The notes under the pieces are model-generated. The model made no database searches. It was not told the DNA's origin and saw only the letters and a list, made by a program, of their open reading frames with translations. From Nitrospirota bacterium (lineage in GTDB: Bacteria; Nitrospirota; Thermodesulfovibrionia; Thermodesulfovibrionales; Magnetobacteriaceae), in NCBI GenBank assembly GCA_015233245.1, contig JADFYB010000006.1, positions 1 to 49,761 on the forward strand: a stretch of DNA of 49,761 bases, given 5' to 3'. The position numbers were made by a program, and so were the translations under genes. This document shows positions 1-49,761 of this stretch, one piece after another (within the stretch, counting starts at the first letter, position 1; every line of letters starts with the position of its first letter).

Positions 1-243
1 CAGGAGGCCATGACTAGGTTAGAGTACATGCCCTACAGAGGGGCAGTGCTAATAAAAAAGCTGCTGAAATCGGCAATGGCAAATGCTGAGCAACATGATG
101 TCGCAGACCCTGAAAATATGAAGCTTCTGCGTGTGTATGTCGATGAGGGGCCTATGATGAGGCGCATTATGCCGCGAGCAATGGGCAGGGCAAATGTAAT
201 CAAGAAAAAAACGAGCCACATAACAGTGGTTCTATCAGAGTGA
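1..243 (+). CDS. rplV: 50S ribosomal protein L22, C-terminal part (5' end outside window)
   Basis: The frame is open from base 1 and reads QEAMTRLEYMPYRGAVLIKK, followed by LLKSAMANAEQ, the signature of the L22 C-terminal half. It ends with the usual basic beta-hairpin tail that lines the exit tunnel (MPRAMGRANVIKKKTSH). About 80 of roughly 110 residues are present. The ATG at 10 in the ORF track is internal. It is the second-to-last gene of an S10-type cluster and is followed 12 bases later by rpsC, the standard order. Confidence 0.95.
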   Translation, partial: QEAMTRLEYMPYRGAVLIKKLLKSAMANAEQHDVADPENMKLLRVYVDEGPMMRRIMPRAMGRANVIKKKTSHITVVLSE

Positions 244-255
244 TGGAGGTGGCTT

Positions 256-900
256 TTGGGCCAGAAGACACATCCCATAGGTAACAGACTAGGAATTATA
301 AAGACGTGGGATTCTAAGTGGTACAGTAAGAGTGCTTATGCCCAGCAGTTGCATGAGGATTTAAAGCTGCAACAGTATATAAAGGAAAAGTTATACCATT
401 CAGGGATAAGTAAGGTTGAGATTGAGCGTGCCGGACAGAAGATAAAGATTATAATACACACGGCGCGACCCGGAATAATAATTGGTAAGAAGGGTATTGA
501 GGTAGAAAACCTCAAAAAGGCTATTGAGTCATCTATTACTAAACAAGTGAGCATTGATATAAAAGAAATTAGAAAACCAGAACTTGACGCTCAACTGGTA
601 GCGGAAAATATAGGAATGCAAATTGAAAAGCGTGTGGCATACCGAAGGGCTATGAAAAAATCAGTTTTGTCTTCTATACGGTTCGGTGCTCTGGGAGTAA
701 AGATAGCCTGTGCAGGACGTCTTTCAGGAGCAGAAATAGCACGTACCGAGTGGTATAAAGAAGGGCGTGTGCCACTTCATACATTCAGGGCTGATATTGA
801 CTATGGCACAGCACGCGCAAAGACAACGTATGGGATAATTGGCGTAAAGGTGTGGATTTATAAAGGTGATGTGCTGCCGGAGACAAAGGGCGCAGCCTGA
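256..900 (+). CDS. rpsC: 30S ribosomal protein S3
   Basis: This 214-residue protein opens with [20 protein letters not shown], the S3 start. It contains the KH type-2 domain with the GxxG loop ([13 protein letters not shown], about residues 70-85) and the C-terminal S3 domain ([19 protein letters not shown]). It is part of the mRNA entry site of the small subunit. The start is TTG, chosen because of the tgGAGGtgg ribosome binding site just upstream and the family N-terminus. Length is typical. Confidence 0.97.
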
Positions 901-931
901 TGGGGATAATGAGAGGTAAGGAGTAAACGAC

Positions 932-1351
932 ATGTTGATGCCTAAAAAGGTAAAATACAGAAAGATGATGAAGGGTAATATGAATGGTAAGGCCATGCGT
1001 GGATCTGAGGTCTCGTTTGGTGAATTTGGCCTTAAAGCTCTTGAGCCCGGTTGGATAAGCAGCAGACAAATTGAATCTGCCAGAGTGGCTATTACCAGAT
1101 ACGCTAAGAGAGGCTGTAAGCTATGGATAAGGATTTTTCCTGATAAGCCTATAACTAAAAAGCCTGCTGAGACAAGAATGGGTAAAGGAAAGGGTAATCT
1201 TGAGTACTGGGTGGCTGTGATAAAACCCGGCAGGGTGCTCTATGAAGTATCCGGTGTAACTGAGGAGATAGCAAAAGAAGCCATGCGGCTGGCCTCATTT
1301 AAGCTTCCTATATCTACTAAATTTGTACGGCGAGAGGAGGCTGTGATTTGA
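932..1351 (+). CDS. rplP: 50S ribosomal protein L16
   Basis: This is a 139-residue protein starting [20 protein letters not shown], with the family hallmarks [15 protein letters not shown] and [21 protein letters not shown]16 organises the A-site region of 23S rRNA. The start is ATG after a GGTAAGGAG-like ribosome binding site. Its stop codon overlaps the TTG start of rpmC (ttga), which suggests translational coupling. Confidence 0.97.
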
Positions 1352-1554
1352 AAAAAGTGGCAGAATTAAGATCACTGACTGAGGATGAGCTTATGGTAAA
1401 AGAGCGGGAACTGAGGAAGGAGCTTTTTAATCTCAGGTTTCAAAGCGCAACCGGCGAGATACAAAACCCAATGCGGTGTAAAACCGTACGAAAGGACATT
1501 GCAAGGGTGTTGACTATAAAAACACAACTTAAGGCGGGAAAAAGAAATGCCTAA
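1348..1554 (+). CDS. rpmC: 50S ribosomal protein L29
   Basis: This is a 68-residue L29 with the typical two-helix composition: [27 protein letters not shown], then the [13 protein letters not shown] helix. The start is TTG, overlapping the rplP stop and preceded by GAGAGGAGG. L29 sits at the peptide exit site. It overlaps rpsQ by 8 bases at its 3' end. Confidence 0.95.
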
Positions 1555-1810
1555 GAAGCTTTATACCGGAGATGTGATTAGTGATAAGATGGACAAGACT
1601 GTGACAGTTGCCATAACGTCCCTCTACCAGCATCCGCTCTATAAAAAGACAATGAAACACACGTTAAAGGTCAAAGCACATGACGAAAAGAACATGTGCA
1701 AGGTAGGCGATACTGTGTCGGTGGTGGAGAGCAAACCTCTCAGTAAGACAAAGCGGTGGGTAGTAGTAAATAAACAGGAAAACAAGGAGCACACTGATGA
1801 TACAGGTTGA
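1547..1810 (+). CDS. rpsQ: 30S ribosomal protein S17
   Basis: This 87-residue OB-fold protein shows the family motifs [16 protein letters not shown] and [19 protein letters not shown], plus a basic SKTKRWVVV end. It is a primary 16S rRNA binder. It overlaps both neighbours (8 bases with rpmC, 14 with rplN), consistent with tight coupling. The last dozen residues ([12 protein letters not shown]) are an acidic tail that overlaps the rplN start. Confidence 0.96.
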
Positions 1811-2165
1811 GACGGTGTTGGATGTGGCGGATAATTCCGGAGCCAAAAAAGTCCAATGTATAAAAGTGCTTGGCGGATATAAGAAGCGGTATACCCGGAT
1901 AGGAGATATTATCGTGGTAAGTGTAAAGGAGGCGATACCGTTAAGTAACGTGAAAAAGGGCTCAGTCGCCAAAGCTGTTGTTGTTAGAACCCGTAAAGAG
2001 ACAAGGCGGGCTGACGGCACATATATAAGGTTTCAACAAAATGCTGCGGTTTTAATTAATGCGGCTCTTGAACCTGTAGGGACACGTATATTTGGCCCTG
2101 TGGCAAGGGAATTAAGGTGGAAGGAATTTACTAAAATAATATCACTGGCGCCAGAGGTATTGTAA
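1797..2165 (+). CDS. rplN: 50S ribosomal protein L14
   Basis: This is a standard 122-residue L14: [20 protein letters not shown] at the start, [13 protein letters not shown] and [17 protein letters not shown] in the middle. L14 makes intersubunit bridge contacts with 16S rRNA. The ATG lies inside rpsQ. It is followed 15 bases later by rplX with a GGTGGTGAG ribosome binding site. Confidence 0.97.
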
Positions 2166-2180
2166 GGGTGGTGAGATAAT

Positions 2181-2498
2181 ATGGGACTTAGTATAAAAAA
2201 AGAAGACACAGTTATTGTGTTGACAGGCAAAGAAAAGGGCAAAAGAGGCCGTGTTATAAAGAGCCTGCCCGATAAAGACAGTGTATTAATAGAAAATGTC
2301 AATATAATAAAGAAACACATGAAACCCAATAAGAAATATACTCAAGGTGGCATAATAGAGAAAGAGTTCCCGCTGCACATATCGAAAGTGATGCTCTTGT
2401 GCAGCCGTTGCAGCAAACCAACCAGAGTGGGTACTATAGTGCTTGAGGGTGGTAAGAAGGTCAGGGTTTGCAAGAAATGCAAGGAGGTTATGGATTAA
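2181..2498 (+). CDS. rplX: 50S ribosomal protein L24, zinc-ribbon form
   Basis: This is a 105-residue KOW-domain protein ([20 protein letters not shown]) with [12 protein letters not shown], both typical of L24. The C-terminal part carries two CxxC pairs (LLCSRCSK and VCKKCKE), the zinc-binding version of L24. In many phyla these cysteines are replaced. L24 starts large-subunit assembly. The gene ends 5 bases before the rplE start. Confidence 0.96.
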
Positions 2499-2503
2499 AC
2501 GTT

Positions 2504-3046
2504 ATGGATGTGCGGATGAGGGATAAATACGTAAAGGAAATAGTGCCTAAGTTAATGAAGGACTTTTCATATAAAAACATAATGCAGGTGCCTCGTCTTA
2601 CCAAGGTGGTTCTAAATGTAGGGCTTGGTGAGGCTATACAGGATATAAAACTTCTCGACGCAGCCCAGAAAGAGCTTGAAGCAATTTCCGGTCAAAAGTC
2701 GGTTGTAACAAAAGCTAAGAAGTCTATAGCAGGGTTTAAGTTAAGAAAAGGAATGCCAATAGGCTGTATGGTAACACTGCGCGGGGATATGATGTACGAG
2801 TTTTTGGACAGATTTATAACGCTCTCGTTACCGAGAATCAGGGACTTTAAAGGTATATCCGGTAAGTCCTTTGACGGACGTGGCAATTTCTCAACAGGGG
2901 TCAGAGAACAGTTTATCTTTCCCGAGATAGATTACGATAAAGTTAACACAGTCCACGGACTAAACATAGTTATGTGTTCAACGGCAAGAAACGACAAGGA
3001 GTGCAAGGCACTGCTCAAAGAGTTTGGAATGCCCTTTAGGGATTAA
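2504..3046 (+). CDS. rplE: 50S ribosomal protein L5
   Basis: This is a 180-residue L5 with [37 protein letters not shown] and the C-terminal [16 protein letters not shown]5 binds 5S rRNA. The ORF track begins at a TTG at 2468 inside rplX. The ATG at 2504 is preferred because it gives the usual family length, although the AAGGAGG stretch lies about 16 bases upstream. The ATG at 2516 is an alternative. Confidence 0.95.
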
Positions 3047-3102
3047 TGCTTTCAGAATTGATAGATGGGGCATGTGTGTGTGAAGATGGAATTGGAGGGT
3101 AA

Positions 3103-3288
3103 ATGGCAAAGACGTGTATGAGAGAGAAGTGTAAGAGGCCGTCTAAGTTTAAAGTGAGGGCATACAACAGGTGTCAGTTGTGCGGGAGACCTCGTGGGTA
3201 TTTGAGGAAATTCGGCCTTTGCCGTATATGTTTTAGAATGTTGGCACTACAGGGGAAAGTCCCCGGTGTGGTAAAATCAAGTTGGTAG
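3103..3288 (+). CDS. rpsN: 30S ribosomal protein S14, type Z (zinc-binding)
   Basis: This is a 61-residue short S14 with a zinc knuckle ([22 protein letters not shown], two CxxC pairs), the so-called S14 type Z. The zinc-free form found in enterobacteria is about 100 residues. A GGAGGG ribosome binding site lies just before the ATG. It sits between rplE and rpsH as expected. Confidence 0.96.
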
Positions 3289-3301
3289 GGGTAATCAGAT
3301 C

Positions 3302-3694
3302 ATGATGACAGATCCAATAGCAGACATGCTGACAAGAATAAGAAACGCCATAATGATACGGGCTGAGAAGGTGGATATACCGGCGTCCCGGATTAAACTG
3401 GAAATAGCAAAGTTATTGAAAGAAGAGGGTTTTATACGGGCTTATAAGATATTAAAGGATAAAAAGCAGGGAGTGTTGCGAGTGTCTTTGAAGTACGTTG
3501 AAAACAAAAGCGTTATAACCGGGCTCCAAAAAGTCAGCACCCCGGGCCGCAGAGTATATAGGGGTTACAAGGACGTTGAAAGTGCGATGGGAGGCGTTGG
3601 TATTGCAATACTCAGTACGCCTAAGGGAATTGTGACAGATAATACAAGCAGGCAGGATAAAGTGGGCGGTGAGGTAATAGCCCATATCTGGTAA
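3302..3694 (+). CDS. rpsH: 30S ribosomal protein S8
   Basis: This is a 130-residue S8 with MTDPIADMLTRIRNA at the start and the C-terminal ILSTPKGIVTD...GGEVIAHIW. In many bacteria S8 is the translational repressor of the spc operon. Two adjacent ATGs (3302 and 3305) are possible starts; the family N-terminus matches the second. A short GGGGC/GCCCC hairpin lies just after the stop. Confidence 0.96.
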   Translation: MMTDPIADMLTRIRNAIMIRAEKVDIPASRIKLEIAKLLKEEGFIRAYKILKDKKQGVLRVSLKYVENKSVITGLQKVSTPGRRVYRGYKDVESAMGGVGIAILSTPKGIVTDNTSRQDKVGGEVIAHIW

Positions 3695-3758
3695 ATACCG
3701 GGGCAATTGTAAGGCCCCAGATTCTATATGGAGAATTTGACAGGGAGAGCATGGAGAG

Positions 3759-4301
3759 ATGTCAAGAGTAGGAAGAAAACCGATAGATATACCGGCTGGT
3801 GTAGTGGTTAAAATAGAAGGACCCGAGGTGGTTGTAACCGGACCCAAAGGAAAATTAAACTGGCGCAGACCAGAGGGTGTGTCATTAACGCTATCCGGAA
3901 ACACTTTAACCGTACAGCGCCAAAGTGACAGTAAAGAGCACAGATCGCTTCACGGACTTACAAGAACCCTCATAAGTAATATGTGCACGGGAGTTTCCGC
4001 AGGGTTTACACGCAACATGGAACTTGTAGGCGTTGGTTACAGGGCACAGGTTAAAGGTGATAAGATAGAATTCACTGTAGGTTATTCACATCCTGTAGAG
4101 ATGACATTGCCAACCGGAATAACCGCAGAGGTGGATAAAAAGCAGACTAAGCTAGTTCTGATGGGAACTGATAAGGAGATGCTTGGACAGCTTGCGGCTG
4201 ATATAAGAAGTATCAGGGTGCCGGATGCGTATAAGGGAAAGGGCATACGGTATGCTGAAGAGGTCATAAAGGTAAAACCCGGCAAGACAGGCACTAAGTA
4301 G
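3759..4301 (+). CDS. rplF: 50S ribosomal protein L6
   Basis: This is a 180-residue L6 with both alpha/beta repeats. It begins [15 protein letters not shown], carries GPKGKL in the first repeat, and ends with [24 protein letters not shown], the family's rRNA-binding tail. L6 stabilises the sarcin-ricin loop region. Start is ATG after GGAGAG. Length is typical. Confidence 0.97.
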
Positions 4302-4332
4302 AGACGGGTTACAAAGGAGGCTGAGCCAGAAA

Positions 4333-4695
4333 TTGAACAGAGATAAGATAGAATTAAGGGAAAGAAGACACTTAAGAGTAAGAAAGAAGGTGACTGGAAC
4401 ACAGGAAAGGCCGAGGCTAACTGTCTATAAAAGCTTAAACCATATGTATGCCCAGATAATAGATGACACTGTAGGGCGTACACTTGTGAGTGCATCAACG
4501 CTGGAGAAAGAAATGCGCCAGTCGGCAAGCCATAAGGGTAATGTTAAATCTGCCAGCCTGATCGGTGACATCATAGCCAAACGTGCTAAGGACAAAGGAA
4601 TCCAGAAGGTGGTATTTGATAAAGGCGGGTTTAAGTATCATGGCAGGGTTGAGGCCGTAGCTCGGGCGGCCAGAGAGGCAGGTCTTGAGTTTTAA
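4333..4695 (+). CDS. rplR: 50S ribosomal protein L18
   Basis: This is a 120-residue L18 with the [23 protein letters not shown] core and the C-terminal [27 protein letters not shown]. It binds 5S rRNA together with L5. The start is TTG with an AAGGAGG about 11 bases upstream; no ATG fits the family N-terminus. Confidence 0.96.
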
Positions 4696-4718
4696 TTCAA
4701 AATTGAACCGGAGGCATA

Positions 4719-5234
4719 GTGGGTAGAATAGAGCACGAAGAGTTGGACTTACAGGAAAAGGTGGTCTTTATAAACCGGGTGGCGAAGGTTGTTAAAGGCG
4801 GACGCAGATTTTCATTCAGCGCTCTTGTTGTAGTGGGAGATGGTAATGGAATAGTTGGAGTTGGCAAGGGTAAAGCTAATGAAGTGCCTGAGGCTATACG
4901 AAAAGCAGTTGAGAAAGCCAAAAAGGGGCTTCTTAAGTTTCCTGTGAAAGATGGCACAATACCGCACAGAATAATTGGCTACTGCGGCTCTGGTATGGTT
5001 GTGCTAAATCCTGGCAAAGAGGGAACAGGGTTAATAGCCGGCGGTCCTGTAAGAGCTGTTTTAGAAGTGGCTGGCGTTCATAACGTAGTGGCTAAATCAG
5101 TAGGTAGCACTAATGCTTTCAACGCAGTCGGAGCTACGGTTGATGGGCTGACAAAGTTAAAAGATACCGAGGCAGTGTTGAAATTACGCGGGCGTACTGA
5201 TGAAAATTATCACGCTAAAGAGGCAGGTAAGTGA
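4719..5234 (+). CDS. rpsE: 30S ribosomal protein S5
   Basis: This is a 171-residue S5 with the double-stranded RNA-binding-like N-domain ([19 protein letters not shown]), [17 protein letters not shown] and the C-terminal [17 protein letters not shown]5 contributes to decoding accuracy and mRNA helicase activity. The start is GTG with GGAGG five bases upstream. The stop codon overlaps the rpmD start by one base (TGATG). Confidence 0.97.
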
Positions 5235-5419
5235 TGTACAGGATAACGCAAAAGAGGAGCTATGCCGGATTAACGGAGCAAATGAGAAGGACTCTGGCAG
5301 CACTCGGCCTGAGAAAGCCAGGTATGGTGGTGGTGAAAGAGGATATCCCAGCTATAAGAGGGATGATTCGCAAGGTGTCACATTTGCTTACGGTAGAGGT
5401 CTTGCAAACTAAAAGTTAA
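5234..5419 (+). CDS. rpmD: 50S ribosomal protein L30
   Basis: This is a 61-residue protein reading [20 protein letters not shown] and [17 protein letters not shown], with [16 protein letters not shown]. That is the compact bacterial L30. The ATG at 5234 overlapping the rpsE stop is preferred to the GTG at 5231. The competing ORF at 5200-5412 in another frame is a shadow. Confidence 0.95.
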
Positions 5420-5492
5420 AAGAAAAAAGTATCGGCAGCAGGGAGATTAACCTGTTCGGTAGTGTAAGAAAGAGATATTTGGAGGCTGTATA

Positions 5493-5936
5493 GTGAATAT
5501 AAATGAGCTAAGCCCGGCTGAGGGCAGCACAAAGAGCGTAAAGCGAATAGGGCGCGGCACGGGCTCCGGTCGTGGCAAGACTTCGGGCAAGGGACATAAG
5601 GGACAGAAGGCGCGTGCCGGGGCTGGTAAAAGAATGGGATTTGAAGGCGGTCAGATGCCGCTTCAACGAAGATTACCTAAAAGAGGATTTAAGAATATTC
5701 CTTTTAAGACTGAGTATGGAATCTTAAATGTGGACGATATAAATGCACTTGAGGACTTAAACGAGATAACTCCTGAAGCACTTTTTGAAATGGGTGTTAT
5801 AAAGAAATTCCACAGTGGTTTAAAGGTGTTAGGCAGAGGCGAATTGACACGGCCAGTGAAGGTGGTGGCAAATGTTTTTAGTAAAACAGCACAAGAAAAA
5901 ATAGCACAAGCCGGCGGACAGGCCGTAGTGCTATAG
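5493..5936 (+). CDS. rplO: 50S ribosomal protein L15
   Basis: This is a 147-residue L15. Its glycine- and basic-rich N-terminal extension (RIGRGTGSGRGKTSGKGHKG, GQKAR) and QMPLQRRLPKRGF motif are diagnostic. The C-terminal domain ends KIAQAGGQAVVL. The start is GTG after TTGGAGG. A 73-base gap separates it from rpmD. Confidence 0.97.
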   Translation: MNINELSPAEGSTKSVKRIGRGTGSGRGKTSGKGHKGQKARAGAGKRMGFEGGQMPLQRRLPKRGFKNIPFKTEYGILNVDDINALEDLNEITPEALFEMGVIKKFHSGLKVLGRGELTRPVKVVANVFSKTAQEKIAQAGGQAVVL

Positions 5937-5956
5937 CCGCGGCAGAGGTATAGGTA

Positions 5957-7264
5957 TTGGGAGCACTTTCAAGTTTCAGGAACATATTCAGAATAGAGGA
6001 GTTAAAAAAGAGGGTATTATTTACTTTTGCTCTTCTTATCGTTTATAGAATCGGTGCACATGTGCCGACGCCAGGGATAAATGGCGAACAATTAAGCAAA
6101 TTTCTTACCGATAAGGGCGGCGCTCTTATGGGCTTTTTTGATATGTTTTCTGGTGGCGCTCTTTCCAGAGTTACAATTTTTGCACTTGGCATAATGCCCT
6201 ACATTAGCGCCTCCATTATTTTTCAACTCCTTACTGTGGTCATTCCGGCCATTGCAAAGCTCGCAAAAGAGGGTGAAGAGGGCCGTAAGAAAATTACACA
6301 ATATACCCGTTACGGCACAGTTGTAATAAGCATGGTCCAGTCGTTTGGCATATCTGTTGGGCTTGAAACAATGGCTAACGGGCAGTTTATACAGCACCCT
6401 GGTTGGGGCTTCAGGATTCTAACAATGTTGACACTTACCGCAGGCACAGCCTTTATAATGTGGCTTGGTGAGCAGATAACTGAAAGAGGCATAGGTAACG
6501 GTATTTCGCTGATAATTTTTGCTGGTATTGTGGCAAGGCTTCCCAATGCGATTATAACCACTGGCAGACTCATAAAAGCTGGTGAGTTATCAATCATACT
6601 GGTGCTGATAGTGGTTGTAATGATGATAGCGGTTATAGCGGGTATAATTTATATGGAAAGAGGACAGAGAAAGCTCCCTGTTCAGTACGCTAAGCGGGTT
6701 GTTGGTAGGAAAGTCTATGGTGGGCAAAGCACACATCTGCCGCTTAAAATAAACACCTCAGGGGTTATCCCTCCAATATTTGCCTCCTCAATAATAATGT
6801 TTCCGGCAACCATAGCAGGGTTTATAGCAGTGCCATGGGTGCAAGCTTTTGCTAAGCAATTGTCCCCGGGGTCAGCCCTTCACGATTTAATGTATGTGAT
6901 GATGATAGTGTTTTTCTGCTATTTTTACACTGCAATAGTGTTTAATCCTGTTGACATATCGGATAATCTTAAAAAATACGGCGGTTATATCCCAGGAATA
7001 AGGCCCGGCAAAAACACCTCAGATTATATATTCAGGGTGCTTTCACGGCTGACATTTGTTGGCGCCATCTACCTTTCCGTTGTCTGTGTGCTGCCAAGCA
7101 TACTAATAAGCAGGTTTAAGGTGCCATTTTATTTTGGTGGCACTTCACTTCTGATTGTAATAGGAGTAGCACTTGATACAGTGTCACAGATAGAGTCACA
7201 CCTTCTTACCAGATCATATGACGGCCTTCTTAAAAAGGGAAAACTGAAAGGAAGACGAGGGTAG
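5957..7264 (+). CDS. secY: preprotein translocase subunit SecY
   Basis: This is a 435-residue integral membrane protein with about ten hydrophobic segments, the pore of the Sec translocon. Diagnostic pieces are the N-terminal FTFALLIVYRIGAHVPTPGI, the ITERGIGNGISLIIFAGI segment, the cytosolic loop YMERGQRKLPVQYAKRVVGR, and VFNPVDISDNLKKYGGYIPG. The start is TTG. The gene usually found next, adk, is missing and map follows directly. Confidence 0.97.
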   Translation: MGALSSFRNIFRIEELKKRVLFTFALLIVYRIGAHVPTPGINGEQLSKFLTDKGGALMGFFDMFSGGALSRVTIFALGIMPYISASIIFQLLTVVIPAIAKLAKEGEEGRKKITQYTRYGTVVISMVQSFGISVGLETMANGQFIQHPGWGFRILTMLTLTAGTAFIMWLGEQITERGIGNGISLIIFAGIVARLPNAIITTGRLIKAGELSIILVLIVVVMMIAVIAGIIYMERGQRKLPVQYAKRVVGRKVYGGQSTHLPLKINTSGVIPPIFASSIIMFPATIAGFIAVPWVQAFAKQLSPGSALHDLMYVMMIVFFCYFYTAIVFNPVDISDNLKKYGGYIPGIRPGKNTSDYIFRVLSRLTFVGAIYLSVVCVLPSILISRFKVPFYFGGTSLLIVIGVALDTVSQIESHLLTRSYDGLLKKGKLKGRRG

Positions 7265-7280
7265 TTAAAGCAAGGCCTAA

Positions 7281-8036
7281 GTGATTATAATAAAGTCAGA
7301 TGATGAAATTAAAAAAATATCAAAGGCATCAAAAATAGTAGCTGAGATATTGGAAAAAATTGGAGATTTTATAAAACCTGGAATAACAACTAAGGATTTA
7401 GAATTGTTTTCAGAAAGTTTAATTAAACAACACGGGGCAACCCCAGCGTTTAAAGGCTACAGAGGATATCCGTCAAGTCTGTGTGTTTCGATAAACAATG
7501 AAGTAGTGCACGGCATACCGTCGCCTAAACGTGTGGTGAAGGATGGAGACATAGTGAGCGTTGACTTAGGAGTGGTTTATAAGGGATTTATAGGGGATGC
7601 GGCAAAGACCTATGCTGTTGGAAAGGTAAAACAGGATGCTGTGAGACTGCTTGCAGTGACAGAGGAGTCTCTTTATAAGGGAATTAATGAGGCAGTGTCT
7701 GGAAAAAGGGTGTCAGATATATCACATGCAATTCAGAGTTATGTTGAAAGTAACGGATACTCTGTGGTTAGGACGTTTGTTGGCCATGGGGTAGGCAGGG
7801 ATCTTCATGAAGAGCCTCAGATACCTAATTACGGTGCGCCCCACAAGGGCCCCAGGCTAAAGCGCGGTATGGTTTTAGCAATAGAACCGATGGTAAACAT
7901 TGGCGGGCATGAGGTTAAAGTTCTTGAGGATGGTTGGACAGCAATTACAGGGGACGGTACACTCTCTGCACATTTTGAACACACGGTATTGGTTACCGAG
8001 GGAGAGCCGGAGGTGTTGACGGTGTTGAAAAATTGA
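7281..8036 (+). CDS. map: methionine aminopeptidase, type I
   Basis: This is a 251-residue metallopeptidase that removes the initiator methionine. The dinuclear-metal ligands are visible as D in [12 protein letters not shown] and [11 protein letters not shown] in [14 protein letters not shown] in LAIEPMVN, and E in [18 protein letters not shown]. It lacks the N-terminal SH3-binding extension of eukaryotic enzymes. The start is GTG with a weak ribosome binding site. It overlaps infA by 4 bases. Confidence 0.95.
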
Positions 8037-8314
8037 AATTTTATAAGAAGTCAAGAAGCGATAAGCACAAAAAGGCAACTGATGAGGTAAAGGAATCAGC
8101 CAGAGAGGATAGTATTGAGGTGCAGGGCACGATACAGGAGGCTCTGCCAAATGCTATGTTTAGAGTGGAATTGGAAAATAAACAGGCTGTCATGGCATAT
8201 GTTTCCGGTAAGATGAGGATTCACTACATAAAGATACTTCCCGGGGATAAGGTTTTGGTGGAATTGTCACCGTATGATTTGACAAAGGGCAGGATTACGT
8301 ACAGGTACAAATAA
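8033..8314 (+). CDS. infA: translation initiation factor IF-1 with an N-terminal extension
   Basis: The OB-fold core ([54 protein letters not shown]) is typical IF-1, which blocks the A site during initiation. The ORF is 93 residues against the usual 72. About 21 extra residues, lysine- and serine-rich ([20 protein letters not shown]), precede the core. No ATG, GTG or TTG lies between the TTG at 8033 and the core, so the extension looks real unless a non-standard start is used. The TTG overlaps the map stop. Confidence 0.9.
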
Positions 8315-8387
8315 TTCTGGCGTAAAGACACTGAGCTTAGCAGAGTGTGGCAGGCAAGGGTCGGACGTCGTTAAGGAGGGATATAGA

Positions 8388-8501
8388 GTGAAGGTAAGGG
8401 CATCAGTTAAGCCAATATGTACAAAGTGCAAGTTGATAAAGCGAAAGGGTGTACTACGGGTGATATGTGAGATACCAAAGCACAAACAGCGGCAAGGTTA
8501 A
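8388..8501 (+). CDS. rpmJ: 50S ribosomal protein L36, zinc form
   Basis: This is too short for the ORF track. The GTG at 8388, with TTAAGGAGGG upstream, opens a 37-codon frame reading [20 protein letters not shown] and then [17 protein letters not shown]. That is a full L36 with its C-C-C-H zinc ligands. It lies between infA and rpsM, the usual place. Confidence 0.96.
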
Positions 8502-8516
8502 ATGTGAGGGAATAAG

Positions 8517-8891
8517 ATGGCAAGAATAGCAGGAGTGGATTTACCCAGAAAGGAACGGGTGGAGATAGGGTTAACGAGAATATTTGGTATAGGGAGACCG
8601 ACCTCCAGAAAGATTCTCAAAGAGTCCGGCGTAAACCCTGATACGAGGGTAAATGATCTGAGTCCGGATGATGTGGCAAAACTTCGGGCAGTGATAGACA
8701 GAGACTATAAGGTAGAAGGGGACTTAAAGAAAGAGGTCTCTATGAGTATCAAAAGGCTAATGGATATAGGCTGTTACCGAGGTTTAAGACATAAACTGGG
8801 ACTGCCTGTAAGGGGGCAGAGAACTAAGACAAATGCAAGAACACGACGGGGTCCTACTAAGTCAGCGATTAAGAAAAAAGGAGGTAAATAA
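8517..8891 (+). CDS. rpsM: 30S ribosomal protein S13
   Basis: This is a 124-residue S13: [20 protein letters not shown] and a helix-two-turn-helix core, then the basic tail [20 protein letters not shown]13 contacts the large subunit and the P-site tRNA. Its stop overlaps the rpsK ATG by one base (TAATG). Confidence 0.97.
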
Positions 8892-9280
8892 TGCCGCCGA
8901 GGAAGCGTAAAGGGCCAAAGAAAGAAAAGAAGCGTGTAGCCAGCGGGGTTGCCCACGTGCAGACAACATTCAACAACACCCTTGTAACGATAAGTGACAC
9001 ATCGGGTAATGTGTTGGTGTGGTCATCGGCAGGCAGCCTGGGATTTAAGGGTTCAAGAAAGGGAACGCCCTATGCGGCTCAAATAGCGGCGGAGACGGCG
9101 GCAAAAAAGGCCATAGAGATGGGAATGAAACAGATTGATGTTTTTATAAAAGGGCCGGGGGCCGGCAGGGAATCTGCTATAAGAGCTATACAGGCGGCAG
9201 GCATAGATGTTAATTTAATAAAGGACGTAACCCCTGTGCCGCATAATGGGTGTAAACCTCCAAAAAGGAGGCGAGTGTAG
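8891..9280 (+). CDS. rpsK: 30S ribosomal protein S11
   Basis: This is a 129-residue S11 with [39 protein letters not shown] and the C-terminal [18 protein letters not shown]. It lines the mRNA exit channel. The start overlaps the rpsM stop. The next gene begins one base after its stop codon. Confidence 0.97.
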
Positions 9281-9281
9281 C

Positions 9282-9908
9282 ATGGCCAGATACACAGGAC
9301 CACTCTGTAGGTTATGCCGCAGGGATAATGAGAAGCTGTTTCTTAAAGGACAGAGGTGTACCACTGATAAGTGTTCCATCGAAAGGAGGAAGACAGCACC
9401 CGGGCAACACGGCTTAAGAAGGGGAAAACTCTCCGATTATGCAATACAGCTCAGGGAAAAACAGAAGGTTAGATTGGCTTATGGTCTTTTGGAGCGTCAG
9501 TTTAGGAGGTATTTTAAAGAGGCCTCAAAAAAGCGCGGGATAACTGGTGAGCTTTTACTTCAACTCCTTGAGCTTCGTCTGGACAACATTGCTTTCAGGC
9601 TGGGTTTTGCTTCAAACAGGAATCAGGCAAGGCAGATGGTCACTCATGGGCATTTTGTAGTAAACGGCAGAAAGGTCAACATACCGTCGTATAGATTGAA
9701 GGCAGGGGACACGGTGGCGGTTTTTGAGAAAAGCAAGACTGTGGCAGTGTTTGAGGAAAATACATCAAAGGCGCAGCACGCTGGTGTGCCGACATGGCTG
9801 CAATTAGATGGAGCGTCGTTAAGCGGCAAGGTACTGCATGTGCCACAGAGAGATGATATTCCTCTTGTTGCCAGGGAACAGTTAATCGTAGAGTTTTATT
9901 CGAGATAG
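9282..9908 (+). CDS. rpsD: 30S ribosomal protein S4, zinc form
   Basis: This is a 208-residue S4 beginning MARYTGPLCRLCRRDNEKLF. Four cysteines near the N-terminus (CRLC, then C and C around QRCTTDKCSIERR) form the zinc-binding version. The S4 RNA-binding domain (LELRLDNIAFRLGFASNRNQ) follows. The ORF track starts 36 bases early inside rpsK. The ATG at 9282 has AAAAAGGAGGCG upstream and the right N-terminus. S4 nucleates 30S assembly. Confidence 0.97.
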   Translation: MARYTGPLCRLCRRDNEKLFLKGQRCTTDKCSIERRKTAPGQHGLRRGKLSDYAIQLREKQKVRLAYGLLERQFRRYFKEASKKRGITGELLLQLLELRLDNIAFRLGFASNRNQARQMVTHGHFVVNGRKVNIPSYRLKAGDTVAVFEKSKTVAVFEENTSKAQHAGVPTWLQLDGASLSGKVLHVPQRDDIPLVAREQLIVEFYSR

Positions 9909-9923
9909 ATGAACGGAGGCAAT

Positions 9924-11012
9924 ATGTTTCTTGAAAATAGTGGTTTTCAGCTGCCGGAAAATGTTTACCTGGAAGAGGAGACATATTCTCAGACTTATGG
10001 CAAATTGATTGCTGAACCATTGGAACGTGGTTACGGCATTACTATTGGAAATGCCCTCAGAAGGGTATTGCTCTCTTCGATAGAAGGTGCCGCTATAACT
10101 TCTGTTAAGATAGATGGTGTGTTCCATGAGTTTTCTACCGTAAAGGGTGTCAAAGAGGATGTTGTTGAGATAATTCTTAACTTAAAAAAACTAAGATTTA
10201 AACTGCACTCAGACGCTGAGATAATAGCCAGGATAAATGTTTCTGGTAAGAGAGAGGTAACGGCTCAGGATATAGAGGCTGATTCGGTTTTAGAGCTTTT
10301 AAACACAGATGCCCATATAGCCACTCTGGACGATGATGCTGAGTTTGTAGCAGAGCTTACAATAGACAAAGGGCGCGGTTATAAACAAGCTGAGGACTTA
10401 AAAAAAGAAGGAGCACCAATTGGTTTTATAGCAATAGATGCTGTGTTTACACCGATTAAGAAGGTGGTCCTTAATGTTGAAAAGACAAGGGTCGGGAAAG
10501 CCACAGATTATGATAAGTTGATTCTTGAGATATGGACGGATGGGAATTTAAGTCCAAAAGAGGCAGTAAGCACGGCAACTGCTATTTTGACTAAGCACAT
10601 GGGGTATTTCAGCTTTGCTGCAGAGGCTGTGGAATCCGCAGAGCAGGAGAATGTGTCTGAGGATGAGCCGGTTGTTGAGAGAGCAGAGACAGGAGATGAA
10701 CCGGCAGCGTATCAAAATCATGAGCAGCCTGTATCGTCTGCAACAAGAGACTTATACAAAAACCTTGTAAAGACAGTTGACGAGCTTGAGTTTTCAGTAA
10801 GAAGCCAGAACTGTTTAAAAAATGCTGACGTAAAGTATATCTATGATCTTGTCCAAAGAAGTGACAACGAGATGCTTAAGATGAAGAATTTTGGCAAGAA
10901 ATCGCTGGATGAAATCAGGGATGTGCTGTTAAGTTTAGGGCTGGATTTTAACATGAAAATAGACATGGATTTGGTAAAGAAGGAATTACTGGCTAAAAAC
11001 GGAGGGAAGTGA
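9924..11012 (+). CDS. rpoA: DNA-directed RNA polymerase alpha subunit
   Basis: This is a 362-residue alpha subunit. The N-terminal assembly domain shows EPLERGYGITIGNALRRVLL and SSIEGAAITSVKIDG. The C-terminal domain that contacts UP elements shows ELEFSVRSQNCLKNADVKYI and FGKKSLDEIRDVL. The linker (about residues 230-275) is long and acidic, which accounts for the size above the usual 330. The ATG at 9924 is chosen over 9909 because of CGGAGG five bases upstream. The stop overlaps rplQ. Confidence 0.97.
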   Translation: MFLENSGFQLPENVYLEEETYSQTYGKLIAEPLERGYGITIGNALRRVLLSSIEGAAITSVKIDGVFHEFSTVKGVKEDVVEIILNLKKLRFKLHSDAEIIARINVSGKREVTAQDIEADSVLELLNTDAHIATLDDDAEFVAELTIDKGRGYKQAEDLKKEGAPIGFIAIDAVFTPIKKVVLNVEKTRVGKATDYDKLILEIWTDGNLSPKEAVSTATAILTKHMGYFSFAAEAVESAEQENVSEDEPVVERAETGDEPAAYQNHEQPVSSATRDLYKNLVKTVDELEFSVRSQNCLKNADVKYIYDLVQRSDNEMLKMKNFGKKSLDEIRDVLLSLGLDFNMKIDMDLVKKELLAKNGGK

Positions 11013-11410
11013 TGCGCCACAAAGTAGCTGCAAGGCATTTTAACAGAACAGCGAATCAGCGAAAGGCATTATTCAGAAGTCTGCTGGTTGCCTTGATAGA
11101 GTATGAAAGAATAGAGACAACGGTAACAAAAGCCAAAGCGATAAAGGGTATGGCCGAAAAGATGGTAACTTTGGGTAAGCGAGGGGATTTACACGCAAAG
11201 CGTATAGCTTTTTCCGATGTCCCTTGCAGAAAGACAGTAGCCAAGTTATTTTCTGACATAGCACCGAGGTTTAGCGCAAGAAATGGCGGCTATTTGAGGA
11301 TAATTAAGACTCGTCGCCGGTTAAAAGACCAGGCTGAGCTGGCAGTTATAGAGTTTGTTGATTACGAGACTGCACATAAGCCCTCTGAGACTGTAAAGGG
11401 TAAGAAATAA
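11012..11410 (+). CDS. rplQ: 50S ribosomal protein L17
   Basis: This is a 132-residue L17: MRHKVAARHFNRTANQRKAL at the start, RIETTVTKAKAIKGMAEKMV and the basic YLRIIKTRRRLKDQAELAVIE end. It closes the alpha operon. The ATG at 11012 overlaps the rpoA stop (TGATG). Its own stop overlaps the ATG of the following tiny ORF (TAATG), so that ORF is translationally linked to it. Confidence 0.96.
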   Translation: MRHKVAARHFNRTANQRKALFRSLLVALIEYERIETTVTKAKAIKGMAEKMVTLGKRGDLHAKRIAFSDVPCRKTVAKLFSDIAPRFSARNGGYLRIIKTRRRLKDQAELAVIEFVDYETAHKPSETVKGKK

Positions 11411-11577
11411 TGTCAGACGCATGGGTTTTACTGGGTTTTTTGGTTCTCTGGATAGTGCTACAGGTTTTTATTTTCCCAAAGTTTGGGATAAGAACCTGAG
11501 CGACCAGCCATCAGGAGACGTGCTCTCCTGAGGATGATATTAGCAAAAAGACCAACACTGGCAGTTCAAAGAAGTAA
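11410..11577 (+). CDS. candidate small membrane selenoprotein (in-frame UGA at 11497-11499)
   Basis: The ATG overlaps the rplQ stop. The first 29 codons give MSDAWVLLGFLVLWIVLQVF and IFPKFGIRT, a single membrane helix. Then comes TGA, and the same frame stays open for 25 more codons (ATSHQETCSPEDD...) to a TAA. If the UGA is read as selenocysteine, the product is 55 residues, membrane-anchored, with a U-x7-C pair just outside the helix. A perfect 8-bp hairpin with its loop 20 nt after the UGA fits the bacterial SECIS model, and selA is in this window. From memory, small proteins ending in a PKLGV-T-C-like segment with cysteine at this position occur in related bacteria; I could not check this. 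The alternative is a plain 29-aa peptide. Confidence 0.6.
11511..11531 (+). promoter_or_regulatory. candidate bacterial SECIS hairpin
   Basis: TCAGGAGA (11511-11518), a loop CGTGC (11519-11523) and TCTCCTGA (11524-11531) form a perfect 8-bp stem. The loop begins 20 nt after the UGA at 11497-11499 and has G at its second position. Both properties belong to the published bacterial SECIS description: UGA-to-loop distance of about 16-37 nt and a G among the first two loop bases. No T-run follows (GGATGATATTAGC), which argues against an intrinsic terminator. Confidence 0.6.
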
Positions 11578-11643
11578 GGGATATGTATGCTACTGTGCTT
11601 TCAACATAACTGATGTCAGAGTGTCTGTCTGAGGGGGTAGATT

Positions 11644-12654
11644 GTGTTAAAAGCATTATATTTGGTTTTCATTTTTCTTATTTTAGCAGAACCGGTTTAT
11701 GGAGCTGGCGCTTCTACACCGGTTTATGTAAATATTGTCGTTCACAACGAGGAGCCGGATGACACCCACCCTGATTATTTTAATAATCCACAGTACTATT
11801 TTGATGATCGGGCTAATCTTAGAGAGTTTGCCCTGATGGTGAAATCAAACGGGGCTGTTATGAATTTCCAGGCTGACTGGAACTATCTGCTTGCTGTTGC
11901 TTATTATGATGTTGGGGATGTGGTAAGCGACACAAACGGTAAGAATATAGTAAAATGGATGGTTGATGACCTGGGATTTGAGGTGGACCCTCACACACAT
12001 GAGACACTTTATAACTATGCAGATGTGGCTTATTTGATCACTCTGCTTGGTGTCACACCTTCAAAAAATGTCGGAGGGTTTTTATATTATCCTCCGGAAA
12101 GTGGATCATGGGAAAAGTTCACATTTGGGATATACGGCCTGCAGTTCCCCTCATATTTCTGGCAACCTGATAACCTCTGGGGAGCGGCTACGTATGACCA
12201 TAGTACACTGGATGACACAAGTTTCGGAGCTTGGAAGCCTACAAATGGATATGGCTTTTATGATCATGACCCGTCTCAGAGGCTGCTTTATATTGGAGGC
12301 GGCTGCGGCAGTATGTACGGGATAGCAGATCTGGTGATTGCTAAAGACAATGGAGGCTTAAATCCCAGTGGTTTTTATACTGCCTCTGTATTTATCCCCC
12401 AGACGATGTTGGATCCTCAGTTTATAACCACAGTTTCGGATTATATATTTACCATAGTGCCATACGTAATTGCCGATAAAGTGCAATGGATGACGCTTAC
12501 ACAGATAGCCAACATTTGGCGTACAAATTTTCCCAACATGCCTTCTCAGGTGGTATGCAACAGGGTTCCTGAAGGAATGCCTTTAGACGACAGCTCTGAG
12601 CACTGTCCGGTTCAGTCCTGCACCTATGTGGATCAACTGCAAAATAGTTATTGA
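11644..12654 (+). CDS. secreted protein, possibly polysaccharide-deacetylase-like
   Basis: This is a 336-residue protein with a signal peptide (MLKALYLVFIFLILAEPVYG, then AGAS). The mature part starts TPVYVNIVVHNEEPDDTHP and later has EVDPHTHETLYNYADVAYLI. A strand ending in an acidic residue followed by an H-x-H motif recalls NodB/deacetylase-type barrels, but I cannot place it firmly. Three cysteines near the C-terminus (VVCNRVPEG, EHCPVQSCTYV) may form disulfides. The GTG start has GAGGGGG upstream. It is one of three secreted proteins near the thrS-pheT breakpoint. Confidence 0.5.
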   Translation: MLKALYLVFIFLILAEPVYGAGASTPVYVNIVVHNEEPDDTHPDYFNNPQYYFDDRANLREFALMVKSNGAVMNFQADWNYLLAVAYYDVGDVVSDTNGKNIVKWMVDDLGFEVDPHTHETLYNYADVAYLITLLGVTPSKNVGGFLYYPPESGSWEKFTFGIYGLQFPSYFWQPDNLWGAATYDHSTLDDTSFGAWKPTNGYGFYDHDPSQRLLYIGGGCGSMYGIADLVIAKDNGGLNPSGFYTASVFIPQTMLDPQFITTVSDYIFTIVPYVIADKVQWMTLTQIANIWRTNFPNMPSQVVCNRVPEGMPLDDSSEHCPVQSCTYVDQLQNSY

Positions 12655-12706
12655 AATACCGCAAATGAATAAGTTATTATCTAACTCAGAATGATGGAGG
12701 TACAAT

Positions 12707-14596
12707 ATTAAACTTATAGCAAAAGATGGACAGTTAGAGCTTAGCACAGAGGAAATTTTAAAGCGGGCTAAAAAAAGCAAGACACTTGCCTATAAAGTTT
12801 GCTCTAATCTTATAGATGTAAACGAGATAAAAAATTTAGATGAATCCTCGGAGTTAATCCCTGTTGATGTGGAGAGTGCTGAGGGGCTCAGGATAAACCG
12901 TCATAGCGCCTCCCACATAATGGCACACGCAGTAAAGGAGCTGTTTCCAGACGTTAAAGTTACCATTGGGCCTGCAACAGATGAGGGGTTTTACTATGAT
13001 TTCGATACTGAGCGTCCGATAACAGAGGATGACCTTGTAAAGATAGAAAAAAAGATGTCCGAACTTATAAGGCGTAATTCGCCATTTGTTCGTAAGCTTA
13101 TGAAAAAGGCGCAGGCTGTGGAGTTTTTCAAAAATCTTGGAGAACACTACAAAGTTGAGATAATCGAGGCTCTTGAGGCGGATGAGGTGAGCTTGTATGA
13201 AGAGGGAGGGTTTACGGATTTGTGTCTTGGCCCTCATGTGCCATCAACAGGATTTATAACTGCCTTTAAACTTCTGAAAACTGCCGGTGCTTATTGGAGA
13301 GGCGATGAGAAAAACAAAATGCTTCAAAGACTATACGGCACATCATTTGCAAAACCAGAGGAGCTTAAAAATTACCTTAATTTCCTTGAAGAGGTTAAAA
13401 AGCGTGACCACAGGCGGCTTGGTAAAGAGCTTGACCTTTTTAGTATAAACGAGGAAATTGGCTCAGGTCTGATTCTTTGGCATCCTAATGGCGCAATCAT
13501 TAGAAAAACCATAGAGGATTTCTGGAAAGACGAACACATCAAGGCCGACTACAAACTTCTATACACGCCTCACATAGCGCGCATCAACCTGTGGGAAAAG
13601 AGTGGCCACCTTGACTTCTACAGAGAAAACATGTACACCCCTATGGATATAGACGGTGTGGATTTTGAGCTAAAACCTATGAATTGTCCGTTTCATTTGG
13701 CTATTTATAAGAGCTCTCTGAGAAGTTACAGAGACCTGCCCATTCGGTATGCCGAGTTGGGCACTGTGTATCGGTATGAGCGTTCAGGTGTGTTGCATGG
13801 GCTTATGCGCGTGCGTGGATTTACACAAGATGACGCCCACATTTTTTGCACAACGGAGCAAATCGAGGATGAGATATTAACGGTTCTTAATTTTACGATT
13901 TTTGTGCTAAACACGTTTGGTTTTAAAGACTACGATGTGTATCTGTCAACGAGGCCGGAAAAGTATGTCGGAACTCTTGATAACTGGGAAATTTCAACTA
14001 ATGCGCTCAGAAAAGCGCTTGAGACTATGGGTTTAAAGTATGAGACAGATCCGGGTGAGGGTGTGTTTTATGGCCCAAAAATTGACATAAAGGTGAAAGA
14101 CTCGCTTAACAGGCAATGGCAGTGTAGCACGATACAGGTGGATTTTAATAACCCTGAGAGGTTTGATATATCTTACCGGGGAGCGGATGATAAAGAGCAC
14201 ATGCCCATCATGATTCATCGCGCGCTAATGGGTTCACTTGAGAGATTTTTCGGGGTTTTGATAGAGCACTATGCTGGGGCGTTTCCGGTATGGCTTTCTC
14301 CGGTACAGGTATCGGTTTTGACTATATCTGAGCGGCACGCCCATTTTGCCGATGAAATGTCATCTTACTTAAAGTCTGAGGGCGTCAGGGTTGAAAAGGA
14401 TACGGCCAATGAAAAGATTAACTATAAAGTTAGACAGTCAACTGTAAAAAAGATTCCGTATGCCGTTATAATAGGAGACAAGGAGGCAGAGAGCGGCACT
14501 CTTTCTGTCAGAAAAAGAAATGGCGACAATATATCTTTTCAGAGCAAAGAGGATTTTCTGTCCTTTTTACTTAAAGAAATAAAAGGTAAAACTTAA
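12707..14596 (+). CDS. thrS: threonyl-tRNA synthetase, apparent AUU start
   Basis: This is a class II synthetase charging tRNA-Thr. The editing domain has HSASHIMAH and FTDLCLGPHVPS. The catalytic core has LKPMNCPFHLAIYKS, RYERSGVLHGLMRVRGFTQ and HRALMGSLERFFGVLIEHYAG, followed by an anticodon-binding domain. The ORF track starts at GTG 12869, which would remove the TGS domain. The frame stays open upstream and reads KLIAKDGQLELSTEEILKRA, then YKVCSNLIDVNEIKNLDE, clearly TGS-like. The only plausible start is ATT at 12707, six bases after GGAGG; no ATG, GTG or TTG lies in between. That gives 629 residues, the normal size. Confidence 0.9.
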   Translation: MKLIAKDGQLELSTEEILKRAKKSKTLAYKVCSNLIDVNEIKNLDESSELIPVDVESAEGLRINRHSASHIMAHAVKELFPDVKVTIGPATDEGFYYDFDTERPITEDDLVKIEKKMSELIRRNSPFVRKLMKKAQAVEFFKNLGEHYKVEIIEALEADEVSLYEEGGFTDLCLGPHVPSTGFITAFKLLKTAGAYWRGDEKNKMLQRLYGTSFAKPEELKNYLNFLEEVKKRDHRRLGKELDLFSINEEIGSGLILWHPNGAIIRKTIEDFWKDEHIKADYKLLYTPHIARINLWEKSGHLDFYRENMYTPMDIDGVDFELKPMNCPFHLAIYKSSLRSYRDLPIRYAELGTVYRYERSGVLHGLMRVRGFTQDDAHIFCTTEQIEDEILTVLNFTIFVLNTFGFKDYDVYLSTRPEKYVGTLDNWEISTNALRKALETMGLKYETDPGEGVFYGPKIDIKVKDSLNRQWQCSTIQVDFNNPERFDISYRGADDKEHMPIMIHRALMGSLERFFGVLIEHYAGAFPVWLSPVQVSVLTISERHAHFADEMSSYLKSEGVRVEKDTANEKINYKVRQSTVKKIPYAVIIGDKEAESGTLSVRKRNGDNISFQSKEDFLSFLLKEIKGKT

Positions 14597-14607
14597 GGAG
14601 GTGTTCA

Positions 14608-15102
14608 ATAAACAACAAGGTTAAAGTAAACGAGCAGATTAAATCCCCGCAGATAAGACTAATTGATGTCGAGGGAGGGCAACTTGGAATCGTAGCGGTA
14701 AGGGATGCTATAAGATCAGCAAAGGAAAAGGGGCTTGATCTTGTGGAGGTAGCGCCAGGAGCTAATCCGCCCGTGTGCCGCATTATGGATTTTGGAAAGT
14801 ATAAGTATCAAATTAGTAAGAAGCACTCTCACCGGAAAACAACGGACGTTAAAGAGGTGAAAATCCGGCCTCGTATCTCTGACCATGATTTAGAGAGGAA
14901 GGTTAACCAGATGATAGGATTTTTGGGTGAAGGGGATAAGGCTAAAGTGTCAATGTATTTCAGAGGCAGAGAAATCATAAGGCCTGAGCATGGCATGGCT
15001 ATCTTTGACAACATTGTAGAGAAACTTCAAGGTAACTACAACATAGAGGTTAAACCCAAACTTGATGGAAAGAGCATAATAATGGTTGTAGCGCCAAAGT
15101 AA
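14608..15102 (+). CDS. infC: translation initiation factor IF-3, apparent AUA start
   Basis: The frame reads NNKVKVNEQIKSPQIRLIDV at the N-terminus, VAPGANPPVCRIMDFGKYKY in the middle, then the C-terminal domain (DHDLERKVNQMIGFLGEGDK). The ORF track begins far inside at GTG 14743. The codon before AACAACAAG is ATA at 14608, four bases after a strong TAAGGAGGTG. Rare AUN starts are a known feature of infC and let IF-3 repress its own translation by start-codon discrimination. At 164 residues it is near normal length. It lies 11 bases after thrS. Confidence 0.92.
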   Translation: MNNKVKVNEQIKSPQIRLIDVEGGQLGIVAVRDAIRSAKEKGLDLVEVAPGANPPVCRIMDFGKYKYQISKKHSHRKTTDVKEVKIRPRISDHDLERKVNQMIGFLGEGDKAKVSMYFRGREIIRPEHGMAIFDNIVEKLQGNYNIEVKPKLDGKSIIMVVAPK

Positions 15103-15260
15103 TAGTCAGCAAGTCATAATTTTACAACCTTCACAGCCCAACAGGAAAGTTGCGTACCTGTGGGAACGTGTTTGTTTTGAATAAATTTTGAATTTTTTTT
15201 GAGATTTTTTTCTTATTATCAATTAGCCGTCAAAAAAGTAAAATAATAAGGTAATTTAAG

Positions 15261-15360
15261 TAAGGGAGAGCGCTACCCTCCCTTAAACCCACCCGCACGC
15301 GGAAATGATTCCCCCGTGACCCCCCGTTTTAGTGTTAGCGTTTGGGTGGTCTTGTAGGGG
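15261..15360. repeat. palindromic intergenic repeat element (copy 1)
   Basis: TAAGGGAG (15261-15268) and CTCCCTTA (15278-15285) form a hairpin followed by AAACCCACCC..., a C-rich stretch ending in GACCCCCCGTTTT, and a GGGTGG that can pair back with CCACCC. The order hairpin, AAACCC, C-run, GACCCC, GTTTT and GTTA is repeated near 46010, so this looks like a dispersed element rather than a unique terminator. The rest of the 15103-15404 gap shows no gene, only AT-rich sequence with a long T run near 15190. Confidence 0.5.
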
Positions 15361-15404
15361 CGACCGGCTGGTAGTCCTTGTGTTGTTTGTGTGTCTGTTG
15401 GTAA

Positions 15405-15671
15405 AGATTTTTTAACCGGCGTTTCGCAGACGTAACCAAAGATGTACTTTATTTAGATGGTTTAGAGAGGGGTTTACTTGAAGGTGAATGGAAAGGGCTA
15501 CTTGAAGGTATAGAGTTAGGACTTGAACTCAAACATGGTTTTGCAGGGCTTGAGCTAATGAATATAGTAAGAGCTATAAATACTTTAGATAAATTGGAGG
15601 AGTTCAAAAATCTTATCAAAACAGCCGGTTCCGTCAATGAATTGAAGGAGTTTTTGGGAAAGAATGTATAA
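15405..15671 (+). pseudogene. 3' remnant of an Rpn/PD-(D/E)XK nuclease-transposase family gene
   Basis: An open stretch ends at TAA 15671 and reads DVLYLDGLERGLLEGEWKGL, LEGIELGLELKHGFAGLELM, then a helical tail (LDKLEEFKNLIKTAGSVNEL). The reiterated LEG/GLE pattern plus this tail is typical of the C-terminus of Rpn-family nucleases, often labelled PD-(D/E)XK family transposases. No nuclease domain or start codon is present upstream, so only about 88 codons of a gene that is normally around 300 remain. The identification rests on composition and pattern. Confidence 0.55.
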
Positions 15672-15731
15672 ACTGCAGAGAGATTATGTAGAAAATTTTG
15701 ACAACCACTATACTGTTGCTGTGCAAAACAA

Positions 15732-17084
15732 TTATTTAAAATAAGGGTGGGCAGTGTTTACCAAAACATTGTTTAGATTTACAGACCAATCATTGTTGTA
15801 AACCCTGTCTGCCATTTCAAGTATTGCGGCAAATGATGCTTTTTCTGTCAGGTTATCAATAGAATCAGAGTATCCCCAATACTCTGCATACTGCCAATCA
15901 GAGGGTTCAGTGTTTGCGTCTTTGTCAGGAAGTGAGGAGGAATCCAGCGATGAATCAATTAACAGCATGTAGGAACTATCAGGGTTTAATCTGACCCATA
16001 GACCTGCTGTTTTGTGGAATCCATCATAAGCCTGATGTATATGTGGTTTGTCATTTGCTACCTGTTTATGATCGCGATTGCCAAAAACAAGCATGATTTT
16101 AGTATTTAAATTATTTGAAGCAATTAGTGAATAATTATTAACAATTGAACGAAATGACCATAATTGTTTTGCTTCATCCGGTGTGGCTACATCCGATGGC
16201 CATGTTCGATTAGAGAACACGTTTTTATAGAGAGCATTTGTTAAATCCGTGGAGTATGTACGTTTCCCATAAATAGTAGGGAAATCGTCACTAAGAACAA
16301 AAGGATTAGAACTCTTAGAGTTAAAACAGGGACGTCCATCCGGGTAAAGACTACTGTTTACACACCAGCCTATGGTCGAATAATCAAGAGTGATACCACT
16401 TGAATGATAGTTGTCAGGATAACTATAATATGGATTATATTGTGCAACGCCGTCAGCATCGTAATAGCCTATTTCAAGAGCATAAATTTTATCCGCGGTA
16501 GGAGATTCCATTAAGACAAGATATGCCAAATTTTGTATATCAGCGCCATATTGAACTAAAAGATTAGTGGCCTCCATTCCTGGGTGTGAATAAGCATAAA
16601 TACCTACATTGTTTTGAAGCGGAGTAACCGGCATGATGTTTCCTATATAGTCTCCGTCAGCATTTTTATTCAGGCCCATACTAAAAAGAGCAATATCTCT
16701 TAATGCTTTAATCGAGTTTTGGCCACCATAATCAAAGGTGCCATCACTTTTAATATAGGTATTCCGTACACGTGCTTGTTGACCGGGCCATAAGAACTCC
16801 ACTGTAATAAAGCCCTGTCTATTAATATATGAATTGTCTAAAAAACTAATAGTTTCCAAAACCACCGGGGTAACGTAAATAATAACAGGAGCGCCGTCCG
16901 TATAGCGGGTAGTTGAAGGGTAGGTGATTTTTATTGCTACATTGCCAATGCTTTCAACATAAACATATGTATAAACTGATGTGCTTGTAACGGCCTTGGT
17001 ATTATCAGTAGTTTCGCTGTAACTATTTAAGCCACCACTTACAACAAAAAACAACACAAACAACGAGATGAAGAGGAATCTCAA
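15732..17084 (-). CDS. secreted alpha/beta-hydrolase-like protein
   Basis: This is a 450-residue protein with a signal peptide (FLFISLFVLFFVVSGGLNSY). Features suggesting an alpha/beta hydrolase are a strand followed by GIYAYSHPGMEATN, which could be a nucleophile elbow with Ser in YSHPG, and a late MLVFGNRDHKQVANDKPHIH segment carrying an Asp and His suited to the rest of a triad. The substrate is unknown. Its neighbour on the same strand is a secreted glycoside hydrolase, so a role in breaking down external polymers or modifying the envelope is possible but inferred. Confidence 0.5.
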   Translation of the reverse strand: MRFLFISLFVLFFVVSGGLNSYSETTDNTKAVTSTSVYTYVYVESIGNVAIKITYPSTTRYTDGAPVIIYVTPVVLETISFLDNSYINRQGFITVEFLWPGQQARVRNTYIKSDGTFDYGGQNSIKALRDIALFSMGLNKNADGDYIGNIMPVTPLQNNVGIYAYSHPGMEATNLLVQYGADIQNLAYLVLMESPTADKIYALEIGYYDADGVAQYNPYYSYPDNYHSSGITLDYSTIGWCVNSSLYPDGRPCFNSKSSNPFVLSDDFPTIYGKRTYSTDLTNALYKNVFSNRTWPSDVATPDEAKQLWSFRSIVNNYSLIASNNLNTKIMLVFGNRDHKQVANDKPHIHQAYDGFHKTAGLWVRLNPDSSYMLLIDSSLDSSSLPDKDANTEPSDWQYAEYWGYSDSIDNLTEKASFAAILEMADRVYNNDWSVNLNNVLVNTAHPYFK

Positions 17085-17236
17085 ACTGTTAGTGTTGTTA
17101 TTTTCTCTTATAAACCCATTAAAGAAATCATTATCTCCTCAATCCGGCAGTAGCCGGTCTGCTTTTCATTTCTACTCCACCGCTAATTTAAGTTAGCACT
17201 AAAGCACAATTTTTGTCAAGATTTATTTTATTACGT

Positions 17237-18616
17237 TCAATTAAGTTCTATGTAAACCGGTACTTGTCCAACACTTACCGATACAGTCCCTCCCTGGAAG
17301 TTATGAGTTTCTGAACTAAAGGCACTATTATAGCTGACTACATTAGCTCCGTTTAGATATGGGGGTACGGCTTTCGTTACCTTAGCCGTACTGTAACCGG
17401 TCTCAGATATGGTCACATATTTACTGTTTCCGGAGTCATTCCAGGCTATGTATAGGGGGTTATTATTTCTGAGAACCCTGTACACGTAGATGTTGTTATC
17501 TTGTAAGACCTCTTCAGTAGTGGACCAGTCACATCCATTAAGAGTTTCCACCATTTTTTTGTATGCGTAGTAGGCAAGTTTTTTGACTCCCACGCCCAAG
17601 TCATTTGTACCCACGCCATCGTAAATGACTCCCGTGTGGTCGAAGTAACTGTCGGTATTTTTAAACCCCTCGATTATACCGAAGGCTACAAATACCTTTT
17701 TTATGCCGAGAGATAAAGCATAAACATAGCGCTTTACATAGTCTGAAGCCTGTTGAGTTTCCGTCTGGGAATAATCCTCGTCAGAGGGTTTGCCGCTATA
17801 GGAGCCAAGTTCAGTAATCCATATAGGCGCAGAGGTAAAGCCTGCATCATCAAGTGTTTGCCGTATAGTGTTATAGACATCTTTTATGCCTTTATAGTCA
17901 CCGGTTGCATTACCATACCAGTGGAAGTCAAAGGCATCCACGTAGTTTCCATTAAGTTCGGTGATGAAGGGTTTGTAGTTTTTCTTGAAATCTTGCAGAT
18001 ACGTATCTGCCGGAGGAGTGCCGGGTACCCCCCCCATAAGTACGGTACAATCTGAACAAACAGCCTTGATAGCATCATAAGTTATTTGTTGTAGAGTGGC
18101 GAAACCATTTGCTATTTCTAAACTGGGCTCGTTGTCCACCTGCCAATATTTTACAGGGTTTTTGAGTCCCGGCATATCGTGTATACCATCGCCATCATAA
18201 CGCTCCACCACTGCCTTTACGAAATCCACATATGTGGTTGTGTCTGAGGGTACGTAAGAACCAGTCTTCGTGTATCCTGTTGAGGTTAAGTCATGTGCAG
18301 TTATGTTTCCAAGGATGTTTATTCCTGCAGGGACAGCGCCGTATTGTTTGTCCAGGAGGCTGAAATCATATTGTTTGACTGAAATCTTTTGTTGAATCAC
18401 AGACCAATATGCGTACACGGTCTCACGCGTCCATTTCAGGCCAAGATCGTTTGCTGCGTCAAAGGCTCCTCCGGAATATCCACTTTTGTAAACACTTGCC
18501 GGGTGAAACCCAAAAGGGTTTGCAATGGTGCTGTTGTCCGCACATTCCGTAACAGTAGTGTCCGAAAATGTTATAACAACTGATAGAACTACTATATATT
18601 TCAATATCTCTTTCAT
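17237..18616 (-). CDS. secreted clan GH-A glycoside-hydrolase-like protein
   Basis: This is a 459-residue protein with a signal sequence (LKYIVVLSVVITFSDTTVTE). The barrel shows the two catalytic glutamates expected of clan A: YWQVDNEPSLEIA (acid/base in NEP) and PIWITELGSYSGKPS (nucleophile in TEL). AFDFHWYGN lies between them at the conserved HWY/H position. A beta-sandwich-like tail (about residues 380-459) follows the barrel. The family resembles GH39/GH5-type enzymes but cannot be fixed by eye. ATG start with AAAGGAGATTAAC upstream. Confidence 0.7.
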   Translation of the reverse strand: MKEILKYIVVLSVVITFSDTTVTECADNSTIANPFGFHPASVYKSGYSGGAFDAANDLGLKWTRETVYAYWSVIQQKISVKQYDFSLLDKQYGAVPAGINILGNITAHDLTSTGYTKTGSYVPSDTTTYVDFVKAVVERYDGDGIHDMPGLKNPVKYWQVDNEPSLEIANGFATLQQITYDAIKAVCSDCTVLMGGVPGTPPADTYLQDFKKNYKPFITELNGNYVDAFDFHWYGNATGDYKGIKDVYNTIRQTLDDAGFTSAPIWITELGSYSGKPSDEDYSQTETQQASDYVKRYVYALSLGIKKVFVAFGIIEGFKNTDSYFDHTGVIYDGVGTNDLGVGVKKLAYYAYKKMVETLNGCDWSTTEEVLQDNNIYVYRVLRNNNPLYIAWNDSGNSKYVTISETGYSTAKVTKAVPPYLNGANVVSYNSAFSSETHNFQGGTVSVSVGQVPVYIELN

Positions 18617-18850
18617 GTTAATCTCCTTTATTGCTGGTTTTTTTCTTGTTTTTTATAAAACAAGCACTTTTTCGTATTCTTATATTTTAACATTGAAAGA
18701 GAAATTTTTTAATTAATTTTAATTTGGAGGATGTAAAATTTATAGACCCGCATGAACAGTAGTTTTTTTAATTTTTAATACTCCACTGCTCTGGATGGGG
18801 TAACATTGAATTACCTTTTTAAAGTTGATTTAGGGGATTATTTGGAATAG

Positions 18851-19030
18851 TTATTTCTTTTTATATACATTAAGGCCAACCTTTACCGTTTCTGCACCGT
18901 CAACGCTCTGATTTCCCTCGGTTGAGGCTATTATAGTCGTCTTGCCGGATGATGACAACCCAAACTCCTTTGATATATCCACTTTTATCGTCAATATATT
19001 GCCTGAAAGTGACATTTCCACATTTTTCAT
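18851..19030 (-). CDS. conserved 59-aa protein of unknown function
   Basis: This falls just under the ORF-track cutoff. ATG at 19030 with GTGAGGAAAATAGAAA upstream opens MKNVEMSLSGNILTIKVDIS, then KEFGLSSSGKTTIIASTEGN and QSVDGAETVKVGLNVYKKK. It is beta-rich and carries no signal peptide. I recognise the pattern (strand, SKEFGxSxSGKT, IASTEGN, KVGLNVY) as that of a small hypothetical protein seen in various Proteobacteria and Nitrospirota, but know no function. It lies downstream of pheT on the same strand, after a 58-base gap. Confidence 0.75.
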   Translation of the reverse strand: MKNVEMSLSGNILTIKVDISKEFGLSSSGKTTIIASTEGNQSVDGAETVKVGLNVYKKK

Positions 19031-19088
19031 TTTCTATTTTCCTCACACTGTATTAATGTAACTTACACATCCAAAGGATGCACACTGC

Positions 19089-21218
19089 CTAACTTCTTAA
19101 TGTTCCCTCAGTTTCTTCTAATAAAAACCTGACCACACGCCCATGCAGATCGTCTATCTCCGTATCCACAAGGGTTCTCTCTGCCGACCTGTAAACAATA
19201 TGGCAGGCAATGCTCTTCTTTCCTTCACCCACTGATTTTCCGGTATAAACATCGAAAATTTCCACCGACTCGATTAAATCTATGTTGTGCGTGTTTTTGT
19301 AAGCCTCGATTGACTCATCTATTTTCTCTTGTTTAGTCCACGAGTTAACCACTATAGCCACATCCCTCACTATCGAAGGGTACTTTGGAAATGGCTTGTA
19401 TCTCAACGGCAATTGACCTACATTAAAAATCTCATCAAGAGATAACTCAACAACTCCAACTGCGGAGTTTCGCATCTTTAGACCAAGTTTGTGCATAACC
19501 TCAGTACTAAGGAGACCAATATACCCGATAGGGATAGGTATCGCATCATTTTTTCTTTTAATCACAACCCTACCAGAGTTCGTAGCGGAAAGAAAAGGCT
19601 GCTCAGAAAGTGTCAGCCCAATATCAAGCTCATATGACAACAATATCCCCTCTTCAGTGTCCCTCTCGTCTGCTGGCCAAAGAGATTCTTTTATCGCATC
19701 TACAATCCCCTTTAATTTATAAAATATTGGTGTATCATCCGACCATAATTTCTTAGCTGATCCTACATAAGAAACCATTGAGAGCTTAAAACTCTCCTTT
19801 GGAAGCATGTTTCCATCATTTATGAACACTGTGCCGGCCTCGTATAGATGTATATCATTTTGCCTGAAGTTAAAATTTAATTTAAGGTTTTCGATAAGTG
19901 CAGGTAGCAGGAAAGTCCTCAGCACCGACTGCTCTTTACTTAGTGGATTGAGCACCTCAACCACTTTTCGTCTTTCATCCCAATCCGGTATTAAAAAAGT
20001 ATCCAGCGTATCCAGTGGCATGAAACTATAGTTTATTGTCTCAGTAAATCCAGCCTGTCTGAGCAGGTTTCCCAATGGCCTTAACAAGATCTCTTTGTGC
20101 TTATTTACCTTAGCACTGACAACGGCACGCGGCATCACAGAGGGTATATTGTTGTAACCGTGAATTCTTGCTATTTCCTCTATAAGGTCGGCCTCAAGTT
20201 CAATGTCAGTTCTATGCGAGGGAACTGATACAGAGAAGACTCCGTTATTGCCTGAGACGATAAATCCAAGACGTTCCAAAATACCCCGTATCGTATCATC
20301 GGAAATATTCACACCAAGCAGTCTTTTAACGTTTTTGCTTTTCAGCGCTACATTAACAGGTTCGTACCTGAGCGGATAAACATCTATGGATTGTGAGGCA
20401 GAGCCTCCGCAAAGCTCAAGTATAAGCTCCGCAGCCTTGTTTAACGCCCTAAGTGTGCCGCCAATATCGGTTGCTCTTTCAAACCTAAAAGAAGATTCCG
20501 AACGAAGTCCAAGCGTTTTTGATGTTTTACGTACAGATTCAGGTAAAAACCAGGCGCTCTCAAGAAATATATCCGTCGTTTCATTTGTTACCTCAGAGCC
20601 CTCACATCCCATCACACCGGCGATTGCAACAGGCCTATCACCGTCCCAAATTAGCAAACTATCGCCCGAAACAACTCTGTCAACCCCGTCAAGAGCTCGT
20701 ACTTTAAGTGCTCCGCCTGCTCTTTTTACCCGTATGGCGTTTCCACGCAGCTTATATAAATCAAACGCATGAAGCGGCTGCCCCAACTCAAACAAGACAT
20801 AATTTGTTATATCCACAACATTATTAATTGCACGCACTCCCGCAGCTTCAAGACGTTTGATTAACCAATCGGGAGATTTCGTAACTTTTACCCCGCGTAT
20901 TATTTTTCCCGAGTATCGTCTGCACAAATCAGTGTCAGTTATCTCAACCGATATTTCTTCTGATGTTTGTGTAATGCTGTCGTAGCTGTCCTTTAGCTTA
21001 AGTGTTCTGCCTGTTATTGCCGAAAGATCCCTTGCTAAACCCAACACACTAAGACAATCCCCCCTGTTAGGAGTTATGTTTACCTCAAATACTGAGTCGT
21101 GTCCCTCTCCGTAAACCGCCTCCACCTCAAGCCCTGCCATTGTAAGCATAGCAGCAACCCTATCGGGAGTCTCTGTTATTTCGATAAAATCCGATAACCA
21201 TTCAATCGGTAATAGCAT
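19089..21218 (-). CDS. pheT: phenylalanyl-tRNA synthetase beta chain, lacking the tRNA-binding OB domain
   Basis: This is a 709-residue beta subunit. After MLLPIEWLSDFIEITETPDR and MAGLEVEAV it passes straight to VFEVNITPNRGDCLSVLGLA. The roughly 110-residue EMAP/tRNA-bind domain found in most bacterial PheT (about 800 residues) is absent. The B3/B4 editing domain (NNVVDITNYVLFELGQPLHA), B5 domain, catalytic-like core (GLRSESSFRFERATD) and the C-terminal ferredoxin-fold anticodon-binding domain (YPSIVRDVAIVV) are all present. ATG start, 3 bases after pheS. Confidence 0.95.
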   Translation of the reverse strand: MLLPIEWLSDFIEITETPDRVAAMLTMAGLEVEAVYGEGHDSVFEVNITPNRGDCLSVLGLARDLSAITGRTLKLKDSYDSITQTSEEISVEITDTDLCRRYSGKIIRGVKVTKSPDWLIKRLEAAGVRAINNVVDITNYVLFELGQPLHAFDLYKLRGNAIRVKRAGGALKVRALDGVDRVVSGDSLLIWDGDRPVAIAGVMGCEGSEVTNETTDIFLESAWFLPESVRKTSKTLGLRSESSFRFERATDIGGTLRALNKAAELILELCGGSASQSIDVYPLRYEPVNVALKSKNVKRLLGVNISDDTIRGILERLGFIVSGNNGVFSVSVPSHRTDIELEADLIEEIARIHGYNNIPSVMPRAVVSAKVNKHKEILLRPLGNLLRQAGFTETINYSFMPLDTLDTFLIPDWDERRKVVEVLNPLSKEQSVLRTFLLPALIENLKLNFNFRQNDIHLYEAGTVFINDGNMLPKESFKLSMVSYVGSAKKLWSDDTPIFYKLKGIVDAIKESLWPADERDTEEGILLSYELDIGLTLSEQPFLSATNSGRVVIKRKNDAIPIPIGYIGLLSTEVMHKLGLKMRNSAVGVVELSLDEIFNVGQLPLRYKPFPKYPSIVRDVAIVVNSWTKQEKIDESIEAYKNTHNIDLIESVEIFDVYTGKSVGEGKKSIACHIVYRSAERTLVDTEIDDLHGRVVRFLLEETEGTLRS

Positions 21219-21221
21219 AAG

Positions 21222-22256
21222 TTAAAATTGCCTCAGAAATCTCAAATCACCCTCATAAAAAAGCCGTATATCATCAATCCCGTACCTTAAGCTGGCTATT
21301 CTTTCTATCCCAAGCCCAAAGGCAAATCCGGAATATACCTCTGTGTCAATTCCTGCCATATTAAGCACCCTTGGGTCAACCATTCCTGCCCCCAGTATCT
21401 CTATCCACCCTGAGTTCTTACACACCCTGCAGCCAGAGCCCTTACAGGCAAAACAACACAAATCAACCTCCGCCGAGGGCTCAGTAAATGGGAAAAAACT
21501 CGGTCTGAAACGCACCGGCACATCTGGCCCGAACACTATATGGAGAAACGCTTCAAGCACTGCCTTTAAATTAGCAAACGTTATGCCCTCATCCACCATA
21601 AGTCCCTCCACCTGATGAAATATCGGCGTGTGTGATATGTCGGAATCACACCGATAGACTTTCCCGGGGGCAATAAACATAAGCGGCGGTTTCCTTTTTT
21701 CCATGACACGAATCTGTACCGGTGAGGTATGAGTTCTCAGCACTATGTTTGATTCCACATTAGAGTGAGAAGGGGATTCCGCACCCTGCGGTTTTATATA
21801 AAATGTGTCTTGCATATCCCTTGCCGGATGATTTTGAGGAATATTGAGTGCTTCAAAGTTATAGTAGTCGGTTTCCACCTCAGGGCCATCTTCAACGGCA
21901 AACCCCATTGAAACAAAAATATCTATGATTTCATTAAGTATAATCTTTACCGGATGCCTGCCGCCGGGCTTTATGTATGCTCCAGGGAGAGTTAAATCAA
22001 CGTAGCTGCGAGTGTCCTTTTTGGAAAGGGCGGTCTCTTTTTCCTTTACCTGTGTCTCGATAAAGTCTTTGATTTCATTAACTGCTTTACCGAGTGCCGC
22101 CCGCTCCTCTTTGGGAGCAGCAGCCATAGCTTTGAGTTTCTGAGTGACTACACCCTTTTTGCCGGTATATTTTGAGCGAAGTGCCTGCAACTCCACCGTG
22201 TTTAACACACCGTGGAGCTCACTGAGAAATGAATTTCTTAATTCAAGGTAATCCAC
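21222..22256 (-). CDS. pheS: phenylalanyl-tRNA synthetase alpha chain
   Basis: This is a 344-residue class II catalytic subunit. It begins with the coiled-coil N-domain (ELQALRSKYTGKKGVVTQKL). The active-site blocks follow: GPEVETDYYNFEALNIPQNHPARD, LRTHTSPVQIRVM, RCDSDISHTPIFHQVEGLMV, RPSFFPFTEPSAEVD and GFAFGLGIERIASLRYGIDD. GTG start, 4 bases after rplT. A four-cysteine cluster (CCFACKGSGCRVCKNSGWIE) in the motif region is known from many PheS. Confidence 0.97.
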   Translation of the reverse strand: MDYLELRNSFLSELHGVLNTVELQALRSKYTGKKGVVTQKLKAMAAAPKEERAALGKAVNEIKDFIETQVKEKETALSKKDTRSYVDLTLPGAYIKPGGRHPVKIILNEIIDIFVSMGFAVEDGPEVETDYYNFEALNIPQNHPARDMQDTFYIKPQGAESPSHSNVESNIVLRTHTSPVQIRVMEKRKPPLMFIAPGKVYRCDSDISHTPIFHQVEGLMVDEGITFANLKAVLEAFLHIVFGPDVPVRFRPSFFPFTEPSAEVDLCCFACKGSGCRVCKNSGWIEILGAGMVDPRVLNMAGIDTEVYSGFAFGLGIERIASLRYGIDDIRLFYEGDLRFLRQF

Positions 22257-22260
22257 GCAC

Positions 22261-22617
22261 CTATGCTAAGTTGGCCTTTACAGATTCTGCTATCTCGTTA
22301 AAACGGGCTATGTCGTTAAGTGCAAGGTCTGCAAGGACTTTTCTGTCGAGGTCTATGTTAGCCTTTTTTAAGCCGGCTATGAACTTGCTGTAGGTAAGCC
22401 CTATTGCTCTTACGGCTGCGTTTATTCTGATTATCCAAAGTGCTCTAAATTCCCGTTTCTTCAATTTCCTGTCTGTGTAGGCATGTGTAAGGGCGTGATC
22501 TACAGCCTCGCAGGCCACTCTGTATAGTTTACTTCTGCCGCCATAGTAACCGCGTGCCTTATCCAGCAGCTTCTTTCTTCTGCGTCTTGTCTTAAATCCA
22601 CCTTTTGCTCTGGGCAT
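22261..22617 (-). CDS. rplT: 50S ribosomal protein L20
   Basis: This is a 118-residue L20: [39 protein letters not shown] and [20 protein letters not shown]. It is essential for early 50S assembly and in several bacteria represses its own operon by binding mRNA. ATG start with AGGAGGG upstream. It follows rpmI by about 60 bases. Confidence 0.97.
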
Positions 22618-22676
22618 TTATACCCCTCCTGACTTCATTTGAATTTCTATTTACACGATTTATGATGAAAAAAAAC

Positions 22677-22874
22677 CTATAAATACGGTATCATTCTCGC
22701 TGTGTTCTTATGCTGAGTGCTGTCCACTATGGCGGACTTTTTCAACTTACGAGTACGATTTGCAGGTTTTCCAGTCATCAGATGGCTCTTATAAGCCTTG
22801 TTTCTCTTTATCTTACCTGTGCCAGTCTTACTGAACCGTTTAGCTGCACCCCTGTGAGTCTTCATCTTTGGCAT
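22677..22874 (-). CDS. rpmI: 50S ribosomal protein L35
   Basis: This is a 65-residue L35: [40 protein letters not shown]. It is strongly basic, as usual. ATG start with TCAGGAGGGC upstream. As first gene of rpmI-rplT-pheS-pheT it follows its own promoter, whereas in many bacteria it follows infC. Here infC is 7.7 kb away on the opposite strand. Confidence 0.97.
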
Positions 22875-22917
22875 TTCTATGCCCTCCTGATATAGTAAAA
22901 AACTTTCCTAACGAAGA

Positions 22918-22946
22918 ATTGTAACACACTTCTTATTTTTTTACAA
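22918..22946 (-). promoter_or_regulatory. sigma-70-type promoter for rpmI-rplT-pheS-pheT
   Basis: Read on the minus strand: TTGTAA, 17 bases, TACAAT, ending about 44 bases before the rpmI ATG. Both hexamers are close to consensus and the spacing is ideal. It gives the inverted half of the old thrS operon its own transcription. The rest of the 22875-23101 gap holds the divergent promoter for the 76-aa gene. Confidence 0.6.
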
Positions 22947-23016
22947 GCTAAAAAACTCAAAAATTTGTTACCGTTAAAAATGTTTTTTTCTAACTATTAT
23001 AGCCATAAACATCAGT

Positions 23017-23044
23017 TAAAGTTTTATGTTAAACAAACCGATAA
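23017..23044 (+). promoter_or_regulatory. sigma-28 (FliA)-like promoter, copy 1
   Basis: TAAAGTTT, 12 bases, ACCGATAA, about 57 bases before the ATG of the 76-aa gene. The halves match the flagellar sigma-28 consensus (TAAAGTTT and GCCGATAA), with a spacer one base longer than in enterobacteria. The same halves with the same N12 spacer occur before fliW and the EF-hand gene, which supports a real promoter class here. Confidence 0.6.
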
Positions 23045-23101
23045 GATTTATTAGCTAACTAGTCCGTAAATAAGCAAGCAATTGTATTAAAGGAGGGTCT
23101 G

Positions 23102-23332
23102 ATGTCTGTTAACAGTATAGGTGGTGGGATGCCACGTGTAACGTCAGGAGCAAGCAGTAAGGTGAAGTCTCAAGCTCAAAATGTTCAGAGTAAGAGCACA
23201 CAGCAAACTGCGCCAAAAAGTATAACAACACCTGCACAGACATTAGCAAAAAGCCTTAACTTGTTGGACAGCCTTGGTAAGAACACTGCTGAAAATGGGA
23301 AAAGCGGAAAATCCATTGATATTTATGCCTAA
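23102..23332 (+). CDS. small Ser/Gln-rich protein with C-terminal IDIYA, probable motility-regulon member
   Basis: This is a 76-residue, low-complexity, polar protein: MSVNSIGGGMPRVTSGASSK at the start, LNLLDSLGKN as its only hydrophobic helix, and GKSGKSIDIYA at the end. It has no signal peptide. AAAGGAGGG precedes the ATG. Its N-terminus (MSVNSI) and C-terminus (IxIYA) match those of the SprA-like protein near 29243 (MSVDSV and ISIYA). A sigma-28-like promoter lies upstream. The function is unknown. FlgM was considered, but the sequence lacks its recognisable core. Confidence 0.65.
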   Translation: MSVNSIGGGMPRVTSGASSKVKSQAQNVQSKSTQQTAPKSITTPAQTLAKSLNLLDSLGKNTAENGKSGKSIDIYA

Positions 23333-23341
23333 AGTTTTTGA

Positions 23342-23364
23342 GTCTGCCCCCTTTGGGGGCAGAC
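23342..23364. terminator. bidirectional terminator
   Basis: GTCTGCCCCC, loop TTT, GGGGGCAGAC is a perfect 10-bp hairpin. It is preceded by a T-rich stretch (AAAGTTTTTGA) and followed by AAACTATTTT. It sits between the convergent 76-aa gene and apbE and should stop transcription from both sides. Confidence 0.75.
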
Positions 23365-23372
23365 AAACTATT

Positions 23373-24287
23373 TTAATTAGCAGTAAGCATTTTTCCCATT
23401 GCCCCATCATCATCAACCCATACATGGGGTAATCCCATCTCAGAAAGCCACTGAATACCTTCCTTTTCTTTCAACATCGCAATTGTTGCGACACTACCAG
23501 CTATCAGACATTGCGGAGCCAGCACACTTACAGAGGATAACCCGCACACAGGCCAGCCAGTGAGCGGGTTTAGGATATGGCAATATCGTTTGCCATCCAC
23601 ATCCATATATCTCTCATAGTTGCCGCTGGTTGCTAAAGAGCCACTTATTACATCTACTGTAGTTATTGCTGTGTTGGGTGCTTTAGGGTTGCGTATTTCT
23701 ATGTGCCATGGGTTATCGTCAGGGATTGGGCCAATAACGGTAATATCACCTCCTAAGTCAACCAGTCCGTGTTTGATCCCTTGTTCTTTACACAAATCGG
23801 CTGCCCTGTCCGATGCGTACTCTTTGCAGATTCCACCAAAGTCCATTTCCATTCCTGGAATTGTAAAAGTAAGCCGAGGTGATTCCCATATAATTTTTTC
23901 CAAACCTATCAATGGTAAAAGCTCATCTATTGATTGTTGATTTGGCAGTGAGGAACGTGAAAAATCCCATACTCTGCGCAAAATTCCGGATGTGATGTCA
24001 AACAATCCGCCGCTTTTTCGATAACAGGAATACGCATAATCAAGTATTGCAGCAGTCTCCTCATCAACCTCAACAGAGGCACCAACCTCGGCGGCATGGT
24101 TGATTTTAGATAAAACACTGTCAGAGCGGTATCTTGAGTATCGAGCCTCTATTCTTCTGGCCTCAGATATGGCATATTTGGCGGCTCTATTAGCTCTGTT
24201 TTGCGTGCTATAGATAAAAAGTGTGCACGATGTACCCATAGCAGTAAAGGGGAAGGTGAAAAGTTTAAGTGTTCTCAGTTTTTGCAT
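23373..24287 (-). CDS. apbE: FAD:protein FMN transferase (ApbE family)
   Basis: This enzyme attaches FMN from FAD to threonine in target flavoproteins such as Nqr/Rnf subunits. Motifs seen are FTAMGTSCTLFIYS near the N-terminus, EARYSRYRSDSVLSKIN, MEMDFGGICKEYASDRA (FAD/metal-binding region), GLVDLGGDITVIG, CHILNPLTGWPV and AGSVATIAML. The ORF track starts at 24356; the ATG at 24287 (MQKLRTLKLFTF) fits better but neither has a strong ribosome binding site. The N-terminus has a weak hydrophobic stretch and could be exported. No Nqr/Rnf target lies in the window. Confidence 0.85.
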   Translation of the reverse strand: MQKLRTLKLFTFPFTAMGTSCTLFIYSTQNRANRAAKYAISEARRIEARYSRYRSDSVLSKINHAAEVGASVEVDEETAAILDYAYSCYRKSGGLFDITSGILRRVWDFSRSSLPNQQSIDELLPLIGLEKIIWESPRLTFTIPGMEMDFGGICKEYASDRAADLCKEQGIKHGLVDLGGDITVIGPIPDDNPWHIEIRNPKAPNTAITTVDVISGSLATSGNYERYMDVDGKRYCHILNPLTGWPVCGLSSVSVLAPQCLIAGSVATIAMLKEKEGIQWLSEMGLPHVWVDDDGAMGKMLTAN

Positions 24288-24386
24288 TTGTTCATTAACC
24301 CGGATTACACAAGCAGAGTTATATATTATGATACACGAAACGGTGATTCTGTTCAAGCCATGGTGTTACATCTTATAATTTTTTTC

Positions 24387-24415
24387 TTGACAAAGCAGTA
24401 ATTATATGCTAACAT
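24387..24415 (+). promoter_or_regulatory. sigma-70-type promoter for rlpA
   Basis: TTGACA, 17 bases, TAACAT. The -35 hexamer is perfect consensus and the spacing ideal. It lies about 70 bases upstream of the rlpA ATG, in the divergent gap with apbE. Confidence 0.65.
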
Positions 24416-24486
24416 AGCTTACTGCGAATTATAATTAAAAATCTGTATTGGGGTACAGATTTTCGTCCAATAAGCAAGGGGGTAAA

Positions 24487-25050
24487 ATGAAAAGGATAAG
24501 AATTTTGCTATCTATAGTCTTATGTGTTGTTTCGATGCTTTTAATTTTTGAGATTAGTGTGGAGGCAGCATCATATAAGGCATCATGGTATGGGAAAAGA
24601 CACAACGGCAGGAAAACTGCATCAGGTCAGGTTTTCCAAAAGAACAAACGCACTGCAGCACACAAAACACTTCCATTTGGAACGCTCGTAAGGGTAACAA
24701 ACATCGCAAATGGTAAGTCAACAGTGGTCGTTATTAACGACAGGGGACCCAGGGGCAGGAAAAAGGAAATTGACTTGTCCTATATTGCGGCAAAGGACAT
24801 TGGTCTTGACAGAATGGGTATAGCCCGAGTAAGCCTTGAAGTTGTTTTATCAGACGGTTCGTATATAGACTTAGCTGACCTTACAAAAAGACATATGCTC
24901 GCTCTTGCTGATATGACACGTTATGACTATGGTTTGCCCGCTGATGAGGGGATTGCTGACGATTCAGGCATTGAAATTCAACAACAAATGCCGGACATTC
25001 TTATGCGTGAGACTGAAGGGGTTGAAACAGAAAAAATTGCAGTTGACTGA
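24487..25050 (+). CDS. rlpA: RlpA-like septal ring lytic transglycosylase-type protein
   Basis: This is a 187-residue exported protein. A signal peptide (KRIRILLSIVLCVVSMLLIF) precedes a double-psi beta-barrel with the RlpA motifs SYKASWYGKRHNGRKTASGQ, TAAHKTLPFGTLVRVTN and VVVINDRGPRGRKKEIDLSY, including the catalytic-type Asp and the RGP segment. There is no SPOR domain; the C-terminal 60 residues are variable. RlpA enzymes cleave stem-peptide-free glycan strands. The ATG at 24487 is chosen because CAAGGGGG lies right before it; the longer ORF from 24448 has none. Confidence 0.85.
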   Translation: MKRIRILLSIVLCVVSMLLIFEISVEAASYKASWYGKRHNGRKTASGQVFQKNKRTAAHKTLPFGTLVRVTNIANGKSTVVVINDRGPRGRKKEIDLSYIAAKDIGLDRMGIARVSLEVVLSDGSYIDLADLTKRHMLALADMTRYDYGLPADEGIADDSGIEIQQQMPDILMRETEGVETEKIAVD

Positions 25051-25075
25051 TTTTCTGATTGAAAAAAAGATTCTT

Positions 25076-25140
25076 AACCACAGATGGACATGGATTATCT
25101 AACACCATAATCTGTATCTATCCAAGTTAATCTGTGGTTT
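25076..25140. repeat. ATCTGTGG inverted repeat, copy A
   Basis: AACCACAGAT at 25076-25085 is mirrored by ATCTGTGGTT at 25130-25139, with ATGGACATGGATTA and TAATCTGTATC between. The same sequence type appears near 40157 and 48955, always intergenic. It may also act as a processing or termination structure for the convergent rlpA and receiver genes. Confidence 0.55.
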
Positions 25141-25176
25141 ATTATTTCATTGGGTTAAGTGAGCAGCATTATCTTA

Positions 25177-25599
25177 TCAGTTTATTTTTTTGGTGTGTTC
25201 GTACCACGATTTACTTGGTTTTGGGAATCCGCACAGTGTGTATATGTTGTCTGAGATTTTTTGTGCTGTAAAGGGTTTAAGCACAACACTATGGCACATG
25301 TGGGTTCTTATCAGCTCTATTATCTGCTCCTGTGTTATATCGCCTGAGTCAATAATCAATAACTTTACGTTTTCAAATTTCTTGCGGATTTCCGGGAGTG
25401 AATCCGTTATGAGTGTTTCGTTTATCTTAGATTCTATTATGGCCATACAGCATTCCTGCTGCATGGAAAAAACCTGCATTAGCTGAGCAACATCCTTTAC
25501 ATACCGGATATCAGCTATCTTTTCAAAGCCTTTTAAGGAAAAGCTCATCATAGGCATAGTGCCTTTATTAACTAACAAGACTATTGTTTTCATCCTCAC
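25177..25599 (-). CDS. degenerate receiver-domain-like protein
   Basis: This is a 140-residue single domain with the alternating pattern of a CheY-like fold: KTIVLLVNKGTMPMMSFSLK, CCMAIIESKINETLITDSLP, NVKLLIIDSGDITQEQI and HSVVLKPFTAQKISDNIY. The conserved KPF near the end supports the assignment. The acidic pair at strand 1 (normally DD) is missing and the phospho-acceptor position reads AIIESK, so Asp is probably replaced by Glu. It is likely a pseudo-receiver that is not phosphorylated in the usual way. It sits downstream of a DedA gene on the same strand. Confidence 0.6.
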   Translation of the reverse strand: MRMKTIVLLVNKGTMPMMSFSLKGFEKIADIRYVKDVAQLMQVFSMQQECCMAIIESKINETLITDSLPEIRKKFENVKLLIIDSGDITQEQIIELIRTHMCHSVVLKPFTAQKISDNIYTLCGFPKPSKSWYEHTKKIN

Positions 25600-25617
25600 T
25601 CCTTTTTTTTAGTATAA

Positions 25618-26277
25618 TCAGTTTATCTTATGAGTATTGCTTTTTTCAAATTTATGCCGCAAAACCTCAATAACAGCAGGCATTACAGATAAGATTATTA
25701 TAACAAATATAACGATTGTAAAATTTCTCTTAACGACAGATATGTTCCCAAAAAAATATCCGCCGGAAATAAAAAGAGAAATCCACAGCAAACCTCCTAT
25801 TACACTAAAGGAAATGAATTTGCTGTAGCTCATTTTGCCGATGCCTGCAACAAATGGAGCAAATGTTCTGATTATTGGAACAAAACGGGCAATGACGATA
25901 GTTTTAGTCCCATATTTTTCATAAAACCTCTGGGTTCGCTCAAGATGCTTTTTATTAAGGATAATTGAGTCCTCTCTGCTGAATACCTTTGGGCCCAGAA
26001 ACCGGCCTATCCAATAGTTGGTATTATCCCCTATTATGGCTGCTAAAAAAAGAGTACCGGCTAATTTTATAGGACTCAGAGTGCCGAGGGCAGATATGGC
26101 ACCTGTTGCAAAAAGCAATGAATCTCCAGGCAGAAACGGAGTAACAACAAGCCCTGTTTCACAAAACACAATCGTAAACAATACGGCATACGTCCACTGT
26201 CCATACACGGCAGTTAAATCAGTAAGATGCTTATCAAGGTGCATCAGCATGTCAAGCGCTTTAAAAAGATATTCCAT
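25618..26277 (-). CDS. DedA-family membrane protein
   Basis: This is a 219-residue protein with about five membrane segments. It shows the DedA/VTT signature ETGLVVTPFLPGDSLLFATG, the central GDNTNYWIGRFLGPKVF, and RFYEKYGTKTIVIARFVPII plus RTFAPFVAGIGKMSYSKFI. The family is linked to lipid flipping or scrambling (undecaprenyl-phosphate or phospholipid) and to membrane-potential maintenance; the exact substrate here is unknown. ATG start. Confidence 0.88.
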   Translation of the reverse strand: MEYLFKALDMLMHLDKHLTDLTAVYGQWTYAVLFTIVFCETGLVVTPFLPGDSLLFATGAISALGTLSPIKLAGTLFLAAIIGDNTNYWIGRFLGPKVFSREDSIILNKKHLERTQRFYEKYGTKTIVIARFVPIIRTFAPFVAGIGKMSYSKFISFSVIGGLLWISLFISGGYFFGNISVVKRNFTIVIFVIIILSVMPAVIEVLRHKFEKSNTHKIN

Positions 26278-26299
26278 AATCAGCGGCTTTATGATAACA

Positions 26300-27751
26300 T
26301 TAAGTTGTCTTATTTAGCGAAGATTTTTTTATACTGTAGGTAAAATAAACAATTAATCCCAAAATCAGCCAGATGACCAGTCTGTACCATGTTCCTGAAG
26401 GCAGAGCTGCCATAAGATAGAGACAAGAAATCATGCCTCCAACAGGTATAACCGGTCCCCACGGAACACTGAATATGCGTTTTATTTCAGGGCGGGTGTA
26501 TTTAAGTATCAGCACGCCTGCGCAGACAATGAAAAACGCCAGCAGGGTGCCTATGCTGACAAGCTCACTAACTATATCAATCGGCAACAGGGTGGAGGCT
26601 AAAGAGGCGGCAACGCCCACTACTATGGTTGACACGTGTGGGGTTCTGTATCTTTTATGAATAAGTGAAAACATAGGAGGAAGCAGGCCGTCCTTAGACA
26701 TTGCATAAAAAATCCTGGTCTGTCCTAAGACAAGAACAAGGATTACAGAGGTAAGTCCTGCAATTGCACCTATCTTGATTAGTGTGGCCAGAAACGTAAG
26801 CCCCATAGCGTCAGTGGCAGTTGCAATAGGAGCAGGTCCTCCTAATTTTGAATAATGTACGATACCTGTCAAAATGAGTGAGACTGATATGTATAGTAAG
26901 GTGCAAATAGCAAGGCTGCCTAATATCCCCACTGGTAGTGATTTTTGAGGATTTTTAGCCTCAGATGCAGCAGTGGAAACGCTGTCAAAGCCGATATAGG
27001 CAAAGAAAACAAGCCCAGCCGCCCTGAGTATGCCGCTCATTCCAAAAGAACCAAATGTCCCCGTGTTTGGTGGTATAAACGGATGCCAGAGCTCCGGTTT
27101 TATGTAAAAAAGGCCAGTTGTTATAAACACAAGTAAGATAGCAACCTTTATTATCACAATAGCAGTGTTGGCTCGTGATGAGGCTCTTATGCCGGTAATC
27201 AGTAGGATGGTTACTATCAAGATAATAGTAAAGGCTGGTAAATTAAAGATATTTCCAGTTAAATGCCAACTATTCAGCGTGGGATTATAAGAAATGAGAG
27301 GTCCGCTTAATTTTCTGGGAAAAGTGATATCTAAGTCTTTCAGGAAACTGACAACGTAACCTGACCAGCCTATGGCTACTGTGGTAGCACCGAGGAAGTA
27401 TTCAAGGATGAGGTCCCAGCCAATTATCCACGCTATAAATTCGCCCATAGAGGCATAGGCATACGTGTAAGCGCTCCCTGCAACCGGTATCATAGAGGCG
27501 AGCTCTGCATAACAAAACCCTGCAAAACCACAGGCCACAAGTGCAAGCAAAAAAGACAGTGTCACAGCAGGCCCTGCATACTGGGCTGCGGCATTACCTG
27601 TCAACACAAAAATGCCTGCCCCTACGATTCCACCCACACCGAGTGAAACCAACTCAAAGGTACTCAGCGCTCTTTTGAGCCCAGTGGACTCATCAAATGC
27701 CCCTGATAAAAGCGAATTTATGTCTTTTTTTAAAAGTAGCCGTTTAATCAT
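26300..27751 (-). CDS. APC-superfamily amino-acid permease
   Basis: This is a 483-residue transporter with about 12 membrane segments. The helix-1 motif LVSLGVGGIVGAGIFVLTGN with the GAGIF break, then FCYAELASMIPVAGSAYTYA and GWDLILEYFLGATTVAIGWS, are characteristic of the cationic amino-acid transporter/YfnA group. LVFFAYIGFDSVSTAASEAK (helix 6) and RIFYAMSKDGLLP also fit. Substrate specificity cannot be read from sequence. ATG start. It stands just upstream of dedA on the same strand, with a 22-base gap. Confidence 0.88.
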   Translation of the reverse strand: MIKRLLLKKDINSLLSGAFDESTGLKRALSTFELVSLGVGGIVGAGIFVLTGNAAAQYAGPAVTLSFLLALVACGFAGFCYAELASMIPVAGSAYTYAYASMGEFIAWIIGWDLILEYFLGATTVAIGWSGYVVSFLKDLDITFPRKLSGPLISYNPTLNSWHLTGNIFNLPAFTIILIVTILLITGIRASSRANTAIVIIKVAILLVFITTGLFYIKPELWHPFIPPNTGTFGSFGMSGILRAAGLVFFAYIGFDSVSTAASEAKNPQKSLPVGILGSLAICTLLYISVSLILTGIVHYSKLGGPAPIATATDAMGLTFLATLIKIGAIAGLTSVILVLVLGQTRIFYAMSKDGLLPPMFSLIHKRYRTPHVSTIVVGVAASLASTLLPIDIVSELVSIGTLLAFFIVCAGVLILKYTRPEIKRIFSVPWGPVIPVGGMISCLYLMAALPSGTWYRLVIWLILGLIVYFTYSIKKSSLNKTT

Positions 27752-27888
27752 TTTCTTATCGCATTATAAAATAAAACTTAACATTAAAAGTTAAACTGAG
27801 CTATGTTACCATATTTAGCAGAAAAAAGTTATATAACAAATGCTGCCCCATAGTAGTAACTGCAAGAAAATCAAAGCTGCAATTTAAT

Positions 27889-27916
27889 TTGACAATAAAA
27901 ACAAAAAACATGTAAA
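27889..27916 (+). promoter_or_regulatory. promoter for tRNA-Arg
   Basis: TTGACA (27889-27894), 16 bases, TGTAAA (27911-27916), ending 13 bases before the tRNA 5' end. The -35 box is consensus and the -10 box is moderate. Position relative to the tRNA is right for a short 5' leader. Confidence 0.5.
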
Positions 27917-27929
27917 CTTTCATTTGGTA

Positions 27930-28003
27930 GCCCTCTTAGCTCAGTAGGATAGAGCACAGGATTCCTAATCCTGGGGTCGTGAGTTCGAATCTCGCAGAGG
28001 GCA
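27930..28003 (+). tRNA. tRNA-Arg (anticodon CCU)
   Basis: The cloverleaf folds by eye: acceptor GCCCTCT/AGAGGGC, D stem GCTC/GAGC, anticodon stem CAGGA/TCCTG with loop TTCCTAA (CCT at 34-36), and T arm GTGAG-TTCGAAT-CTCGC. The last base is discriminator A. CCA is not encoded. Invariant T8, A14, GG of the D loop and TTCGAAT are present. Confidence 0.95.
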
Positions 28004-28068
28004 CTTAAATCCATTTGTGTAAAGTTTGCAAAATATGGACTATGTATCATATCTTCAGTAAAAATATC

Positions 28069-28096
28069 TTGACAAGTCAAATATGTAAGGTATATT
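28069..28096 (+). promoter_or_regulatory. promoter for the DUF5678/retropepsin pair
   Basis: TTGACA (28069-28074), 16 bases, TATATT (28091-28096). Both hexamers are near consensus. It predicts a 5' leader of roughly 135 bases before the ATG at 28240, in which I see no clear structure. Confidence 0.55.
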
Positions 28097-28239
28097 TTAC
28101 TAATTAAATAATTAGTCTTGGGAGTTGGTTAACAGAGGGCGTGGCAATGGCTTTGGGATGTCCGGATTTATCAGTTTTTGCAATGTATATGTTAAAATAT
28201 GTTTAGATAGTTGTAAATAAGTAAAGGAGGTATTGGAAA

Positions 28240-28485
28240 ATGGCATCTATTTTAGAAAAAGAGTTTAATTATTTTTTAGAACATCAAGATGAGCTTGTAG
28301 CACTATACAACGGGAAATATATAGTTATAAAAAATCAAACAGTTCTCGGCAATTATAGTTCTAAAAAAGAGGCGGTTGCAGCCACAATTAAAGAACATGA
28401 AATCGGCACTTTTCTTGTTCAATTATGTACCCCCGGCTCTGAAAGCTATACTCAAACTTATCATTCACGGGTGAGTTTTGCCTGA
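28240..28485 (+). CDS. DUF5678-like small protein
   Basis: This is an 81-residue protein: ASILEKEFNYFLEHQDELVA, LYNGKYIVIKNQTVLGNYSS, KKEAVAATIKEHEIGTFLVQ and a C-terminal ESYTQTYHSRVSFA. This is the compact layout I associate with DUF5678 proteins (a KYIVIK strand followed by a helix and GTFLVQ). Its function is unknown. A strong AAAGGAGGT precedes the ATG. Its end overlaps the start of a predicted aspartic protease by 8 bases, and such DUF5678-protease pairs suggest a joint function. Confidence 0.75.
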   Translation: MASILEKEFNYFLEHQDELVALYNGKYIVIKNQTVLGNYSSKKEAVAATIKEHEIGTFLVQLCTPGSESYTQTYHSRVSFA

Positions 28486-29050
28486 AAAACAGATTACAAG
28501 AGCATTTACAGTACTTTATAAGGGTTTAGCTCGTGAACTTCCCACTGAAGTGCATGTTTCTGGCAGTTTTAACAATATAGAGTCAGTTGTAGAGTTATCA
28601 TGTATAAACGCACGCGCATACAAAGGGATTTGGGATACCGGTGCAACCAACTCTATGATTACAAAAAAAATTGTAGATGATTTAGGCTTAAGTCCTACTG
28701 GAATAAAAAGAGTTAGCAATGTTGAAACGACAGTTAGTGTTCCCTCGTATGATATTTGCGTTTTTCTGCCTAATAAAGTATTTATTTCAGATTTAGAGGT
28801 TGCCTTAGGAAACATGTCTGGTTTTGATATTTTGATAGGTATGGACATAATTTGCCAAGGAGATTTTGCCGTTACTTATAAAGAAGGAAACACCGTTTTA
28901 TCATTTAGAACTCCTCCGCTTAAGGAAATTGATTTTGTTCAAGAAATAAATAGATCAAATGCTGCTGGAATAAAAAGAAATGCTCCGTGCCCATGTGGAA
29001 GTGGTAAAAAGTTCAAAAAGTGTTGCGGCAATAACTTAATTTTTACCTAA
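28478..29050 (+). CDS. retropepsin-like aspartic protease with C-terminal SEC-C zinc motif
   Basis: This is a 190-residue protein. The protease-like domain (about residues 30-140) has the catalytic D-T-G in YKGIWDTGATNSMITKKIVD and the second hallmark FDILIGMDIICQGDFAVT. The active form would be a dimer. Residues 168-187 are a SEC-C motif (RNAPCPCGSGKKFKKCCG), a zinc-binding tail also found in SecA. There is no signal peptide, so it is cytosolic. The TTG start lies within the DUF5678 gene. The target is unknown. Confidence 0.85.
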   Translation: MPEKQITRAFTVLYKGLARELPTEVHVSGSFNNIESVVELSCINARAYKGIWDTGATNSMITKKIVDDLGLSPTGIKRVSNVETTVSVPSYDICVFLPNKVFISDLEVALGNMSGFDILIGMDIICQGDFAVTYKEGNTVLSFRTPPLKEIDFVQEINRSNAAGIKRNAPCPCGSGKKFKKCCGNNLIFT

Positions 29051-29051
29051 A

Positions 29052-29076
29052 GAGCGTTATTCTAAAAGAAACGCTC
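29052..29076. terminator. hairpin between convergent genes, possible terminator
   Basis: GAGCGTT (29052-29058) pairs with AACGCTC (29070-29076) directly after the protease stop codon. There is no tight T-run on the + strand (CATCGCATTTT), so termination strength is doubtful. The remaining bases to 29242 contain nothing recognisable. Confidence 0.4.
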
Positions 29077-29242
29077 CATCGCATTTTAAAAGAATAAAAG
29101 CCAATCTACTTTTAACATCAAAAATCCAGGATGGAAATCTTAAAAAGTGGAAAATAATTAAAAGAAGCATTATCATTGAATAGAGCCTTACTATTGCCCA
29201 AAAACGGACAAGACATTAACAACATTCAGAAAAATTTCTTAA

Positions 29243-30070
29243 TTAAGCGTAGATTGAAATTTTAGAGCTTATCTGCATTCCGGCGGTGTGTTGAGAATAG
29301 GCAGTTACGGCTGTGTTATTAGAAAAATTATTGGTAGCATTTTTAGATGGTTGTGAAGTTTCAGCGATATTTTTAGATTTCTCAGCTCCGGTACTTCCGC
29401 CTGGCAGGCTGATATTACCTTGTGTCTGAGTACTGTCTTTATTAGTTCCATTAGTGTTGGCAGCACTTTTAGGTTGATCTTTTCCGGACGCAGTTTTTCC
29501 AGATGAGCCAGATTTCTCCTGAGTAACCTCCTGCTGGGCAGTGGCCTCTTTTTGCGAGGCCTCTGCTGCCACTTTCATATCCTGTGCTGAGGGGTCAGCA
29601 GGAGCAAGCGCTGAGGCTTGTACCTGCCTCATTTTTTGTACTGTAGCCTCTGGATCCTTTTCATCAGATGTGTCTATAGAAACCTCGCCACCGACAGCAT
29701 ACTTTTTACCGTCCGGTCCGGTTTGATACTCATAGTGCGGTGCACCGGCATAACGGCCACCTACAGACTGGTGCGCTAATTCGTGTGCTCTTACATCTTG
29801 ATCTCTTTGCTTTAATTTCTGGATTTCACGGTCTGCTTGTGCCTGTTGTTCTTTGCTCTGCGCACCCTTGTTGCCCCCTATTGTTACCTTATCTTTAACC
29901 TCACCGTTGCCCTGACTTTGATTATTTGTTGCCTGAGAGGAGCCGTCTGCGCCTGTGGCATTTTTATTGGTGTTACTGGTGGAGGTTCCGCTGCCGGGGT
30001 CTTCTAAGCTCCATCCGCTGGTATATTTCTGGTTTCCGTAACCTGTAAAACTTACACTATCCACACTCAT
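29243..30070 (-). CDS. SprA-related putative zinc metalloprotease
   Basis: This is a 275-residue protein with a long polar N-terminal part (Gly/Ser/Thr/Asn-rich). A conserved core follows: REIQKLKQRDQDVRAHELAH with the zincin HExxH, then GGRYAGAPHYEYQTGPDGKK and YAVGGEVSIDTSDEKDPEAT. The core ends in MRQVQASALAPADPSAQDMK, the layout of the SprA-related family. The C-terminal third is low complexity and ends SSKISIYA. No signal peptide is seen. The ATG at 30070 (MSVDSV) follows AGGGGGG; upstream ATG/GTG codons are alternatives. It lies directly downstream of fliW and is probably co-transcribed. Confidence 0.75.
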   Translation of the reverse strand: MSVDSVSFTGYGNQKYTSGWSLEDPGSGTSTSNTNKNATGADGSSQATNNQSQGNGEVKDKVTIGGNKGAQSKEQQAQADREIQKLKQRDQDVRAHELAHQSVGGRYAGAPHYEYQTGPDGKKYAVGGEVSIDTSDEKDPEATVQKMRQVQASALAPADPSAQDMKVAAEASQKEATAQQEVTQEKSGSSGKTASGKDQPKSAANTNGTNKDSTQTQGNISLPGGSTGAEKSKNIAETSQPSKNATNNFSNNTAVTAYSQHTAGMQISSKISIYA

Positions 30071-30122
30071 GTTCATCACCCCCCTGTAAAGCTAAGGGTT
30101 ATTTACTATGTCCTGTCTTAAA

Positions 30123-30563
30123 TCAGTAATACGCTGCCCGTTGTGTGGCAACCGGAGATGTCACCAACGTTCTGACTGGTATTGTATCGTCACTTAACAC
30201 TAAGTGAGCACCCCTCATATTTGACGTATTTATAATTATAGGTGATTTTAAGTTAGCATATAGTTTGTTATCGGTAACTGTTAAAATTACAAACACTAAG
30301 ACATCCGCAACACTATAACATCCCAAGTATTCTTCAACAAAGTCTTCTACTTTAAACGAGTACTCAGGGAAAAACTCAAATGGGTTTGACACCATAAAGG
30401 CTAAATCAGGGTCATCAGCAGAGTGAAGCCACTTTATAGGATCCTTATGTGGCAACACGCAATACCTCGTTAAGTCTTTAAAACCTATTAGACCCCTGGG
30501 AAAGTTGATAACCTTGCCGTCCTCAACCTCAACCACTCCAAACCTTGTTGTACTGAGCTTCAT
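30123..30563 (-). CDS. fliW: flagellar assembly factor FliW
   Basis: This is a 146-residue protein: MKLSTTRFGVVEVEDGKVIN, FPRGLIGFKDLTRYCVLP, and DPDLAFMVSNPFEFFPEYSF, all typical of FliW. FliW binds flagellin and the regulator CsrA, coupling flagellin translation to filament assembly. The ATG at 30563 with TATGGAGG is chosen over the longer ORF. csrA, its usual neighbour, is not present. A sigma-28-like site lies about 190 bases upstream. Confidence 0.92.
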   Translation of the reverse strand: MKLSTTRFGVVEVEDGKVINFPRGLIGFKDLTRYCVLPHKDPIKWLHSADDPDLAFMVSNPFEFFPEYSFKVEDFVEEYLGCYSVADVLVFVILTVTDNKLYANLKSPIIINTSNMRGAHLVLSDDTIPVRTLVTSPVATQRAAYY

Positions 30564-30750
30564 TATGCCTCCATAAGTTCTGTAGTACAATACTTGCACT
30601 TTAATAATAACATATTATACATAATCAACACAAGTATATTGGATATCATGATTATGTAAGTAAGTTAACATATATAGTGTCAAGTATCTCCTAATCCATA
30701 AATTCCCCTGCTTTATCCCAAAATTTTCCCCTCCCCATCCGCCATATATT

Positions 30751-30778
30751 TATTCGGTAAAAACCTTTACAAACTTTA
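30751..30778 (-). promoter_or_regulatory. sigma-28-like promoter, copy 2 (fliW)
   Basis: On the minus strand: TAAAGTTT, 12 bases, ACCGAATA. It lies just after the stop codon of the EF-hand gene and would drive fliW and the SprA-like gene. The leader would be long (about 190 bases). Confidence 0.55.
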
Positions 30779-30781
30779 GAG

Positions 30782-31870
30782 TTACGTGTGCACGTCAACC
30801 TGCTCTACTGTGCCGACAGTTCCATCATTTTTTGTGTATAAACCCATACTGGACAATCGTCCGATCAAATTCCCTGCTCCGTCCTTATAATTAAACTGCC
30901 CGCCTATGTTGCCAAGGTAAATTGCTGCCACTCCGTTATCTTTTAAACTACTTACAACAGTATCACCATTTGGAGATTTCTTCAACACCGATAACTTATT
31001 AAAAACAGAATCTTTTTCATCTATCCATTTATTATTATCTTCATCATAAGCAGAAAGTTCAGAAAATCCATTACCACTTGTTGGTCCAAATAGCTCTTTT
31101 CCGTTATTAATCACACCATCATTATTTAAATCTAAAGCAAGATAACCACTACCCTGGCCTGTCATTGGCATTTTTACATCCTTACCGTTAGAGTTAAGGT
31201 CAAAGTTAAAAGTTCCTCCGGTTAGATCAGCAGCATTGCCTCCGAAGTTTATCACCAGTGGGTCGCTTAGTTTGACATTTCCGGCAGATAATGACGCAGA
31301 GGTTTCTGATGAGTGTTCATAGTTCATGTTGACGTCAATAGAGAATTTAATATTCTGTCCGTCTTTAGTTTTTATGATTCCCTGAGCTTTAAAGGTGTAG
31401 TCCTGCTTTTCATAGTGTACATCTTTTGATGAGTAACTAAGAGCCCACTGCTGTGGTTGTTGTGAGTCAGGGGCGGGGTTGGCTTGTGCTTGCTGAGTTT
31501 CCGGAGGTGCTGAATCCTGCGGTTGATTACCACTGGCAGCATCACTTATGTTTGATAAATCGATCTTATTACCAGTTATTTTTTCAAGAATGAGTTTGAG
31601 AATCAGGTATCTAAGATCACCTGATAAACTTGGGTCGAGATTATTATCAACCTGCTCATTTTTGTTGACAGAGCTCTTCTTTGCATCCAGTAATGCCAGG
31701 CTGTCTGTAGAAAGACTAACTGTGTCTTTTGCAGGTTGGTTATTAGTTGGACGATTGGCTGTGCCGTTTGATCCGGTGTTTGTCCAAAAAGACATGTTCT
31801 CCGTGTGTTCATATTTTTCCAAAGAAGATGAGTTTGAACTTAGATTGATATTAGATGATGCTATTTCCAT
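30782..31870 (-). CDS. EF-hand-like calcium-binding protein, probable motility-regulon member
   Basis: This is a 362-residue protein with a Ser/Asn-rich N-terminus (MEIASSNINLSSNSSSLEKY) and no signal peptide. The C-terminal third has calcium-loop-like repeats: ALDLNNDGVINNGKELFGP and SAYDEDNNKWIDEKDSVFNK (DxNxDG and DxDxNxxID patterns), then a strand-rich end closing GTVEQVDVHT. Similar C-terminal domains occur in flagellar-regulon proteins of other bacteria, from memory. The ATG at 31870 follows GGGGGG. A sigma-28-like site is about 75 bases upstream. Confidence 0.6.
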   Translation of the reverse strand: MEIASSNINLSSNSSSLEKYEHTENMSFWTNTGSNGTANRPTNNQPAKDTVSLSTDSLALLDAKKSSVNKNEQVDNNLDPSLSGDLRYLILKLILEKITGNKIDLSNISDAASGNQPQDSAPPETQQAQANPAPDSQQPQQWALSYSSKDVHYEKQDYTFKAQGIIKTKDGQNIKFSIDVNMNYEHSSETSASLSAGNVKLSDPLVINFGGNAADLTGGTFNFDLNSNGKDVKMPMTGQGSGYLALDLNNDGVINNGKELFGPTSGNGFSELSAYDEDNNKWIDEKDSVFNKLSVLKKSPNGDTVVSSLKDNGVAAIYLGNIGGQFNYKDGAGNLIGRLSSMGLYTKNDGTVGTVEQVDVHT

Positions 31871-31944
31871 GTTATTTCCCCCCATGTTTTTTCAATGCAA
31901 CTTTAATAAAAGAAAATCCCTACAACCCCCGGCAACTAATTTTT

Positions 31945-31972
31945 CTCTCGGCAAAATAACTTAGAAACTTTA
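31945..31972 (-). promoter_or_regulatory. sigma-28-like promoter, copy 3 (EF-hand gene)
   Basis: On the minus strand: TAAAGTTT, 12 bases, GCCGAGAG. The -35 half is identical to the other two copies and the spacer has the same length. It lies in the divergent gap with the epimerase gene at 32035. Confidence 0.6.
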
Positions 31973-32034
31973 GTGTGTTAACTATCGCTGAGGGCTAAAT
32001 AAGTCTCATCAAAATACCGAAATAACACTTAGTT

Positions 32035-33000
32035 ATGAAAGAAAGTCAACAAGAGAAACGTGTGATTGTTACAGGTGGAGCAGGAGTAATAGGATGTGAA
32101 CTCCTGTCAGTTCTGTTAAACAATAATTTCATAGTTCTCTCTGTTGATAAAAACCCGCTACCTGCTAAAAAAGTTGAGCTCCTGTCGTTGAATAATCCAA
32201 AACTCAGGCATCTGGTAGCTGATCTTTCCACGGATTCCTTAGCGGATTTGATTGACTTTAACCCCTCTGCCATATTTCACCTTGCCGCGGTGTTTGAAAG
32301 ATCAAAGGAATCACCTCAGTTTTGGAACACGAACTGGAATGAAAACACTCTGCTAAGCCACAGGATTGTTGATCTCGTAAGGGAAATCCCCTCACTTAAG
32401 GCGTTTGTGTTTGCATCCTCATATCTTATTTATACGCCAGATCTCTATATGTGTGAACATCAGTCTGCCCCTGTGTCCTTAAATGAGGATAGCCCTTTAA
32501 ATCCAAGAAATATCACAGGCGCCTCCAAATTTTATACCGAAAAAGAACTTGAGTTTATACATGAGTACATATCACCTGACCTGCGTTTTATAAATGCAAG
32601 AATATACCGGGTTTATGGCAGAGGCTCAAGGGATGTTATCTCCAGATGGACCAGAGCTGCGCTAAGAGATGAAGAAATACACGTGTATAACCGTCAAAAC
32701 AGATTTGATTTTATATATGCTCAGGACGTAGCTCTTGGCCTTTATCGCCTGTTTCTTTCCAATGATGGATATGGCATTGTTAATCTTGGCAGCGGCATTA
32801 GCACATCCATTGGGGAGGTTATTAATGCGCTTTCCTTACTAATTCCTGTAAAGCAATCGAAAGACATGGGACAGATTGAACAATATGAGGCAAGCATGGC
32901 TGATATAACAAAGTTGCGCACACTTACAGGCTGGGCGCCGGGGACGTCCCTCTTGAAAGGCCTTGAGCAGATCATGGAGTATGAAAAAGAAATCCTATGA
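32035..33000 (+). CDS. NAD-dependent epimerase/dehydratase-like protein, catalytic Tyr apparently absent
   Basis: This is a 321-residue extended SDR protein. The cofactor motif is RVIVTGGAGVIGCELLSVLL, the active-site Ser region is FVFASSYLIYTPD, and the C-terminal half has RIYRVYGRG and FDFIYAQDVALGLYRLF. The YxxxK position reads ITGASKFYTEKE: Lys is kept but Tyr is Thr. This makes standard epimerase chemistry doubtful. The substrate is unknown. ATG start with a weak ribosome binding site. The downstream genes are a Usp protein, a SulP transporter and an ATP-grasp enzyme. Confidence 0.8.
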   Translation: MKESQQEKRVIVTGGAGVIGCELLSVLLNNNFIVLSVDKNPLPAKKVELLSLNNPKLRHLVADLSTDSLADLIDFNPSAIFHLAAVFERSKESPQFWNTNWNENTLLSHRIVDLVREIPSLKAFVFASSYLIYTPDLYMCEHQSAPVSLNEDSPLNPRNITGASKFYTEKELEFIHEYISPDLRFINARIYRVYGRGSRDVISRWTRAALRDEEIHVYNRQNRFDFIYAQDVALGLYRLFLSNDGYGIVNLGSGISTSIGEVINALSLLIPVKQSKDMGQIEQYEASMADITKLRTLTGWAPGTSLLKGLEQIMEYEKEIL

Positions 33001-33080
33001 TGCCAAAGACCGTTGCAAAAATAAAAGGGGAGAAAAAAGCTATAATAGTTGCGAACGAATAAAAGAGGGGGATATATTTT

Positions 33081-33155
33081 ATGAAGAGTAATCAGGAATT
33101 ATCATCAGTTTTAAAATTATCGTGCGAGGCTATATTCGTGATTACGAGGATATGA
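33081..33155 (+). CDS. 24-aa leader ORF coupled to uspA-like gene
   Basis: ATG at 33081 with AGAGGGGGATATATTTT upstream opens MKSNQELSSVLKLSCEAIFV then ITRI and TGA. Its stop overlaps the ATG at 33152 of the following gene (ATGATG). TATAAT at 33041-33046 could be the -10 box of a promoter. A leader or coupling role is inferred from position only. Confidence 0.35.
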   Translation: MKSNQELSSVLKLSCEAIFVITRI

Positions 33156-34087
33156 TGGCAACCGAAAAAAAATCCGGATTCAAAGTGCTTATCTGTATAG
33201 ACGGTTCTGCAGAATCTCTCAAGGGCATACATTATGGAGCAAGGTTAGGCAGCGGCACAGGTGCTGAGATAACTATACTCCACATACGAACCAGCGACAG
33301 CCACGACATTAACTATTCTCCATCTCCTGGCACAAACAGCAATGCCACTAACTGGGGCATGTCAGTGGCAGAACTCAGGTATCTGGAGGAGGCAAGACAG
33401 GCTCTTGTAAGCTATGAGTGGATGAGCGGAATCTGGACTGAAGACGTTGTTAGATATTTCGACGGTGATCATCTAAACAACTTTCAGATATGTTACAAGA
33501 CTCGTTTAGGCCAAAAGATAAACCTAAAGCTCAAAAGTGGCCACAACGTAGCTGCCGAAATACTGGACGAGGCGCACGGAGGTGCTTATGGGCTTATAAT
33601 CATAGGAGCGTCTAAGTTTAAGCGTAGCTTAGGTCGGGTTTTCGTATCATCTGAGGTACAAAAAGTGGTAGTGCATGCGCCGTGCTCAGTCTTAGTTGCC
33701 AGAGACCTACATGAGGTTCATGGACACCTGATCTGTCTCGATGGCAGCGAGCGTAGTTATGAAATGATGATCAAAGACTTCATAACAGCCTCCCTCTGCT
33801 CCTATAAGGTTTCCCTTATATCAGTAGCACCAACACCCGGGGATGAATCAGCCCATAACAACATAATCGCCGAGGGGTTAAAAAGGCTTAAGAAACTCGG
33901 TTATGAAAGTCATGAAAGCATAGTGGTAACAGGTGACCCTGTGGAAAATATAGTTGAGTATGGACGAAAGTATTCCGTCATAGTGGTGGCCGCCAACGAT
34001 GAAGGTGGTTTAAGGCGCTTTTTTATGGGTGGCACTTCTTTTAACATTGTTTTAAATGCGGAAAACTCTGTAATGGTGGTCAGATGA
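33152..34087 (+). CDS. tandem universal stress protein (UspA family)
   Basis: This has about 310 residues and two Usp domains. Domain 1 begins FKVLICIDGSAESLKGIHYG and ends with LIIIGASKFKRSLGRVFVSS and VVVHAPCSVLVARD. Domain 2 begins HLICLDGSERSYEMM and ends VIVVAANDEGGLRRFFMG, NAENSVMVVR. Domain 1 carries an insertion (about residues 70-130) with a WMSGIWTEDVVRYFDGDHLN stretch. The ORF track's GTG at 33122 is less likely than the ATGs at 33152/33155, which follow GAGGA. Its stop overlaps the SulP start (ATGA), implying a stoichiometric partnership. Confidence 0.85.
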   Translation: MMATEKKSGFKVLICIDGSAESLKGIHYGARLGSGTGAEITILHIRTSDSHDINYSPSPGTNSNATNWGMSVAELRYLEEARQALVSYEWMSGIWTEDVVRYFDGDHLNNFQICYKTRLGQKINLKLKSGHNVAAEILDEAHGGAYGLIIIGASKFKRSLGRVFVSSEVQKVVVHAPCSVLVARDLHEVHGHLICLDGSERSYEMMIKDFITASLCSYKVSLISVAPTPGDESAHNNIIAEGLKRLKKLGYESHESIVVTGDPVENIVEYGRKYSVIVVAANDEGGLRRFFMGGTSFNIVLNAENSVMVVR

Positions 34088-35847
34088 GGGTAGATAATAT
34101 CAGGTACTGTAATGTGTGGTTAAGCAAAGCGTTTCCATTTCTTAAATGGATACACGAGGTAAGAGATACGTGGAGGTTGGATCTCTTTGCAGGACTAACA
34201 GGGGCGGTGGTTGTGCTGCCTCAGGGTGTTGCTTTTGCTATGATAGCGGGCATGCCCCCACAATACGGACTTTATACAGCGATGGTGCCGGCAGTTATTG
34301 CAGCACTCTTTGGTTCTTCACGCCACCTTATCTCAGGTCCCACGACGGCCATTTCCCTGGTCATTTTCAGCACAGTGTCGGTTATGGCGGAACCCTCGTC
34401 TGCTCAATACATTAAACTGGTAATGCTTCTGACGCTTATGGCAGGCGTTATGCAATTCGCTCTTGGTGTCGTTAATCTGGGAGGACTCGTAGATTTCGTG
34501 TCACACTCAGTTGTGACAGGGTTTACAACAGGGGCGGCCATACTTATCGGCGTCAGCCAGCTTAAGCATGTCTTTGGTCTAAGATACAAAAACGCCGCCC
34601 ATTTTACCGAAAACATGAAACTCCTTTACGAAAACATCTCCCATTACCACCTCTACTCGCTAATTATAGCAGCCGTTACACTTGCGGTGGTGATAGGCAT
34701 ACGTAATTTCAGGCCGAAGTGGCCTGGCATGCTTATAGGGATGTTAGTGGCAGGCATTTTAAACTATAGTCTGGGTTGGTACGAAAAAGGAGTCCTTGTC
34801 ATTGGTGCCCTTCCCTCGGCTATTCCACCCCTTGCGCTGCCCGATCTTTCCTTTAAAAGCATACACGCACTGTCGCCGTCTGCCATGGCTATAGCGATGT
34901 TGGGCATTATGGAGGCGGTCTCCATAGCGCGTTCCGTAGCACTGAAGTCCGGCCAAAATATAGAAGCTAACCAGGAGTTCATTGGCCAGGGGTTGTCCAA
35001 CATAGTAGGGGCTTTCATGTCTTCTTATGCCTCCTCCGGGTCTTTTACGAGAAGCGGAGTTAATTATGCCGCTGGAGCAAAAACACCATTTGCGGCTATT
35101 TGTGCCGCCGCATGGCTTATGTTTATATTGATTTTCGTTGTGAAATTTGCGGCCTATCTGCCTATCGCGGCAATGGCGGCTGTAATTTTAGTTGTAGCAT
35201 ATAATCTTATAGACTTTCACCACATAGTGAGGACTATACACCTGTCAAAGCAAGACACGTCAATAATGGGCGTAACATTTCTAGCAACACTGTTTTTGGA
35301 GCTGGAATTTGCTATATACGTGGGAGCTCTTCTTTCTATCTGCCTGTATCTGAATAAGACTGCAAGGCCGAGGGTGTTACCTCGTGTCCCGAACCCAACC
35401 GGAAGGCAATTCGTAACCGATCCATATCTGCCGCAGTGCTCGCAGTTCGGTATCATGCGAATAGAGGGCGATCTCTACTTTGCTGCTATGAACCACGTTC
35501 AAAAACAAATCTCTGCGATTCACTCATACACACCGACACAGAACAAGATACTGATTATTTGCAGCAACATCAACTTCATAGATCTCATGGGTGTGGAAAC
35601 AGTGGTTAATGTAGTTAAAGAGTACAGGAGAAAAGGTATAGAATTGTTTTTCTGTAAGCTAACATCAGTGGTAATGGCGATCATAAGAAAAAGTGGCGCT
35701 TTAGATGAAATTGGACAAGATCACATTTTTGACAGTGAAGAGGAGGCTCTCAGAGAGATAGTAACGAATGTGAACAAGAACCTTTGCCATGAATGTCAGC
35801 ATAGAGTGTTCTGGGAGTGCGACGCTAACAAGATTTTAGAGAGCTAA
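34084..35847 (+). CDS. SulP-family anion transporter with STAS domain
   Basis: This is a 587-residue permease. Residues 30-420 are the membrane core (DLFAGLTGAVVVLPQGVAFA, MIAGMPPQYGLYTAMVPA, the sulfate-transporter signature). NQEFIGQGLSNIVGAFMSSY and ASSGSFTRSGVNYAAGAKTP follow later in the core. Residues 455-555 are the cytosolic STAS domain (IEGDLYFAAMNHVQ, ICSNINFIDLMGVETVVNVV). The last 25 residues have a cysteine cluster (LCHECQHRVFWECD). Sulfate, bicarbonate or another anion could be the substrate. ATG overlaps the usp stop. Confidence 0.92.
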   Translation: MRVDNIRYCNVWLSKAFPFLKWIHEVRDTWRLDLFAGLTGAVVVLPQGVAFAMIAGMPPQYGLYTAMVPAVIAALFGSSRHLISGPTTAISLVIFSTVSVMAEPSSAQYIKLVMLLTLMAGVMQFALGVVNLGGLVDFVSHSVVTGFTTGAAILIGVSQLKHVFGLRYKNAAHFTENMKLLYENISHYHLYSLIIAAVTLAVVIGIRNFRPKWPGMLIGMLVAGILNYSLGWYEKGVLVIGALPSAIPPLALPDLSFKSIHALSPSAMAIAMLGIMEAVSIARSVALKSGQNIEANQEFIGQGLSNIVGAFMSSYASSGSFTRSGVNYAAGAKTPFAAICAAAWLMFILIFVVKFAAYLPIAAMAAVILVVAYNLIDFHHIVRTIHLSKQDTSIMGVTFLATLFLELEFAIYVGALLSICLYLNKTARPRVLPRVPNPTGRQFVTDPYLPQCSQFGIMRIEGDLYFAAMNHVQKQISAIHSYTPTQNKILIICSNINFIDLMGVETVVNVVKEYRRKGIELFFCKLTSVVMAIIRKSGALDEIGQDHIFDSEEEALREIVTNVNKNLCHECQHRVFWECDANKILES

Positions 35848-35906
35848 TTAATGACAAAGACTGCGTTGAGGTTTTTTTGACAGTGCTAATGAAGTCAGGC
35901 AATTGA

Positions 35907-36905
35907 ATGCGGCCTGGTATGAATGTTCTGATAACAAGCGCTTCAAAAAAAGTATGGCTGGTTAAAGCTTTTCAGAGGGCGCTTGCTCACGAGGGTGGAG
36001 GAGTGGTTTATGCAATTGATATTAGTCCCAATGCGCCTGCACTTTATTTTGCTGATAAACATTCACTTTGTCTAAAGGACTCAGACCCTGCTTTTATTAG
36101 TTCACTTTTATCACTGTGCAAATCAAATCAAATCAGTCTTATCATACCAACAAGAGACGAGGAGCTTCCCATTTTTTCTAAGGTCAGGGACAATTTCCAA
36201 ACGGCGGGAATTTATATAATGACAGCCTCATCGTCAACTATTAACATCTGTCAGGATAAGAAAATGTTTATCGCCTTTTGTAACCAACACGGGTTTAACA
36301 CTCCCACAACCTATAATGCTGCTATAACTAATAACACTCCTGACAAGATTGATTTTCCACTTTTCATTAAGCCGACACGGGGAAAGGGTGGGGCAAACAC
36401 CGCTAAAATCAACTCGTTGAATGAGCTCAAAATGTTTATTTCAATATCAGGAGATGACCATATAATTCAAAAGTATATTGACGCCCCAGAGTACACGGTT
36501 GACTTGTTTTCCGATTTATCAGGAAATGTTATTTCAGTAGTGCCAAGGGTGCGGATTATGGTTTTTGGCGGTGAGTCGTATGTCTCTAAAACTCAGTCAG
36601 ATCAAAAGATAATCACTGAGTCCACAAGACTTGCCCAAAAGCTCAACCTTATTGGGCATAACACGATACAGTGTTTTTTAGAAAATGGCCGGGTGCTTTT
36701 TATAGAGGTTAATCCAAGATATGGAGGAGGTGCAGCTCTTGGGATTGAGGCCGGTGCCGACACACCAAGGTATATGATAAAACTTCTCAAAGGCGACACA
36801 CTCAGTCCTGACAAGAACAATTTTACCGATAATTTCTACATGCTCAGATACACCAGTGAGTTATACATGAAGGAAACGGAATTATACACTGATAAGGCAA
36901 AATAA
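35907..36905 (+). CDS. ATP-grasp enzyme (carbamoyl-phosphate-synthase-large-like)
   Basis: This is a 332-residue protein with an N-terminal pre-ATP-grasp Rossmann part (MNVLITSASKKVWLVKAFQR, VYAIDISPNAPALYFADKHS) and an ATP-grasp fold. The fold shows IDFPLFIKPTRGKGGANTAK (ATP-binding lysine loop), HIIQKYIDAPEYTVDLFSDL and FIEVNPRYGGGAALGIEAGA (metal-binding ENP-type motif). Family members join a carboxylate to an amine or thiol via an acyl-phosphate. The product is unknown. ATG at 35907 or 35919. Confidence 0.85.
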   Translation: MRPGMNVLITSASKKVWLVKAFQRALAHEGGGVVYAIDISPNAPALYFADKHSLCLKDSDPAFISSLLSLCKSNQISLIIPTRDEELPIFSKVRDNFQTAGIYIMTASSSTINICQDKKMFIAFCNQHGFNTPTTYNAAITNNTPDKIDFPLFIKPTRGKGGANTAKINSLNELKMFISISGDDHIIQKYIDAPEYTVDLFSDLSGNVISVVPRVRIMVFGGESYVSKTQSDQKIITESTRLAQKLNLIGHNTIQCFLENGRVLFIEVNPRYGGGAALGIEAGADTPRYMIKLLKGDTLSPDKNNFTDNFYMLRYTSELYMKETELYTDKAK

Positions 36906-37050
36906 TTTGTTACTTTAGTTATAAGTCTATCGCGGGTATTGTTTTACTACGGCTGGCAATGACACACTTTTGTTGTTTGCTTATGGTTTGATGCTGGTGC
37001 GTTTTAGATACAAGGCTGGGTTTGTTTTAGCAGCTTATACCGGAGTAATA

Positions 37051-38445
37051 TTACTTATCAATCTGTCTGAATATCTCTATTATCTCTTGTAACTGGCTGT
37101 CAAATATGGTTCTGGCATCCAGTATCAGGGTGTCGTCCTTAATTCGACCGATAAGTGGAGTTTTAGTAATTCTCGACAGTTTTTGCAATTGCTCAGCCGA
37201 TATTTCTGAGTGTTTGAGCAGTACCGTGTAAGTTTTAAATTTAACACAGGGTAGAGATCCTCCTCCGGCTTCTGAGTCATCCTCCCTGACGGTTACAGTA
37301 AAATTTGGGAGCGATTTTAATCCCTGCTCGATTTTAAGAGCACGCTCTTTTATTTTGTCGGGATCACACAGAAGCATTTCAAGAATTGGAATGTTTTTAG
37401 TTATATCATCTCCGTTGGCATATTCCATGAGTACTGATTCCATCGCAGATATTGTAAATTTATCCACTCTAAGAGCCCGTGCAAGCGGGTGTTTTCTTAA
37501 TAACTCTATGTGCTTTTGTTTGCCTGCTATAACTCCGCACTGGGGGCCGCCAAGGAGTTTATCTCCGCTAAACGTTACTATATCCACACCGGTTTTAACT
37601 ACCTCACTTACTACTGGCTCTGAGTGTATCCCCCACGGCTTAAGGTCAATAAGACATCCGCTGCCGAGATCATACATCAGGATTTTTGATGTCTTTGATA
37701 CCAGTTTTACTAAATCTGCTGTTTCTACCTCTTCGGTAAATCCGGTCAATTGAAAATTAGAGCGATGAACTTTTAAAATCAGCCCTGTGTTGTCAGTAAC
37801 AGCGTTTTCGTAGTCATAGAGATGAGTTTTGTTGGTCGTACCGACTTCTTTAAGTATTGCACCCCCTGCGGCCATTATATCGGGAATACGAAAAGAGCCA
37901 CCTATTTCTATTAGCTCTCCGCGTGAAACAATAACCTCTTTATTTAGAGATGTAAGTGCCGTAAGAGCCAAAAACACGGCAGCGGCATTGTTATTTACTA
38001 CCATGGCATCCTCAGCACCGGTCAACTCCTTAAGGAGTGCTCTTAAGTGGACATGCCGCTTACCCCTGCTGCCTGCCTTTAGGTCGTACTCAAGGTTAGA
38101 GTACCCTGAGGCTATCGTGGTCAGGTGTTTAAGGGTTTTGTCACTAAGTGGCGCTCTGCCAAGATTGGTGTGTATAACTATGCCGGTAGCATTTATCACA
38201 GGTTTTAGGCTAAAAGAGCCGCTTTCTAAGAGTTTTTTTTCTATTGCATCAGATATGTTACGGGAGATCTCGTTTTCAGCGCTGCCGGAAAGAAGCTCTG
38301 AGCGTCTTTCCTCAAGAACTTCCCTTATGGCCTTTAGAACAACTCTGCGTGGATACTCTTTCAGCCACTTTTGGGTCTCCTCCGATTGAAGTAATTTATC
38401 AACCGAAGGAAGCCCTCTTAACGCATTATTCCGTGTTTGTTGCAT
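37051..38445 (-). CDS. selA: L-seryl-tRNA(Sec) selenium transferase SelA
   Basis: This is a 464-residue PLP enzyme that converts seryl-tRNA(Sec) to selenocysteyl-tRNA(Sec). Diagnostic pieces are the N-terminal NNALRGLPSVDKLLQSEETQ, VINATGIVIHTNLGRAPLS, YDLGSGCLIDLKPWGI and the PLP lysine in IVTFSGDKLLGGPQCGVIAG. The ORF track starts at 38490; the ATG at 38445 matches the family N-terminus and still overlaps the upstream gene by 20 bases. selB and selC are not in the window. Its presence means this genome reads UGA as selenocysteine somewhere. Confidence 0.96.
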   Translation of the reverse strand: MQQTRNNALRGLPSVDKLLQSEETQKWLKEYPRRVVLKAIREVLEERRSELLSGSAENEISRNISDAIEKKLLESGSFSLKPVINATGIVIHTNLGRAPLSDKTLKHLTTIASGYSNLEYDLKAGSRGKRHVHLRALLKELTGAEDAMVVNNNAAAVFLALTALTSLNKEVIVSRGELIEIGGSFRIPDIMAAGGAILKEVGTTNKTHLYDYENAVTDNTGLILKVHRSNFQLTGFTEEVETADLVKLVSKTSKILMYDLGSGCLIDLKPWGIHSEPVVSEVVKTGVDIVTFSGDKLLGGPQCGVIAGKQKHIELLRKHPLARALRVDKFTISAMESVLMEYANGDDITKNIPILEMLLCDPDKIKERALKIEQGLKSLPNFTVTVREDDSEAGGGSLPCVKFKTYTVLLKHSEISAEQLQKLSRITKTPLIGRIKDDTLILDARTIFDSQLQEIIEIFRQIDK

Positions 38446-39274
38446 CAATAAATGGCATGGTTTGAGTGGTAACCTTAGGCATAATGCCATTCCACTTATC
38501 TATGGCCTTCATTGTGGCTTCAATTCTTCTTAGCTTGATAAGATCGGGTGAGATGTTTTCTTTTTGGAGTCTTAAAGCCTCAGCCTCAGCCTTTGCCTGT
38601 GTTATTTTCTGTTCAGCTTCTATTTTTATTCTGTCAAGGTCACGTGCAGCCTTTAGAGCCAACTGCTCAGCCGTCTGTTTAGACTCGATGGCCTCCATAA
38701 AGAGCTTTGAAAATGCGAAGTTGACTATTGAAACCTCATCCACAATGATAAAATGTTTGTGCAATCGTTCCATGAGACCGTCTTTCATTGCAGAGCTTAC
38801 AATGGGTCTTTTGGTTATCAGCTCCTCTGCCGTATATGTGGCTGCCACTGCCTTTACCACCTCCTGTATGGCAGGGTCTATGACTCTTTCCTTGTAGCTC
38901 ATACCAATGCTTTGATAAATCATATTTGCCTTATCGGGCAGTATGTGGTAGTTAATCGCTATTACTGTGGTAACCTCTTGCAGGTCACGCGATGAGGCCT
39001 CGGCATTTGTCTGTGCCTTGTGCACCTTTACGTCCATCTTTACCACTTTTTGCACCACAGGGATTACCACATGAATTCCCTCGCTAAGGACCATCGGCTG
39101 CACAGCTCCGAAGTTAAGCACGACACCTCTTTCGCCTGCCCCTATAGTAACAAAAGGATTTATTGCAAGAAGAACAAAGAACCCGATTATTATTAAAATA
39201 ATAAACAGGTAACTCTTCTTAAAAACCGGTTTCTGGATTTTTGGTTCAAAACCGTCAAATATACCACCTGGCAT
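38426..39274 (-). CDS. prohibitin/SPFH-family membrane protein (HflC-like)
   Basis: This is a 282-residue protein with one N-terminal membrane helix (YLFIILIIIGFFVLLAINPF). The SPFH domain (VTIGAGERGVVLNFGAVQPM, DLQEVTTVIAINYHILPDKA) follows, then a long coiled coil (EQLALKAARDLDRIKIEAEQ, KITQAKAEAEALRL). Such proteins form ring-like cages around membrane proteases such as FtsH. It overlaps selA at its 3' end. ATG with AGAGGAGGTC upstream. Confidence 0.88.
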   Translation of the reverse strand: MPGGIFDGFEPKIQKPVFKKSYLFIILIIIGFFVLLAINPFVTIGAGERGVVLNFGAVQPMVLSEGIHVVIPVVQKVVKMDVKVHKAQTNAEASSRDLQEVTTVIAINYHILPDKANMIYQSIGMSYKERVIDPAIQEVVKAVAATYTAEELITKRPIVSSAMKDGLMERLHKHFIIVDEVSIVNFAFSKLFMEAIESKQTAEQLALKAARDLDRIKIEAEQKITQAKAEAEALRLQKENISPDLIKLRRIEATMKAIDKWNGIMPKVTTQTMPFIDATNTE

Positions 39275-39285
39275 ATGACCTCCTC

Positions 39286-39984
39286 TTAGAGCTTGTTTTT
39301 TACAAACTGCAAGGCTGATTCAAAAATCGCCCTGCCATCGGTATTTCCGAGCATTTCCTCAGAACATCTCTCAGGGTGAGGCATCATACCAACAACATTA
39401 CCGGCGGAGTTGGTAATCCCTGCTATATTTAGAACGGCACCGTTGGGATTAGCGGAATCGTTTTCCTCTCCGTTACTTTGACAGTAGGTAAAGGCAATTC
39501 CGTTATGTTCTTTCAATCTGTTAAGAGTTGCCATATCGGCATAGTAATTACCCTCGGCATGGGCTATGGGGATTTTTAGAACTTGCCCTTCTCTGAGTGT
39601 GGATGTAGCCGCCGTATTTGTGTTTTTAACTTTTATGTAAACGTCTTTACAGATAAATTTCAGGTTTTTGTTTCTTAGCATGGCGCCCGGTAAAAGTCCT
39701 GCCTCAAGCAGTATCTGAAAACCGTTACAAATGCCGATTACACCTCCGCCATTTGCGGCAAACTCAGATACCGCCGACATTATAGGTGAAAACCCAGCTA
39801 TAGCACCGGCTCTCAGATAATCACCGTGTGAAAACCCGCCTGGAAGTATGACAACTTTAACGTCACTCCCTATAGCTGTCTCCTTATGCCAAACAAATTT
39901 TACATCAGCACCACATACGTGCTTTAGCACGTGATAACAGTCATGGTCACAGTTACTGCCCGGAAACACCACTATTGCAAACAT
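39286..39984 (-). CDS. purQ: phosphoribosylformylglycinamidine synthase subunit PurQ
   Basis: This is a 232-residue class I glutamine amidotransferase that supplies ammonia for purine step 4. It shows [40 protein letters not shown], the nucleophile Cys in [20 protein letters not shown], and the His/Glu pair in [16 protein letters not shown]. purL and purS are not in the window. It is followed 11 bases later by the prohibitin-like gene. Confidence 0.96.
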
Positions 39985-40115
39985 TTAGCCGCCAAAAAGT
40001 CCTTTTGTTATGTAATTTAGCAATGAAAACACTCTTTGAGATCATATCCTATTTTGGTTTGATTTGTCAATGCTGACGATTAACATCCAGCATTTTCATG
40101 CTTCAAAACACTGTG

Positions 40116-40136
40116 GAGCAATCTGCAAGATTGCTC
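40116..40136. repeat. hairpin in the purQ-cheW gap
   Basis: GAGCAATCT, loop GCA, AGATTGCTC is a perfect 9-bp hairpin, with flanking GTGG and CCAC that can extend it. Position in the 266-base gap 39985-40250 next to another repeat suggests a dispersed element or a terminator for cheW. I see no gene in this gap. Confidence 0.45.
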
Positions 40137-40156
40137 TCTACCACAAAAAAGTTAGT

Positions 40157-40214
40157 CCGCAGATTGCACAGATTTGTATTTTTTTATCGGTGTACCTCTG
40201 TGTCATCTGCAGAT
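40157..40214. repeat. ATCTGTGG inverted repeat, copy C (diverged)
   Basis: CCGCAGATTGCACAGATT is mirrored by CTCTGTGTCATCTGCAGAT about 20 bases later. It is the same pattern as copies near 25076 and 48955, with GCAGAT replacing ACAGAT. Confidence 0.45.
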
Positions 40215-40250
40215 AAAATCCGTATTCTGTTTACTCTGTCAGAGAGCTCC

Positions 40251-40778
40251 TTAGTAGTGCAGCACCGCCATTTCCTCTTCTACCTCTAAAGACATACGTC
40301 CGTCTTTCATGTCAATGACCATTGCCAATTCATCAGCGGAAAATATCTTGTCTATGTCCAGAATTATAATGAACTGCTCGTCTTGTTTACCTATACCCTC
40401 GATAAACTCGTTGCTTAACTGCGTGCCTATCTTAGGGGGCGGCTCAATTGCTGACTTTTCCAACTCCATGACCTCGTTAACGCTGTCTACCATAGCGCCT
40501 AGAATTACCTTGTCACTCTCCATAACAACCTCTAAAATTATAACGCAAGTATCCACAGCTTTTTCCGTATAGGACATCCCAAATTTTTGCTTCATGTCTA
40601 TTACAGGAACAACGCTGCCTCGCAAGTTAATCACTCCGCGCATAAACTCCGGTGTTCTGGGCATCCGCGTAACTGTGGTAAACTCCAACACCTCTCGTAT
40701 TTTTTCTATGTGAATTGCAAAAACCTCATCATCAAGCTTAAACGTAAGGAATTGTATAATTTTGGCTTCTTCTGCCAT
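40251..40778 (-). CDS. cheW: chemotaxis coupling protein CheW
   Basis: This is a 175-residue CheW-domain protein: IIQFLTFKLDDEVFAIHIEK, IREVLEFTTVTRMPRTPEFM, RGVINLRGSVVPVIDMKQKF and VNEVMELEKSAIEPPPKI. CheW links chemoreceptors to the CheA kinase. ATG with AGGAGGTG upstream. The stop-to-start gap from the receptor gene is 13 bases, so the two are one operon. No cheA, cheY or cheB is in the window. Confidence 0.95.
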   Translation of the reverse strand: MAEEAKIIQFLTFKLDDEVFAIHIEKIREVLEFTTVTRMPRTPEFMRGVINLRGSVVPVIDMKQKFGMSYTEKAVDTCVIILEVVMESDKVILGAMVDSVNEVMELEKSAIEPPPKIGTQLSNEFIEGIGKQDEQFIIILDIDKIFSADELAMVIDMKDGRMSLEVEEEMAVLHY

Positions 40779-40791
40779 TTAACACCTCCTC

Positions 40792-42441
40792 TTAATAAAT
40801 CTTAAATTCGTTGTCAGCTTTACTATTTGCAATTAAATCTACCTTTTTCGTTATTGCAGCGGCAAGTTTCGGCTTCTCGTGCGTTATATGAGCCTTAGCC
40901 GGTTGCTTTTTGGGCGTGGTTGTTACTCTTCTTTGATCGCCGATTCTGAAAAAACCTATTGCAGCCGAAAGCTGCTCTGCCTGCGATGTAAGCTCCTCAG
41001 ACGTGGATGCCATTTCCTCAGATGCAGAGGCATTTTGTTGAATCACTTGATCAAGCTGGGTTATCGCCTTGTTTATCTGCTCTGCTCCAACGTTTTGTTC
41101 ATTACTTGCCGCACTGATTTCTTGTACCAGCTCTGCAGTCTTTTGAATATCTGGCACTAACTGTTTAAGCATACCTCCGGCTTTTTCAGATACCGTTACC
41201 GTGGTAGAAGATAAGGTGCTGATTTCACCGGCAGCTCTCTGGCTGCGTTCCGCTAATTTTCTCACTTCTGATGCCACTACAGCAAATCCTTTACCATGCT
41301 CACCGGCACGGGCTGCTTCAATAGCTGCGTTAAGGGCTAAAAGGTTGGTTTGTCTTGCAATTTCCTCGATAATGGATATTTTGCTTGCGATTTCTTTCAT
41401 GGCATGAACCGCACCATCCACGGCCTTGCCACTTTCTTCTGCATCATTAGAAGCCTTTATTGCCATTCGCTCTGTTTGTTGTGAGTTGTCAGCGTTTTGT
41501 TTAATATTGGAGGCCATCTCCTGCATTGATGAGGATACCTCTTGAACTGCTGCCGCCTGTTCTGTTGCTCCCTGTGATATAGACTGAGCTGTGCTGCTTA
41601 GCTCAACGCTGCCAGATGATACGTTATCACCGGAGACATTAACCTCTCCTATTACACCTTTTAGTTTATATACCATATCGTTTAGCGCATTAGCAAGTTG
41701 ACCGACCTCGTCTTTTCTGTCCATGTTTATCTGTTGGCTTAAATCTCCGCCTGCTATGCCTTCAGCAAAGACGACTCCATGTTTCAACGGTTTACTTATT
41801 GAGCTGGAAATAATCAGCCCTAATGTAAGTGCAAGGAATGCGCCGATTACTGTTATAATGATTATGAGATTTGTCACACTTTTGGCAAGCAACGAGTTTG
41901 CGTCTGAAGTCTCTTTGGCCGCTTTTACTTTCATGTCTTGCAGGGCATCTATGGCTGCCTGCTCATTCATTGCTGTTTTTTTACCCTCGCCTTTGACAAA
42001 AGCATCAGCCTCTAAATTTTTACCTTCAGCGGTTAGCCCCACTATCTTATCTATTATTACACCAAAAGCTTTTCTTGTCTCAAGGAAATTTTTAAATGCT
42101 TCACGGGTTTTTTCCTTAAGAATTGTTTTTTCAAATTCTGCTGAATCCTTGTCTATTGCTTCCCTTAGTTGTTTAATGGTATCCATTGGTTTCTGCATTT
42201 CCTCTTTTGTCTTTGCATCTGTCAACTCCATCAAATTTATCCTTACTCTCTGAAATGCGGTTGATATGTCTCCCAACTGACTCAAGGGTACAGTCATCTT
42301 CTCATACAGAAGCGTGTCGGCATTTTCAATTTTGTGTAAGTTGATTATTGCAAAAACTCCGATAAGCGCTGCTATTACGGCCACTATAAAAAAACCCCCT
42401 ACTAACTTTGTACCGATTTTCATGTTGTCTAAGATTTTCAT
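40792..42441 (-). CDS. methyl-accepting chemotaxis protein
   Basis: This is a 549-residue receptor. It has membrane helix 1 (about residues 13-33, [20 protein letters not shown]) and a four-helix-bundle-type periplasmic sensor. Helix 2 follows ([20 protein letters not shown]), then a HAMP domain. The cytoplasmic coiled coil carries the tip [40 protein letters not shown]. There is no CheR-binding pentapeptide at the C-terminus. The ATG at 42441 is preferred to TTG 42447 because AGGAGG sits six bases upstream. The ligand is unknown. Confidence 0.95.
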
Positions 42442-42614
42442 ATTCAACCTCCTTGTTTTTTTACTTTACGCTAGTTGAATATATGCTGTGAGGTTTTACA
42501 GAAAAAAAGTGACTACAAAAGATTAACTGCTCACCCTTGCACAGCATGTAAATAACCATCACACACCTCCATACTGCGCTGTAAAAGCGTTACGCCATCG
42601 CCACCCTTAATTAT

Positions 42615-42643
42615 TATATAATAACCAAATGTGATAATGTCAA
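42615..42643 (-). promoter_or_regulatory. sigma-70-type promoter for the mcp-cheW operon
   Basis: On the minus strand: TTGACA, 17 bases, TATATA. The -35 hexamer is consensus. It predicts a leader of about 165 bases before the receptor ATG. Within the leader a 32-codon ORF with GGAGGTG (42559 down to 42461) is visible but not supported further. No riboswitch fold was recognised. Confidence 0.55.
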
Positions 42644-42751
42644 GAAGTATATTATTGAAAAATCTACAAATTCTCAAACTAAATGGACTCATAAAATCTT
42701 TTTACAAGAAACAATGTTTACAATATTTATATAAAAATAATCATTGTACAA

Positions 42752-43213
42752 CTACAGCATATCCAGCATCATGACAAGAGCGTCTTCTACCGGTTTAAAG
42801 TAGTAATCCTTTCTGATATGCAGGCATCTGAAATTATGTTTTTTGTAAAATTCAATTGCAGAGGAATTTGACAGCCTTGCTTCAAGGAATATTTTACCCG
42901 TGAATTTGTGCTGCTTTAAAGCCGTGAAAAGTGCGTTAAGAAGGGCTGTGCCTATACCGCATCTTCTGTACTCTGTCAGTACTGCAAGCTTTAGGATTTG
43001 TGCTTCATCAAGTATCTCCTGAGCACAAAGATAGCCAATAATCACATCAACGTGTAAAACCACATAATTTATTGAATAATCATTTTCCAGCTCATGTTTA
43101 AATGACCGCTCAGTCCACGGACTGGGAAAAGATAGTTTCTCTATAGCTCCGACGCTTGTAACGTCACTGTAGTCCATGGTACGGATAATGGTTTGAATAT
43201 TTTTTTTAGCCAT
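42752..43213 (-). CDS. rimI: ribosomal-protein-S18-alanine N-acetyltransferase RimI-like
   Basis: This is a 153-residue GNAT protein. The substrate-side SFPSPWTERSFKHELENDYS is typical of RimI. The acetyl-CoA P-loop follows as LKLAVLTEYRRCGIGTALLN, then IFLEARLSNSSAIEFYKKHN and the FRCLHIRKDYYFKPVEDALV end. It sits directly after tsaB, the usual partnership in bacteria. ATG start. Confidence 0.9.
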   Translation of the reverse strand: MAKKNIQTIIRTMDYSDVTSVGAIEKLSFPSPWTERSFKHELENDYSINYVVLHVDVIIGYLCAQEILDEAQILKLAVLTEYRRCGIGTALLNALFTALKQHKFTGKIFLEARLSNSSAIEFYKKHNFRCLHIRKDYYFKPVEDALVMMLDML

Positions 43214-43234
43214 GAGTTGTTATCCTTAGTGCGT

Positions 43235-43274
43235 GGGGTTGCTAACCCCCCTGCCGCCTGGGGTTGCTAACCCC
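43235..43274. repeat. tandem palindrome GGGGTTgctAACCCC x2
   Basis: The same 15-base palindrome occurs at 43235-43249 and 43260-43274, ten bases apart (CCTGCCGCCT between). It covers the last codons and stop of tsaB. A related AAGGGGGctaaCCCCCTT hairpin occurs near 46053. Confidence 0.6.
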
Positions 43275-43955
43275 TTGTGGACGTTTAAGATATAATGGTT
43301 TAAGTGTCATAGCATCAGAAACAGCACCGGCCTTTAGTTTCTTTAGTCCGTAAGCTGCTAAGGCAGCCGGTGATATGCTGTGGTGTTCGATGCCGGCAAA
43401 AAGTGCTTTATTATCAGTCAGTTGTTGTAACGTTTTTTTGTATTTAACGGAGGCATCGCCTGTAAAAATGACTTTCTCCTCTGCCGCTAATTTTTCACAA
43501 ATTTCACCGATTTTATAAACTCCGCATGCCACAATTTCATCTAAACTGCCACTGTCTCCTATGGAATATACAGCGCCGTATATGTCCTCTTTTCTTGCAT
43601 CAAGCAAAATGCAGACAGGATATTTGGTAAACGGGAAATTCAGAGCAAGTCCTTCAAAAGTGGATATAGAAATAACCGGTTTACCGCTGACAAGGGCAAA
43701 TCCTTTAACCGTGTTTATTCCAACCCTTAAGCCTGTAAAAGAGCCCGGGCCTGCCGCCGCAACATAGGCATCAACAGCGCTCAGCGTGGTATCAGATTCC
43801 TTAAGGATATAGTCAATGGCAGGCATCAGTTTTTCAGAATGGGTATTTTTGTTAGGCATAAGATTTACCCTCATATCTGCCATAAGACCTTTGTCAGAGT
43901 CAAAGACGGCGACACCGCCTACCGATGACGACGTATCTATGCTTAGTACCCTCAT
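43242..43955 (-). CDS. tsaB: tRNA t6A biosynthesis protein TsaB
   Basis: This is a 237-residue protein of the ASKHA fold. It begins MRVLSIDTSSSVGGVAVFDS and has HSEKLMPAIDYIL, AAGPGSFTGLRVGINTVKGF and KPVISISTFEGLALN. TsaB scaffolds TsaD in making N6-threonylcarbamoyladenosine in ANN-decoding tRNAs. The C-terminal residues (QGVSNPRRQGG) are encoded by an intergenic-type palindromic repeat, so the original end has been replaced or extended. Confidence 0.92.
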   Translation of the reverse strand: MRVLSIDTSSSVGGVAVFDSDKGLMADMRVNLMPNKNTHSEKLMPAIDYILKESDTTLSAVDAYVAAAGPGSFTGLRVGINTVKGFALVSGKPVISISTFEGLALNFPFTKYPVCILLDARKEDIYGAVYSIGDSGSLDEIVACGVYKIGEICEKLAAEEKVIFTGDASVKYKKTLQQLTDNKALFAGIEHHSISPAALAAYGLKKLKAGAVSDAMTLKPLYLKRPQGVSNPRRQGG

Positions 43956-44114
43956 TCAGTCTTATATTACAAAGTTATAGAGAAAACATCAAGTTTAACA
44001 GAAAGAGCTTAAATCAAATAATTTACTTTACTGTTTAGAACATGGTAATATTATCTTTAAACTTATGTTACTAATAATAAACGCCTGGCAATCTGAAACT
44101 ATAGGTACAAACAA

Positions 44115-46007
44115 GTGAAACCAATAAAATCAATAAAAACCAAACTTCTTATCAGAATAGTGATTTCTTTTATCATTATGTCTATAGTTGTGCAGGGGAT
44201 AGTGTTTGTGAGTTTCCGCGCGTTAAGTCTTGATACAGCCAAGGAGAAAGCTATGTCAGTAGCAGAGTTAATAAGGGATACTATAACATCTTTTATGGTC
44301 CTCGGTGTGTACGACAAAAGAGATGTGTTTATAGACAGGATAAAATACGCACGCGGCCTTAAAGAGGTTAAAATCATAAAGGGAAAGGCTGTGGTTGCCC
44401 AGTTTGGAAATTCAAAAGAAGTCAACAATACTACAAACATGATTGAAAAAGAAGTCCTTGAAACCGGTGCATTAAAATCTCACTTAAGTGAGAATCCTTC
44501 AGCAGTTCTGTACAGACTTGTAATCCCTTATAAAGCTACAACTACAGAACAGGTTAAATGTTTGAATTGCCATAAGGCTAAAGAGGGGGAGGTACTTGGC
44601 GCTGTTAGCATCATTATGGATTTGACAAACCAGCGCAAAGAAGGTGCAGCCACTATGTCATATATGATGGTAGTTTCCCTGATTTTTTCCTTTTGCACTC
44701 TGTACATAATTTACGTGTTTTTTAACCCCTATACAGAATTGTTTAAAAAGCTCAGGTCAGGATTTGAAAAAGCTCAGGAGGGGGATTTCGGTGAAAGGCT
44801 GTCTGTTCGGTTAATTGATGAGGCCGGTGATGTTGCAAGAGGTTTTAATACCATGGTGGAAAATCTCTCTAATGCCCTGTCTTTAATAAATCATAAAGTA
44901 TCCCTGCTAATAGGTTATCAAGTGGCAGGTTCAGGAAATGCCCTGAAAGATACATCTAAGACTGTTGATATGCTTATCAATATATATAATTTTAAAAGAA
45001 CGATAGAAAAGGACCAGAAAAAAACAGAGATATTTACAAGACTTGAGCAAATTCTTAATACTTTCGGGATTACTGAGTACTCAATCTATGAGGTCACACA
45101 ACGCAATAATACAATCACTACAATATCCGCTCGTAGTGATGTGTCTCAATCATATGGAGATAATAATGTCTTATGGTGTAATAATTTAATTACAGCTAAT
45201 GCACATGAGTGCAGGGCAAACAGAACCGGCAATATGGTAGATTCGAGGGATTTTCCAGTCATTTGCCCTCATTTCTGCACTGAAAACCAGGTACTAAAGG
45301 CACGAAAGGGACATTTCTGCATACCGGTTCATATCGGTGGTCAGGTTGGCGACGTGTTACAGATAGTTTATAACAATGACAGAGAAGATGAAGTTACAGG
45401 TGTGCTCCCATACATTAAGAGCTATTTGTTGGAGGGTGAGCCGGTGTTAGAGGCAAAGACCTTTATGGAACTTCTCAGAGAGCAGTCTTTAGTGGATCAA
45501 CTGACAGGTTTATACAACAGACGATATCTTGATGAGATTAGTGCCAATCTTTGCTCACAGGCTGTAAGAAGAAACACACTCCTTGGTATTCTGATGATTG
45601 ATATAGATTTCTTTAAACAAGTTAATGACACCTACGGCCACGATGCAGGAGATCAGGTGCTTAAGAGGATTGCAATGCTTATAAAAAGCATAGTGAGAAC
45701 CTCTGACATCGTAGTACGATATGGAGGGGAGGAAATTATAGTTCTTTTAGTAGATGTTGAGGCGGGAAAATCTTTTAAACTGGCTGAAAAGATAAGACAG
45801 AAAGTTCAGGATGAAATCATAGAGATTTCCGGGGAGGTACTTAGACGCACTGTAAGTATCGGCGTCAGTGAGTACTTAACACATGGGGATAAGTTTTGGC
45901 AATGTGTCAAATATGCTGATGCGGCTCTTTATAAAGCAAAAGAAAGCGGCAGAAACAGGGTAGTGGTGTATGAACATCAAACACAATCGCCAAAGGAAGA
46001 TATGTAA
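44115..46007 (+). CDS. membrane diguanylate cyclase with periplasmic CxxCH heme motif
   Basis: This 630-residue protein has membrane helix 1 (LLIRIVISFIIMSIVVQGIV), a periplasmic domain containing VKCLNCHKAKEGEVLGAVSI (c-type heme CxxCH, Cys149/Cys152/His153), helix 2 (about 187-207) and HAMP. A cysteine-rich GAF-like region follows (HECRANRTGNMV, VICPHFCTENQ), then GGDEF. The GGDEF active site is VRYGGEEIIVLL, and RTSD five residues before it is the c-di-GMP inhibitory site. It makes c-di-GMP, probably in response to a redox or small-ligand cue through heme. GTG start with a weak ribosome binding site. Confidence 0.9.
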   Translation: MKPIKSIKTKLLIRIVISFIIMSIVVQGIVFVSFRALSLDTAKEKAMSVAELIRDTITSFMVLGVYDKRDVFIDRIKYARGLKEVKIIKGKAVVAQFGNSKEVNNTTNMIEKEVLETGALKSHLSENPSAVLYRLVIPYKATTTEQVKCLNCHKAKEGEVLGAVSIIMDLTNQRKEGAATMSYMMVVSLIFSFCTLYIIYVFFNPYTELFKKLRSGFEKAQEGDFGERLSVRLIDEAGDVARGFNTMVENLSNALSLINHKVSLLIGYQVAGSGNALKDTSKTVDMLINIYNFKRTIEKDQKKTEIFTRLEQILNTFGITEYSIYEVTQRNNTITTISARSDVSQSYGDNNVLWCNNLITANAHECRANRTGNMVDSRDFPVICPHFCTENQVLKARKGHFCIPVHIGGQVGDVLQIVYNNDREDEVTGVLPYIKSYLLEGEPVLEAKTFMELLREQSLVDQLTGLYNRRYLDEISANLCSQAVRRNTLLGILMIDIDFFKQVNDTYGHDAGDQVLKRIAMLIKSIVRTSDIVVRYGGEEIIVLLVDVEAGKSFKLAEKIRQKVQDEIIEISGEVLRRTVSIGVSEYLTHGDKFWQCVKYADAALYKAKESGRNRVVVYEHQTQSPKEDM

Positions 46008-46009
46008 TC

Positions 46010-46095
46010 TAAGGGAAAGGGCTTTGCCCTTTCCCTTAAACCCTAATCCCACAAGGGGGCTAACCCCCTTGACCCCAGGTTTTTGGGTTAATGTT
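46010..46095. repeat. palindromic intergenic repeat element (copy 2), likely terminator
   Basis: TAAGGGAAAGGGC, loop TTT, GCCCTTTCCCTTA (46010-46038) is a perfect 13-bp hairpin right after the cyclase stop. AAACCC, a second hairpin AAGGGGG-ctaa-CCCCCTT (46053-46070), GACCCC, GGTTTTT and GGGTTA follow. The order of parts matches 15261-15360. The first hairpin may also end cyclase transcription. Confidence 0.6.
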
Positions 46096-46108
46096 TGTGA
46101 GGCTTAAC

Positions 46109-46276
46109 TTAGGTACTTTTAAGTAAAGCTGACTCTTTTACCTTTAACAAATTTTTTTGTAGTTTTTTAGATTTTTCTCTGATAAAATGAATCTGTTTTT
46201 CTACCGAAAGACCTTTTGTTTCTTCAAAATGTTTATCTCGAATGTTACGAACCATTTCAACTGCCTTCACTGCCAT
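46109..46276 (-). CDS. 55-aa helical protein, probable antitoxin partner of the PIN protein
   Basis: This is below the ORF-track cutoff. ATG at 46276 with a strong GGGAGGTGACATTAT upstream opens MAVKAVEMVRNIRDKHFEET, KGLSVEKQIHFIREKSKKLQ and KNLLKVKESALLKST. It is highly charged and all-helical. I recall similar VKAVEMVRxIRD...GLSxEEQIxF proteins beside PIN genes, which suggests an antitoxin, but this is from memory. It overlaps the 3' end of the PIN gene by 20 bases and is the downstream gene, so the toxin comes first. Confidence 0.65.
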   Translation of the reverse strand: MAVKAVEMVRNIRDKHFEETKGLSVEKQIHFIREKSKKLQKNLLKVKESALLKST

Positions 46277-46736
46277 ATAATGTCACCTCCCGTGGTGAAT
46301 AGATTAAAAGCTGTTTGTAACCCATTTCAAGATTTATGGCATTAAATCTCTGTATCTTTTTAAAATGAACAATATGTTTGAAATTCCAGCTAACTAATAA
46401 ATCTGCCTCGGCAATAGTTGCAACTGCTATATGGAGTGCATCGTTGTGGTAGTTCTGAGATAATATGTTATGGCTTAAGTAAGCGTCAGCCAGCTCTATT
46501 GCCTCTGTATTAACCATGCAAATTCCTTCAGTACATTGCCGAAACTCAGTGTATATATCTTTAACTTCATTCGGAGCATCCTGTATTTCTGCATCTATTA
46601 ATTCAGAAAGCAATAGAGTAAAAATCCCTGCTTTAAAATTGGAGAGAAGGCCTAGTGACCACTCTTGAAACTCTCTGTCACAACATCCACCTATTACAGA
46701 TGTATCAACATAAATAACAGCTTTCCTCATAATCAT
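46257..46736 (-). CDS. PIN-domain protein, probable VapC-type toxin
   Basis: This is a 159-residue PIN ribonuclease fold. The acidic metal-binding residues are visible: D in VIYVDTSVIGGCCD, E in LLLSELIDAEI, D in NYHNDALHIAVATIAEADLL and a further acidic residue near AEADLLVSWNFKHI. This layout with SWNFKHI is common in stand-alone PIN proteins. PIN toxins usually cleave tRNA or rRNA. ATG at 46736 or 46730. It overlaps the small helical gene. Confidence 0.85.
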   Translation of the reverse strand: MIMRKAVIYVDTSVIGGCCDREFQEWSLGLLSNFKAGIFTLLLSELIDAEIQDAPNEVKDIYTEFRQCTEGICMVNTEAIELADAYLSHNILSQNYHNDALHIAVATIAEADLLVSWNFKHIVHFKKIQRFNAINLEMGYKQLLIYSPREVTLYGSEGS

Positions 46737-46826
46737 ATTTTAGCATTATCAGTAACTAATAAGGAGAGAAATAATTCAGTACTGCAGGTCACTCAAATAT
46801 ATCACTGATGTTAACTTAAAGACCTT

Positions 46827-47795
46827 CTATGACTTTGGATACTGTTTTCCCATGTAGAAATCAAAAGTTTCAGAAAGTCCTGACTTTAAAGGATATAGCG
46901 GCCTCCAGCCAAGCACAGTTTCAGCCTTAGAAATGCTTAAGGTGCTTTTTCTTAAATCACCGGGGCGCGCAGGCCCCTTAGCTGGCACACTGAATCTGTC
47001 CTCTTTGGCATATCCTTTCTCTCTTGCACACTCAAGTATGGTTCTGTAAAGCTCTCCCGTTGTTGTCTCAACTGAGGTGCCTATGTTTATCACTTGCCCG
47101 GTGCCCTTTGTAAGTGTTGACAAGTTCGCTCTTACAATGTCTTTAACATAGCAGTAGTCTCGTATCATGCCGTCCGGTTCATCAGGAAAACTATAAATCA
47201 CAGGCAGTGTGCCGGATATAAGTTTTTCCATAAAAATAGCCACAACCCCTGCCTCAGCATGTGGTGTTTGTCTTTGTCCAAAAATATTGGCATATCTTAA
47301 TACCGTGTAATTAAGCCCATACTGATGGTAATAAAAATTCAAATAGTACTCGGCAGTTAGTTTGGTTATTGCATAGGGCGAAAGCGGAGTTGCAGGAGAT
47401 GTCTCGGTTGAAGGAGTATCTCCTGCCTCACCATAAACAGCACCACCTGAAGATATAAAAATAAACTTCTTTACACTAAACTTTACAGAGAGTTCAATAA
47501 TGTTTAAAAATCCTAAAACATTTACATTTGCATCAAACATTGGGTCATCTACTGAGGCAGGCACTGACATCTGCGCTCCATGGTGGTTCACTACGTCAGG
47601 TTTTTCTATCTCAAAGACTTTTGAGCATTCTTTGGAGCATAAATCCATTAGATAAAAATTTGCCTTTTTATTTATATTTTCTGCCTTGCCAGTACTTAAA
47701 TTATCAATTATAACGACCTCATGCCCCTCATCAATGTAGCCATCCACTACGTTTGAACCAATAAATCCGGCGCCTCCTGTCACAAGTATTTTCAT
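46827..47795 (-). CDS. NDP-sugar epimerase (UDP-glucose 4-epimerase-like)
   Basis: This is a 322-residue extended SDR: MKILVTGGAGFIGSNVVDGY, VVIIDNLSTGKAENINKKAN, FIFISSGGAVYGEAGDTPST. The catalytic LSPYAITKLTAEYYLNFYYH has intact YxxxK. NVGTSVETT-like INIGTSVETTTGELYRTILE follows. It could be a UDP-glucose or UDP-N-acetylglucosamine 4-epimerase. Since the next gene upstream makes UDP-galactofuranose, galactose supply fits. The ATG at 47795 with AAAGGAGAG is preferred; it starts 3 bases after the glf stop. Confidence 0.9.
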   Translation of the reverse strand: MKILVTGGAGFIGSNVVDGYIDEGHEVVIIDNLSTGKAENINKKANFYLMDLCSKECSKVFEIEKPDVVNHHGAQMSVPASVDDPMFDANVNVLGFLNIIELSVKFSVKKFIFISSGGAVYGEAGDTPSTETSPATPLSPYAITKLTAEYYLNFYYHQYGLNYTVLRYANIFGQRQTPHAEAGVVAIFMEKLISGTLPVIYSFPDEPDGMIRDYCYVKDIVRANLSTLTKGTGQVINIGTSVETTTGELYRTILECAREKGYAKEDRFSVPAKGPARPGDLRKSTLSISKAETVLGWRPLYPLKSGLSETFDFYMGKQYPKS

Positions 47796-47797
47796 GT

Positions 47798-48901
47798 TCA
47801 CTCTCCTTTAGCTATTGTTCCTACAAGGTCAAGAGCTTGCTTTATTGCCTGATCCATGTTGTAGTATCTGTACTGTGCAAGGCGTCCTGCAAAATATACA
47901 GTTTTTAATTTCTCTGCTTCTTTAGCGTAACGCTCATACTGTTTCCTTGCGTTTTCCATAGGCATCGGGTAGTATGGCTCTCCCTCTGCTTCAGGGTACT
48001 CTTTCACTATTGTCGTTTGGTGATGCTTTTGGTACGTAAAGTGCTTACTTTCAGTTATTTTTGTGTAACGGAAGTCATTTGGATAATTTACCACCGCCAC
48101 CTCCTGAAAGTACTCGGTGTCGTGCGTTTCAAACTCAAAACTTTGGCTTCGATACGGAAGTTTTCCGTGCATATGGTCAAAGAAATAATCCACAGGCCCG
48201 GTATAGATAATTTTATCAAATTTTACGCTCTCTAAAACATCCTTATAGTCGGTGTTCGTTATCACTGTTATATTTTTATGATTGAGAATTTTTTCAAACA
48301 GTTTAAAAAAACCCTCTTTCGGCATTCCCTGATGTTTATCGCTAAAGTACCTGTCATCGGTGTCATATCTAATGGGTATTCTGCTTGTCACCTCAGGAGA
48401 GAGTTCATCAGGATATACCCCCCACTGTTTAAATGTGTAGTTTTTAAAAAATTTTTCGTAGAAATATTCCCCCACTACTGACACAACAACATCGCGTGAG
48501 TTTTTGACCTCCGGAACCCTGATCCGCACAGTTTCAAAGTACGCTCTGAGTTCAGCCTCTGAAAACTGTTTACCCATCAATGCGTTCACAGTGGTGAGGT
48601 TTATGGGAATTGGCAGTATTTTTCCGTCAACACAGGTGCGTACCCTGTGGACATAATTGTTAAACTCTCCAAAACTCCTTACATAATCCCACACATCATC
48701 GTAGTTTGTGTGAAAGCAATGTGCTCCGTACTTGTGAACCAAAATACCGGCATCATCATAGAAATCATAAGCATTGCCACCGATATGGCCGCGTTTTTCA
48801 ACAAGCAGGACTTTTTTATTAAGTTTGGAGGCAAGCCTCTCAGCGCTCACAGATCCTGCAAAACCAGCGCCTACTACAAGAAAATCATATCTTTCCGGCA
48901 A
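47798..48901 (-). CDS. glf: UDP-galactopyranose mutase
   Basis: This is a 367-residue flavoenzyme converting UDP-galactopyranose to UDP-galactofuranose. The FAD motif is YDFLVVGAGFAGSVSAERLA, and VEKRGHIGGNAYDFYDDAGI and YGAHCFHTNYDDVWDYVRSF are signature stretches. TFKQWGVYPDELSPEVTSRI and the C-terminal AGRLAQYRYYNMDQAIKQAL are also typical. It implies galactofuranose in surface polysaccharide. ATG start; the next gene (epimerase) follows immediately. Confidence 0.95.
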   Translation of the reverse strand: MPERYDFLVVGAGFAGSVSAERLASKLNKKVLLVEKRGHIGGNAYDFYDDAGILVHKYGAHCFHTNYDDVWDYVRSFGEFNNYVHRVRTCVDGKILPIPINLTTVNALMGKQFSEAELRAYFETVRIRVPEVKNSRDVVVSVVGEYFYEKFFKNYTFKQWGVYPDELSPEVTSRIPIRYDTDDRYFSDKHQGMPKEGFFKLFEKILNHKNITVITNTDYKDVLESVKFDKIIYTGPVDYFFDHMHGKLPYRSQSFEFETHDTEYFQEVAVVNYPNDFRYTKITESKHFTYQKHHQTTIVKEYPEAEGEPYYPMPMENARKQYERYAKEAEKLKTVYFAGRLAQYRYYNMDQAIKQALDLVGTIAKGE

Positions 48902-48954
48902 AACTCTTTCCTTTTGAGAAACACATTCTAAAAAAAAAATCTAACAACATATGG

Positions 48955-49010
48955 ACACAGATACACACAGATAAGTAAAAAAAATAATAATCTGTGTTTA
49001 TCTGTGGTTT
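48955..49010. repeat. ATCTGTGG inverted repeat, copy B
   Basis: ACACAGATACACACAGATA is mirrored by AATCTGTGTTTATCTGTGGTTT after about 15 A/T bases. It lies in the gap between rmlD and glf. The pattern is shared with copies near 25076 and 40157. Confidence 0.55.
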
Positions 49011-49020
49011 ATTCCTTAGT

Positions 49021-49761
49021 TCAGGCATCCGCATCAATTTTAAGATAATTTTCCAGTGCCGTTTCCCATCTGACGGGTTTAAACCCTGTACAAAGCACAG
49101 TCTGGCTAAGGTCAAGAACTGAATAGGCGGGTCTTTTGGCTGCTGTGGGAAACTCTGCTGTTGTTATTGCTCTGACAGGAGTGGTTATCCCTTTGAGTTT
49201 TAGTATCTCTACGGCAAAACGATGCCAGCTAATACCTCCGTCTGTCTCATCAGTTACATGATAGATGCCGAATTTACCGCTTTCTACCACACATCTTATT
49301 CCCTCTGATAAGCTGACAGTCCACGTAGGAGAGCCTGTCTGGTCAGCCACCACAGTAAGTTCACTCCTTTGGCGCGAGAGCCTCAGCATTGTCTTAACAA
49401 AGTTATTGCCATATTTTCCATAAAGCCAGCTGGTTCTGATAATGTAAAACTTATTTAAGAGCCAAGTTATGTACTTTTCACCGGCAAGTTTTGTAAAACC
49501 GTAGTGGTCAACCGGAGCTGTTTCATCAAAAGGATTGTAGGGAGTTTTCTTTGTTGGGCAGCCCGGTCCTCCAAACACGTAATCCGTGCTTATATGACAC
49601 AGGGGAATATCTCTTTCGTTACAAACGATACATAGATTTTGGACACCGAGAGCATTAATTATCATAGCAAGGTCACGTTCAGTTTCAGCCTTATCAACAT
49701 TTGTATATGCGGCGCAATTAACTATAATGTTGGGTTTAAGCTTTTCAACACTCTCTCTTAT
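49021..49761 (-). CDS. rfbD: dTDP-4-dehydrorhamnose reductase, N-terminus outside window
   Basis: The frame is open to the window end; upstream of the tracked ATG it reads RESVEKLKPNIIVNCAAYTN and VDKAETERDLA, the usual RmlD sequence. The catalytic region follows as HISTDYVFGG and PVDHYGFTKLAGEKYI (YxxxK), then RTSWLYGKYGNNFVKTMLRL and the substrate region LTVVADQTGSPTW. About 246 of 285-300 residues are present; the NAD(P) loop is missing. It completes dTDP-L-rhamnose synthesis. Other rml genes are probably just beyond the window. Confidence 0.92.
   Translation of the reverse strand: MRESVEKLKPNIIVNCAAYTNVDKAETERDLAMIINALGVQNLCIVCNERDIPLCHISTDYVFGGPGCPTKKTPYNPFDETAPVDHYGFTKLAGEKYITWLLNKFYIIRTSWLYGKYGNNFVKTMLRLSRQRSELTVVADQTGSPTWTVSLSEGIRCVVESGKFGIYHVTDETDGGISWHRFAVEILKLKGITTPVRAITTAEFPTAAKRPAYSVLDLSQTVLCTGFKPVRWETALENYLKIDADA

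Follow-up and report, generated by a model that had tools for sequence, protein, structure and literature searches.

A 55-residue membrane protein encoded next to rplQ: a probable member of a new, widespread family of bacterial selenoproteins

Organization of the locus

The window, by which we mean the whole analyzed stretch of 49,761 nucleotides from a Nitrospirota bacterium, contains the operon genes rpoA (9909..11012, + strand; Pfam RNA polymerase alpha domains) and rplQ, the latter coding for ribosomal protein L17 (11009..11410, +; Pfam PF01196, 115 bits). Translationally coupled to rplQ is a much shorter gene (11410..11577, +), the ATG of which at 11410 shares one base with the rplQ stop codon TAA at 11408-11410 (TAATG). 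When its TGA is read as selenocysteine (Sec), this frame codes for MSDAWVLLGFLVLWIVLQVFIFPKFGIRT-U-ATSHQETCSPEDDISKKTNTGSSKK, a 55-residue protein in which 29 residues are followed by the UGA codon (residue 30; 11497..11499, +), 25 sense codons and a TAA at 11575-11577. The original prediction, made from the DNA letters alone, had proposed a UGA-containing frame coupled to rplQ with 25 more sense codons before TAA, and this is correct to the base. The one membrane helix that it inferred is also recovered by AlphaFold2, which models a single helix over residues 3-25 (codons 11416..11484, +) at a pLDDT of about 90 and a disordered tail; with a mean pLDDT of 67, the model is informative for the helix only.

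Downstream of the UGA is a putative SECIS hairpin (11511..11531, +; conserved core 11514-11528) that reads TCAGGAGA-CGTGC-TCTCCTGA, with 8 bp, a 5-nt loop (11519-11523) and 19 nt between the UGA and the loop. The elements that had been predicted, namely an 8-bp stem, a 5-nt loop that begins 20 nt downstream of the UGA and a G at loop position 2, are all present. The codon for the protein's only Cys, Cys38 (11521..11523, +), lies inside this loop, giving a spacing from Sec of U-x7-C. The window also contains selA, coding for the Sec synthesis enzyme, as predicted (37051..38490, - strand; TIGR00474, 596 bits against a cut-off of 268), and the expected Sec pathway is borne out elsewhere in the genome by selB and a tRNA-Sec scoring 70.7 bits.

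The next ORF in the window (11644-12654, +) codes for 336 residues with a signal-peptide-like start and has no match in Pfam or NCBIfam. Two neighboring ORFs on the opposite strand (15732-17084 and 17237-18616, -), of 450 and 459 residues, have no NCBIfam match at 1e-10.

Homologues, Sec machinery and genomic context

The window protein used alone as a query found no match in named genomes, its patterns being too specific, while an alignment with X at the Sec position succeeded. The resulting scan of named genomes yielded 80 loci, 80/80 with UGA, from Nitrospirota, Acidobacteriota, Desulfuromonadales/Geobacter, Desulfobacterales, Myxococcales, Planctomycetota, Chthonomonadales and UBP1. A search across the window's order (Thermodesulfovibrionales) gave matches in 131 of 177 genomes, nearly all with one in-frame TGA at the same place and a few weak ones that are spurious; UGA homologues are present in about 125 of these 177 genomes. 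The profile search of the phylum (A1) matched 112 of 396 genomes: those of the window's order, four sister-order genomes from the same class, all four with UGA, and beyond these only weak matches. Phylum-wide searches built around one Geobacter carrier and one Acidobacteriota carrier matched 144 of 345 genomes (~143 with UGA) and 59 of 247 genomes (~57 with UGA), respectively, and their strong matches have TGA in all cases but one (genome G997). Other phyla are represented by single carriers. The carriers include the cultured Geothermobacter hydrogeniphilus HR-1 (locus L168). Overall, homologues with UGA at this site span about seven phyla and hundreds of genomes, and judged by these matches the family is much larger than had been supposed.

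The family consensus is M-x-D, a hydrophobic helix with W14, L17 and Q18, then V-L/F-P-K/R-L-G-V-P-T-U and a variable tail, within a total size of about 45-80 residues. Across phyla W14, P23 and G26 are invariant, and L17 is present in at least 90% of members. An open frame arising by chance had also been considered, and is ruled out by the homologues. One Geobacter genome (G439) has two paralogous copies (loci L193 and L262), both with UGA.

Homologues with Cys at the UGA position had been named as something to check, and the outcome is numerous UGA forms and only two Cys forms. Specifically, G997 has WVLPAMGIGT-C-MSGAC, and G1094, which came from a class-wide search, has WVLPRFGIPT-C-MSNSC. 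A selA search over 48 genomes of the class to which G997 belongs gave no match in either Cys genome, whereas selA was over cut-off in 26/26 UGA genomes of the same class and in 1/14 controls. The exact probability of this selA split between Cys and UGA genomes is 1 in 378 when phylogeny is ignored. As far as gene content can tell, Cys forms without selA set against UGA forms with selA is the classic Cys/Sec signature.

A similar association is observed for selB, which is over cut-off in 28/30 UGA carriers from outside Nitrospirota versus 2/14 controls, the remaining two carriers having selA. In the window's order selB is over cut-off in 160/177 genomes, and selA is found in six (G025, G033, G041, G042, G062 and G136) of the eight carriers that fall below the selB cut-off. 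Two genomes with the UGA form remain as exceptions: neither selA nor full selB was found in G101 (locus L096; 99% complete), and in G074 (locus L018) selA is without a match and selB is merely partial. These may reflect either an assembly gap or a recent loss of Sec decoding. Four genomes (G150, G168, G022 and G026) have neither selA nor selB, and the selenoprotein gene is absent from them as well. The gene is also absent from one family of the order (f10; 16 genomes, among them G111, G112, G113 and G126), the tested members of which have the Sec machinery. This is a clean lineage loss of the gene, and indicates that the gene is dispensable to organisms that use Sec.

Regarding gene neighborhoods, in Nitrospirota the gene comes after rpoA-rplQ and in most cases overlaps or directly adjoins the stop codon of rplQ, while in many Acidobacteriota it is located directly after an ArsR-family gene with conserved Cys and with an RND pump upstream. 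The ArsR-family gene ends almost at the selenoprotein start at loci L130, L138, L141, L144, L147, L158, L160, L178, L188 and others, a YgaP-like membrane protein is located upstream at one Acidobacteriota locus read closely (L167), and an FmdB-like zinc ribbon, recognized by sequence appearance, is often found downstream. The ArsR, RND and selenoprotein genes of Acidobacteriota look like an operon, possibly a redox- or sulfur-responsive unit. In G997, the genes on either side of the Cys form encode a disulfide reductase/rhodanese and a PIG-L deacetylase, and some Geobacter-type loci have CcdA-like and TlpA-like genes nearby on the opposite strand, again by sequence appearance. Automatic ORF neighbors in GC-rich loci are mostly spurious, and were used only if repeated or Pfam-confirmed. 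Comparison of the neighbors at these loci revealed no partner gene conserved across phyla. The theme of the context is thiol and sulfur redox without a universal partner, which leaves substrate claims weak; the ArsR/YgaP-like/RND arrangement in some Acidobacteriota hints, weakly, at reactive sulfur.

The hairpin and the tail beyond the UGA

The hairpin of the window is unconvincing by itself since the RNA folding that had been called for returned a modest single-sequence z-score of only -1.8, so the question was settled comparatively. The published bSECIS model has a loop of 3-9 nt, a G in the first two loop positions and a distance of 16-37 nt from the UGA (PMC13188914). With a stem of at least 5, this model is fitted by 86% of 234 family members, compared to 22% of codon-shuffled tails and 25% of random TGAs; with a stem of at least 4, by 94% of the family. 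The hairpin of the window fits the published model too, as had been claimed from its match to the bacterial SECIS description. In most of 158 unique loci, the stem has its innermost base 16-22 nt past the UGA, and the stem score is 13.9 versus 6.4 for codon-shuffled tails. Among 54 tails of equal spacing, 88.5% of cells are paired versus 68.1% when shuffled, and the covariation score is 0.599 versus 0.229 for shuffled tails (reached in 0/500) and at most 0.345 for slid versions. The innermost pair occurs as UA, AU, UG, CG, GC and GU. The hairpin thus shows strong compensatory change, and the comparative evidence goes beyond chance. These controls do not fully remove relatedness, with sliding and codon shuffling being concordant. 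When the region was compared with Rfam, nothing but irrelevant hits below threshold came back.

As the hairpin is inside the tail, part of the tail conservation is RNA-driven, and the tail amino acids indeed track the stem (ETCSP, VSCKT, EACTS, ESGTP). At the protein level, dN/dS over 64 pairs rises from 0.18 upstream of the UGA to 0.42 in tail codons 1-10, 0.56 in the rest of the tail and 0.73 past the stop; by this measure the part after the UGA is under coding-type, moderate purifying selection. Exactly one tail Cys is present in 145 of 159 unique members and none in 9 of the 159, while the first 29 residues have no Cys in any of them. The position of the tail Cys varies by lineage (5, 8, 13, 14, 15 and others), so that the layouts range between U-x4-C and about U-x20-C. 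In Nitrospirota, having the Cys at +8 excludes having one at another position, and vice versa (Fisher 1.6e-19, uncorrected for phylogeny). The nine Cys-less tails indicate that this Cys is not strictly essential. Net charge averages -0.9 over the first six residues and +1.05 over the nine before Sec; by the positive-inside rule we infer from this pattern that Sec and the tail are cytoplasmic. A lone tail Cys at movable positions suggests that there may be a Sec-Cys redox pair at the cytoplasmic membrane face. The U-x7-C redox pair originally envisaged just outside the membrane needs two refinements: this spacing is one layout among several, and the predicted face is the cytoplasmic one. The pairing itself is inferred.

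Three outcomes would have refuted the original prediction, these being no homologue with Cys or UGA at the position, a tail not conserved between relatives, and absence of selB/selC from the genome. None of these was met, and in the case of the tail it is the lone Cys and the SECIS hairpin that are kept, under moderate purifying selection.

Interpretation and relation to known systems

In our interpretation the gene codes for a true selenoprotein, one that belongs to a new bacterial family of wide distribution and has a proposed membrane redox role, and to this interpretation we assign a probability of roughly 0.88. An alternative is that the UGA is an ordinary stop ending a 29-residue membrane microprotein, with the hairpin being a terminator, attenuator or mRNA-stability element. 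A single-helix product of 29 residues is plausible by size, the z-score of the hairpin is modest, and the tail has a higher dN/dS than the part that precedes the UGA. Yet an ordinary stop should drift to TAA or TAG, and the strong matches carry TGA except for two, both of which have Cys without selA, so that the Cys/selA correlation strongly disfavors a stop codon. The G of a SECIS loop is also present in the hairpin, and the tail retains one Cys. Moreover, the first description had called a terminator a poor alternative for want of a T-run, and no terminator-like T-run was found after the hairpin of the window; since the hairpin in addition keeps a position locked to the UGA in unrelated operons, a terminator or attenuator reading of it is rejected, and termination at the UGA as a whole is very improbable. 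Tail conservation backs read-through itself, which would also be compatible with insertion of another amino acid, by Trp or near-cognate suppressor decoding. However, UGA ends many genes here, including 36/109 of the tails themselves, the carriers are Sec-decoding genomes, the observed substitution is Cys and the hairpin fits a SECIS, all of which render decoding as anything other than Sec scarcely credible.

Harder to dismiss, but still unlikely, is that the protein is a selenoprotein but uses Sec and the tail Cys to bind a metal, or as a subunit contact in a larger membrane complex, instead of as a redox pair. The tiny size of the protein and the conserved W14, P23 and G26 in or just after the helix do suggest partners, and RND and FmdB-like zinc-ribbon genes adjoin the gene in many Acidobacteriota. 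On the other hand, the free spacing of the Cys is easier to reconcile with a flexible resolving thiol than with a metal site of fixed layout, and no partner gene is conserved across phyla. The product is, on the sequence evidence and without any direct evidence for selenium, almost certainly a selenoprotein; a redox pairing of Sec with the lone Cys is an inference that we consider likely.

In the mechanism that we propose for this selenoprotein, the UGA is read as Sec via the SECIS hairpin using SelA, SelB and tRNA-Sec, a step supported by the sequence evidence. The remaining steps are inferred. The product would be a single-pass membrane protein with its N-terminus out and its C-terminus in. 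Its Sec would be located at the cytoplasmic face, some five residues beyond the helix, and the remainder would form a short tail, disordered and charged, that contains a single cysteine. The selenol may react at the membrane surface with an oxidised or sulfane-sulfur substrate such as a peroxide, persulfide or disulfide. The tail cysteine would resolve this by forming an intramolecular selenenyl-sulfide, which would then be reduced by a cytosolic thiol system. Any particular class of substrate is guesswork and, taken singly, is less likely than not. Co-production with the rpoA-rplQ operon in Thermodesulfovibrionales implies that expression there should be constitutive and linked to growth. It is also possible, though we hold this only tentatively and with more doubt than belief, that these proteins constitute an ancient, uncatalogued kind of membrane-surface selenoprotein of about 45-80 residues with one helix, Sec at the cytoplasmic interface and a single resolving cysteine of movable position. 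Their substrate at the membrane would be sulfane sulfur or peroxide, they would occur widely among anaerobes and soil bacteria, and one class would make them together with the ribosome as a housekeeping protein.

Of the genomes sampled in three groups, between about one quarter and three quarters contain a member, and the family may rank among the commoner bacterial selenoproteins. On our interpretation tiny membrane selenoproteins exist in bacteria, with a possible role of selenium at the inner membrane of Geobacter-like, Acidobacteriota and Thermodesulfovibrionales organisms that is directly testable. Members from several phyla have no significant match in Pfam or NCBIfam (20.0, June 2026), PDB sequence profiles gave no relative and a plasmid collection gave no match. 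The 2026 inventory of 119 prokaryotic selenoprotein families (PMC13188914, Table 1) has nothing of the same size, layout or motif, and the window family is not among the families that this table attributes to Haft (PMC12013261, PMC9879109). A literature text search for the motif string found nothing. The family is a new one with a layout not previously listed for bacteria, with the reservation that an earlier mention elsewhere is not excluded, and has probably remained uncatalogued because annotation programs read the Sec codon as a stop. Bacterial selenoprotein catalogues depend mostly on Cys/Sec pairs and on noticeably long proteins. With Cys forms being very rare and with only 29 codons before the UGA, the family escapes both of these filters.

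The closest comparison is with bacterial selenoproteins that have an in-frame SECIS (119 families/subfamilies; PMC13188914, Table 1), with which the window family shares an in-frame UGA with a bSECIS immediately downstream, Cys homologues in Sec-less genomes and Sec machinery in the genome. It differs in that Table 1 contains no single-pass family of 45-80 residues with GVPT-U and one movable Cys. A second comparison is with the E. coli ygaV-ygaP operon, where YgaV is an ArsR-type regulator of ygaVP that responds to sulfide (PMC9774250). Many Acidobacteriota members likewise directly follow an ArsR-family gene, with the YgaP-like protein at L167 upstream; however, the selenoprotein has no rhodanese domain, and this context is absent in Nitrospirota and was not seen in the Desulfobacterota loci. 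Finally, without claiming homology, eukaryotic SELENOS and selenoprotein K appear to work alike in being small membrane proteins with a Sec-bearing tail, and SelS is reported to form a Sec188-Cys174 selenosulfide (PMC3628699). The eukaryotic proteins use a different type of SECIS, and in SelS the Sec is the penultimate residue, distant from the membrane and preceded by its Cys, whereas in the window family Sec adjoins the helix and the Cys comes after it.
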